This document shows, piece after piece, positions 1 through 42,850 of a stretch of 42,850 nucleotides of DNA. Numbering within the stretch: the stretch's first letter is position 1; each line of letters starts with the position of its first letter. Where the stretch lies: NCBI GenBank assembly GCA_030600545.1, contig JAUVLV010000021.1, positions 1 through 42,850 on the forward strand, given 5' to 3'. The position numbers and the translations under genes are program-made. The stretch comes from Candidatus Aegiribacteria sp. Its GTDB lineage: Bacteria; Fermentibacterota; Fermentibacteria; Fermentibacterales; JCC-6. The notes beneath the pieces were generated by a model. It was not told where the DNA came from. It saw only the letters and a list, made by a program, of their open reading frames with translations, and ran no database searches.

Positions 1-276
1 TACGGAAGGAAGATCAGGCAGACCAACACGTCCCTGAGAGTAACAATCCGGCAGTTCAACGCAGTCCCAAATTCTGCTCTCCGCCGGGCTTTCGTAAAGC
101 CAGAAGCCCGGGATGGAGATTTCCAGGAGCATATGGTTCTGATCTGATTCAAGAACGTTCACTTCAGCATTTTCACCGGCAAGGCCACCGAAGGACTGCC
201 AGCTGGACGCATCACCCACGCCGGAAGCGAATCCCGCGGCTACTGCCAGTAAAAGGATAAAGAAAGTTATTTTCAT
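1..276 (-). CDS. N-terminus of secreted protein resembling a gingipain-type (C25) propeptide, cut by window edge
   Basis: Only the first 92 codons lie in the window; the reading frame is still open at base 1. The start ATG (276-274) follows an AGGAG SD at 290-286. Residues 1-18 form a signal peptide (MKITFFILLLAVAAGFAS). The following segment has aromatic strands (FWLYES) and ends with GLPDLPSV. A G-x-P-x-L-P element of this kind is typical of the beta-rich propeptide at the front of Peptidase_C25 (gingipain) proteins, many of which are exported by type IX secretion. The family call is inference from this short piece; the catalytic domain would lie beyond the left edge. A secreted beta-rich protein without protease activity is the alternative. 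Confidence 0.55.
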   Translation of the reverse strand, partial: MKITFFILLLAVAAGFASGVGDASSWQSFGGLAGENAEVNVLESDQNHMLLEISIPGFWLYESPAESRIWDCVELPDCYSQGRVGLPDLPSV

Positions 277-328
277 ATTTAATTTCTCCTTAAAAATTGA
301 TAGAAAATAAAACCTATACACAATACTA

Positions 329-357
329 ATTTAACGATACAATCCGCTGGAGGTCAA
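329..357 (-). promoter_or_regulatory. Possible sigma70-type promoter for the leftmost gene
   Basis: On the minus strand TTGACC (357-352) is followed after 17 bp by TTAAAT (334-329), about 50 bp upstream of the ATG at 276. The -35 is good and the -10 is poor, so this is a weak assignment. Confidence 0.3.
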
Positions 358-430
358 TACTGCTGTCTTGACGTATGTTAGGCTTCAGTCCATCTTGAAG
401 TATATTAAAGAAAATCGAAAGGAGCTGAAC

Positions 431-1129
431 ATGAAGAAAATTCTGATATTGATGCTTATCTGTGGCATTGCTACAGCGGGAATAAGGTTCGGAGGCAGGT
501 TAGGCTATTACAGTGGAGACGACCCCAGAACCGGGCAGAGCGCGTCAAGCGCTGTTTATGGAGGACAGCTGAGTTTTCCTCTCCTGAGCCTTGTAGAACT
601 TGAGATAAGTGGTTCGTACGCCGGCAGTGAGAGCGATATCACGATGGAGCAGTATCTGATAAGCTATATCGAAGACGAATACGGTCAGAGTTTTGAGGAC
701 ACTACTGGTCTCTACCAGTACCTTGAGAACGAATGGAAATGGTCTCCCGACAGCATCGGAAGCCAGATGTTAAGCGATTACACGGCTACTTTCCATGATA
801 TCGATCTGGGCGCTACAATGAAAATTAAAATACCCATCGGGGCAATACCGGTAAAACCATACGTCGGCGCCGGCGGCGGAGCCCACATCCTTTTCAGCGA
901 CGCTGATGTTTTGCTTCAGGTTGTTAACGAAGAAACCGGCGGTTCTGTGAACATTGATCCCTACGACCATGTACACCCGGGCATTCACGGAGTTCTGGGA
1001 GTTTCCTTCGAGCCGCCCATGGCACCACTGAGCGTTTTTGCCGAGTACAAGTACACAAAACCCATCGCATCGGATAACGAGGTAGATGGTATCAGCATGT
1101 TCTACGGCGGAGTAAACCTGGGATTCTAA
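431..1129 (+). CDS. Outer-membrane beta-barrel protein (OmpA/OMP_b-brl-like)
   Basis: The protein has 232 residues and is predicted to sit in the outer membrane; its ligand or role is unknown. The start at 431 is chosen because AAAGGAG lies just upstream (419-424) and residues 1-17 then form a clean signal peptide (MKKILILMLICGIATAG). A start at 368 would put extra residues in front of it. The rest alternates short amphipathic beta-strands (for example GGQLSFPLLSLVELEISGSY) with polar loops, has a conserved-looking PYVGAGGGAHILF hairpin, and ends YGGVNLGF. A terminal Phe is the usual BAM recognition signal. A soluble-looking insert of about 50 residues (100-145) is probably an extracellular loop. 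It is a single gene, convergent with the phosphatase and separated from it by a shared terminator. Confidence 0.7.
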   Translation: MKKILILMLICGIATAGIRFGGRLGYYSGDDPRTGQSASSAVYGGQLSFPLLSLVELEISGSYAGSESDITMEQYLISYIEDEYGQSFEDTTGLYQYLENEWKWSPDSIGSQMLSDYTATFHDIDLGATMKIKIPIGAIPVKPYVGAGGGAHILFSDADVLLQVVNEETGGSVNIDPYDHVHPGIHGVLGVSFEPPMAPLSVFAEYKYTKPIASDNEVDGISMFYGGVNLGF

Positions 1130-1136
1130 GACTGTA

Positions 1137-1176
1137 ACGACAGGTGAAGCCGATCGGATTCTGTTTCACCTGTCGT
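1137..1176. terminator. Bidirectional hairpin terminator between convergent genes
   Basis: A perfect 12-bp inverted repeat (ACGACAGGTGAA at 1137-1148 and its complement at 1165-1176) with a 16-nt loop, followed by TTCTATT. It lies between the ends of the barrel gene (1129) and the phosphatase gene (1179), so it can serve both strands. Confidence 0.75.
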
Positions 1177-1178
1177 TT

Positions 1179-1943
1179 CTATTGTCCAATTCCCTTGAGC
1201 ATTTCAGAATGAATCTGTTTTCCCGAGGCTGTCACTCCCCCGGCGGCAGGGGTCCATTTTCCCCCTTCGTATGCGGAGACTTCCCCTCCAGATTCCTTAA
1301 CAAGAAGATAGCCCGCGGCCATATCCCAGGGTTTCAGATGTTCTTCCCAGAAACCGTCCAGCCTCCCGCAGGCTACATATGCCAGATCAAGGGCTGCGGA
1401 GCCCCCCCTTCGTATTCCCTGGACTCTTCCGAGGAAATACTTCAAAACACCAAGATCCAGACCGAGATCATCTTCTTTTCTGTGGTACGGGAAACCGGTG
1501 GCGAATATGCAGTCAGATATTTTCTCTGTACCGGATGAGAATACCTGGCGTCCGTTCAGCCATGCTCCCGATCCTTTTGAAGCTGAGAAAGTTTCATTTC
1601 TGCCAGGGTCGTATACACAGCCGTACTCTATTTCGATCCCGCTCCAGTAGGCGATGCTTACAGTCCAGACGGGATAACCGTGGGCATAGTTATTCGTACC
1701 ATCAAGGGGGTCAACAATCCAGAAAGGAGGTTCAGGAAAATCTCCATCCCAGCTCTCTTCCCCAAGAAAACCTGCTTCAGGTTCTATTTCCAGAAGGCGT
1801 TTTTTCAGGTACTTTTCCGAGAGCAGGTCTGCTGTGGTAACCAGTTCATGATTACTTTTCCTCGTTATTTCCATCCCACTGTCAGCTGTGGCAAGAAGGA
1901 TCGAACCGGCCTCATGGGCCGCTTGAATTATATCATTAATCAT
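1179..1943 (-). CDS. Inositol monophosphatase family protein
   Basis: A 254-residue member of the Mg2+-dependent, Li+-sensitive inositol monophosphatase superfamily, which hydrolyses myo-inositol-1-phosphate or related sugar phosphates in the cytosol. All motifs are present: GEES at 61-64, the WIVDPLDGTNN motif at 75-85 (metal-binding D78 and D81), and the C-terminal motif with W206-D207 followed by AAG. Length fits the family (about 250-270). The start is the ATG at 1943, with an AAGG SD about 13 nt upstream. A longer open frame exists upstream but adds residues unlike the family N-terminus. The related CysQ or FBPase activity cannot be excluded from sequence alone. No operon partner is obvious; the upstream neighbour is divergent. 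Confidence 0.93.
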   Translation of the reverse strand: MINDIIQAAHEAGSILLATADSGMEITRKSNHELVTTADLLSEKYLKKRLLEIEPEAGFLGEESWDGDFPEPPFWIVDPLDGTNNYAHGYPVWTVSIAYWSGIEIEYGCVYDPGRNETFSASKGSGAWLNGRQVFSSGTEKISDCIFATGFPYHRKEDDLGLDLGVLKYFLGRVQGIRRGGSAALDLAYVACGRLDGFWEEHLKPWDMAAGYLLVKESGGEVSAYEGGKWTPAAGGVTASGKQIHSEMLKGIGQ

Positions 1944-2086
1944 ATTTTCACATGAGCCTTTCTGAATAAATTTCGACCGTTTGCATCGCAAATCTAAGAA
2001 CATTATGGTTCGATCTTGCTTTTTTTTCTATTACTGTAATACTTTAATTAATACTTTTATGCAGCATTTTAAGACAGGGGACAAAA

Positions 2087-2839
2087 ATGAAAAGGAAAAA
2101 TCTTATATCTCACAGCCTTTCAATCTGGTTATCCTGGGTTCTGGGAGTTCTTGCAATAGTGGCGGGAGCTTCAATAATTATCGTAGCTTTTACCGCGTGG
2201 GATCCGGTCAGAGGCAGCCTTGTATCCATATCGGAAGGGCTTCACAGCGCCAATTCAGCGGTGGAGCTTATAGGGAAAGATTTTGGAACATCGTCTTCTC
2301 TTGTAAACGAAGTAAGCAATTCCATAAGAAGCACGAAGAGCATTGTCCACGAAACATGGATAACTGTAAACAGTATAAGCGAAACCACAGAGGAAATAAG
2401 GGGGCTGGTACTCACAGTGGGAGAAAGCCTTGAAAACTTGCCCGTTGAGATAAATTCGATTATAGGCAGGAATTATTTTTTGGAAGCAGTTTCAAGCCTG
2501 AATAACACCTTCTACGCATCGGGAGAGATGATAACCCGGATGGAGCACCTTTCCGCTACAATGGAAACCCTTGAGCCGGTTCTTGAAGATGTTGCCAGCG
2601 GTGTTGATTCTCTTGCGGGCGACCTTTTCTCCACCGAGGAGGCTTTCAATGAAGCTACACGGCACCTTTCAAAGGCTGCAGGAGCCATCGAGAGCGCCGC
2701 GGATTCCACCATTCTTCCTCTGATAGCAGCTGGAATGGGTCTTATTCCATTGCTTGTGGGCATTTACCTGATAATCCAGGGGGTCGCTCTTCGAAGACTT
2801 TATTCCACCGGGGCTGCCGTTATGGAGGGAACAGAATGA
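2087..2839 (+). CDS. Unknown two-TM membrane protein with long coiled-coil-like ectodomain
   Basis: I do not recognise the family. The 250-residue protein has a membrane segment at about 12-36 and another at about 208-230, flanking roughly 170 residues of Ser/Glu/Thr-rich helix with heptad-like spacing (repeated VxSIxxT and LExLxxxVEI patterns). This layout resembles methyl-accepting or flotillin-like helical stalks, but there is no HAMP or signalling domain. The start is supported by AGGGGAC at 2076-2082. The short cytoplasmic tail after the second segment is RRLYSTGAAVMEGTE. It precedes another unknown membrane-associated protein by 84 bp in the same direction, so the two may be co-transcribed. 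Confidence 0.6.
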   Translation: MKRKNLISHSLSIWLSWVLGVLAIVAGASIIIVAFTAWDPVRGSLVSISEGLHSANSAVELIGKDFGTSSSLVNEVSNSIRSTKSIVHETWITVNSISETTEEIRGLVLTVGESLENLPVEINSIIGRNYFLEAVSSLNNTFYASGEMITRMEHLSATMETLEPVLEDVASGVDSLAGDLFSTEEAFNEATRHLSKAAGAIESAADSTILPLIAAGMGLIPLLVGIYLIIQGVALRRLYSTGAAVMEGTE

Positions 2840-2923
2840 AAAAGATCGATGTTCTCTGAATTCCATCTTTCGTCCGCTCCCGGAGCATGTCAAATCACTT
2901 TCACAGAACTATACTAAAAGTCT

Positions 2924-3454
2924 ATGAGAATTTTTATACTTTCGATACCGCTTATGTTTCATCTGCTGCATGCGGGAAGCCTTGTTTTACTGCAGCAGGA
3001 ATCCCTTGAAATCCCCATAGCCCGGTACAGAACAGTCAGATTTGCGCTCCAGGAGTACCAGTCGGATAGCGCAATCCTGAACGGAACGGTACAGATTTAT
3101 CCCGACACGGCATCCGTTGAGCTGATACTGTTTCACATAGACGATTATCTAAGATGGAGAAACAATGCGGGAACAGTTGATACTTTGGGATGCATGTCAG
3201 TATCGTCAGGGTCATTTGAATTGGAAGTGCCCGGACTTGGCAGTTATGCTCTTGTTGTTAGCAACAGAGGTAACTATCGGACAGTTACGGTTATTCTTGA
3301 TATAAATGTTATCTTTACAGGCACCGGAAAAACCGGAGATCCCCTGCCTTCCGCCCTGAGACTTGCTCTCGTCCTGATGATGGCAGGAACGGTTGCAGTG
3401 GCAGTGGGAAGTGTACTGTCAAAACATCTCTATAGGCGGAAACACATTACTTGA
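2924..3454 (+). CDS. Unknown secreted protein with C-terminal membrane anchor
   Basis: This 176-residue protein is unassigned. It has a signal peptide (MRIFILSIPLMFHLLHAGSL), a beta-rich middle (about 25-130) and a C-terminal hydrophobic segment at about 143-165 followed by the basic stop-transfer tail KHLYRRKHIT. This predicts a type I membrane protein with an extracytoplasmic beta domain. The SD is weak (AAAAG). The stop codon overlaps the -35 hexamer of the following iron-sulfur operon promoter, so the two units are tightly packed. No motif suggests an enzyme. Confidence 0.55.
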   Translation: MRIFILSIPLMFHLLHAGSLVLLQQESLEIPIARYRTVRFALQEYQSDSAILNGTVQIYPDTASVELILFHIDDYLRWRNNAGTVDTLGCMSVSSGSFELEVPGLGSYALVVSNRGNYRTVTVILDINVIFTGTGKTGDPLPSALRLALVLMMAGTVAVAVGSVLSKHLYRRKHIT

Positions 3455-3478
3455 CGGACCGTAATATCTGAATATACT
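3451..3478 (+). promoter_or_regulatory. Promoter of the iron-sulfur cluster operon
   Basis: TTGACG (3451-3456) and TATACT (3473-3478) are separated by 16 bp, 27 bp before the Rrf2 start codon. The -35 overlaps the stop codon of the preceding gene. Autoregulation by the Rrf2 protein is likely from family knowledge, but I did not find a clear IscR box. Confidence 0.6.
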
Positions 3479-3505
3479 CATATTCCTACAGGAAAAGGGG
3501 GAAAT

Positions 3506-3955
3506 ATGTTTATATCTACGCGAAGCCGGTACGCCCTTCGGGTCCTTGCCCGGATGGCCAGAATGACGAGTAAGGATGATAAACAGCCTATATCTCTTAC
3601 ACTGCTGTCAGAGCAGGAGCAGGTATCTGTGCGCTACCTTGAGCAGATATTCGGTCTTCTCAGGAGAAACGGAATAGTTAAAGGAAAACGGGGCCCCGGA
3701 GGAGGGTACGTTCTTGGAATGTCCCCTGAAGAGATCAGTCTTTACAGTATTTTCGATGTTCTTGAAAATGATTTTCTTCCAGCGAGCTGCATGTCCGGAG
3801 AAGCAACCTGTTCGCCTGGGAATCTTTTCAGCCAGGAACACTGCTCCCTTGAAGATACATGTGTAACCAGGCCATTGTGGATGAATCTCAGGGACATGTT
3901 CTGTTCCTATATGAGTGAAAAAACGCTGAAAGATCTTATAGAAGGAAACATCTAG
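3506..3955 (+). CDS. Rrf2 family transcriptional regulator (IscR-like)
   Basis: A 149-residue Rrf2 protein with a winged helix-turn-helix at about 1-75, which includes the recognition region SVRYLEQIFGLLRRNGIVKG and the wing GPGGGYVL. It is followed by a Cys-rich loop with C95, C102, C113 and C119 (the last before TRPLW). In IscR/NsrR-type proteins three Cys at this place hold an iron-sulfur cluster; here four are available. First gene of an operon with the scaffold and desulfurase genes, 12 bp upstream of the next. This strongly suggests it senses iron-sulfur status and represses the operon. A strong purine-rich SD (AGGAAAAGGGGGAA) precedes the ATG. Confidence 0.9.
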   Translation: MFISTRSRYALRVLARMARMTSKDDKQPISLTLLSEQEQVSVRYLEQIFGLLRRNGIVKGKRGPGGGYVLGMSPEEISLYSIFDVLENDFLPASCMSGEATCSPGNLFSQEHCSLEDTCVTRPLWMNLRDMFCSYMSEKTLKDLIEGNI

Positions 3956-3967
3956 GAAACAAAGTCA

Positions 3968-4555
3968 ATGTGGAAGTATTCGGAAAAACTCATGGATCAT
4001 TTCATGAATCCAAGAAATTCAGGGCAACTGCCTGATCCTGATGGACATTCCGAGGTTTGTTCTCCAAAATGTGGTGATGCCATGACCCTTGATATTCAGG
4101 TGGATGACGAGGATAGAATCGAGGATATAAGATTCATGACTTTCGGCTGCGCCGGCGCCATCGCAGCTTCTTCCGCACTGACGGAAATAGCCAGAGGGAA
4201 AACTCTGCAAGAGGCTCTGAGAATCACAAACGATCAGATAATCGAATTCCTGGGCGGAATACCGGAGGAGAAGTACCACTGCTCCGTAATGGGGCATGAA
4301 GCCCTTTCCGCGGCAGTTGACGATTTCAAAAAACGAAGTGATAACATCAATGAGCATCTTGAATCCATCATCAGAAAAATGCCTGAAGACCTTGCAGAAA
4401 CTGCGGGGAACGGAAATATCATAATCGAACATGTCCACCCCAGGCATGTTTCTATCCGGCTTGCAGGCGGTGATACCGAATCTGTAACCACGATTCTGGA
4501 AAAAGAACTGCTGGAGCGCACCGGCAGAATAATTGAAGTGAGAGTCTCAAGATGA
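3968..4555 (+). CDS. iscU: Iron-sulfur cluster scaffold (IscU/NifU N-domain) with unusual C-terminal extension
   Basis: A 195-residue protein. Residues 1-125 are a standard IscU fold that assembles [2Fe-2S]/[4Fe-4S] clusters from sulfur delivered by the desulfurase. The three ligand Cys are present: C35 (with D37 in CGDAM), C61 (FGCAG) and C105 (preceded by H104). The last 70 residues are not part of IscU. They resemble in outline the NifU C-terminal domain (repeated beta-alpha, ending TGRIIEVRV) but lack its CxxC motif, so this part cannot bind a cluster the usual way. Second gene of the operon; its stop overlaps the desulfurase start by 4 nt (ATGA), which indicates translational coupling. 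Confidence 0.92.
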   Translation: MWKYSEKLMDHFMNPRNSGQLPDPDGHSEVCSPKCGDAMTLDIQVDDEDRIEDIRFMTFGCAGAIAASSALTEIARGKTLQEALRITNDQIIEFLGGIPEEKYHCSVMGHEALSAAVDDFKKRSDNINEHLESIIRKMPEDLAETAGNGNIIIEHVHPRHVSIRLAGGDTESVTTILEKELLERTGRIIEVRVSR

Positions 4556-5703
4556 AAATCTATCTGGACAATAACGCTACCACAAGAGTTGTTCCTGAGG
4601 TTCTCGACGCAATGATTCCCTTTCTAACGGAAAGGTTCGGCAACCCATCCAGCTTTCACTCTTTCGGAAGCGATATAATGGAAAATATCGAAAAGGCCAG
4701 GAAGAATATTGCGGAACTCATAGGAGCCGATGCTGAAGAAATTATTTTCACGTCAGGGGGAACCGAAAGCGATAACACAGCCCTTATCGGCGCAGTGGAA
4801 ATCAATCCTTTGAAACCCGGCCTTGTTACATCCCGGATAGAACACCCGGCAGTTCTTGAAACAGCAGAGTATCTGGCCGGAAAGAGGCATCCCGTTGCGT
4901 TTTCTGAAGTAAACAGTGACGGAACACTGAATATGGATTCTTTCGAAAATTGTATCAGTGAACAGACGGGCCTTGTTTCAATAATGATGGCCAACAATGA
5001 AACCGGCGTTGTAATGCAGGTGAAAGAAGCGGCACGCAAGGCCCATGAAGCTGGAGCACTTTTTCATACTGATGCCGTTCAGGCCATGGGTAAGGTCACC
5101 GTTGATGTAAAATCCATGGGGATAGATATGCTCAGTCTCTCTGCTCACAAGTTCCATGGCCCGAAGGGAGTGGGAGCCCTTTACATCAGAAAAGGGATAG
5201 CAATTCCCCCGCTCATGCTTGGGGGGCACCAGGAAAAGGGAATGAGAGCGGGCACTTACAACGTTCCCGGAATTATTGGGCTTGGAAAAGCAGCAGAACT
5301 TGCAGCAGAACACCTTTCGGATAAGAGTGGCGGAACAGGACTACTGCTGGATAAACTGGAAAAGGGCATACTGGATAACTGCCCTGGAGCAGTTGTGGCA
5401 GGCGCAAACACCGAGAGGCTTCCCAATACAGCGACAGTGATGTTCAAGGGAGTGGAAAGTGAAGCTGTAATGACCATGCTGGACATAGAGGGTGTTTGTG
5501 TGTCTTCCGGCTCCGCTTGCAGCACCGGTGAACAAACCCCCAGCTACGTTCTTTCGTCTATGGGGATTGACCCGGTTGATGCCAACACTGCCATACGGTT
5601 CAGTTTGAGCAGATATACAACCAGTAGAGAAATAGACTATGTGATGGAGATTCTTCCTCCAATCATTGAAAAGCTAAGAAAAATTTCACCTTACGCTTAT
5701 TAG
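4552..5703 (+). CDS. iscS: Cysteine desulfurase (IscS/NifS)
   Basis: A 383-residue class V aminotransferase-fold PLP enzyme that converts L-cysteine to alanine and leaves a persulfide on its active-site Cys for the scaffold. Visible elements are the N-terminal IYLDNNATT, E97-H98-P (His stacks on PLP), HTDAVQ at 172-177, PLP lysine K200 in SAHKFHG, RAGT at 232-235, and the catalytic Cys C323 in SSGSACSTGE. The loop after the catalytic Cys is compact, as in NifS-type enzymes. It overlaps the scaffold gene by 4 nt. Its stop codon lies inside a hairpin shared with the convergent next gene. Very secure assignment; NifS versus IscS naming is arbitrary here, as there are no nitrogenase genes. Confidence 0.96.
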   Translation: MKIYLDNNATTRVVPEVLDAMIPFLTERFGNPSSFHSFGSDIMENIEKARKNIAELIGADAEEIIFTSGGTESDNTALIGAVEINPLKPGLVTSRIEHPAVLETAEYLAGKRHPVAFSEVNSDGTLNMDSFENCISEQTGLVSIMMANNETGVVMQVKEAARKAHEAGALFHTDAVQAMGKVTVDVKSMGIDMLSLSAHKFHGPKGVGALYIRKGIAIPPLMLGGHQEKGMRAGTYNVPGIIGLGKAAELAAEHLSDKSGGTGLLLDKLEKGILDNCPGAVVAGANTERLPNTATVMFKGVESEAVMTMLDIEGVCVSSGSACSTGEQTPSYVLSSMGIDPVDANTAIRFSLSRYTTSREIDYVMEILPPIIEKLRKISPYAY

Positions 5704-5726
5704 CCCGGATGAGTCCGGTCTAATAA
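5697..5726. terminator. Hairpin overlapping both convergent stop codons
   Basis: TTATTAG (5697-5703) pairs with CTAATAA (5720-5726), and inside it CCGG (5705-5708) pairs with CCGG (5715-5718) around the loop ATGAGT. The stem contains the TAG stop of the desulfurase gene and the TAG stop of the minus-strand gene. There is no U-run on either side, so termination strength is uncertain. Confidence 0.5.
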
Positions 5727-6475
5727 CCCGATCCCGTCCAGGCAGCTCCCCCCGAGATACTGTACGATTCTCTGCCGCTTAATCCTTTTCTGAGGACTCC
5801 GAACAGAGAAACACTGTCAAAGACGTAAAAAACTCCCGATCCGCTCAGACCGAGGTCACCGCACGTGTTCCCGTCCATTCCGCAGACTATCTGAACATCT
5901 TCCGCAACGTAGCTGGCGCCTCCAATGGAGAAATTCATATAATCTCTGATATGGTTCTCAAACGGGTTCCGACCTCCGTTCAGTACGTACGAAGCCGATG
6001 CCTGAAGCCGGAAAAGGCGGAAAGTAGTACCGGTCGATACTCCAAGAGAAAGCTCTGAACCACGGTCGCGACCCTCACTGCCGGTGGGAAACCTGAGGTG
6101 CCCGTTCAGAACAAGTGCAGAACCTCCACTGGCGGTTTCGTACAGCCAGGCGCAGCCTAAAGTAATATCTCCCAGCAACTTGCCTTCCTCAGCTGAATCA
6201 TGAAGAAAGAAGGGAATCTCTCCTCCAAGCTCAAGCCCATCCATCCAGCCCCAGGTGACGTTCATAGGAAGGACAAGGTAACTGTTGGAAGAACCTTTAA
6301 TACCAATGTAATCAAGATACCCCTGGATACGCAGGCCACCCGCTTGCAGAAGATCGCTTCCCGGCAGGAAGAGGAACCCGCTTAGTCCCCCCTGCGTTGA
6401 TGTTCCCTGAACTGAATCTCCAGCTGAAGTTCCAGCCACAGAAAGAATAATAACAGTAAGAAATACTTTTATCAT
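5720..6475 (-). CDS. Predicted outer-membrane beta-barrel protein of unknown role
   Basis: A 251-residue protein with a signal peptide of about 18 residues (MIKVFLTVIILSVAGTSA) and then repeated amphipathic beta-strands separated by Gly/Asn turns (for example LELGGEIPFFLH, ALVLNGHLRFPTGS, FRLQASASYVLNGG). It ends in an aromatic residue (WTGSGY), consistent with a barrel of 10-12 strands. The conserved-looking LRFPTGSEGRDRG turn resembles the loop seen in transporter-like meta-pathway barrel proteins, but I cannot assign a substrate. The start at 6475 is supported by AAGGGAG just upstream. Monocistronic, convergent with the iron-sulfur operon. Confidence 0.6.
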   Translation of the reverse strand: MIKVFLTVIILSVAGTSAGDSVQGTSTQGGLSGFLFLPGSDLLQAGGLRIQGYLDYIGIKGSSNSYLVLPMNVTWGWMDGLELGGEIPFFLHDSAEEGKLLGDITLGCAWLYETASGGSALVLNGHLRFPTGSEGRDRGSELSLGVSTGTTFRLFRLQASASYVLNGGRNPFENHIRDYMNFSIGGASYVAEDVQIVCGMDGNTCGDLGLSGSGVFYVFDSVSLFGVLRKGLSGRESYSISGGAAWTGSGY

Positions 6476-6577
6476 GATACTCCCTTATATTTCAACTTGA
6501 CTTGACATGCGATGAAAAGAATCTTCTTTCCGTCAGATGTTTTCCAACCAGAATTCACCGGGGGATAATAATAGAAA

Positions 6578-6976
6578 ATGAAATTGAGTGAGATAGGTCT
6601 TGTTCTTCTTGCCGCAGCTGCAGTGACAGGATTGATCTCTGTGGTCACGACCGGTCAGAAAATTGTTGAGAACAATAATGGGTTTCCAGAGGAAACCGAT
6701 CCTCAGATATTGTTAGAACATGATTTTACAGAGGTCTGTATAGGATCGGGTTTAAGAGATGTACCCTCAGCATCGGCGGATACTGTTGTAAGATCCATGG
6801 ATCTGGTTGATACAATTTCGGTACATCAGGCTAATCTGCATATAACCAGAACCCTTCGGGAACACGGTTTTGATCACGTGATAACATATCTGGTGCCCGA
6901 TAAGGGACTGTCCTTTCTTTGTCATACACTTGAGGGAGAACCACTTCGATTTGAATTGAATAATACGAGCAGATAA
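6578..6976 (+). CDS. Small membrane-anchored unknown protein
   Basis: This 132-residue protein is not recognised. An N-terminal hydrophobic segment (about 5-24, IGLVLLAAAAVTGLISVVTT) is either a signal anchor or an uncleaved signal peptide, followed by a roughly 100-residue acidic, soluble alpha/beta part. GGGGGAT lies about 11 nt upstream of the ATG. It precedes secDF by 201 bp with a promoter between, so it is probably its own transcript. Two Cys (in EVCIG and FLCHT) could form a disulfide. Confidence 0.5.
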   Translation: MKLSEIGLVLLAAAAVTGLISVVTTGQKIVENNNGFPEETDPQILLEHDFTEVCIGSGLRDVPSASADTVVRSMDLVDTISVHQANLHITRTLREHGFDHVITYLVPDKGLSFLCHTLEGEPLRFELNNTSR

Positions 6977-7002
6977 ACAAAAGCACCCCGGATTTCATCT
7001 TG

Positions 7003-7031
7003 TTGACACATTCTATTTCAGTCGCTATTCA
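7003..7031 (+). promoter_or_regulatory. Promoter of secDF
   Basis: TTGACA (7003-7008) and TATTCA (7026-7031) are separated by 17 bp. The -35 is a consensus match and the -10 matches at four positions. A transcript from here would have a leader of about 140 nt, which contains the inverted repeat at 7041-7060. Confidence 0.6.
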
Positions 7032-7040
7032 TCAGTTCCC

Positions 7041-7060
7041 GCAGAATTAGTATATTCTGC
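7041..7060. promoter_or_regulatory. Inverted repeat at the secDF transcription start region
   Basis: GCAGAAT (7041-7047) and ATTCTGC (7054-7060) are perfect inverted arms around TAGTAT. The position, just downstream of the -10, fits either an operator or a small leader hairpin. Confidence 0.4.
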
Positions 7061-7177
7061 CTGATATGCACTGGATTACAGAATCACATAACGGCCGGTT
7101 ATCGGATACCAGCCGCATTTTCTCGGTATGTCAAGATTACCTGACATCTGATGAAGGGTCCTCGGAGGTTATTACAT

Positions 7178-10042
7178 ATGACAAAGGCCACCAGATGGCG
7201 TAACTGGAGTTCGCTTGCTTTATTTGTAGTGTCAATCCTCATGGTTTGGCCGACTATACACTGGTATACAATGCCTTCCCGCGAAAGGGACCGGGCGGAG
7301 GCCAGCGTTCAACCCGAAACAGACAACCCTCATCTCAGAGCAGTGCTGGACACCCTGCAGATCCAGGGAGGAGAAAGCCTGCTTGAGGAATACAGGCACC
7401 TTTATAAAACCAGTGAAGGCACCATAAAACTGGGGCTTGATCTCCAGGGTGGAATGTATCTGTCATACATGGTTGTCCCGACTCCAGGCCTGGACGAGGA
7501 TGAAGCTATCGACCAGGCGCTTGAGGTTATAAGAAACAGAATAAACGAGTTTGGCGTTTCAGAACCTTCCATTACTCGTCAGGGCAGCGATAGAATAGTA
7601 GTTCAGCTGCCGGGTGTGCGCGATCCGGAAAGGGCCAGGGCAATTGTAGAGCGGCAGGCCATGCTGGAGTTCAAGCTCGTTGCATACCCTTCCGAGGAAC
7701 ACCCTGCTGTATCCAGTGTACCTGTTCTGAGGCAGGTTGATGATTTCCTGTCCGGTAATGAGGAAGAAGAGCCTGCACCAATAGACAGCCTTATGGGTGA
7801 GTACTCCGATATTATGGAGGTTGAAACCACTGAAATATCTATTCTGGACACCGATTCAACAATTCAGTTTGATACACCTGAAGGTTTTACTCTTCCACAG
7901 CGTGAAACGGAGGGTGAAAATGTAACCGATGAAATCACTCTTCCTGAGAGGGGATCCCCGGGAAGCCTTGCAAATCTCATCGAGCTGGCATCTGAGGATA
8001 TAACTTATAGCACTTCCGGTATAGCGCCAGGAGACTGGATCGTTTACACCGGCGATAAAATGGACCAGCTCAATAACATCATCAATACCCCAGCTGTAGA
8101 CTCGATCATGGCTGAAGCCAATCTCAGTTTCGTTTTCGGCAGACTGGAAGAAACGTCACGGGGATCGCTGAGGGCTCTGTATATTCTTCCCCGTGACATG
8201 ACCCGGGGCTGGGAACACCAGGTTGACCAGGTTACAATGGAATACCTTCTTACGGGAGCTAATCTTACCGATGTAAGAATACGCATGGGAAGCGCACAAT
8301 CACTTTCGAACAATCCGTATCTCATTCTTGAATTCGATTCGGACGGAGCCAGGAACTGGGAACAGATTACAGGGAACAACGTAGACAAGCGGGTGGCGAT
8401 AGTACTTGACGGCACCGTGTACTCCGCCGCGACCATTCGCGAGCGGATATCCGGGTCAGGAACCAGGCTATCAGGTGGTTTCTCAACGGAGGAGGCAAGA
8501 GACCTGAGACTGGTTCTGAAAGCTGGTTCCCTGCCGGCGGAGCTCGTAATTGCCGAAGAGCAGACCATAGGCCCAAGCCTGGGACAGCAGTCCATAAACA
8601 ATGGGATGATGGCGGGAATAATCGCGATGGGACTGGTGGCTGCCTTCATTATCATCTATTACGGAACAGGCGGGATAATAGCAATTCTGGCGCTTATCTT
8701 CGATATGCTCATTATCATGGGAGTTCTCTGTTTCCCCGGACCCCTGGCACAGATAGGGGTCAAGGGTCTTAACGCCACCCTTACCCTGCCGGGAATAGCG
8801 GGTATCATTCTGACCATAGGTATGGCGGTTGATGCCAGCGTTCTTATATACGAGAGGATCAGAGAGGAGAAGAAGGCCGGCAAGGGTATAAGAGCAGCAG
8901 TGAGGGCCGGGTATTCCAGAGCCTTCGTTACTATTCTCGATGCCAACCTCACCACACTGATCACAGCCCTGGTGCTGTACAAATTCGGAACCGGTCCGAT
9001 AAAGGGATTCGCTGTTACTCTCTCTATAGGTATTCTGGCCAGTATGTTCTGTTCTCTTGTCTTTTCAAGGGCTGCTATAGAACTTCTGCTCAAGAGCAAG
9101 AAGAAAAAGGACCTCAGTTTCGGAAAATTGTCCGTTATGGGTGACAGACATTTCTCTTTTGTAGAAATGCGGAAGAAGACATACATAATTTCCGCTGCAG
9201 TTATTCTCATAGGAGCGGGAGCATTCTTCATCAACGGAGGACTGAATCTTTCGATTGACTTTACGGGTGGCCTGGAAACGAACGTTGTCAGTAACACCAC
9301 CGCAACAACCGGAGAACTGAAGAACGCACTGACTAATAGCGGGCTTCAGGATGTACAGGTTCAGAAACTTATGGATTACGAGGGAGATGGGGCCGCCGCA
9401 TTTGTCGTTCGGACTTCGGAGGCAGACAAAGATGTTGTCTACACCGCTCTGGAGATTAACGGATGTGTCCCCATGGAGTTGGAGGCTGATACCGAAGGGC
9501 TTTCCTTCATCAAGCAGATAGGTCCCAGGGTTGGAGAAGAGCTGACGAGCAAGGCGCTTAACGCTATCTTCATGGCGATGATCTTCATCATCTTCTTTGT
9601 CTGGTACCGATTCCAGTTCAAGTGGGGGGTAGCAGCTGTGATCGCCCTGGCGCACGATACCATCATAACAATAGGGCTGCTTGCGCTGATCAGGCTTGAT
9701 ATATCACTGACGATTATCGCCGCGATTCTGACGATAGTGGGTTATTCGATAAACGACACCATAGTCGTTTTCGACAGGATCCGCGAGGACAGGAGGCTCA
9801 GAAAGGGCAAAACACTGGCGGAGACGGTGAATATATCCATAAACGAAGTTCTGAGCAGAACGGTAATAACATCTCTTACAACTTTCATGGCCGCTTTCAT
9901 ACTCTTCTTAATATCGGGAGGGGTACTGTCCCGCTTCGCTCTTACACTCATGATAGGGATAATTGTAGGAACCTACTCTTCCATATTCATTGCCAGCCCG
10001 ATTCTTGTTGACTGGCACGCAAAGCTCAAGAAGAAGAGATAA
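7178..10042 (+). CDS. secDF: SecDF: single-chain protein-export membrane protein
   Basis: A 954-residue fusion of SecD and SecF, the proton-motive-force-driven partner of SecYEG that pulls exported proteins across the inner membrane. The SecD half begins with a TM at about 12-30 and carries GLDLQGG near residue 86 and the large periplasmic P1 domain (to about 470). It then has five more TMs with GMAVDASVLIYERIREE (conserved Asp and Arg). The SecF half starts with a TM near 670, the LSIDFTGG motif near 691, the P4 periplasmic domain, and TMs from about 795 to 940 with GYSINDTIVVFDRIRED. The start at 7178 has GGAGG 9 nt upstream; an ATG at 7151 lacks an SD. P1 carries an acidic insert of about 100 residues (about 190-290). 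YajC is not adjacent. Confidence 0.96.
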   Translation: MTKATRWRNWSSLALFVVSILMVWPTIHWYTMPSRERDRAEASVQPETDNPHLRAVLDTLQIQGGESLLEEYRHLYKTSEGTIKLGLDLQGGMYLSYMVVPTPGLDEDEAIDQALEVIRNRINEFGVSEPSITRQGSDRIVVQLPGVRDPERARAIVERQAMLEFKLVAYPSEEHPAVSSVPVLRQVDDFLSGNEEEEPAPIDSLMGEYSDIMEVETTEISILDTDSTIQFDTPEGFTLPQRETEGENVTDEITLPERGSPGSLANLIELASEDITYSTSGIAPGDWIVYTGDKMDQLNNIINTPAVDSIMAEANLSFVFGRLEETSRGSLRALYILPRDMTRGWEHQVDQVTMEYLLTGANLTDVRIRMGSAQSLSNNPYLILEFDSDGARNWEQITGNNVDKRVAIVLDGTVYSAATIRERISGSGTRLSGGFSTEEARDLRLVLKAGSLPAELVIAEEQTIGPSLGQQSINNGMMAGIIAMGLVAAFIIIYYGTGGIIAILALIFDMLIIMGVLCFPGPLAQIGVKGLNATLTLPGIAGIILTIGMAVDASVLIYERIREEKKAGKGIRAAVRAGYSRAFVTILDANLTTLITALVLYKFGTGPIKGFAVTLSIGILASMFCSLVFSRAAIELLLKSKKKKDLSFGKLSVMGDRHFSFVEMRKKTYIISAAVILIGAGAFFINGGLNLSIDFTGGLETNVVSNTTATTGELKNALTNSGLQDVQVQKLMDYEGDGAAAFVVRTSEADKDVVYTALEINGCVPMELEADTEGLSFIKQIGPRVGEELTSKALNAIFMAMIFIIFFVWYRFQFKWGVAAVIALAHDTIITIGLLALIRLDISLTIIAAILTIVGYSINDTIVVFDRIREDRRLRKGKTLAETVNISINEVLSRTVITSLTTFMAAFILFLISGGVLSRFALTLMIGIIVGTYSSIFIASPILVDWHAKLKKKR

Positions 10043-10067
10043 AAAAATACTGCAGTACTGCAGCAAG

Positions 10068-10095
10068 AGCGGAACAGGTTAACGCCTGTTCCGCT
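10068..10095 (+). terminator. Terminator hairpin after secDF
   Basis: A perfect 11-bp stem (AGCGGAACAGG at 10068-10078, complement at 10085-10095) with the 6-nt loop TTAACG, 25 bp after the secDF stop. The tail is only weakly T-rich. A separate 14-nt palindrome (CTGCAGTACTGCAG, 10050-10063) lies immediately before it. Confidence 0.6.
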
Positions 10096-10236
10096 TGACT
10101 TTCAGCGGATTAACCCTTTTCCTGTATGCCCCGGGGGGTCTGAGATACTTGATAGAATTTCTTTATTTCCTCTCAGGCAGTATAAGTCAGGAAGATTTGA
10201 ATTCCATAATAATGACTGTATGAATCAGACAAAAGA

Positions 10237-10265
10237 TTGACAATATCAAAAATAGATGATATGAA
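10237..10265 (+). promoter_or_regulatory. Promoter of the secreted anchor-J-like gene
   Basis: TTGACA (10237-10242) and TATGAA (10260-10265) with a 17-bp spacer in an AT-rich tract, 48 bp before the start codon. The remaining sequence between the secDF terminator and this promoter shows no gene. Confidence 0.65.
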
Positions 10266-10313
10266 ATATATAATGTAGAGTGTTTAACTAATTCTAAAGA
10301 AAGGAGTTTAAGT

Positions 10314-10892
10314 ATGAAATTTTTACTGATTTCAATCCTTGTTTGCTTGACTGGCTTTGCTACTGCCGATGTTATTGTCGACGAGGGTTTCGAGGGCGGT
10401 GTTGTTCCGCCGGCAAACTGGCAGGTCTGGGAAGAGGGCGAAACCGGTTGCTCGGAATGGGCCATTACAATTATGTCACCTCATACAGGTGATTACTGTG
10501 CGTATCATAGTGATTCGTACAGTGCACTATCTGACAGCTGGCTTGTTACCGACACTTATGACCTGAGTACTTCTCCCATAGTAACATATAGTTTCTGGAG
10601 AGATCTTGGGGGGGCATATTACTATGATTACACCGGATTCTGGTACTCCCTGGTAGAAGATCCAACCTCATCTGACTTCACTGAAATGTTTGAACTCGGC
10701 AATGCGAATAGTGAATGGGAAGAATTCTCTGGTGATGTCACCTCGGAATGTGGCGGTCAGCCATATGTTACTTTCGCCTGGGTATACAGAGGTAGATATG
10801 ACCATACCGAGCGTATTGATGATTTTATTTTAGAAGGATTTCCAACTGCTTTGGAACGGAATTCCTGGGGTGCCATCAAGTCAGCTTTCTAA
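10314..10892 (+). CDS. Secreted choice-of-anchor-J / cleaved-adhesin-like domain protein
   Basis: A 192-residue secreted protein made of a signal peptide (MKFLLISILVCLTGFATA) and one jelly-roll domain. The order of elements, DEGFEGG near the start, then a PPANWQ turn, WAITIMSPHTGDYCAYH, a SWLVTDTYDLS strand and a final DDFILEG strand, matches the choice-of-anchor J (MAM-like, cleaved adhesin) domain. This domain usually binds carbohydrate or protein at the cell surface. It lacks the long FlgD-like sorting tail of its neighbours and instead ends in a short TALERNSWGAIKSAF. The GGAG SD and spacing are ideal. It has its own promoter and terminator. Three Cys in the jelly roll suggest a disulfide. 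Confidence 0.7.
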   Translation: MKFLLISILVCLTGFATADVIVDEGFEGGVVPPANWQVWEEGETGCSEWAITIMSPHTGDYCAYHSDSYSALSDSWLVTDTYDLSTSPIVTYSFWRDLGGAYYYDYTGFWYSLVEDPTSSDFTEMFELGNANSEWEEFSGDVTSECGGQPYVTFAWVYRGRYDHTERIDDFILEGFPTALERNSWGAIKSAF

Positions 10893-10914
10893 CTACTGCT
10901 GACAATTGTTAAAG

Positions 10915-10950
10915 AAGTGGCAAACACTGATTCAAAGGTGTTTGCCGCTT
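10915..10950. terminator. Bidirectional terminator hairpin
   Basis: The arms at 10915-10927 and 10938-10950 pair over 13 positions (GGCAAACAC with its complement, plus AAG/CTT and one G-T), leaving a 10-nt loop. It lies between the anchor-J gene and the convergent histidine kinase gene. T-rich sequence follows on the minus strand (TTCTTTAACAATT). Confidence 0.75.
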
Positions 10951-10984
10951 TAACATACTAATCTGTTTTAAACCAAAAGGATTT

Positions 10985-12205
10985 TTAATCTGATACAAGT
11001 TCTATAACAGCTTCCGCGCCTCCCAGTTCTTTGCTCGAACCGAATAATAGATTACCTCCGTGCAGAGTTACTATTCGCTTAGCAATAGCCAGACCTAATC
11101 CTGTTCCTTTGCTTGAGTGACCTTTGGCGAAAGGTTCTCCAAGCCTGTTGATGATTCCAGGATCGTAACCGCTACCGTCATCCGCTACAGAAATCAGGAC
11201 TCTGTCGGCAGAGGAATTATCGGAAATATTCACTGCTACTTTCGATTCGGCATGGTTCACCGCATTACGGATGAGATTGCCAACAGCCCTGCCGAGAAGG
11301 GAAATGTCCCCCGTGCAGCTGCCTCTGCCGCGAAGCTTGATATCAATTTCGTTTCTGGCCCAGGATTCAGCCTGAATCATCTCCCTGCAGACCCCTTCAA
11401 GGTCTACATTTTCACGATTGATGTGACTTTCTCTCCTCAATTTGTTGAAAGCAAGAAGTTCCGTTACCAGGTTATCCAGAGCTATGAGATCCTTCTCCAT
11501 CCTGTCGATCTTGGAGAAGTTTTCCTCTCCCGAGTCTTCCCTTAAAAGCTCAAGGGCCAGCCTCATCCGGGTCATCGGTGTGCGCAATTCATGAGCGACG
11601 ATTCCCAGAAGTTCCTGGTGAGATTCGATCAGGGATTTTATCTGTTCCGCCATGCTGTTGAAAGTTCTCCCCAGATTATCTATAAGATCTCCCTTTTTTT
11701 TCACCTGCAGCTTTATTCCAAAGCTGCCGGAACCGATTTCAGAGGCAGCCCACTGAAGTTTTGACAGCCTTTTTCGAATAGGCCAGAGGGCTACGAAAAG
11801 AACCAGTCCTTCCGTTACAAGGAGTAACAGTAATATCAGCCAGAAGCTTTTCCTCAGAAAACCTGCCGGACCTCCCCGGGGTCCGCCAGAAAGATCTATC
11901 CTCCAGGGATAATCCCATGGAAGCCCCGGGAGAGTATAGAATCCTTCCTGAGGAGGAATACGGCGAAGGTGCCCTGCGTTGGGATATACTATTATCTCAA
12001 GATCCATTGATTCTGCGACAGAGATGATGGAATCCTTTTCAAGCAGCTGTGACGCGAGCAGTAAGCCTCTGAATTCCTCTACATTAGCTCTGTAGGCGTT
12101 TATCTGGGCCGGGATGATCTTCATAATAGCCACTACTGACAGAATCAGTGTCATCACAATGCATATGGCCAGGGGCATGTAAACTTTAAGAAAGAGTTTA
12201 TGCAT
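10985..12205 (-). CDS. Sensor histidine kinase (EnvZ/CpxA-like)
   Basis: A 406-residue inner-membrane kinase: TM1 at about 9-31, a small periplasmic sensor of about 85 residues with PWDYPWRIDL, TM2 at about 121-141, HAMP to about 193, HisKA with phospho-acceptor H205 in AHELRTPMTR, and a HATPase_c domain. The latter has the N box (NLIRNAVNHA), G1 (DDGSGYD) and G2 (GTGLGLAIAKR). The E/D-R-T-P pattern next to the His is that of EnvZ/RstB/CpxA kinases. Its start overlaps the response-regulator stop by one base (TGATG), so the pair is translationally coupled. The periplasmic part is Gly/Pro-rich near TM2. The signal is unknown. Confidence 0.93.
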   Translation of the reverse strand: MHKLFLKVYMPLAICIVMTLILSVVAIMKIIPAQINAYRANVEEFRGLLLASQLLEKDSIISVAESMDLEIIVYPNAGHLRRIPPQEGFYTLPGLPWDYPWRIDLSGGPRGGPAGFLRKSFWLILLLLLVTEGLVLFVALWPIRKRLSKLQWAASEIGSGSFGIKLQVKKKGDLIDNLGRTFNSMAEQIKSLIESHQELLGIVAHELRTPMTRMRLALELLREDSGEENFSKIDRMEKDLIALDNLVTELLAFNKLRRESHINRENVDLEGVCREMIQAESWARNEIDIKLRGRGSCTGDISLLGRAVGNLIRNAVNHAESKVAVNISDNSSADRVLISVADDGSGYDPGIINRLGEPFAKGHSSKGTGLGLAIAKRIVTLHGGNLLFGSSKELGGAEAVIELVSD

Positions 12206-12897
12206 CAGGGCTCCTCCGGTATTATCATCAGATAGCCTACTCCACGGACAGTTTTAATCAATTCTCCGGACGAAGGGTCTTCAAGCTTCTTGCGGAGGCG
12301 TGAAATAATGACATCCACTGTTCTGTCAAAGGAATGAAAATCTATTCCCCTCAGTTCTTCAACAAGCTGGCTTCTTTCCTGTACTCTTCCTGCTCTTCTT
12401 GCCAGAAGGACAAGCAGATCGAACTCGGTGGTTGTCAGGTCAACGGGATTGCCTTTCAGCGTAACCTCTCTTGAGGGAACGTTTATGTGAAGATTTCCCC
12501 GCCGAATAGTATCCGCCCCGGCATCTGCGGAACCCCTTCTTAGAAGAGCTCTTATCCTGGCAAGAAGAACCCTGGGAGTAACCGGTTTGCCGACATAATC
12601 GTCTGCTCCGACTTCCAGCCCCACAACGATGTCAGTGTCATCCTTCATGGCTGTAAGCATGAGGACAGGTCCTCTCCAGGAAGTTCTCAGTTCCCTGCAG
12701 ATATCAAGGCCACTGGCATCGGGCAGCATCAGGTCAAGTATTACAAGATCGGGTTTGGTTTCCAGAACGGTTTCAACAGCATTGGAACCTTTATAGAGAA
12801 GACTGACTATGAATCCATGTCGCTGAAGGTATTCCTGCAATAGTGAAGCAAGGGCTTCATCATCTTCAACGATAAGGAGTTTATTACTATTGCTCAA
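12205..12897 (-). CDS. OmpR/PhoB-family response regulator
   Basis: A 230-residue two-domain regulator. The receiver domain (1-120) has the acidic pair E11-D12, phospho-acceptor D55 in VILDLMLPDASG, T82 and K104 in VGKPVTP. The OmpR winged helix (about 130-228) has the TTTEFDLLVLLARRAG and RTVDVIISRLRKKLEDP elements. It is the partner of the downstream kinase (TGATG overlap) and probably controls envelope genes. It diverges from the unknown secreted gene at 12989; the 91-bp gap between them contains AT-rich promoter-like sequence but no clear hexamer pair. Confidence 0.95.
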   Translation of the reverse strand: MSNSNKLLIVEDDEALASLLQEYLQRHGFIVSLLYKGSNAVETVLETKPDLVILDLMLPDASGLDICRELRTSWRGPVLMLTAMKDDTDIVVGLEVGADDYVGKPVTPRVLLARIRALLRRGSADAGADTIRRGNLHINVPSREVTLKGNPVDLTTTEFDLLVLLARRAGRVQERSQLVEELRGIDFHSFDRTVDVIISRLRKKLEDPSSGELIKTVRGVGYLMIIPEEP

Positions 12898-12988
12898 TAG
12901 ATACCTTTCAGTTATTAACAGTGATGAAACTTATTCTATTCTATTGCGAAACCGTTAAGATGCCAATTAGAAAAAAAGGACAGTCAAA

Positions 12989-13543
12989 ATGCTTACAACG
13001 CTTATAATAGTTGCTCTTTCCCTTACAGGTTCCGAACAGACCGAGCCTGTGTACGTCCTCGAAGCTCCCGGAGTAGCGTTCGGCTTGCTTCCCGAAGAAT
13101 TTGATCCGCCTGTTGAAGGAACGCTAACCGATGAAGCCGGAGTTATAACAAGCAGCCCCAACACAACCGGGACTGAATATCATCTTCATTACTGGAAAGA
13201 AGACCTCGATCCCGATACCAGAAAGGCAGATTGGCTTGCCGAAAGGTTCCGAAATATCATCTCTCCCGATATTTTTCCGTCCCTTCTGATAAGCGATCCT
13301 GAATGGATAGAAGGAAGTACTGCCTCTCCTTACTGGGAAACCAGATCTGTAGGTATTGTCCCGGTCCTGAATTTCAACGTGATAACTGAAATAGGAGATA
13401 TTACCGGCAAGGGCAGAGCCTGTGCGATATTTACCGAAGACCACTCGATACTTTTCTACATGATCACTCCAGCAAGCGCTTCCACCGATGTGGCAACGGG
13501 GTTTGATAGTATAATTTCACATATATATCTGGCAGGGGAATAG
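12989..13543 (+). CDS. Unknown exported protein
   Basis: This 184-residue protein is not recognised. A short hydrophobic N-terminus (MLTTLIIVALSLTGSEQ) is probably a signal peptide. The rest is a compact alpha/beta domain with three Trp residues (HYWKE, ADWLAE, PEWIE) and a beta-rich C-terminal half. There are no membrane segments and one Cys. AAAAAGGACAG precedes the ATG. Its stop codon abuts the stop of the minus-strand permease with no base between. Being divergent from the two-component pair, it might be one of its targets, but that is inference. Confidence 0.5.
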   Translation: MLTTLIIVALSLTGSEQTEPVYVLEAPGVAFGLLPEEFDPPVEGTLTDEAGVITSSPNTTGTEYHLHYWKEDLDPDTRKADWLAERFRNIISPDIFPSLLISDPEWIEGSTASPYWETRSVGIVPVLNFNVITEIGDITGKGRACAIFTEDHSILFYMITPASASTDVATGFDSIISHIYLAGE

Positions 13544-14269
13544 TTACCTTCTCTTCGAACCTATACCGAAAAGTATCCTGCCAAGTATAAGAACAACTGC
13601 CGAGTGTAAGATAAGAACTAACATCTGAATAAGACCCTGCGGGTACTTAAGCCCCAGGGTCATTAATCTTCCAACCGGAGGAATGACAGCGTAGAGCCAT
13701 TCCGGAAGTCTGGCAAGTGGAAACCCGGCCAGAAACCCCAGAAGCAGCAGCGCGGTGAAAAACATTGAGCCTGCGGTTCCTTTTGTCAGTATGCCCAGAA
13801 AAGCTCCTGTGGATACGGCCCATACCACAGGAACATAGGACTCGGCTATGATCTGCAGCAGAGGGAATCTTCCAGGTTCGGGAAGCGCTGCCGCCACCGC
13901 TCCAATTGTCAGTATGAAAATGATTGATGCAACGGAGAGTACCGCAAGATATGGTCCCCAGAACCCGGAAGATCTGCTGACAGGAAGAGCCAGTGAATTT
14001 CTGAACCAGCTGGATTCCCATATTCCCGAAAAGAACATGCAGGACTTGATTCCGGCAACGAGAGTAAGAAGAAGGGAACCATTCCAGATGGCCAGTACGG
14101 TTCTCTGTTCAATATTGAATATTCCCGTTACTCCATGGGTAGACAGGTACGCCTCCGCATATACTATGAAAGCAAGTATTGGCGGAACAAGAAGGTACGG
14201 GCCAATCCACTTTGTCTTAAGAAGAATATTTATGCTTTCCCTGAAATGGTAGGTATTCCGACCTCTCAT
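13544..14269 (-). CDS. ABC-type transporter membrane subunit (ABC-2-like permease)
   Basis: A 241-residue integral membrane protein with about six hydrophobic segments (about 22-42, 59-80, 103-126, 139-160, 165-186 and 212-234) and a basic C-terminus (GIGSKRR). It is short for an ABC-2 permease but has the usual N-terminal amphipathic stretch before TM1. It overlaps the preceding ATPase gene by 4 nt (ATGA), which is the main reason for calling it the transporter subunit. Substrate unknown; ABC-2 systems export lipids, polysaccharides, peptides or drugs. One segment (TKWIGPYLLVPPILAF) is Pro-rich. Convergent with the secreted gene to its left. Confidence 0.65.
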   Translation of the reverse strand: MRGRNTYHFRESINILLKTKWIGPYLLVPPILAFIVYAEAYLSTHGVTGIFNIEQRTVLAIWNGSLLLTLVAGIKSCMFFSGIWESSWFRNSLALPVSRSSGFWGPYLAVLSVASIIFILTIGAVAAALPEPGRFPLLQIIAESYVPVVWAVSTGAFLGILTKGTAGSMFFTALLLLGFLAGFPLARLPEWLYAVIPPVGRLMTLGLKYPQGLIQMLVLILHSAVVLILGRILFGIGSKRR

Positions 14270-14880
14270 AAGAGATTCACCACCCTGTCAGCTCTTTTAA
14301 CCAGAGGAGATTTACTTTGCACCAGCGCGAGCACTGAAGCTTTATTTTCAAGCAGAGAAAATATGGTAGAAAGAACCGAGCTGATTGAAATCGATGACAG
14401 GTTGACCAGAGGTTCATCAAGTACAGCTACCAGGGGATCTGTAAGGACCAGGGGCGCAAGAGAAAGCATTTGAAGCTGTGACCGGTTCATCTGCTGTGGA
14501 ACCTTTTTAGCAGCTTCTGTAAGCTCCATCTCCTCACACCAGTTCTCAATATACATTCGAACTTTCCTTACCGGGACTCCACGAATAAGAGCTATCCTGC
14601 GTTCAAGCTGTGTCCTCACGATTAAATCCGGCGCGAAATTACAGTTCTGAAAAACGAAGACAGCTTTCTCCCGGGCTCTAATGGAACCGGGCTTGGCACC
14701 CATAATTCTGATGGAACCCCAACCTGTGGATCTGATACCTGCAATAGATTTGATTAGATTACTTTTACCGCTTCCCGGACCGCCCACGAGAGCTACAAGT
14801 TCACCACTGCCTGCTTCCAGAGAAAGGTGAGCGATTCGGGGCGGGTCGGAGTAACCACCAATGGAAATGTACGGAGGCAT
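14266..14880 (-). CDS. Degenerate ABC transporter ATP-binding protein
   Basis: A 204-residue, short ABC ATPase. Walker A is intact (GGPGSGKSN, 33-41), the Q-loop glutamine is Q78 (VFQN), and Walker B with catalytic E156 is intact (VAVLDE). Three other motifs are worn. The signature is MNRSQ (131-135) instead of LSGGQ, the D-loop is LVNLS instead of SALD, and the switch His is replaced by Q188 (LALVQSK). Such a subunit could bind ATP but may hydrolyse it slowly, or work as a regulatory half. AAGGA lies 5 nt before the ATG. Coupled to the permease gene by a 4-nt overlap. No second ATPase gene is nearby. Confidence 0.85.
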   Translation of the reverse strand: MPPYISIGGYSDPPRIAHLSLEAGSGELVALVGGPGSGKSNLIKSIAGIRSTGWGSIRIMGAKPGSIRAREKAVFVFQNCNFAPDLIVRTQLERRIALIRGVPVRKVRMYIENWCEEMELTEAAKKVPQQMNRSQLQMLSLAPLVLTDPLVAVLDEPLVNLSSISISSVLSTIFSLLENKASVLALVQSKSPLVKRADRVVNLL

Positions 14881-14920
14881 ATGTTCCTTTCAATATTCAG
14901 TCGAAACGAATAAATACCCA

Positions 14921-15835
14921 ATGAAGACGATTTTGACCACCCTCATACTGACTATGTTGATTGCCGGCTGTGCTGAAAAGGAAAGGTACGCCGAACGTTA
15001 CCTTGATACAATCGCTCTTGTAATTCACTTTGACAGGCCTGCTGAAGTAACCGGACTTCTCAGACCAGGAGCATCTCTCTGTCATGCGGTTGAGTATCCC
15101 GATCTGTCAGGAATAAGTCGACTGACTTTCAACTGCGGATATAAGGATTCCATAGAACTTTTTAAACAGCTGCCTGACGCTGAGATTCCATTCAGTGTAA
15201 CAGCAGGAGCATACAGTGGCTATCCGTCAGTTGAATACTGGCAGGAGGGGATTACCTGGCAGCCCCTATACCATTGGAATGTAAATGAGGACAGCTGCGA
15301 ATTTGCAGCTACAGTCCGGATTAGCAACAATACGGGCAGGGAGTGGTTCTCACAGAACACCATAATGAAGGATATCTCGGGGAATCCCGTCTGTATGGTG
15401 TCCGATACGCTGATAATAATGAATGGTGACATGGAGCTGGGATGGTGGAATGCAGTCGGGGAAGTTCTTCCTATTACACTGAGATACGGATGGCCTGTTA
15501 ATTCTCAATGGAATCAGCTTGTGCCATGTATTGTTCCAACTCCGGGGGATCTTCTGGCGGAAACAGGAGAATGGCCCCTCAGAACGGGCGACACCCTCTG
15601 GGTTCAGCCGGAAAGGGAGATGGAGATAACCGAGACCATTCTTCAGAATACAACCGGGCACGATTGTACTCTACAGATCTATAACCAGACCGAAGAATAC
15701 ACTGAAATCAGAATAACACATCCCGACAGAACTCCACGGGGAGCCCGCTTCCAGGAGGAGGGAAACTTCCCTTCATTACTCGGGTTGCAGCCGGGGGATG
15801 TGGTAATTCTTGAATATCGAGTACTTTATGATTAA
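14921..15835 (+). CDS. Predicted lipoprotein of unknown function
   Basis: A 304-residue protein with a clear lipoprotein signal: MKTILTTLILTMLIAGC, where LIAGC is the lipobox and C17 would be lipidated. The start at 14921 is chosen for this reason; an in-frame ATG at 14861 would add 20 residues, and neither start has a good SD. The body is beta-rich, with at least two Ig-like halves, the second (about 225-304) having the layout of BsuPI-type inhibitor domains (ITETILQNTTGHDCTLQI and ending VVILEYRVLYD). That resemblance is loose. It diverges from the ABC pair and precedes the tRNA gene. Confidence 0.6.
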   Translation: MKTILTTLILTMLIAGCAEKERYAERYLDTIALVIHFDRPAEVTGLLRPGASLCHAVEYPDLSGISRLTFNCGYKDSIELFKQLPDAEIPFSVTAGAYSGYPSVEYWQEGITWQPLYHWNVNEDSCEFAATVRISNNTGREWFSQNTIMKDISGNPVCMVSDTLIIMNGDMELGWWNAVGEVLPITLRYGWPVNSQWNQLVPCIVPTPGDLLAETGEWPLRTGDTLWVQPEREMEITETILQNTTGHDCTLQIYNQTEEYTEIRITHPDRTPRGARFQEEGNFPSLLGLQPGDVVILEYRVLYD

Positions 15836-15840
15836 TCATC

Positions 15841-15870
15841 TTGACCGGTGGGTATTTGATTAGTTAGAAT
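15841..15870 (+). promoter_or_regulatory. Promoter of the tRNA-Arg gene
   Basis: TTGACC (15841-15846) and TAGAAT (15865-15870) with an 18-bp spacer; the predicted start (about 15877) is 13 bp before the mature tRNA 5' end. Confidence 0.65.
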
Positions 15871-15889
15871 AGCCGTCCAGCCCTTATGT

Positions 15890-15966
15890 GCGCCCGTAGC
15901 TCAATTGGATAGAGCGTCTGGCTACGGACCAGGAGGCTCCGGGTTCGAGTCCTGGCGGGCGTACCA
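15890..15966 (+). tRNA. tRNA-Arg (anticodon ACG)
   Basis: A 77-nt cloverleaf read by eye. The acceptor stem GCGCCCG pairs with CGGGCGT (one G-U at the end). The D arm is GCTC-AATTGGATA-GAGC. The anticodon stem TCTGG/CCAGG holds the loop CTACGGA with anticodon ACG. The T arm is CCGGG-TTCGAGT-CCTGG. Discriminator A and an encoded CCA end the gene. ACG in bacteria is edited to ICG by TadA, whose gene is also in this window (42180-42635), so the two products are functionally linked. Confidence 0.97.
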
Positions 15967-16108
15967 GATTTGGGCTCTACAGCCTGGCGGCTTTACACCA
16001 TGGCTCTACACCATTAACAGGGGCACCTATCCGATCTAAGCACACAATGTTATGAATCTTATCCAATCTGAAAACATCTTTATTATTGGATTCGTTAAGC
16101 GTCTATAC
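15967..16108. other. Non-coding junction after the tRNA gene, with short direct repeats
   Basis: No reading frame. The 9-mer GGCTCTACA occurs at 15973-15981 and again at 16002-16010. Between them CCTGGCGG (15983-15990) followed by TTTACACCA imitates the tRNA 3' end (CCTGGCGGGCGTACCA). This may be a decayed attachment site or coincidence. Confidence 0.35.
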
Positions 16109-16139
16109 TTGACTGTTCAATACTGAGGATGATATCATC
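16109..16139 (+). promoter_or_regulatory. Promoter with palindrome over the -10 element
   Basis: TTGACT (16109-16114) and TATCAT (16133-16138) with an 18-bp spacer. A perfect 12-bp palindrome (GATGATATCATC, 16128-16139) covers the -10, as an operator would. It would transcribe the interrupted AlbA_2 gene. Confidence 0.5.
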
Positions 16140-16217
16140 TTCGCAAGCCACAACTAGAGCAGTATGCTATGTTTTCAATTTTCGTATTATTTGAGAGTTG
16201 TGTTTTCAGGAGGAATA

Positions 16218-17690
16218 GTGACACAGTATAGCAATCTCGTTTATTTTACTGGTTTATTGCATGAACTCCGCAGTCTGCCAAAGGAAACAGAATGGGTTGA
16301 GTTCAAGTACAACAACGATAACATCGATGAAATCGGCGAGAATATCTCAGCATTGGCTAATTCAGCCGCACTCTGTGATAAAACCAATTCCTATCTGGTA
16401 TGGGGTGTCTGTGACGAATCACACGAAGTTATCGGTACAACTTTCAGGCCATCTCAGGCGAAAAAGGGCAACGAAGAACTAGAAAACTGGTTGCTTTGTT
16501 TACTGACACCACGGATTAATTTTCATCTTATCGAATTCGATGTTAATGGTAAGCAAGTATCGATGATTGAAATTCCTCGAGCGACCCATCAACCGGTGCA
16601 GTTTAAAGGGATGGAATACATCCGCGTGGGTTCATATAAGAAGAAACTCAAGGATTTTCCGGACAAGGAACGAATTCTCTGGCGAATTTTCGATATAACA
16701 ACTTTCGAACAACGGATCGCGGCTGAAATCGTGAGTGGAGCTGATGTTCTGCGCCTGCTGGATTATCCATCCTATTTCAGATTGTTGAATATTCCCCTTC
16801 CTGAGAACCGTGATGCAATCCTCGCCAGGCTAGCAGAAGACAAAATGATTACTCTCAATAAGAATGGGCAATGGGACATTTTAAACTTAGGTGCGATCCT
16901 TTTCGCATCAGATTTGTCGCAGTTTAGACACCTTGAGCGGAAAGCATTACGGGTTGTGGAGTATATAGGTGATGGTAGGGTTAGGACTAAACGCGAGTAT
17001 CAGGGTCGAAAAGGTTATGCAGTAGGATTTGAAGGTATAATAGGCTTCCTCAAAGACTTATTGCCTGAAAATGAAGTGATCGGTGAGGCGCTTCGGAAAA
17101 CTGTTCCAATGTATCCCGAGTTGGCCATTCGTGAGTTAGTGGCCAATGTCATCATTCACCAAGACTTTACTATAACCGGCACCGGGCCAATTATTTAAAT
17201 TTTTGATAGACGATTAGAGATCACAAATCCTGGCAAACCCCTTGTGGATACGATGCGCTTTTTAGATACACCACCGCAGTCGCGCAATGAGGCGCTTGCC
17301 TCATTCTTACGTCGAATTGGAATTTGTGAAGAACGAGGTAGTGGCGTGGATAAGGTTGTTTCCGAGACCGAATTTGCTCAGTTGCCCGCGCCTCTATTTG
17401 AGATTATTGGTAACCACACTCGTGCTGTCCTGTTTGCTCATAAGACATTCACAGAAATGGATAAAGCAGATCGCATTCGCGCATGTTACCTTCATTCCTG
17501 TCTGCAGTATGTACAGCGGAAGAAGATGACAAACACTACATTGAGGAATCGATTCGGCATTGAAAAAAGGAACAGTGCCCAAGTCTCACGCGTGATCAAA
17601 GATGCCATATATGCAGGTCTGATTCATTCCTGTAACCCAGAAAGTGAGTCACGGCGGCATGCAAGTTATGCTCCATTCTGGGCTCAATAA
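16218..17690 (+). pseudogene. AlbA_2 / ATPase_4 (RecG-like, Schlafen-AlbA) protein gene interrupted by one in-frame TAA
   Basis: The two open stretches, 16218-17198 and 17199-17690, are in the same frame and together encode a normal-length protein of about 490 residues, broken only by TAA at 17196-17198 (codon 327). The N-part has the Schlafen AlbA_2 domain (KETEWVEFK, then GENISALANSA and YLVWGV). The C-part holds an ATPase_4-like domain and a winged-helix end, finishing SRRHASYAPFWAQ as family members do. Where relatives read PI.IEIFDDRLEITNPG, this gene reads II-stop-IFDRRLEITNPG, so a Glu codon (GAA) changed to TAA is likely. The GTG start at 16218 has AGGAGGA just upstream. Family members act as transcription or defence-linked regulators; none is proved here. 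A sequencing error is possible. Confidence 0.8.
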
Positions 17691-17710
17691 CTCAGGAACA
17701 GCAAAGAGAG

Positions 17711-17743
17711 CTATTTGACTGTTATTTGACTGCTATTTGATCG
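17711..17743. repeat. Three tandem 11-bp repeats
   Basis: CTATTTGACTG, TTATTTGACTG and CTATTTGATCG follow each other without gaps, beginning 21 bp after the end of the interrupted AlbA_2 frame. The unit length is not a multiple of three and the frame carries stops, so it is not coding. It could be an iteron-like binding site or replication slippage. Confidence 0.7.
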
Positions 17744-17928
17744 ACGTCACCGTTATTACAAGATATAGGCAACTGGCGGTGTAGAACCACATGATATAGT
17801 GTATGTGGTGAGTCAACCTATTTGATACCCATTTGACGCAATTTTGTTTAACTCGGTAATACTGAACATAGCTAATCCTGAGCTTCAGGACAGCTAATCC
17901 AAGGAGTCTTCAGATTTAAACCTCTTCT

Positions 17929-18147
17929 CTACTTCCGAAGCTCTCTCTCTGTAACCGCCTGCCTGTCCCAGTAATCACCAAGGTTTCGGATCTCTTTCAA
18001 TTCCTCATCCGGTAACTTCAGAAGACATAACCACTGCGTAATCCTGTCAGAAGAAACTCCATGCGTTTCCGCAAGCTGCTTTCTGGTGAGGTTATCACGG
18101 ACCATCTCGTCATGGAATTCCTGAGCGTAGATGACTGGATTACGGTG
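17929..18147 (-). pseudogene. Headless ParB-like / recombinase-associated HTH fragment
   Basis: The minus-strand frame from a stop at 18150-18148 to the TAG at 17931-17929 gives 72 codons beginning NPVIYAQEFHDEM. It contains a good helix-turn-helix (LTRKQLAETHGVSSDRITQW) followed by LLKLPDEELKEIR and ends RELRK. The first ATG inside is at 18105 (58 residues), with no evident SD, and it would omit the first conserved helix. Small HTH proteins of this layout occur near recombinase genes and resemble ParB HTH domains. The missing N-terminus suggests a broken gene, consistent with the decayed AlbA_2 neighbour. I cannot rule out a short functional protein from 18105. Confidence 0.5.
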
Positions 18148-18303
18148 CTATAGGGGCCGGACTTCACTTGCGGCACTTACAAAAATAAAATTGGTGTAAA
18201 TACCCGGGGACGAAACATTATACTTCCGTCAAGCTGTGCAATCCTATTCCATAGCATCCAGCTCCATGCAGGTACAATGTTTCCCATCCCGCCTTTTGCC
18301 GGG

Positions 18304-19473
18304 CTAATGAAGCTCCAGGAGTATACAACTGGGATCGATTATCTGTATTCCTGAATCTGCCGTGTCAGCACCTTCAACTGATCCGAGATTGTCGGTTTTC
18401 AGTATCCAGAAAGCACCATCATCCACCGGAGGATTCTGAATTCTACCAAAGGCAAGAATACCTTCATCCATCCATCGTGCGCCTGCAAGAAATTCTTCTC
18501 TTCCAGTATCATAAACCTGATGCCAGATGAGATTGCCGTTCAGGTCAAACATCGATAACAGAGCATTCCCGTATTCTGTACTGCCAGCGACAAGCAAGCC
18601 CTTTTCCGTAATTTCTGTGAGAATGCCATTGGATTCGGGGGTGAGCTCGAATTCAACGATCTGACCGATTTCAAAATTGCTGTCAAGGTAGAAAGCCTTG
18701 AAACGGTTTGATTCAACAGAAGAGAAGAAGCATAGTGAACCGTTGACCCCACTGATTTTCCCACTGAAGCACATGCCTGTTTCTGATATTGTTACAGGAG
18801 GAGAAACCACACCCTCTTCACTGACCATCTGAAGATCAATGCTGTCTGGGCATTCATCGACCAGGATAAGGAAATCGCCATCAAGAGTTTCAACGACTGA
18901 AAGAGCATACCCGGCTATCTCATCCGGAGAGGTTTGCCATTCAAGATCTCCCTCTTGAGAGAGCTTGAAAGCAAATCCGCCGGGAAGCATGGTGCCGGGG
19001 CAACCAATGACCAGCAATCCTCGATCCGAACAGTATATCATATCCGTGCACATCCAGTTCGAATCGTCATTTTCCCCAAGGATATATTTCCAGAGGATCT
19101 CCCCGGAATTGCTGAACCTTACAACCGCCACATCGGTATTGATGCCGGTTGCCCTTGGTTCTGAATGATAGTATGCGGCGAAACCGTCTTCCAGAGCAAG
19201 AAGGTTACCGCAGCTTTCAAAAGCCCTCGAGGTACCCCCCTTCTCAAGAATGTGCTTGTTCCAGAGGATGTTGCCTTCAGTGTCGAAACAGATAAGAAAA
19301 GGGTCTTCAAATGGCCCCGCAAAGGAGATAACGAGACTTCCGTCAGAAAGTTCTACAACGTCCCGAATGCTATAAATGCAGCCATCATCCTGTCCGATTG
19401 TTTTCGACCAGGTATTTTCTCCAGCTGCTGTAAAGACTATCAGAAGTAATGATAGCAGATAACTAGATTTCAC
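18304..19473 (-). CDS. Secreted beta-propeller-like (PQQ/WD40-like) protein
   Basis: A 389-residue secreted protein. The GTG at 19473 is taken as start because GGGAGG lies 5 nt upstream and the signal peptide (KSSYLLSLLLIVFTAAG) then begins at the N-terminus. The body is a run of about seven blade-like repeats, each with a VxxLxDGxxxI strand followed by a D-x-x-G-x-x-x-W turn (for example FDTEGNILWNKH, FSNSGEILWKY, FDLNGNLIWHQ). This pattern is typical of PQQ-like propellers, here without visible cofactor ligands, so binding or structural use is likelier than dehydrogenase activity. There is no FlgD-like sorting tail; it ends IIDPSCILLELH. The gene downstream on the chromosome map is the decayed island. 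Confidence 0.65.
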   Translation of the reverse strand: MKSSYLLSLLLIVFTAAGENTWSKTIGQDDGCIYSIRDVVELSDGSLVISFAGPFEDPFLICFDTEGNILWNKHILEKGGTSRAFESCGNLLALEDGFAAYYHSEPRATGINTDVAVVRFSNSGEILWKYILGENDDSNWMCTDMIYCSDRGLLVIGCPGTMLPGGFAFKLSQEGDLEWQTSPDEIAGYALSVVETLDGDFLILVDECPDSIDLQMVSEEGVVSPPVTISETGMCFSGKISGVNGSLCFFSSVESNRFKAFYLDSNFEIGQIVEFELTPESNGILTEITEKGLLVAGSTEYGNALLSMFDLNGNLIWHQVYDTGREEFLAGARWMDEGILAFGRIQNPPVDDGAFWILKTDNLGSVEGADTADSGIQIIDPSCILLELH

Positions 19474-19553
19474 TAAATCCTCCCGAGAGACTGTATACAT
19501 CTTGAACTGTTTAAAAAGGATTCATCGATTATGGGACGGATCTGTACCGATCA

Positions 19554-22283
19554 TCAGTTGTTTATTCCGTAATCGGGACCCAGTATAGTTATCTCGTCGT
19601 CTAAATCCGGCTTTATTTCTGGTTTTTTAAGGTTGCGATTTGAACTCCCCTGCGAGTCATTGCTTTCGATAACACTTTCGGAGAATCCCAGATTGTGGAT
19701 AGTTTCTTTCAACTGATGAACAAGGGATTTGTTAATTCTGCTCTTCTTGAAGAAACCGCCTTCCACTTCATGCAGCAGTTTCTTCAGCACAGGCAGCTCC
19801 TTCTCGCTCCCATATCTCCTGATAACCAGCAAAGCCCCGGCGATAAGGTCAGGATCATCGCCAAGCATATCCGAAAGACCTTTCTGAAGACATTTTGAGA
19901 TAAATTCTATAACAGACTGATGTTTGCCGAGCATGCTGAAGGAATCCATAATCTCATGCCTGATATCTTTATTTTTCCGATATGCCTCAGTTATTTTTGG
20001 AACAAAGGCAGGGTTGCGCATGGCTCGTTTGGTAAGGATATCAAGCGCTATCTCCGCAACTTCCTTTTTCTTGTCCATGATCAGGTACATTGAAAGGCTT
20101 TCTGCGGTTGTTTCCGATACCTTTGTTAGAGCCAGAAGGCACTCGCGTCTGATCCTGTAATCAGGAACCTTGCAGAGTTCTGCCAGAATGTTTTCACTTG
20201 TAGGAGAGCCTATATCGCGAAGAATCTGTATCAGGTTTCTGGCTTTGTACCAGTCTGTTTCCGGCAGGGAATAGGCCGCGCTGCTCTTCTGTGCGTTGAA
20301 GGACTCTACTGTTTCGGTGAGTTTATTATGAATAGCCGACAGCCCTTTGCTGCCCATCTCAAGAAGCATACGAAAGGCCTTGGCCCTTATCCTCCTGCTG
20401 TCTTCGTGGAAAACATTAACCAGCTGAGATACAAGATTATCCTGGGGCGCTAGCATTGCAAGTCGGCGAGCTTCTCTGGAAACGATTTCATCCTCTGAAA
20501 CTATCTTCTGAACAAGAGCTTCTGAAGCGTCTATAGTGTCTATTTTCCTCCTGGCTTCTGCCAGAGAACGTTTTCTTGCCGCCTCCAGTTCTGTTCTTGA
20601 GAACTGCATTGATTCAAGGTTCATGAGGATCTTCCCGGTTTCAAGAGCTATTGACATCATTCCCCTGGTAAGAAGCGCTTCCATCAGTGTAGCAGTAAGT
20701 ATTACTCCCTTGTAGAGAACATCCGGATCCTGTTCCCGCTTAAGAAGCTTGGAGACATTCTCGATTATCTGTAAGGTAGAGTTTTCCTTACCGCGCTCCA
20801 CGGCCAGCAGAGCCATGTCCTGCAGTTTACTTACTGCATGATGTCTTTTATCTGGATCGGGCGAGGGAAGATTCGTAAGAAGCCTGTCAATGATTTTACG
20901 GATGGCTTTCCAGGCCATGCCCCTCTGAATTATACGGTTTGAAAGAAGTCCTTTCTCGAGGAGGGAGGGATCAAGGGCTATAACGAATCTGGCTATCATT
21001 CCCCGCTGTTCTTCCTTGTTTTCCTTCGCGGCGGCAAGCACGGATTTCAGAGCGTCACCAATTTTGCTGCCTGGAAGGGAATTTATGCTCTCTCCCCGCT
21101 CAAGCCTGTCTATAAGCTCCGAAAAGATTGCATCCTCAATGGTAACTTCTCCCCGTGCAAGAGTCTGTTCTGAATCCCCATCCTCTGAAATCAGCTCGTA
21201 ATGGAAACGGTTGATGGAAATCGAATCGAACCCCCTGAGTTCAAGTAACCTATCCATGCCGCCATGTTCAGAAATGTAAGCAGGCGGTCTGTTGAAAATT
21301 CTGGAGAAGGTTTTCACGTTTTCAGCTGTTACTCCTGGTTCAAAAGTCAGGCTGCTCATTTTTCTTTCAGCAAAAGCCCTGATAAATCCGCTCATCCCGG
21401 AACTTCTTTTCTCTATCCTTATATCGTTCACCATTACGGTATCACCCATTACAGAAATCGTAACCTGTTCCTTCTCTTTGTAAAACTTGGACAGGATGCT
21501 AAGAAAAGACTCCGTTGAAGGATCTATTGACGGGTGCCCTGAGGGGAACATCTGAAGAGTCTTAATAAGAAGTTCAAGTCTTTTCACCAGATTCTCGGCG
21601 TTCCTCTGGGCTACAGCCTGAGACATCTGGCCCGCCCCCATATGTGCTACGAGATTGCTGCCAGAAGAGTAATATTTAAGCGCCTTTGGACTCAGTGTAA
21701 ACTGCCAAATCCCGGGGGTTTGCTCTATGAAATCAAGCTCGGCAAGAATATCCTTCATGAATTTGCGCATTCCTACAGGGTAGGAACTGAGTTTTATACT
21801 GAAGGTGGGATCCTCCTTTCCAGCTCCCTTGAGTATGGAAAGCGCAATATCCGCGCCTGTACAGTCAATATCTGATTCGGGATCGAGCAGATCGTCCTCT
21901 ATAAGCATGTAAAATATCTCGGTAAGCATTGATATTTTTGCAATAACAGATTTTAACGCACCTGAAGGAACCCGGCTGAAAAGATTCCACGCTTCGTCGA
22001 GTTTGGTTTTTGTGAACCAGTCTTCCAGATCCGCCCAGTTCCACTCGGGAATTAATTTTTTCAGGAGAGGTTTATTAATTAGAGAAAGAAAAGTTATTCC
22101 GGCTTCTATGCGCTGGGATGAATCTGCCACTATCGACCCCAGGATGGGGCCGATTATCCCCGGTTTGTATCCGGAGACGAATTTGGTAAGAGAATTGTTT
22201 CGATCCCCTGGATTATCCTGAGAGGAAACAGCAGTTATCAGCCTTGCAGCAATCCTGTCCGGATCGTTTACATTTTTCATCAT
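19554..22283 (-). CDS. Large HEAT-repeat protein of unknown role
   Basis: A 909-residue cytoplasmic protein (no signal or TM) that reads as an alpha-solenoid. The start at 22283 has GGGA 6 nt upstream; a GTG/ATG pair 12-15 nt earlier has no SD. About 215-380 form a distinctive middle domain (FPSGHPSIDPSTESFLSIL, then VMGDTVMVNDIRIE, then MSSLTFEPGVTAENVKTF) that I associate with HEAT-containing proteins of myxobacteria-like and candidate-phylum genomes. About 460-870 are HEAT repeats (for example SRRIRAKAFRMLLEMGSKG and YRIRRECLLALTKVSETT). The last 40 residues are polar and acidic (DLDDEITILGPDYGINN). Likely a scaffold for protein complexes; no partner is indicated. Confidence 0.75.
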   Translation of the reverse strand: MMKNVNDPDRIAARLITAVSSQDNPGDRNNSLTKFVSGYKPGIIGPILGSIVADSSQRIEAGITFLSLINKPLLKKLIPEWNWADLEDWFTKTKLDEAWNLFSRVPSGALKSVIAKISMLTEIFYMLIEDDLLDPESDIDCTGADIALSILKGAGKEDPTFSIKLSSYPVGMRKFMKDILAELDFIEQTPGIWQFTLSPKALKYYSSGSNLVAHMGAGQMSQAVAQRNAENLVKRLELLIKTLQMFPSGHPSIDPSTESFLSILSKFYKEKEQVTISVMGDTVMVNDIRIEKRSSGMSGFIRAFAERKMSSLTFEPGVTAENVKTFSRIFNRPPAYISEHGGMDRLLELRGFDSISINRFHYELISEDGDSEQTLARGEVTIEDAIFSELIDRLERGESINSLPGSKIGDALKSVLAAAKENKEEQRGMIARFVIALDPSLLEKGLLSNRIIQRGMAWKAIRKIIDRLLTNLPSPDPDKRHHAVSKLQDMALLAVERGKENSTLQIIENVSKLLKREQDPDVLYKGVILTATLMEALLTRGMMSIALETGKILMNLESMQFSRTELEAARKRSLAEARRKIDTIDASEALVQKIVSEDEIVSREARRLAMLAPQDNLVSQLVNVFHEDSRRIRAKAFRMLLEMGSKGLSAIHNKLTETVESFNAQKSSAAYSLPETDWYKARNLIQILRDIGSPTSENILAELCKVPDYRIRRECLLALTKVSETTAESLSMYLIMDKKKEVAEIALDILTKRAMRNPAFVPKITEAYRKNKDIRHEIMDSFSMLGKHQSVIEFISKCLQKGLSDMLGDDPDLIAGALLVIRRYGSEKELPVLKKLLHEVEGGFFKKSRINKSLVHQLKETIHNLGFSESVIESNDSQGSSNRNLKKPEIKPDLDDEITILGPDYGINN

Positions 22284-22462
22284 CCCATTTCCCATCACAT
22301 ATGAAGATGTATCTTCGTTTAAATTATATTATCAACATAATTCCAAGGGGTTGAGTGCGCAATACTGTTATATGATACTGCAGCCGAATTTAATCTAATT
22401 TCTTGGCAACTCTCTTATCAATTCGAATATCAAGGGATGATTGCAGCGCCAGTATGCAGAAA

Positions 22463-22491
22463 GGGAGAGAAGGATATGTTCCCTCTCTCCC
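22463..22491 (-). terminator. Rho-independent terminator of the Asp-box gene
   Basis: On the minus strand an 8-bp stem (GGGAGAGA with TCTCTCCC) encloses a 13-nt loop in which GGA and TCC can also pair, followed by TTTCT. It starts 17 bp after the stop of the gene at 22508. Confidence 0.75.
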
Positions 22492-22507
22492 CGTAAAGAA
22501 CTTAACG

Positions 22508-24253
22508 CTATCTGGCGACTATTATGGAAAGCGTTTCCAGTGAATCGCCATTCTGAAGAGTAACGATGTACTGACCGTTGGGAAGAGGTGTTCCGTTACT
22601 ATCCACTGATCCCCAGAAAACGCTTCCATTTCTGTCAGGCATAATGGATTCACGGAACACAACACGTCCGCTGAGATCAAAGATCTTCACCAGTCCGCTG
22701 GATTCCCCTGTGAATATCCACGCACCTGCAAGAACAGGATTAGGATAAATGCTTAAACCCTGTACATGAATTCCATCCGGACTAGCACCTATTGCAACCG
22801 GAGGCGCGTATGAAGTATTTCCAGCGAACCATATCTCATGAGCTGAAGAACGTGCGGCTAAAGAACCATGACCACCGGCGGAGAGATCACTGTCAATCTT
22901 CGTCCAGGTCAGGTCGAACCCCGGCGTTGATGTTCCCGCCTTCTTGGTCGCTTCGGACGGGAAAAAGTCGTCATGATCAGTGTCGTTGGAAATGCATGCC
23001 GGAACCCACGGGAAACCAGCTATGACCTTGGTTGCCTGGTATATGTCGTAGTCATTAGTAGTATTCAGCCAGCTCTGATACGCCACATAGAGATTATCGT
23101 ACTGATCGACCGCTATGGACGGGAATTCCTCGTCGCCTATGACGCCGCTTACGGTCTCAAAAGGAACCCACATTCCAGGTCTCCAGCTGTAAAGGATGTA
23201 ATTGAGATAAACTCCGTACATTCCCGGATCAGGCCCTGGGAAGCTGTTTACTACGGCAGGATCAACACCGGGAGTATATGGACCAGGGGTATCTGGATCA
23301 CTTGGCAGAAGGTATGTCATCCATGCCACATGGGGAATATCTTCTTTATCAACAGTGAGAGACGGATATCCATCACTTCCGTACGCTCCCGAAAAAAGAG
23401 TGACATCCTCAAATGGCATCCAGGAGATTCCCGCATCTGGACTTTGTGTATACAGAATGTGTGGAGGTGATGAAGTGTCATAATCATCGTTCCAAACAAC
23501 ATGAACAAAATCGGAACAGTAAGTAAACAGCGATGGTTCCTCCGGGAAATCGATGATTGTGGCGACATCCGGCATCTGGCTGTTTGCCTCTATCGTCATG
23601 CTTATGTTCATGAAAGGGGACCATGACCCTCCATGATCAAGGCTCTGCGAATAGTAAATTTCAGAGAAAGGATCGACATCCTCTTCCTGCCAGACAACAT
23701 GAAGTATGTTTTCAAAAGAACAGTCTATATCAGGAACAAGAGAATTGTGACCCATACTGATATATATGGGCATCGGAGCACTCCAGACATCCGGAGGGGG
23801 AACCTGGGCATTGGCACTGTTACAATAGAAGATATCGTATACACTTCCGGTTTCACCTTCGTTGTGCTGCCAGACAACATGAAGCATATCGTTATCGTTG
23901 GAAACACCCGGAGAACCGTGTTCGATCGCTATTGACGGGTAGCGATCATCGCCGGGGAGGCTGACGATTTTCACGGCAGGCGCCCAGTCAGCAGAAACGG
24001 TGGGAGGAGCTGGAATAAGCGTATGTGAATACCATATATCACAGGGTCCGCCCGGAGCTGAATCCGGATTATCCTGGGTGTGGTACACGATGTGAAAGAA
24101 ACCATCGGCATCTCTGACCATGGCCCTGCCGTTGTTGAAACCGGTTGCTTCCCACTCACTGCTCAGATCACCATCAACCTGATACATGCTCATGCCCTGT
24201 GCCAGGAGTAAAACGGGGAACATCATAAGAAGTGAGAATAATAATAAACGCAT
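22508..24253 (-). CDS. Secreted Asp-box (sialidase-like repeat) protein with C-terminal sorting domain
   Basis: A 581-residue protein. The start at 24253 follows a GGAGG SD and exposes a signal peptide (MRLLLFSLLMMFPVLLLAQG); the open frame upstream is only leader sequence. The body is a run of beta-propeller repeats with DxxHVVW strands and at least two Asp boxes of the S-x-D-x-G-x-x-W type (SLDHGGSW and SPDAGISW), as in sialidase/BNR propellers. There is no obvious catalytic Arg triad. The last 85 residues (from YPNPVLAGAW through FDLSGRVVF and NGQYIVTL to SIIVAR) form a FlgD-like or type IX secretion sorting domain. Likely a surface or secreted binding protein. Confidence 0.8.
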   Translation of the reverse strand: MRLLLFSLLMMFPVLLLAQGMSMYQVDGDLSSEWEATGFNNGRAMVRDADGFFHIVYHTQDNPDSAPGGPCDIWYSHTLIPAPPTVSADWAPAVKIVSLPGDDRYPSIAIEHGSPGVSNDNDMLHVVWQHNEGETGSVYDIFYCNSANAQVPPPDVWSAPMPIYISMGHNSLVPDIDCSFENILHVVWQEEDVDPFSEIYYSQSLDHGGSWSPFMNISMTIEANSQMPDVATIIDFPEEPSLFTYCSDFVHVVWNDDYDTSSPPHILYTQSPDAGISWMPFEDVTLFSGAYGSDGYPSLTVDKEDIPHVAWMTYLLPSDPDTPGPYTPGVDPAVVNSFPGPDPGMYGVYLNYILYSWRPGMWVPFETVSGVIGDEEFPSIAVDQYDNLYVAYQSWLNTTNDYDIYQATKVIAGFPWVPACISNDTDHDDFFPSEATKKAGTSTPGFDLTWTKIDSDLSAGGHGSLAARSSAHEIWFAGNTSYAPPVAIGASPDGIHVQGLSIYPNPVLAGAWIFTGESSGLVKIFDLSGRVVFRESIMPDRNGSVFWGSVDSNGTPLPNGQYIVTLQNGDSLETLSIIVAR

Positions 24254-24322
24254 ATCTGTACCTCCTGTATGTTTCGCATGTACAAATGAATCATACATGC
24301 AGCCTCGAAAACTAACAGTATC

Positions 24323-24351
24323 ATTATAAACTTTCCGGTAATTACTGTCCA
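24323..24351 (-). promoter_or_regulatory. Strong promoter of the Asp-box gene
   Basis: TGGACA (24351-24346) and a consensus TATAAT (24328-24323) with a 17-bp spacer on the minus strand. The leader of about 60 nt carries a 7-bp hairpin (GCATGTA at 24276-24282, TACATGC at 24294-24300) just upstream of the SD. Confidence 0.75.
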
Positions 24352-24442
24352 TGGTGAATTTTGCATATCTAGGGAACAATCAGTTGTTTAAGAACTTTTG
24401 AGGAGAGGTTACGAAAAATTCTTATTCAGATGAAGATATAGA

Positions 24443-25336
24443 TCAAGTTCGGATCAGAGAAGAAATGGCTTCCCAGATTCGGGAAATTGCGATTGAGGCC
24501 GGTGCGGAAGGATCGAATGCATTCACAGGAAGACCTTTTGACATAGATCGCGTAACGGCGGGATCGTAAGGGATCCTTCCAAGCAGAGGTATTCCATCCT
24601 CTCCGCAAAATTTTTCTATCTCGCTGGTTTTGTCAGGATTGATGTCGCTTCGATTGATGCAGACAGCAGGAGTAATTCCGAAGTGTTTTACCGTTTTAAG
24701 TATGCGTGAAAGATCATGAATTGCCGATACCCCGGGTTCAGTCGGTATCACGGCAAGATCAGCACCCGCGCATGCGGCAATAACAGGACAGCCTATTCCC
24801 GGAGGGCCGTCCACAAGAAGGATGGGTTCATCGAGTTCTGTACATTTACTTATCGCTGCATTTTTGACAGTAGTAACAAGCTTGCCTGAATTTTCCTCTC
24901 CCGCCTTCATCTCCGCGTGGTAAAGTGTACCATAGACAGATCTGGATACAAACCATGCTCCTGCAGTTGTTCTCTCGCTTGTTATCGCATTTTCAGGACA
25001 CTGGTAAACGCAAGAGTTGCATCCTTCGCAGCTGATCTTATCGATTCTGTAGTTATTTTCGGAAGAATCCGGAGGAATCACTGCATTGAACCTGCAGACA
25101 TCAAAACAGATTCCACATTTTGTGCACCTGTCATTATCGATTTCCGCCTTGTATCCACCGGTGAATACGAACTCTTCAAGCTTCGCAGGTTTCAGCAGTA
25201 TTTCAAGATTCGCCGCGTCAACATCAGCGTCCGCCAGAACAAGTGTATGCTGATCCGCAGCTATATGAGCCATAGCTGCCGTAAGAGAGGTTTTTCCCGT
25301 TCCTCCTTTTCCGCTGAGAACTACTATCTGTTTCAC
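24443..25336 (-). CDS. MinD/Mrp-type ATPase with two inserted [4Fe-4S] clusters (second copy)
   Basis: A 297-residue P-loop ATPase of the MinD/ParA/NifH class. The deviant Walker A is GKGGTGKTS (9-17). A ferredoxin insertion at about 65-120 carries two Cx2Cx2Cx3C sets: C71/C74/C77/C81 and C103/C106/C109/C113. Further on are LLVDGPPGIGCPV (switch II) and a nucleotide-base loop around CINRSD. Proteins of this architecture sit beside NifX-like genes in many anaerobes and are thought to couple ATP hydrolysis to electron or cluster transfer. Its GTG start overlaps the previous stop by 4 nt (GTGA), with GAGG upstream. It is the last gene of the operon. The paralogue differs mainly in the linker after the clusters. 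Confidence 0.9.
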   Translation of the reverse strand: MKQIVVLSGKGGTGKTSLTAAMAHIAADQHTLVLADADVDAANLEILLKPAKLEEFVFTGGYKAEIDNDRCTKCGICFDVCRFNAVIPPDSSENNYRIDKISCEGCNSCVYQCPENAITSERTTAGAWFVSRSVYGTLYHAEMKAGEENSGKLVTTVKNAAISKCTELDEPILLVDGPPGIGCPVIAACAGADLAVIPTEPGVSAIHDLSRILKTVKHFGITPAVCINRSDINPDKTSEIEKFCGEDGIPLLGRIPYDPAVTRSMSKGLPVNAFDPSAPASIAISRIWEAISSLIRT

Positions 25337-26196
25337 TGTTGAACCTCTTTCCTGACAGCTGCCAGAATATTCAAGAAAACTTCTTTGTATTCGGGAAGAC
25401 CGCTCAGGAGAGGAATTCCATTTGAAAGCATCTCGGCAATTCTGCGATCCATAGGGATTCGTGCCAGAATTGGCAGGTTTTCGCTGTGACAGTACTTCTC
25501 AACATCGCTGTTTCCGATTCCGTCACGGTTTATGATAACACCGGCAGGTATTTTCATCTGGTTGACCACTACATCCACAGCTGCCTTGAGATCATGAAGC
25601 CCGAAGGGAGTAGGCTCTGTGACAAGAATAACGTAATCGCTTCTGCTGACGGCTTCAACAACCGGGCATGATGTTCCCGGAGAAGAGTCGATGATTACAG
25701 TAGAACTTCCCGATTCCGGGAGGTATTCATTAAGAACGGATGTGATTACAGGAACAGGCATTGCCTGGCCTACGTTGAGAATTCCTCGAGCGAAGTTAAT
25801 GGAACCGTCCGTTCCTCCTTCTATTTTACCGGTTACATGAGTGATCTCACTTATGGCATCTTCAGGGCATACAAGACGACAACTTCCGCAGCCGTGGCAA
25901 AGATCGCGGAAAACCAGTACTTTTTTACCCGCAACTGCGATGGCGTGCCATACACAAACCTCAGCACATCTGCCGCAATAGGTGCATTTACCAGTGTCAA
26001 CTTCCGGAACAAGCACCCCGGTATCTCTCCCGGAGGTATAATCTATATTAAGGAACAGGCCAGAATTAGGTTCCTCCACATCGCAGTCAAGGAGCAGTGG
26101 TTTTTCATTAGACCCTTCAGTGGCGGCAATGGCAAGGCTCACAGCCACCGTTGTCTTGCCAGTGCCACCTTTCCCGCTTGCTACAGCGATAACCAT
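25333..26196 (-). CDS. MinD/Mrp-type ATPase with two inserted [4Fe-4S] clusters (first copy)
   Basis: A 287-residue paralogue of the next gene, with Walker A GKGGTGKTT (8-16), a ferredoxin insertion with C71/C74/C77/C81 and C100/C103/C106/C110, and the switch II motif VIIDSSPGTSCPV. The two proteins align end to end, so they probably form a heterodimer, like NifH- or BchL-type dimers with the ATP sites at the interface. That is inference. The gene lies 9 bp after the zinc-ribbon gene and overlaps the next by 4 nt. No strong SD is visible, consistent with coupling. The conserved second Cys pair after switch II seen in NifH, which would bridge the dimer, is not evident. Confidence 0.9.
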   Translation of the reverse strand: MVIAVASGKGGTGKTTVAVSLAIAATEGSNEKPLLLDCDVEEPNSGLFLNIDYTSGRDTGVLVPEVDTGKCTYCGRCAEVCVWHAIAVAGKKVLVFRDLCHGCGSCRLVCPEDAISEITHVTGKIEGGTDGSINFARGILNVGQAMPVPVITSVLNEYLPESGSSTVIIDSSPGTSCPVVEAVSRSDYVILVTEPTPFGLHDLKAAVDVVVNQMKIPAGVIINRDGIGNSDVEKYCHSENLPILARIPMDRRIAEMLSNGIPLLSGLPEYKEVFLNILAAVRKEVQQ

Positions 26197-26205
26197 ATAT
26201 GCGGT

Positions 26206-26403
26206 TTACCCGCGTGTCATTCTTGTCCCGCACTTGGAACAGGTAAGGCTGTTGCAGGGTGTACCAACCTGGTGCGTCTGCTTATTTCCACATTTTGGAC
26301 AGACGCAATCACCACCGGGTCCCGCTGCATATGGTCCTCCTCCGCGGCCTCTGCCACCAGAGGGGTTCCTTCCCTGTCCTCTTCCTCCTCCGCCTATGTA
26401 CAT
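26206..26403 (-). CDS. Gly-rich zinc-ribbon miniprotein
   Basis: A 65-residue protein with a Gly/Arg/Pro-rich N-terminal half (GGGGRGQGRNPSGGRGRGGG) and a C-terminal zinc ribbon with two CxxC knuckles (CPKCGNK and CSKCGTR), plus one extra Cys (GTPCNSL). The good AAGGAGGAC SD before the ATG and its position inside the operon show it is real. Members of this kind often accompany NifX/MinD clusters. Function unknown; metal binding and RNA or protein binding through the RG-rich arm are plausible. Confidence 0.75.
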   Translation of the reverse strand: MYIGGGGRGQGRNPSGGRGRGGGPYAAGPGGDCVCPKCGNKQTHQVGTPCNSLTCSKCGTRMTRG

Positions 26404-26425
26404 GAATTTGTCCTCCTTACTATTC

Positions 26426-26899
26426 CTAACTTTTATCAGGGAGTTTTACGATTATCTCATCAAGCTTTTCCAGAAGGGCTGCTGCCTCTTCCCTGAGTCG
26501 CCCCGCTGGTTCATTTTCGTAACCGGAATTTCCGTGAGCATGCTCTATACTCTCGCTGCAGGGAGCAGCCTCCGGAAGAAAGCCTTCCATGTAGTTGTTA
26601 ATGGCGCTTTTGACGGTGCCACCAGCTCCCGTTGAACATTCAATTCCGAAATCACTGAAGATGGATATAGCCCTTCTTCCCATACCTCCTGAAAGCATTA
26701 CGTCGGCACCAAGTTCCTTTATAAAGGAAGGTACCTGACCGACGGAATGGGAGCTGAAGTATGGATTTTCCACAGATTTCACATTAACGATTTCGTTTCC
26801 TTCGAGATCAACTACGAAGAAATAAGGGCACCTTCCGAAATGATAACTTACCGAGCTGTCAAGATTTTTATTGTTATCCGATGATACGACAATTCTCAT
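26426..26899 (-). CDS. NifX/NafY (dinitrogenase Fe-Mo cofactor biosynthesis)-like protein
   Basis: A 157-residue protein. The Nitro_FeMo-Co domain (about 1-115) has the family layout: VVSSD at the N-terminus, the SYHFGRCPYFFVVD strand pair, ENPYFSSHSVGQVPSFIKELGADVMLSGGMG, and FSDFGIECSTG. In nitrogenase systems these domains carry cofactor precursors; homologues without nitrogenase are common in anaerobes and of unknown role. The C-terminal 40 residues form a helix (LREEAAALLEKLDEIIVKL) suited to dimerisation. It overlaps the upstream NifX-like gene by 4 nt. Confidence 0.88.
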   Translation of the reverse strand: MRIVVSSDNNKNLDSSVSYHFGRCPYFFVVDLEGNEIVNVKSVENPYFSSHSVGQVPSFIKELGADVMLSGGMGRRAISIFSDFGIECSTGAGGTVKSAINNYMEGFLPEAAPCSESIEHAHGNSGYENEPAGRLREEAAALLEKLDEIIVKLPDKS

Positions 26900-27402
26900 G
26901 TGGACTGCTCCTCCATGATTCTATCCAGCTGCTTCAGGATTTCGGCAACCTGACCTCTCAGATCCCTGAGCCTGGCAGATAGAGTTTCAAGTTCGTCTTC
27001 TTCAATAGCCGGCTCTTTCGAATGGCTGGCACTACTTCCCGCAATTCCGGCATGGGAATCGGCATTCGCTGCCCCCATCATTGGAAGTTCACCACGATTG
27101 AAAGCCTCAACGGTTTCCCGTACAGTTCCGTCCGTTGCAATATAGCAGTGCACGGAACCCGCAGTGAGAACTTCGTATGCGTTAGGACCGATATTCGAAG
27201 ATATCACCGATTCGGGTTTTTTCTTCAGAACGAACTGTGCCGCCTGTATTCCGGCTCCGCCGCTCTGAGTTACCGCGGGGTTCTCAAAGCTATCGAAGGA
27301 GAAGTCCTCAGTATTCACGAGAAGGTAGAACTTTGCCCTTCCGAACACCGGGCTGATTACGGAATCAACATCACTTCCGGTTGAACTCACAATTACTTTC
27401 AT
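26896..27402 (-). CDS. NifX/NafY-like protein, paralogue of the downstream gene
   Basis: A 168-residue protein with the same fold as its downstream paralogue (VSSTGSDVDSVISPVFGRAKFYLLV, then SGGAGIQAAQFVLKKKPESVISSNIGPNAYEVL). The C-terminal tail is a coiled-coil-like helix (LSARLRDLRGQVAEILKQLD) after a His/Ser/Ala-rich linker. Paired NifX genes of different subtypes suggest a heteromeric carrier for a metal cluster, which is inference. The AAAAGGAATAATCG SD region overlaps the end of the DUF5320-like gene, 3 bp away. Confidence 0.88.
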   Translation of the reverse strand: MKVIVSSTGSDVDSVISPVFGRAKFYLLVNTEDFSFDSFENPAVTQSGGAGIQAAQFVLKKKPESVISSNIGPNAYEVLTAGSVHCYIATDGTVRETVEAFNRGELPMMGAANADSHAGIAGSSASHSKEPAIEEDELETLSARLRDLRGQVAEILKQLDRIMEEQST

Positions 27403-27405
27403 CGA

Positions 27406-27759
27406 TTATTCCTTTTCTGTTTTTCTTTTCAGAAGCTGATTCACACGATAAGCTATCTGTTCGATAGTGTCCGCCACAAACTGAACCTGACTTTTCAGTG
27501 ATTCTGTTTCTGTAGGCTCCTGGTTATTATATGCGGGGTTGTCATACTGTGGATATCTGCGCCATTGAGGAAGACCTGTCTCGTAGTATATGTTCCTCCG
27601 GCCTCTGCCTCCTCCGCCTCTTCTTCCGAAGAAACCGTATCCGCCTCCTCTGCCCGGAGCGGTTGCGTATCCACCTGCCGGATATCCGGCGCACCTTCCC
27701 ATTGCTCTTCCTGTCAGGGGTCCTTCTCCCCTGGGTCCTGTTCCGTCTCCTGCTGGCAT
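27406..27759 (-). CDS. DUF5320-like Gly/Arg-rich protein
   Basis: A 117-residue protein with the characteristic N-terminus PAGDGTGPRGEGPLTGRAMGRC, then a Gly/Arg-rich central part (about 30-55) and a C-terminal helix (about 80-115, LKSQVQFVADTIEQIAYRVNQLL). DUF5320 proteins are a known but uncharacterised companion of NifX/MinD operons. The AGGAGAAAGGAG SD is strong. One Cys (C23). Its role may be small-molecule or metal-linked, but no function is established. Confidence 0.8.
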   Translation of the reverse strand: MPAGDGTGPRGEGPLTGRAMGRCAGYPAGGYATAPGRGGGYGFFGRRGGGGRGRRNIYYETGLPQWRRYPQYDNPAYNNQEPTETESLKSQVQFVADTIEQIAYRVNQLLKRKTEKE

Positions 27760-27782
27760 GATTTCTCCTTTCTCCTGTTAGT

Positions 27783-28175
27783 TCATTTACCGTTACTGTG
27801 ATGCAGTTCCATATGATTCTGGTATTTACTGAAGAAGCGGTGCAGTATTCTGTCGGTTTCCTCAAGATCGCTTACCCACATCTGTAGGTATCTGTCACCT
27901 GCTGGCGAGAGGGCGTAAACCCTTCTTGCCGGACCCGAATCGCCTTCGGCCCATCGTGAAGTGGCAAAACCTTTATCCTCAAGGCTCCTGAGTATACGGT
28001 AGATTGTGCTTGAATCCGCGGGATTTTCACTGAATCCGAAGCGTTCCAGGTTATCAAGTAACTCGTAACCATAGGATTCTCCGCCATGCAACAGCAGCAG
28101 AAGGCATGGTTCAAGGAACCTTGTTATTCTTCTCCCGCAACGATTCTGCGCTCCTCTTCTTCTTCTTCCAGGCAA
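27783..28175 (-). CDS. PadR-family transcriptional regulator
   Basis: A 130-residue regulator with a TTG start at 28175, chosen because GGAGG lies 7 nt upstream and the protein then begins MPGRRRRGAQNR, the basic N-terminus typical of PadR proteins in such operons. The open frame extends to 28223 but without SD. Residues about 18-95 are the PadR winged helix (FLEPCLLLLLHGGESYGYELLDNL, then SSTIYRILRSLEDKGFATSRW and RRVYALSPAGDRYL), followed by a C-terminal dimerisation helix. First gene of the operon, 23 bp before the DUF5320-like gene, so it probably represses its own transcript. Confidence 0.9.
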   Translation of the reverse strand: MPGRRRRGAQNRCGRRITRFLEPCLLLLLHGGESYGYELLDNLERFGFSENPADSSTIYRILRSLEDKGFATSRWAEGDSGPARRVYALSPAGDRYLQMWVSDLEETDRILHRFFSKYQNHMELHHSNGK

Positions 28176-28210
28176 TGTGTTTCCTCCATCTATATGCAGC
28201 CTGCACCTAG

Positions 28211-28238
28211 ATGATAATAACAACTACCATTTTGTCAA
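28211..28238 (-). promoter_or_regulatory. Promoter of the PadR-MinD operon
   Basis: Consensus TTGACA (28238-28233) and TATCAT (28216-28211) with a 16-bp spacer on the minus strand, 35 bp before the TTG start. The leader is short. No second promoter was seen inside the operon. Confidence 0.7.
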
Positions 28239-28381
28239 GTGTAAAAAGGAAATTGCTATTGAAAACATGGTCGAAAAGAATTAACATCTCAGCATGATAT
28301 TTTTCCAGTATTATTCATGATTGCATATTCTGATATTATATCAACCCGCAAGAGCAGCCTGACCGGTAGAATGTGAGATGG

Positions 28382-28744
28382 ATGTGTGTTGTTAAAAATT
28401 ACTTAGTCAAAGCGAACCTGCTTCTTCTGCTGACAGCAGCCATATGGGGTTTTGCCTTTGCAGCTCAGAGAGCCGGCATGGCTTACATCGGGCCATTCCT
28501 GTTCAACGGAATCAGATTCGCTCTAGGCACGGTCGTACTTCTGCCTTTCATATTACTACGAAAAGCTAAGAGAAATTCTATTTCCCAACCGGGTATTCCG
28601 CTGAAGCAGGGATTGCTTACCGGGCTGGTATCGGTTGGAATAGCGTATACTCTCCAGGGAACCGCAGGAGGTGTTCTTATGTTAACAGCGATGATGCTGT
28701 CATCCACAGGGAAGCCTGGTTTGCGAAGAAACGCAAAGTTGTAG
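28382..28744 (+). pseudogene. EamA (DMT) transporter remnant with large internal deletion
   Basis: An intact EamA transporter has about 300 residues and ten TMs; this frame encodes 120. It begins like one: TM1 with LLLLTAAIWGFAFAAQRAGM, TM2 with FNGIRFALGTVVLLPFILL, and TM3 with LLTGLVSVGIAYTLQ. It then jumps to TAGGVLMLTAMMLSS, which resembles the last TM of the family (GALLMLAGMLLSQ-like). The simplest reading is an in-frame deletion of about 170 residues joining TM3 to TM10, giving a non-functional product. The start (ATG 28382 or GTG 28373) has no clear SD, consistent with decay. A genuine short EmrE-like protein is the alternative, but the C-terminal sequence does not fit. Confidence 0.6.
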
Positions 28745-28797
28745 GAAGGCATTTTACACTTATATTACATACTGTTATTATTATTCAGGAGAGCAAT

Positions 28798-31515
28798 ATG
28801 CCAGCAGACAAAGATACGAAAAGTACCCCTGAAACCGATTACCTGAAAGAACTCAAAGAGAATCTCCGCCGGAGCAGGTCAACACTCAGGGCTATATTAC
28901 AGTTCACTGAAAATATCATCATTGTGCTGGACAAGAACGGCATGATAATCGAAGCCAGCAATCAGGTTGAAAAAATATTCGGGATTTCTCTCGAAGATAT
29001 CATTGGCAAAGTATCGTGGGAAAGTTTTTCCATCGACGAAGATGTAGACCGACTTAAAGGTTATTTCTCAGACAGGGCCAGGGGAACAGGCAACCCTCCT
29101 TCTACATATACACTCAGAGCGAAGATTGCCGGGGAAGAATCACGTTTCATGCGTGCTAATGTCGGTTTTATTCCTGGAACCGAGGAAAGGGTTGTCATAC
29201 TCAAGGACTTGTCGGAAGTGCTTCAGGAACAGCAGAAAACGGCTAAAAGTGAAGAGCGGTACCGTACGGTCGTCGAAAATATAGAGGATGGGATTGTAAT
29301 ATGTAATGAAGAGCGGATACTTTTTGCTAATAAAAGTTTCTGCATGATGACGGGTCTTTCAAGGGAGGATATTTATACTTTCTCTCCCATGTATTTTTTA
29401 CATGAGGCGGACAGAGACACATTCAAATCTCTTTTCCTGAAATCCGGGAAGAAAAAAACAGGAAAACTGGTATTCGAAACTGGAATAAAAAAGGGCAGAA
29501 AGTATTTACCCGCAGAACTCTCAACCACGCCAATGGTTTACCGCGACGCTGAAGCAATTCTTTTTTCAGTAAGGGACATGACGCAGCGTTATGAAGCGGA
29601 GAAGAAGTTCAAAGAAAGCCACAGCATAATGAAGGCCATTGTAGACAATTCACCTGTGGGGATTTCGGTGCATGACAGGAACGGTACGCTGCTTATGGCT
29701 AACGATTCCTGGCGTGCTATCTGGAGCAAGAGTCTGGAAAACCAGAAGAAAATGATGATCCCTCGCGCAAGGCTGCGTATGGACGAGGGAGACTCTTACC
29801 TTGGAGAATTTCAGGATGATGTGGAGGCAATCTATAAAAATGGAGGAGAATTATTCATTCCAAGAATAAGATTACCGAACCCCGCCTCCGGTGGAGCCGA
29901 GTATATCTCTCATCACTTCTACGCGCTTATGGATGACAAAGGTGAAGTTGATAAAGTGGTTATTCTTACACTTGACCTTACGGCGTCATTGAAAACAAGG
30001 TTCGAACTTGAGGAAACCAGGGAACAGTACAGGGAGCTCTCCGGAAACATCCCCGTAGCAGTATACAAAACTACACTGGAATCCGGAGGAAGAATTATCT
30101 CTGCCAATAAAGAGATGTACAAGATGTTCTTTGGAGAGGAAAATGGAGATTTCAGTAATGTATCAGTAAAGGATCTATATGTTGATCCAGAACGCAGGAA
30201 GGAACTGAAAGAAAAACTATCGGAAAATGATGCTGTACGCGGGTTCGAAGCCAAACTGAAAAGACTGGACGGATCTACATTTCTTGCTTCGATTTCAGCA
30301 AGAAAAGGTCCCGGAATAAAAGGAAAAAAGGAATACATTGAGGGAATAATACGGGATATTACAGACCAGCGCCGTGTAGAGGAAGAACTCCAGAGGATCG
30401 AACACCTGGAGTCTATTGGAACACTCGCGGGAGGAATCGCACACGATTTCAACAATCTCCTCATGGTCATTCAGGGCAACATATCTCTTGCACAGACAGA
30501 GTCTGACCCATCGGAATTCAGCAAGCATATTGATGAAGCGGAAACTTCAATCGAAGAAGCCACAATTCTTGCCAGGCAGCTTCTTACATTCGCAAAAGGA
30601 GGAGTTCCGATAAAGAAGTCGGTGGAGATAGCATCATTTGTAAAAGAATCGGTTCTATTTGCCCTGAGGGGTTCTGATGTAGAAGCAGTTTTTGAATTTG
30701 AAGATAATATTGAAAAAATTGAAGCTGACAGAGAACAGATCGCCCACGTTATCCGTAACATGGTGTTAAATTCCGTACAGGCGATGACAGGGAGCGGAAA
30801 AATTACAGTTAGCTGCAGCGATGCCAGGATTGATAGTAATTCCGATATTCATCTAAGATTTGGTGATTATGTGAGAATCTCCATAAAGGATACGGGGAAA
30901 GGTATACCTCCCGATGATCTTAAGAAAATTTTCAACCCTTATTTTACTACAAAACCAGATGGGTCAGGGCTGGGGCTTTCGACCAGTTATTCTATAGTAT
31001 CAAGGCACTCCGGAACTATAGAAGTTTTCTCCGAGGAAGGAAGAGGAACGGAGTTCGTAATTTACCTTCCTGCCCGGGAACCCGAGAAGAAGAGTAGCCT
31101 GCCACAAAAAGAATTCGATGCCAAAGCCGATACTGCATCAGCTCACATTCTTATTATGGACGATGACCCAAAAATCAGGCGGGTTCTCACGGGCATGTTG
31201 AAAGTTCTTGGTCATAGAGTCACCGAGTCTTCCGATGGAGCCGAAGCTGTAGAACTTTACCGGGAGCATTTTTCTTCGGGGGAACCCTTTGATGCTGTTA
31301 TCATGGACCTTACGATCCCCGGAGGGATGGGAGGAGAGGCTGCCATTAAAATACTTAAGGAGATCGATCCTGATGTTAGGGCTATCGTTTCCAGCGGATA
31401 CGCTACCAACCCGGTGCTGTCCAATTATTCCGATTATGGGTTCCGAGGGGAGCTTGTAAAACCATTCAGAATATCCACTCTTAAAAAGGAGATGAAAGCG
31501 ATTCTGGCACAGTAA
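28798..31515 (+). CDS. Multi-PAS hybrid histidine kinase with C-terminal receiver
   Basis: A 905-residue soluble kinase without TM segments. Four PAS-like domains lie at about 30-140, 150-265, 270-400 and 410-530, followed by HisKA with H549 in GGIAHDFNNLL, a HATPase_c domain (N box near 650, DTGKGIPPDDL, GSGLGLSTSYSI), and a receiver domain (about 780-905) with phospho-acceptor D837 in VIMDLTIPGGMGG and K near 890 in LVKPF. The HDFNNLL H box is that of phospho-relay kinases. No separate response regulator or phosphotransfer gene is near; the signal is unknown. CAGGAG precedes the ATG. The phosphomannomutase gene follows after 40 bp, so they may share a transcript. Confidence 0.93.
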   Translation: MPADKDTKSTPETDYLKELKENLRRSRSTLRAILQFTENIIIVLDKNGMIIEASNQVEKIFGISLEDIIGKVSWESFSIDEDVDRLKGYFSDRARGTGNPPSTYTLRAKIAGEESRFMRANVGFIPGTEERVVILKDLSEVLQEQQKTAKSEERYRTVVENIEDGIVICNEERILFANKSFCMMTGLSREDIYTFSPMYFLHEADRDTFKSLFLKSGKKKTGKLVFETGIKKGRKYLPAELSTTPMVYRDAEAILFSVRDMTQRYEAEKKFKESHSIMKAIVDNSPVGISVHDRNGTLLMANDSWRAIWSKSLENQKKMMIPRARLRMDEGDSYLGEFQDDVEAIYKNGGELFIPRIRLPNPASGGAEYISHHFYALMDDKGEVDKVVILTLDLTASLKTRFELEETREQYRELSGNIPVAVYKTTLESGGRIISANKEMYKMFFGEENGDFSNVSVKDLYVDPERRKELKEKLSENDAVRGFEAKLKRLDGSTFLASISARKGPGIKGKKEYIEGIIRDITDQRRVEEELQRIEHLESIGTLAGGIAHDFNNLLMVIQGNISLAQTESDPSEFSKHIDEAETSIEEATILARQLLTFAKGGVPIKKSVEIASFVKESVLFALRGSDVEAVFEFEDNIEKIEADREQIAHVIRNMVLNSVQAMTGSGKITVSCSDARIDSNSDIHLRFGDYVRISIKDTGKGIPPDDLKKIFNPYFTTKPDGSGLGLSTSYSIVSRHSGTIEVFSEEGRGTEFVIYLPAREPEKKSSLPQKEFDAKADTASAHILIMDDDPKIRRVLTGMLKVLGHRVTESSDGAEAVELYREHFSSGEPFDAVIMDLTIPGGMGGEAAIKILKEIDPDVRAIVSSGYATNPVLSNYSDYGFRGELVKPFRISTLKKEMKAILAQ

Positions 31516-31555
31516 CGGATGAGCCGAATACCTGAACCCTATTCAGGAGATTTTT

Positions 31556-32908
31556 ATGATAAAAGCTTTCAAAGCTTACGATATCAGGGGAATTTACGGG
31601 AGAGACTTCGATGGAGAGATCGTATACAGGATAGGATTCTTCATCCCCGGACTTCTCGAAACTGAAAAAGTTCTTGTGGGTTACGACTGCAGAAAATCCA
31701 CACCGGATGTTCTGCGACATCTTGTTCAGGGACTCACAGATTCCGGAGCGGATGTTTACGATATGGGTTTCGCAACAACACCTATGGTTTATTTTGCTAC
31801 TGCTACCCATAGATTCAACGCATCGATTCAGATAACGGCATCACACAATCCAAAGGAATACAATGGGCTGAAGATATCACGTTCCGGAGCCCTTCCGGTA
31901 GGATACGATACCGGCCTTAAAGAGCTTGAGAAGATGGTTGAAACAGGCAGCATTCAGCCGGTTGCGTTCAAAGGAGAGGTTAAGGAGCTTCCCGGCATAA
32001 AAGGGGAATACATCGCGTTCCTTGATAAGTTCTGCGTGAACCTGTCGAACCTTGATTACGGAATTGACTGTTCGAATGGAATGGCTTCTCTGATCGCGCG
32101 GGATATTTTCGGCAATACACCTGCATACCTTTACGAAAAAATGGACGGTTCCTTCCCGAACCATCCTCCCAACCCGCTTGACGAAAGGAATACAGCCGAT
32201 CTGAAAAAGCTGGTCATTGAAAATCATCTTGATGCAGGTGTGATATTCGACGGCGATGGAGACAGGGTGATGTTCATCGATGACAAAGGCAGATTTGTAC
32301 GCCCCGACCTCATTACCGCCGTTCTCGGGATCCATTTCCTCAAAAAGAATAAAGGCAGAGTACTGCACGATATAAGAACCTCAAGAGGAGTAATTGAATT
32401 CATTGAGAAACAGGGGGGCAAGCCTTTCATGTGGAAGGTGGGGCATTCCCATGCCAAGATGAAAATGCGCGAATTAAGCGCTATTTACGGTGGCGAACTG
32501 GCCGGTCATTATTACTTCAGGGATTTCTTCAACTGCGATTCGGGAATGCTGGCGGCGATTCTTGTTCTTAACATCGTATCTGAACTCAAAAAGAAGGGGG
32601 ACGCATTCTCCGGTCTTATTGATTCTATTTCGTCATATTCGAATTCCGGGGAGATCAATTTCCGGATAGATGAAAAAGAAGCGGCCATGAACAGTATCAG
32701 AGATTATTTCACCTCAGGAGAAACTCCCACTGCATCATACGATTTCGACGGATACAGGATTGAATTCCCCCATTGGTGGTTCAATATCCGCCCCTCGAAT
32801 ACTGAGCCATATCTGAGACTTGTCGCCGAAGCAACCACCTCTGAACTTCTGAACGAGAAACTGGAAATAATAAGAGAACTCATTGAAAAGAACGGGGGGC
32901 ACGAATAA
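31556..32908 (+). CDS. Phosphomannomutase/phosphoglucomutase (alpha-D-phosphohexomutase)
   Basis: A 450-residue enzyme that interconverts hexose-1- and -6-phosphates for nucleotide-sugar synthesis (envelope polysaccharide, lipopolysaccharide). Its four domains are visible: the phosphoserine loop TASHNPKEYNG with S96, the metal-binding loop DGDGDR (D232, D234, D236), the sugar-binding GGELAGHYYFRDFF loop (GEMSGH-like), and the C-terminal phosphate-binding RPSNTEPYLRL. Length is normal. AGGAG precedes the ATG. It lies 40 bp after the hybrid kinase. Whether it prefers mannose or glucose phosphate cannot be told from sequence. Confidence 0.95.
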   Translation: MIKAFKAYDIRGIYGRDFDGEIVYRIGFFIPGLLETEKVLVGYDCRKSTPDVLRHLVQGLTDSGADVYDMGFATTPMVYFATATHRFNASIQITASHNPKEYNGLKISRSGALPVGYDTGLKELEKMVETGSIQPVAFKGEVKELPGIKGEYIAFLDKFCVNLSNLDYGIDCSNGMASLIARDIFGNTPAYLYEKMDGSFPNHPPNPLDERNTADLKKLVIENHLDAGVIFDGDGDRVMFIDDKGRFVRPDLITAVLGIHFLKKNKGRVLHDIRTSRGVIEFIEKQGGKPFMWKVGHSHAKMKMRELSAIYGGELAGHYYFRDFFNCDSGMLAAILVLNIVSELKKKGDAFSGLIDSISSYSNSGEINFRIDEKEAAMNSIRDYFTSGETPTASYDFDGYRIEFPHWWFNIRPSNTEPYLRLVAEATTSELLNEKLEIIRELIEKNGGHE

Positions 32909-32920
32909 TCGTACCCCCCG
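32893..32920. terminator. Terminator hairpin whose loop contains a stop codon
   Basis: CGGGGGG (32893-32899) pairs with CCCCCCG (32914-32920); inside, after a C-A mismatch, ACGA pairs with TCGT around the loop ATAA. The TAA of the loop is the stop of the phosphomannomutase gene. It also faces the convergent protease gene end (32932). Confidence 0.65.
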
Positions 32921-32931
32921 GATGAAGATAT

Positions 32932-34542
32932 TTATCTGGTAAGAATCACCTTCCTGGTGACAGTTGAATTATCCGTCCATACCCTCACGAAGTAAATTCC
33001 TGAAACTACATCGTTTCCGCTGCTGTCCCGCCCCAGCCAGGAAACACTATGTGCGCCTGCGCAGAAGTTCTCGGATGCAATAGTCTGGATCTGTCTTCCC
33101 GAAAGATCATAAACGGAAATGTTCACTCTTCCGGCATCCGCTAGAGTAAAGGGAACCGTCACGAAAGAAGAGAACGGGTTAGGGAAAGCTGGATCCACAG
33201 ACAGGGGTTGGGCTGCCGTTTCTCCCTCACCGGAAATGGAGACGCTTGAACTGGTCAGTGCTTTCATGCAGAAATTACCGGTTGAGTTAATTGTTGTTAG
33301 ATCGGTCCAGGATGAACCTTCAAGAAAGAAGCTCTCCCCCGGATTCGCGCTTGACTCTACTATAGTCCTGGATGACGCGCCCAGAAGAACCGGGACATCG
33401 GAAGTGCAGTCGAAGGGCTGGCCTCCGTCGGGCAGGTTAAGGTAGACATAGAAATTATCTCCCTCCTCAAGTTGCAACTGTGCGGGGAGGTCAACAGTGT
33501 GAAATCCCGTACAAAGCGCTGTTCCCGTGACGGACGAGAGCTCATCCGTAAGATTTCCTCCAGAAAAGGAACCATATATCTTGGCGGTGTAAGTAACATT
33601 GTCTTCCACAGTGAAGAAACTCACGGCTTTAAGATATTCGTTCTGTTCGCATGTAAACGTATTGAAAGTTGAAATTGCGGTAGTAAGAGTATCGCGCCAG
33701 CCGTGGTAATCGTGGTAGTAAATGTTGTCGTACTGCATGAATTCAACATCCCGGAGAGATACAGCTCCCATAGTAGGATTCTGGCATGAGTGCTTGTCGT
33801 AATAGGAGATCCAGAAGTAACCGCCGTATCCCCAGCCCGTTCCCCAGCTGTTCTTGGCGAGCCATGCTCCGGGGTTGGGAGCCTGGGTTACCCTTCCATC
33901 GTCCCATCCGATAATTGAGACGGCATGGTTCGGGTCGAGAGAGCTCGATGGCGGCTGATAGTGTTCGTAATCGTTGATAAATGAGCCGTCGTAGCATATG
34001 CAGGTTCCCATCACACCGTAATCCATGATTGCCTGTTTGATGACATCGATGTTTTCAAGGCCGCTTCCAGCGGTGTACCAGGCTATCTCTCGCGGGTAGT
34101 AATAGTGGTACGAAGTCTGATATCGCGCAGGAGCAGTATCAAAGGACTGCCCATCAATATCACGTACAGCCCCCTCCCCCCTGGTGAGGTAAGCAGAGGT
34201 TACAAGGTAATCTCCGCCCTGGTGAACTTCGAGCCCGCCTCCTGTTGGAGGGGTCGTGTCATCGTTGTTATGCTGATTGAAACCGTTCCACCAGTCCAGA
34301 TGGTATTCGGCCAGGTCCGGCTCTCCCGTTTCGCCCGCCGCAGTCCAGGCGCCTGTGATCATCAGGTTGCCCTCCATCGAAGACATCGCTCCGAATGTCC
34401 AGCAGGTTCCTCCTTCCTGGCTCTTGACAGAAGTCACATAATTATTTCCACCAACATCACGAAGATCGTAAGTAGATGGCGGGTCAGCCATAACGACAGA
34501 TACTGTAATTAAAAGAATAGCCGAGAACAGGTACTTTTTCAC
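32932..34542 (-). CDS. Secreted papain-family (C1A) protease with lectin-like domain and sorting tail
   Basis: A 536-residue exported protease. The GTG at 34542 is taken as start: GGAGG lies 5 nt upstream, giving the signal peptide [19 protein letters not shown]. The catalytic domain follows at once (about 22-250), without an I29-type inhibitory propeptide. It contains oxyanion Q42, nucleophile C47 (TCWTF), H206 ([12 protein letters not shown]) and N231 (KNSWGTGWG). A lectin-like domain of about 180 residues follows (from about 258, [11 protein letters not shown]), as in archaeal and candidate-phylum C1A proteins. The last 80 residues (from FPNPFSSF through YDLSGRQI to VTRKVILTR) are a FlgD-like type IX sorting tail. 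Likely surface proteolysis; its action in scavenging is inference. Confidence 0.9.
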
Positions 34543-34619
34543 AATGGCCTCCAGATGGATAAAGAGTCTATTAAAGTGTTTCAGTAGATAAACATGAGAA
34601 ATGAAAATCCGTTCCAGTG

Positions 34620-34648
34620 ATAATGCTTTCAAAGAAAATTCAGGTCAA
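34620..34648 (-). promoter_or_regulatory. Promoter of the papain-like protease gene
   Basis: TTGACC (34648-34643) and CATTAT (34625-34620) on the minus strand with a 17-bp spacer, about 80 bp before the GTG. The rest of the divergent 222-bp spacer holds a small palindrome (ATGCTAAAGCAT near 34680) and no clear tldD promoter. Confidence 0.5.
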
Positions 34649-34764
34649 GGGAAACATGAAGAATCCATAACGTTAACATGCTAAAGCATAAAGATGTTCT
34701 TATATTAGTAAATTGTGAAAAACGGTTGTAAGGCATTCCTGTTGAAATTTCGAAGGGAGTTTAA

Positions 34765-36129
34765 ATGATTGACAGACTTAAGTCCATGATAAGCGGAGTT
34801 GAAGCTGATTTCGTTGATATCAGGTACGAAATTAAAACGGAAACCAATATCAATTTTACCGGCAGAGAAATAAGAAATGTCGGTTCAAACAGAACCGATG
34901 GCTACGTAGTTCGTGCGGGGAAAAATGGAGGTTTCTCCACGGCTACCGTAACAAGAGAGGAAGATATCCCCCGCGCGGTGGAACTTGCCGTCGAGGGAGC
35001 GGAAACAATAATTGCCACGGGCGGGAAGGAATCGGTAATGGCCGAAGTGCCCCTGGTAAAAGAGACCATCAAGCTCGCTCTTGACGGCGATCCCAGAGAG
35101 ATAAGTATCGATGATAAAATGGAGCTTACCAGAAAGTACAATGACCTGATGCTGGAACAGCCCTCAATTGAAACTACCAGCATTACCTACAGGGAAATAG
35201 GCAGAGAAAAGCACTACGCTAATTCTGAGGGAACCGAGGTTTCGGAAGAAATTATCACCACGAACATTATGGGCGAAGTCATAGCCAAGCGCGATAATCT
35301 CGTTCAGAATATCAGGGTAGCCATCGGTGGAGCCGACGGTTACAACAGACTGCTTGACCGGGAAGAGGATTTCACTAAAAGGGCGCAGATCGCCGGGAAG
35401 CTTCTCGATGCGGAACCGGTAAAGGGAGGTACCTATAACGTGATCCTCAGCCCTATGCTCGCCGGAGTTTTCACCCATGAGGCCTTTGGTCATTTCAGTG
35501 AGGCCGACATAATAGAGGATAACCCATCTCTCAGGGAGAAGATGTCGCTCGGAAAGAAACTTGGTTCCGATGTTATCTCCATCGTTGCGGATTCTACCAT
35601 ACCCAATCAAATAGGTTACTACGTGTACGATGATGAAGGAGTAGCTGTTAAACCGGTAACACTCATGGATAAAGGAGTTCTGACCGGGAGACTTCATTCC
35701 CGCAGGACCGCAAGCGCTTTTGGAGAACCGGTAAGCGGCCATGCCGTAGCGGAAGACATGCGCTACGAGCCGATAGTTCGGATGGGAACCATATATATAA
35801 AACCCGGGGAAAAGAATCTCGATGAACTTCTTGCAGAGCTTGGAAACGGTCTTTATCTGATCGATGGTAAAGGGGGGCAGACCAGTGGAGAGAATTTCAC
35901 ATTTGGAGCCCAGTACGGATTCGAGATCAAGAACGGAATAATTGGCTCGATGGTAAGGGATATCAACATAATGGGTAACCTTTTCACAACGCTTCAGAAC
36001 ATAGAGTCGATAGGGAACGATCTGGAATTGTCGGAGCGCGGCGGTTGCGGCAAGGGTCAGCTCAATATCAAATCCGCCCTGGGGGGACCACATGTCCTGA
36101 TCCGCAACATGGTAGTTGGAGGTGCATGA
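34765..36129 (+). CDS. tldD: TldD metalloprotease subunit
   Basis: A 454-residue catalytic half of the TldD/TldE zinc protease, known for degrading CcdA antitoxin and for cutting leader peptides of some modified peptides (microcin B17). The HExxxH motif is HEAFGH at 238-243, and the third ligand is C428 in GGCGKG. The N-terminal DUF-like half (about 1-190) covers the active cleft in relatives. The GGGAG SD before the ATG is good. It ends 1 bp before the tldE start. A general protein-quality role is likely. Confidence 0.95.
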   Translation: MIDRLKSMISGVEADFVDIRYEIKTETNINFTGREIRNVGSNRTDGYVVRAGKNGGFSTATVTREEDIPRAVELAVEGAETIIATGGKESVMAEVPLVKETIKLALDGDPREISIDDKMELTRKYNDLMLEQPSIETTSITYREIGREKHYANSEGTEVSEEIITTNIMGEVIAKRDNLVQNIRVAIGGADGYNRLLDREEDFTKRAQIAGKLLDAEPVKGGTYNVILSPMLAGVFTHEAFGHFSEADIIEDNPSLREKMSLGKKLGSDVISIVADSTIPNQIGYYVYDDEGVAVKPVTLMDKGVLTGRLHSRRTASAFGEPVSGHAVAEDMRYEPIVRMGTIYIKPGEKNLDELLAELGNGLYLIDGKGGQTSGENFTFGAQYGFEIKNGIIGSMVRDINIMGNLFTTLQNIESIGNDLELSERGGCGKGQLNIKSALGGPHVLIRNMVVGGA

Positions 36130-36130
36130 T

Positions 36131-37441
36131 ATGAAAAGACTTCTGGACATGGCAGCGAAAGTATCCGATCAGGCCGAAGTATTCTCCAACAGGAACGATT
36201 CCAGTTCCCTTGAAATGAGAAACGGAAAACCTTCGGACATATCTGCATCCATACAGTCTGGCTATGCTCTTAGAATTCTCAAAGATGGCAGAATCGGAAC
36301 TTCATACACAAAGAACCTTCTGAACAGGGAAGAACTTGTTTCAAACGCACTGGATTCTCTCAAGGGAAAGGTAAAAGCTGGATTCTCCTTTCCAGGGCCT
36401 TCGGAAATCCCCTCTGCCTGGGAGCCTGACGGGTCAGTTTCCCGGATGGGTTTTCATGATCTTCATTCCCGCTCCAGTAAGGTGCTTGATTATATGAGAG
36501 GGAAGATTGACGGACAGATTGATGTCAATACGGCCAGGGGAGTTATGAACATGGCCATCATGAATACTAATGGGCTTGATGTCTCCAGAAAAAGCTCCTT
36601 CATGTACATTTTCGCTTCACTTCTCTTTCCCAACACCGAGACAGCTGTCCGAAAATTATATCTGAGCAGAAAGGTCGGGGATTTTCCCGAAAGTGATCTT
36701 GACGAACTGATTAAACTGTACACCTCCGGCCTGCCCGAGGTTGATATACTAACCGGAAGAATGAAGGTGGTTTTCACTCCGAACACAATGTACACCCTGC
36801 TGTGGAGGCTATCAGCAGCAACATCCGGAGGAGCTTTTTACAATAAAGTGTCTCCTCTCATGGATAAACGGGGAGAGAAGGTTCTCTCAGAAAAAGTTAC
36901 CCTTTACGGAGATCCTACTGAACCTGAGGAAGTCGACCAGCATTTCTTCGACGATGAAGGGGTTCCTACGAAGAAGCATACGGTTTTCGAAAATGGTGTT
37001 TTCAAGAATCTGATACTTAACCTCGATTACGCTGATAAGCTCAATGAAAAATCCACAGGAACAGGGTACCGAGAGGGAATGTGGGGAGGGGAAACTATCG
37101 CGATTCCCCCCGGCCCGTCACTTAAATGCAGCCGTATCGCTGCGGGAGATGCCTCCTTTGAAGATATGATAAAAGGTATCGACAGAGGAGTAATAGTTCT
37201 CGGAGTTCTCGGCGCCCATTCGGGCAACATTCTCAATGGTGATTTTTCGGTGGGTCTCAATCCGGGGCTTTACGTTGAGAATGGCGAGATCAAAGGTCGA
37301 GTCAGAGACGGAATGATTGCCGGGAATGTTTACGATGTTCTACAGAATATTGAATCCGTTGAAAATCGTCTGCATGATTCATTCACGGGAGGTAAATACC
37401 CTTCGATTCTTATTGATGACGTAAGCGTTGCAGCAAAATAA
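36131..37441 (+). CDS. tldE: TldE (PmbA) partner of the TldD protease
   Basis: A 436-residue non-catalytic partner that dimerises with TldD. It shares the TldD fold (NARGVMNMAIMNTNGLDVSRKS region, DEGVPTKKHTVFENGVFKN, then GDFSVGLNPGLYVENGEIKG at the end) but has no HExxxH, as expected. The start at 36131 is preferred because GGAGG (36118-36122) is 8 nt upstream. A TTG further upstream would overlap tldD. The gene is separated by 1 bp from tldD, so the two are co-translated. It ends in a shared terminator with the radical SAM gene. Confidence 0.93.
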   Translation: MKRLLDMAAKVSDQAEVFSNRNDSSSLEMRNGKPSDISASIQSGYALRILKDGRIGTSYTKNLLNREELVSNALDSLKGKVKAGFSFPGPSEIPSAWEPDGSVSRMGFHDLHSRSSKVLDYMRGKIDGQIDVNTARGVMNMAIMNTNGLDVSRKSSFMYIFASLLFPNTETAVRKLYLSRKVGDFPESDLDELIKLYTSGLPEVDILTGRMKVVFTPNTMYTLLWRLSAATSGGAFYNKVSPLMDKRGEKVLSEKVTLYGDPTEPEEVDQHFFDDEGVPTKKHTVFENGVFKNLILNLDYADKLNEKSTGTGYREGMWGGETIAIPPGPSLKCSRIAAGDASFEDMIKGIDRGVIVLGVLGAHSGNILNGDFSVGLNPGLYVENGEIKGRVRDGMIAGNVYDVLQNIESVENRLHDSFTGGKYPSILIDDVSVAAK

Positions 37442-37470
37442 AAAACTGATTTATCTCCATACGGAACAAA

Positions 37471-37492
37471 GGGGCAGGCTTCGGCCTGCCTC
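37471..37492. terminator. Bidirectional terminator with UUCG tetraloop
   Basis: GGGGCAGGC (37471-37479) pairs with GCCTGCCTC (37484-37492) around TTCG, nine pairs including one G-T. It serves tldE and, on the minus strand with a CCCCTTTGTT tail, the radical SAM gene. Confidence 0.8.
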
Positions 37493-37494
37493 CT

Positions 37495-39027
37495 CTATTT
37501 GTCCGAATACTTCGCGATGAACCAGCCGAATCTCTTTCTCTGAGCTCTGCAGACACCTCTTTTTTTCATGATTCTGTAGAGGGGGCTGAAAAGGGACATC
37601 ACCCATTTTACGGGAGTTGATTCCATGATAACAGCGAACGGTCTCCATGACAGGAATCTGATTAAGCGGTTTGGAACGCTCTTATTAACCAGAATAAACA
37701 GAAGATTCAGATAACTGAAACCTCTGTCATGATTTTCCTTGAGATAGGATGCATCCGTTCCCGATATAATACCATCATAAATTGCCTTGTGGAAAAGCTC
37801 TGTGCCCGGGTAGAACGTAAGAGTATACAGCTGAAGAACAAATGGCCTTGGGAGCTCGAGAACGCCTCTGAGGGTTAGGAGTCTATCATCAAGGCTTTCC
37901 CATGGATTCTCGAGTATAACATCGAAAGTGGGGCAGAATTCGGGAGGGAAGACCCTGTTCACTGTTCTGGCAAGACTTAGCAGTTTTTCCCTGCTGAAGA
38001 AATCTCTCCTGTACATACGGTTTGTGAATGGAGATAGTGATTGAATACCGACTTGGGTCCTTCTGAGACCGGCGTCGAAAAGTATCGACATTTTCCTTTC
38101 GCTTGAAGAGAGTACGCTCAGAAGAGCATAAAAAGGACAGTTGATCTCCATCTTATATCTATCCCGGAAGTACATGAGCTGGTCATTGCTGGCGCTTGCG
38201 AAATCATCATCCATAAAGTTGATCCTGTTGAACCAGGGAAATCTCGTGCGTATGGTTTTGATTTCTTCAATCAGATTATCCACGCTTCTCCGTCGAACCA
38301 TCTTGAACCCGCTGTACAGGTTTCTGTAATAGCTGTTAATACAATAGGCGCAGTGGTGAGGGCAGCCACGGGTCCACATTGTTTCGTAGATTAAGTGATG
38401 CGGCTCGGTAAAATGTATACGGCCCCGGACCATTTCTTTCAGAATGTCCTCACTCAGGGGCAGAATTTTCTTTCCCAGAAGAACGTACTGATCTTCAATA
38501 TCGTAGTCCGGAAAGGGGATTTCATCAAGATCAGCTATGGGCTCCCTCACCGGATTGCGGCATTCTCCCTGTTCGTCACGGAACCAGATGTTTTTTACGC
38601 GGGCAGGCCTGACTCCCTTCTGAAGACTGTCCGCAAGTTCCAGCAGGGCTGCCTCTCCTTCTCCAACACAGACGTAATCAGCTATATTCAGGCATTCTTC
38701 AGGGGCTACCGTAGGGTGTATTCCCCCCCATACAATGGGGATATCGATTCTCTTCTTTATTTCCCGAGTGAGATGTGACATCTTGATGAAGTAGTTGGTC
38801 ATGAGAGACATGCCCAGAAGATCAAAACCATCGGCAAGCTCAGTAACCTGTTCAACGACTTCGTCGGGGTAGCATTTTACGAAATCGAAACCGTTCACCA
38901 TCATACTTTCCAGGTCGGGAAGAAAGACCTGTCTCACGTAATGCCCGTTGGCCTTAAGATAAGAAGAAAGCACCCTGGTACTCAGCGATGTAATATCCAG
39001 ATAGGGAGAGATCAGTAATATTTTCAT
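37495..39027 (-). CDS. B12-binding-domain radical SAM protein
   Basis: A 510-residue enzyme with an N-terminal cobalamin-binding-like Rossmann domain (about 1-150, with MSLMTNYF and WGGIHPTVAPEECL) and a radical SAM barrel starting at the [4Fe-4S] motif C222-x3-C226-x2-C229 (RGCPHHCAYC). The C-terminal part (about 440-510) is basic. The family includes methylases, hopanoid and lipid modifying enzymes; the substrate is not readable here, and the cobalamin His of the DxHxxG motif is not evident. Start at 39027 with AAAGGG upstream; the frame extends 8 codons further without SD. Convergent with tldE, so it is not part of that operon. Confidence 0.9.
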   Translation of the reverse strand: MKILLISPYLDITSLSTRVLSSYLKANGHYVRQVFLPDLESMMVNGFDFVKCYPDEVVEQVTELADGFDLLGMSLMTNYFIKMSHLTREIKKRIDIPIVWGGIHPTVAPEECLNIADYVCVGEGEAALLELADSLQKGVRPARVKNIWFRDEQGECRNPVREPIADLDEIPFPDYDIEDQYVLLGKKILPLSEDILKEMVRGRIHFTEPHHLIYETMWTRGCPHHCAYCINSYYRNLYSGFKMVRRRSVDNLIEEIKTIRTRFPWFNRINFMDDDFASASNDQLMYFRDRYKMEINCPFYALLSVLSSSERKMSILFDAGLRRTQVGIQSLSPFTNRMYRRDFFSREKLLSLARTVNRVFPPEFCPTFDVILENPWESLDDRLLTLRGVLELPRPFVLQLYTLTFYPGTELFHKAIYDGIISGTDASYLKENHDRGFSYLNLLFILVNKSVPNRLIRFLSWRPFAVIMESTPVKWVMSLFSPLYRIMKKRGVCRAQRKRFGWFIAKYSDK

Positions 39028-39086
39028 AGAACCCTTTTTCAAATTGATCAAAACAAAGAGCTGTTACAATTAACAAAGCAGGCGAA

Positions 39087-39116
39087 ATGATAACCAAATG
39101 GAAATTGATAAGTCAA
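39087..39116 (-). promoter_or_regulatory. Promoter of the radical SAM gene
   Basis: TTGACT (39116-39111) and TATCAT (39092-39087) on the minus strand with an 18-bp spacer, 60 bp before the ATG. Confidence 0.55.
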
Positions 39117-39191
39117 CAGCATCGGCAGGGTTGTCGCTAATATACAAAATTCCTTACAGTACAGCGCAGAAAACAGCAGAACTTCATGATT

Positions 39192-39221
39192 TTGACAGAG
39201 TAAGGCTATTCTGGTTATTGT
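39192..39221 (+). promoter_or_regulatory. Promoter of the TPR gene
   Basis: TTGACA (39192-39197) and TATTGT (39216-39221) with an 18-bp spacer, about 100 bp before the TPR gene start. Confidence 0.5.
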
Positions 39222-39328
39222 TACACTCAGAAGAGAGTCAAAATTGAACGGAAGAATTCAATATGCTTACGGAACTATGCAGTGGTTGAAAGCAAAAGCA
39301 TTTTTCTATTTGTCAGATGGAGACGATG

Positions 39329-40798
39329 ATGACTGACCATGGGGATAGCAGAGACGATTTGATCCCGTCTTTCAATGTTACCGTGGATCGAGCCGAAGTC
39401 GAGAAGAACCTGAAGGAACTAATGACCCTTTGCAGCTCCAATCCTGCTGAAGCCAAGAAACTGGCCTCTGATTCACTTGCCAGCGCCCGTAAACTGAAAG
39501 ATCCCGCGCTTATAGGCACTTCACTATGCCTTCTTTCCAGAGCTGTTTCCCTGTTGCGCGGTTCCAGCGAATCAGTCGACCTTGCTGCCAGAGCGATTGA
39601 GATACTCCGCCCTCTCGATGATAAGAAAAGTTTGGCAACCGCGCTGAACAATCTCGGCAACTGTTACCGCAGAATAGGTAAACCGCTGGAAGCTATCCAA
39701 AGCTATGAAGAAGCTCTTGAGATCCAAAGATCCATAGGAAACAGAAGGGGTATTGCGGTAGTTCATAATAACCTCGGACTTGCCTTCAGGGATATCGCCT
39801 CGTACGAGAGGGCTTACAATTCTTTCAGACAGACAGTTGATGTCGCTGATGAAATAGACAATCAGCTTCTAAGAACAACCGCTCTCAGCAATATCGCGGA
39901 CGTTCTCATTGACCAGGGGGAGTACCAGAGCGCCGAGAAATACCTTAATGCTAACCTCAATGTAAACCGGGAGCTGAACCGCAGAGTTGGAGAAGCTTTC
40001 TGCCTCTGGGAGCTGGGACGCCTGAAACAGAAGCAACAGTATTTCGAAGAAGCCGAGAGTTTACTTCGGGAGAGCATTGCGCTTCGGAGAGAACTGGGAA
40101 GCTATCAGACCGGGCAGTGCATGTTCGATCTTGCGGAACTTCTCAAGGAAGACTGCCGACCACAGGAAGCAGAAAAGGTTCTGTTAGAGGCAGTTGAGCT
40201 TTTTAAGGAAGTTGATAACAGTCCCGACCTCTGTTTGGCCAGGGCGGGTTTGTCCATCCTGAGTATTCATATGAACAAACTTGAAGGAACTGAGAAGCCA
40301 CTTACAGACCTTCTTGAGCTTCTGTCGAAAATGGAAGGGGATCCGGACAGAGATCTTAGAACGCAGGTTTTAAAAGCCCTCTCGGAATACAATGAAATAA
40401 AAGGAAATCTGCCGGAGGCCCTTGAATACAGCAAGTCCTATGCCGAGGAGAAGGAGAAACTCTTTAATCAGATACAGCGGCAGAATATTACCAAACTGAA
40501 GCTGAGGGCTGACTTCGAGAAGAGTGAGGGCGCAAGAGAACTGCTGGAACAGAAGACCCTGGAGCTACAGGAAACAAATATCAGGCTTCAGAAGGCTATG
40601 GAAAGGATTAAATCCCTCCATGGGATGCTTCCCATATGCGCCCGATGCAAGAAAATTAGAAAGGACAATGGCTACTGGGAACAGATAGAGCATTATATCT
40701 CAACGCATTCAGATGCGACATTCTCTCATAGTCTCTGCCCGGAATGCATGAGGGAACTCTATCCCGATTTTTGTGATGAAACTGAGGAAGAAATTTAG
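39329..40798 (+). CDS. TPR protein with C-terminal Cys-rich (CxxC...CxxC) domain
   Basis: A 489-residue soluble protein. The start is one of three ATGs (39317, 39326, 39329); the last has GGAG 6 nt upstream and is preferred. Residues about 50-360 contain seven or eight TPR units (for example ATALNNLGNCYRRIGKPLEA and AVVHNNLGLAFRDIASYERA), then a coiled coil (about 395-430). The last 55 residues carry the motif LPICARCKKIR, a central GYWEQIEHYISTH and HSLCPECM. This tail is found at the end of many PAS, GGDEF and receiver proteins, where its role is unknown; the two CxxC pairs suggest a metal site. Its presence on a TPR scaffold suggests a signalling complex. Confidence 0.85.
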   Translation: MTDHGDSRDDLIPSFNVTVDRAEVEKNLKELMTLCSSNPAEAKKLASDSLASARKLKDPALIGTSLCLLSRAVSLLRGSSESVDLAARAIEILRPLDDKKSLATALNNLGNCYRRIGKPLEAIQSYEEALEIQRSIGNRRGIAVVHNNLGLAFRDIASYERAYNSFRQTVDVADEIDNQLLRTTALSNIADVLIDQGEYQSAEKYLNANLNVNRELNRRVGEAFCLWELGRLKQKQQYFEEAESLLRESIALRRELGSYQTGQCMFDLAELLKEDCRPQEAEKVLLEAVELFKEVDNSPDLCLARAGLSILSIHMNKLEGTEKPLTDLLELLSKMEGDPDRDLRTQVLKALSEYNEIKGNLPEALEYSKSYAEEKEKLFNQIQRQNITKLKLRADFEKSEGARELLEQKTLELQETNIRLQKAMERIKSLHGMLPICARCKKIRKDNGYWEQIEHYISTHSDATFSHSLCPECMRELYPDFCDETEEEI

Positions 40799-40894
40799 TT
40801 CGGATATCCTCCAGTCGGTTTCTGATGAGATTGTTATATTCCTGATACAGTCAAATGATATTATTACACTGGTAAAGGATTAATGGAGGACGAT

Positions 40895-42148
40895 ATGTTC
40901 TGTTCAAAGGTCTACGTAAACCGCAGAAACAAACTAATCGAAATAATGCCGGAGGAATTCCTGATTATCGTTCCTCCATCCACTTCTAAGCCCACAAGTG
41001 CTGATGGCCAGTATCCGTACACCCCCAATCTTAACCTTGTTTACCTTACGGGAATTGACCAGCCGGGGACATGGCTTGTCATCCACCGCAGAAAAGCAAT
41101 GGATGCCCGGGAAGACCTTTTCATCAATGCCTACGATGAAACCCACGCGAAATGGTTTGGAACAATACTGACAAAAGAGGAAGCAGCCGAAAGAAGCGGT
41201 GTAGCAAATATATCATTCAACAGCGGAGTGAAGAAATGGATAGATAGAATAATAATCCGCTGGGGGATTGAAAATGTATGGATTGATTTTCCTGTAACCG
41301 GTATTACAAGGGACAGCGGCAAACGGCTTGAATTTGCAAACGATTTGATATCTTCGTACCCTCAACTGAATTTCAACAGGCTTTCGGGTGATGTATTCCG
41401 CCTTCGGATGGTAAAAGGATCCGAAGAACTTGAAACCATGAAGAAGGCAATAGCCCTTACGCGGAAAGGTTTTCTGCGTGCCCTTAAAGCACTGAAGCCG
41501 GGAATGCTCGAATACGAATTCGAGGCGGAGCTTCTTTACGAATTTACTAAAAATGGCGAGAAGATCCCGGCCTTCCCCGCAATTGTCGCCGGAGGAAGCA
41601 GGGCAACGTGTCTTCATTACGTTGACAACAATGAACCTCTCGAGGAAGGAACAATGGTTCTTCTGGATTTTGGCGCCAGGAAAGATTACTACAACGCAGA
41701 TATCTCAAGAACCTTCCCGGTCAACGGCAGGTACACCGCCAGACAGAGGGAACTCGTTGAAATGGTTATTGGTGTTCAGGAAGAGGCTATTCGCCTTCTC
41801 AGACCCGGGAAGCTCCACTCCGAATGGAACAGCGAAGTGAAAAAATTCTACACTGGAGTTCTCATGAAAAAAGGCATCATTGAAAACGAAGAGGATATAG
41901 AGAAGTATTACTATCACAATATCGGCCACCACATAGGGCTGGATACCCATGACGAGAACGTGATAAGTGATGAGCTGAAATCAGGTATGGTACTTACTGT
42001 TGAGCCTGGTTTCTACTCCGAGGAAGAAGAAATCGGAATAAGGATAGAGGATGATGTATTGATAGGTGAAAAGGAAAATACCGTACTGTCGGCAAATATT
42101 CCGAAATATCCTGATGAGATAGAAGCCGTAATGAAGAAAGGGGAATAA
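40895..42148 (+). CDS. Xaa-Pro aminopeptidase (M24B, PepP-like)
   Basis: A 417-residue enzyme that releases N-terminal residues before proline. The N-terminal creatinase-like AMP_N domain (about 5-165) is followed by the pita-bread metallopeptidase domain with the five metal ligands D258 and D269 (LDFGARKDYYNADISR), H345 (GHHIGLDTHD), E370 (LTVEPGFY) and E385 (GIRIEDDV), all present. Start at 40895: GGAGG is 5 nt upstream; an ATG at 40883 is in frame but less well placed. tadA follows immediately, so the two are likely co-transcribed. PepP of E. coli is 440 residues. Confidence 0.95.
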   Translation: MFCSKVYVNRRNKLIEIMPEEFLIIVPPSTSKPTSADGQYPYTPNLNLVYLTGIDQPGTWLVIHRRKAMDAREDLFINAYDETHAKWFGTILTKEEAAERSGVANISFNSGVKKWIDRIIIRWGIENVWIDFPVTGITRDSGKRLEFANDLISSYPQLNFNRLSGDVFRLRMVKGSEELETMKKAIALTRKGFLRALKALKPGMLEYEFEAELLYEFTKNGEKIPAFPAIVAGGSRATCLHYVDNNEPLEEGTMVLLDFGARKDYYNADISRTFPVNGRYTARQRELVEMVIGVQEEAIRLLRPGKLHSEWNSEVKKFYTGVLMKKGIIENEEDIEKYYYHNIGHHIGLDTHDENVISDELKSGMVLTVEPGFYSEEEEIGIRIEDDVLIGEKENTVLSANIPKYPDEIEAVMKKGE

Positions 42149-42179
42149 AATAAACATCTCTGAAATTGACAGATACTGG

Positions 42180-42635
42180 ATGAAAGTCGCTCTGGAAAAG
42201 GCTGAGGAAGCGTTTCAGGCAGGGGAAGTTCCCGTTGGCGCTGTTCTGATAGAATCGTCAGGCAGGGATTTCGCTGACCGCAACAGAACAATAGAAACAG
42301 GAATGCCCACTTCCCATGCCGAGCTCCTTGTCATAACCGCAGCGGCGAAGGACAGGGGAGACTGGAGGCTTGATGGCTGCACACTCTACTCAACACTTGA
42401 ACCCTGCCTTATGTGCGCCGGTCTGGCAGTGCTATCCCGGATTCCCAGGATAGTATATGGAGCCCGTGATAAACGTTTCGGAGCATTCGGGTCAGTAACA
42501 GATGTTCTTGAAATGACCAATTTGAACCACTATCCCCGGGTTTTAGGCGGATGCTATGAAGATGAATCCGAAAAACTTCTGAAGAAGTTTTTCAGGAAGG
42601 GCAGGAAAAAGAAAGCAGAAAAAAAGCAACCCTAG
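42180..42635 (+). CDS. tadA: tRNA adenosine(34) deaminase TadA
   Basis: A 151-residue zinc enzyme (as read from the ATG at 42180) that converts A34 to inosine in tRNA-Arg(ACG). The motif H46-A-E48 and the P-C76-x2-C79 pair are intact, and GAFGS and the closing helix LLKKFFRKGRKKK match TadA rather than guanine or cytosine deaminases. The N-terminus is short: TadA normally has about ten residues before the WM-x3-AL helix, and here the in-frame codons just upstream read NISEIDRYW. A non-ATG start (ATA 42150 or ATC 42156) behind AAAGGGG (42137-42143) may be used; see findings. It lies close to the aminopeptidase gene (stop at 42148). The tRNA substrate is encoded at 15890. Confidence 0.92.
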   Translation: MKVALEKAEEAFQAGEVPVGAVLIESSGRDFADRNRTIETGMPTSHAELLVITAAAKDRGDWRLDGCTLYSTLEPCLMCAGLAVLSRIPRIVYGARDKRFGAFGSVTDVLEMTNLNHYPRVLGGCYEDESEKLLKKFFRKGRKKKAEKKQP

Positions 42636-42793
42636 GGTCAGGTCTTGCATTCAGGCATTATTATCATATTAATTATGTTTATATACTATAATTAATACTT
42701 ATTAATAATATTGATGCCACCGACAAAAGACCAAGTCATAGATAGAACTTTGTAAAGTTATATTATGATACAATATAAGTGTTGTTTTGCCCC
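42636..42793. other. AT-rich spacer
   Basis: A very AT-rich stretch (TATTAATTATG, ATTAATACTTATTAATAATATT) with a small palindrome ACCCTAGGGT near 42631. No gene or terminator with a strong stem is visible. Confidence 0.5.
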
Positions 42794-42822
42794 TTGACAA
42801 TGATGTGTCTGGTAACTATGAT
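42794..42822 (+). promoter_or_regulatory. Strong promoter for a gene beyond the right edge
   Basis: Consensus TTGACA (42794-42799) and TATGAT (42817-42822) with a 17-bp spacer, followed by an AAGGAG SD (42838-42843) at the very end of the window. A start codon is expected just past base 42850. Confidence 0.8.
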
Positions 42823-42850
42823 AATTACTTATCATATAAGGAGTTAAATT

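Follow-up and report, generated by a model that had tools for sequence, protein, structure and literature searches.

The tadA gene of Candidatus Aegiribacteria, an uncultured genus of the Fermentibacteria, encodes a tRNA adenosine deaminase and very probably starts at an ATA codon (42150-42152, plus strand) and not at its first in-frame ATG (42180-42182, plus strand). Positions are those of the window, the whole stretch of 42,850 nt of DNA that was analysed. The start position is well supported by an AT-N column that runs through the genus. The fuller proposal, namely that tadA starts at this ATA with the assistance of a Shine-Dalgarno (SD) sequence and of coupling to the upstream gene pepP, and that the start is deliberately weak and sensitive to the initiation factor IF3, is likely as a whole. 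It may be inferred from the comparison of sequences that initiation occurs at the ATA, that its output is low and IF3-sensitive, and that these properties are under selection.

pepP encodes an aminopeptidase P-like M24 peptidase (ORF coordinates 40883-42148, plus strand; stop codon TAA at 42146-42148), the product of which matches the Pfam families Peptidase_M24 with 183 bits and AMP_N with 76 bits, each above its cut-off. The stop-to-stop frame of tadA is open from 42135 to 42635 and contains no ATG, GTG or TTG before 42180. Read from the ATA, which lies 1 nt past the pepP stop, tadA spans 42150-42635 on the plus strand and comprises 161 codons plus a stop. Its codons 2-10 (42153-42179, plus strand) encode NISEIDRYW and would be missing from the product if the ATG at 42180 initiates. 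An SD-like AAAGGGG (42137-42143, plus strand) is situated within the final codons of pepP, 6 nt before the ATA and 12 nt before an ATC (42156-42158, plus strand) that had been put forward as a second start candidate. These positions and both spacings were already given in an earlier interpretation of this DNA made from the letters alone, here called the sequence-only reading, and all of them are confirmed, as is its statement that NISEIDRYW stands in frame before the ATG, the codons ahead of 42180-42182 reading I N I S E I D R Y W.

The identification of TadA is based on Pfam and PDB matches and on its motifs. The frame read from the ATA matches MafB19-deam with 111 bits (cut-off 27) and dCMP_cyt_deam_1 with 85 bits (cut-off 25), and its top NCBIfam match is the equivalog NF008113 with 140 bits, which is under the cut-off of 150 for that model. 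The best PDB matches are three tRNA adenosine deaminase chains, 2b3j, 7cph and 1z3a, of which we take 2b3j to be from S. aureus and 1z3a from E. coli. The zinc deaminase motifs HAE (H56-A57-E58) and PCxxC (P85-C86-x-x-C89) are invariant in an alignment of 29 sequences. When numbered from the ATA, residues 7-155 align to residues 7-155 of 2b3j with no offset at either end, the internal gaps cancelling each other. The expected substrate of TadA is tRNA-Arg(ACG), and a gene for this tRNA is found by ARAGORN in the same window (15890-15966, plus strand).

A search for tadA over 60 genomes, the window genome included, yields matches in 51, including each of the 18 further genus genomes, the named records of which are metagenome assemblies. 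Seventeen of the 19 genus genomes can be read collinearly at codon 1; G005, in which the ATG is shifted and overlaps the upstream stop, and G002, which is cut by a contig end, are left out. Codon 1 is ATG in seven of the 17 (G013, G010, G016, G011, G003, G015 and G012), ATA in another seven (the window genome, G009, G007, G017, G006, G014 and G008), ATC in two (G001 and G004) and ATT in one (G018). The first two bases are therefore AT throughout, while codons 2, 3, 5, 6 and 8 vary at those bases in the same genomes, a contrast that exceeds chance, and neither GTG nor TTG occurs at codon 1 in any of them. A codon of the AUH type (AUA, AUC or AUU; AT-H in the DNA) is thus kept at this position across species, in 10 of the 17 genomes and in more than one clade. 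Three public contigs (L034-L036) have start regions identical to those of three genus loci.

The AUH genomes offer few other usable initiation codons in frame. ATG, GTG and TTG are absent between the in-frame stop and codon 11 in the window genome, G018, G007, G004 and G006, and the sole canonical codon in G001 and G009 is an internal GTG, at residue 6 and residue 8 respectively. G017, G014 and G008 do have canonical in-frame codons upstream, inside pepP, but with a weaker SD than codon 1: an ATG 12 codons upstream in all three (SD between -0.6 and -1.9 kcal/mol), with additional ones in G017 and G014 (-1.0 to -5.8 kcal/mol). The column of the ATC at 42156 has A as its first base in four genomes, C in eight and T in five, and this candidate is rejected because the column is not conserved in the genus. 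The sequence-only reading had left the non-AUG start between ATA and ATC, and the genus comparison thus decides for the former.

SD strength is expressed as the best duplex, in kcal/mol, with the anti-SD ACCUCCUUA, a sequence that we take to be the 16S tail and that is not derived from these genomes. By this measure the SD before codon 1 is stronger than that before the codon-11 ATG in 17 of 17 genomes, with means of -9.3 and -2.3 kcal/mol respectively. Within the ten AUH genomes the codon-1 SD ranges from -6.5 to -12.1 kcal/mol at a spacing of 5-7 nt; the contrast is least clear in G001, where -11.7 at codon 1 compares with -10.8 at the internal ATG (11 nt spacing). In the window the values are -7.8 at the ATA and +0.4 at the ATG, which bears out the earlier remark that the latter has no SD. 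Sixteen of the 17 genomes have 1 nt between the upstream stop and codon 1, whichever stop or start codon is present, and G007 has 4 nt. Codon 1 lies outside pepP, therefore no overlapping frame forces the AT-N. Coupling to pepP termination is likely to help tadA start; the sequence-only reading had offered such coupling as an alternative to non-AUG initiation, but with this near-constant spacing the two are better seen as parts of one arrangement.

A maximum-likelihood tree was built from the two proteins of 29 loci (the 17, G005, G019 and ten from sister genera). It places the seven ATG genomes in a single nested clade (support 99), to which G009 (ATA) also belongs, with a placement support of 41-42. 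The AT-H genomes occupy those deeper branches that keep codon 1, and its third base switches among A, C and T: the window species (ATA) stands beside G018 (ATT), G007 (ATA) is joined with G001 (ATC, support 83), and G017, G006, G008, G014 and G004 form a third group with four ATA and one ATC (support 100). G019, which belongs to another genus, is placed among the genus members with a support of 55, therefore the deep branching is unsure. On the simplest reading of these sequences, the AUH start would be old in the genus, its third base would have changed several times among A, C and T, and ATG would have arisen in one clade. All ten tadA loci of the sister genera have a GTG that overlaps the upstream stop (nine in g5 and one in g4, judged by eye). 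No canonical start precedes residue 9 in the tadA locus of G019 (L022), also from a sister genus, and an ATC 3 nt past the upstream TAA is the likely start there.

The pattern of substitutions also bears on where translation begins. When every pair of the ten AUH genomes is counted, the differences in codons 2-10 number 167, 144 and 228 at codon positions 1, 2 and 3 (228 of 539 at the third), while the 27 nt upstream, read in the tadA frame, give 113, 177 and 162, as expected if the pepP frame governs there. The ATG genomes yield 32, 20 and 47 for codons 2-10 and 24, 79 and 53 for the 27 nt upstream. When only four independent AUH pairs are taken (G000/G018, G007/G001, G017/G006 and G008/G014), the counts for codons 2-10 are 6, 7 and 10, i.e. 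10 of 23 at the third position. The codon positions thus lend modest support to the translation of codons 2-10.

It is proposed that an fMet-initiated TadA of 161 residues would be made from the ATA at 42150, where the initiator tRNA (anticodon CAU) would match AUA at its first two bases and mispair at the third. This initiation would be assisted by the SD inside the 3' end of pepP and by ribosomes fresh from termination one base upstream. The weak AUA start would keep TadA scarce and, as with infC, a high level of IF3 would reduce its synthesis. In other bacteria AUH starts keep a protein scarce and under the control of the initiation machinery, with IF3 discriminating against them, as for infC, pcnB and ccpN. 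Since AUA, AUC and AUU have been kept through much of the genus, the tadA start is most likely deliberately weak, and since seven genomes have ATG a weak start is not essential. Regulation through IF3 is a plausible reading of the comparative analysis.

infC served as a positive control: its start is ATC in 13 and ATT in four of the 17 genus loci, with a strong SD upstream, and a canonical codon ahead of the conserved protein start is absent in 15 of the 17, earlier ones being present in G006 and G007. Of 36 genomes in the family, 35 yield an IF3 gene, and the IF3 of the window genome aligns to solved IF3 over both domains. G001 (L169) and the window genome (L305) have a canonical initiator tRNA, with three G-C pairs in the anticodon stem. 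An altered initiator tRNA or a damaged IF3 was thus considered and rejected, and with a two-domain IF3 and a canonical initiator tRNA nothing observed points to relaxed initiation. IF3 represses starts other than AUG, GUG and UUG, including those of infC and of Streptomyces sigR, according to the available excerpt of one report (PMC5472188). The excerpt of another gives AUA and AUU starts in S. aureus about 10% of the expression of AUG in poor medium, and ccpN up to 30% in rich medium (PMC13009471).

The AUA could also be a neutral, tolerated weak start that is rescued by termination-reinitiation after pepP, with IF3 regulation irrelevant, a reading that is possible though doubtful. Coupling could make codon 1 nearly neutral instead of selected, and the spacing of 1 nt in all genomes but G007, the stop/GTG overlap in two sister genera (by eye) and the change to ATG in seven of 17 genomes all fit such a view. 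Initiation after a stop is moreover lax about the codon once the ribosome recycling factor is inactivated, as stated in the available part of a study in E. coli (PMC2268962). The same excerpt reports that IF3 also acts on re-initiation, its overexpression cutting that of an SD-less reporter almost threefold; this was ascribed to the missing SD, and as tadA has an SD the result transfers only in part (PMC2268962). Against neutrality, GTG and TTG are both used elsewhere in these genomes yet never at codon 1. Among codons positioned after GGAGG there are 11 GTG, 12 TTG and 72 ATG, in a scan of 4-9 nt with a known bias, since it mis-assigns starts at 7 nt. Neutral drift should yield GTG and TTG before AUH, and their absence at codon 1 is the best argument for selection.

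If translation began instead at the ATG at 42180, TadA would be shorter and the codons upstream would be a leader. This ATG is the first canonical in-frame start, and all 17 genus genomes have it. The reading is nevertheless improbable, for the encoded methionine, residue 11 of TadA, is conserved in 18 of 18 genus loci and in 76 of 76 TadA loci from other bacteria (L038-L113, drawn from the best 80 of 592 hits), and the ATG is rejected as the start because of this conservation across other bacteria. Within the same set, from the best 80 of 592 hits, a canonical start occurs no later than residue 9 in 75 of the 76 loci. Residue 10 is W in all 18 genus loci, and W, F or Y in 66 of the 76 loci from other bacteria. 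Five of the 17 collinear genus loci (L004, L005, L014, L017 and L018), and L022 of a sister genus, have no ATG, GTG or TTG at or before residue 9, i.e. ahead of the aromatic-Met pair; among the loci of other bacteria such a lack is rare, at 1 of 76. An AlphaFold2 model of TadA (mean pLDDT 94.9) has helix 1 at residues 5-23 and a mean pLDDT of 91 over residues 1-10, so that initiation at residue 11 would be predicted to delete the first six residues of this helix. With a conserved internal methionine and no SD, the ATG at 42180 is set aside in favour of the ATA.

The one locus of the 76 that has no canonical start by residue 9 is L047, from a Bacillota metagenome-assembled genome, in which GGAGGAGGG precedes ATC and CTG codons.

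In all 17 genomes the frame of tadA is +1 relative to that of pepP, so that a programmed +1 frameshift at the end of pepP might be envisaged to give a PepP-TadA fusion. This is very improbable, for neither the stop nor the codon ahead of it is constant (GAA-TAA, GGC-TGA, GGA-TAG, GGG-TAG, AAT-TGA and others) and the 17 genomes have no slippery site in common, ordinary ATG starts are present in seven relatives, pepP and tadA of G019 share one frame with a stop between them, and the relation of the two frames differs in two sister genera (by eye). A base error, or one recent mutation from ATG, in this assembly is just as hard to credit: the genome of the window, in 74 contigs, has a completeness of only 73% and, in line with the refutation that the sequence-only reading had set itself, relatives do have ATG here, seven of 17, but ATA, ATC or ATT stands in nine further genus genomes of more than one clade, and an error in a single assembly therefore cannot account for the ATA.

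Further AUH or otherwise non-canonical starts were sought in the genus. The best case besides infC and tadA is an rfaE2-like adenylyltransferase gene (TIGR02199, 183.2 bits, cut-off 181.5; L278-L294). It has an ATT that follows GGAGG by 9 nt in all but one of the 17 genomes and GAGAGG by the same distance in the other, L278, and seven of the 17 have no canonical start from the in-frame stop to the 25th codon past the ATT; the copy in the window genome (L281) has a TTG 14 codons into the frame after the ATT. From these sequences it is probably a third AUH-started gene of the genus. The overlapping end of the upstream gene may constrain the ATT (by eye), and the evidence is therefore weaker than for tadA. 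Several species have no ATG, GTG or TTG upstream of the conserved N-terminal coding of an rsmB-like rRNA methyltransferase gene (L264-L275), and this candidate is rejected, conserved coding seeming to continue upstream of the AUH codon.

Some single observations concern other codons and other genes. In the start column of an RlmL-like methyltransferase gene, the five genomes of the G006 clade (L296-L300) have CTG, and L301-L310 have GTG, TTG or ATG. A solute-binding-protein-like lipoprotein gene, so named by eye, is located on the minus strand of L200 (G018, 10474-11803) and L210 (G015, 10033-11365; both in reverse-strand coordinates); in each a CTG follows AAGGAGG at 6 nt, and canonical starts are absent ahead of residue 41-42. 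On the plus strand of L212 (G015) near 14178 an ATT lies 6 nt after GGGAGG and is followed by a signal-peptide-like stretch, which may be an AUU start. On the plus strand of L159 (contig C16 of the window genome) near 4744, AAAGGAGGGTCTTTGAC is situated at the start of an open frame and resembles the release factor 2 site of programmed +1 frameshifting.

A survey of 120 sampled stretches of six genus genomes looked for coding conservation upstream of any canonical start. This noisy screen flagged 15 of 263 families (654 ORFs), by eye mostly antisense with a few real ones, and a control with 76 loci of diverse bacteria flagged 7 of 46 families; the control flags a larger share than the genus, and the number of flags is therefore uninformative by itself. 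Among 773 genes searched for GGAGG at 5-9 nt, AUH makes up 6 of 48 codons in 28 genes, a count so insensitive that infC is not among them, and no clear genome-wide excess of AUH after GGAGG emerges from it. General relaxed initiation is not seen in the sampled stretches of the six genomes, by surveys that are weak. It may be speculated, tentatively, that infC, tadA and the rfaE2-like gene form a small AUH set governed by IF3, in which the level of IF3 would set, among other things, the I34 editing of tRNA-Arg(ACG) and thereby CGN decoding, tadA having been released in one clade by a single third-base change to AUG.

tadA, as a putative AUH-started gene, joins a known but small class, within which it stands out for its conservation, for the interchange of its codons and for the gene concerned. 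Few AUH-started bacterial genes were met in the parts of the literature available, and among the open-licence papers listed, judged by title and the opening of the abstract, none on a tadA with a non-AUG start was found. Gene callers limited to ATG, GTG and TTG mis-start or truncate AUH genes. A single start position that is ATG in some members of a genus and ATA, ATC or ATT in others constitutes a natural experiment on weak start codons. tadA would also be a clean test case for whether IF3 governs genes beyond infC and whether the dosage of tRNA editing is purposely low.

Two AUU-started genes are counted in E. coli in the available excerpt of a 2022 paper (PMC9410913). The ccpN (AUA), cvfC1 (AUU) and citZ (AUA) genes of S. 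aureus have AUH starts like tadA, and lowered expression was measured for them; the same excerpt describes the ccpN and cvfC1 starts as conserved and preceded by a strong SD (PMC13009471). The S. aureus starts were established by ribosome profiling and reporters, whereas that of tadA is proposed from sequence. Streptomyces sigR, as described in the excerpt available, resembles tadA in having a non-canonical start, GTC, within a two-gene operon, and this start is repressed by IF3 and sets protein dosage (PMC5472188). It differs in that the codon is GUC and not AUH, that sigR is the upstream gene of its pair and that the effect of IF3 was measured (PMC5472188). Like TadA, the product of E. coli pcnB is an enzyme that acts on RNA, albeit a different one, and the low efficiency of its AUU start is described as keeping it scarce. 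The product of infC regulates its own gene, and all 17 genus loci of infC carry an AUH codon, whereas tadA encodes no initiation factor, begins one base past the stop of another gene and has ATG in a nested clade. With infC, which may start with AUU, AUC or AUA, tadA nevertheless shares an AUH start, a well-placed SD, conservation across species and a codon identity that varies from one species to the next.
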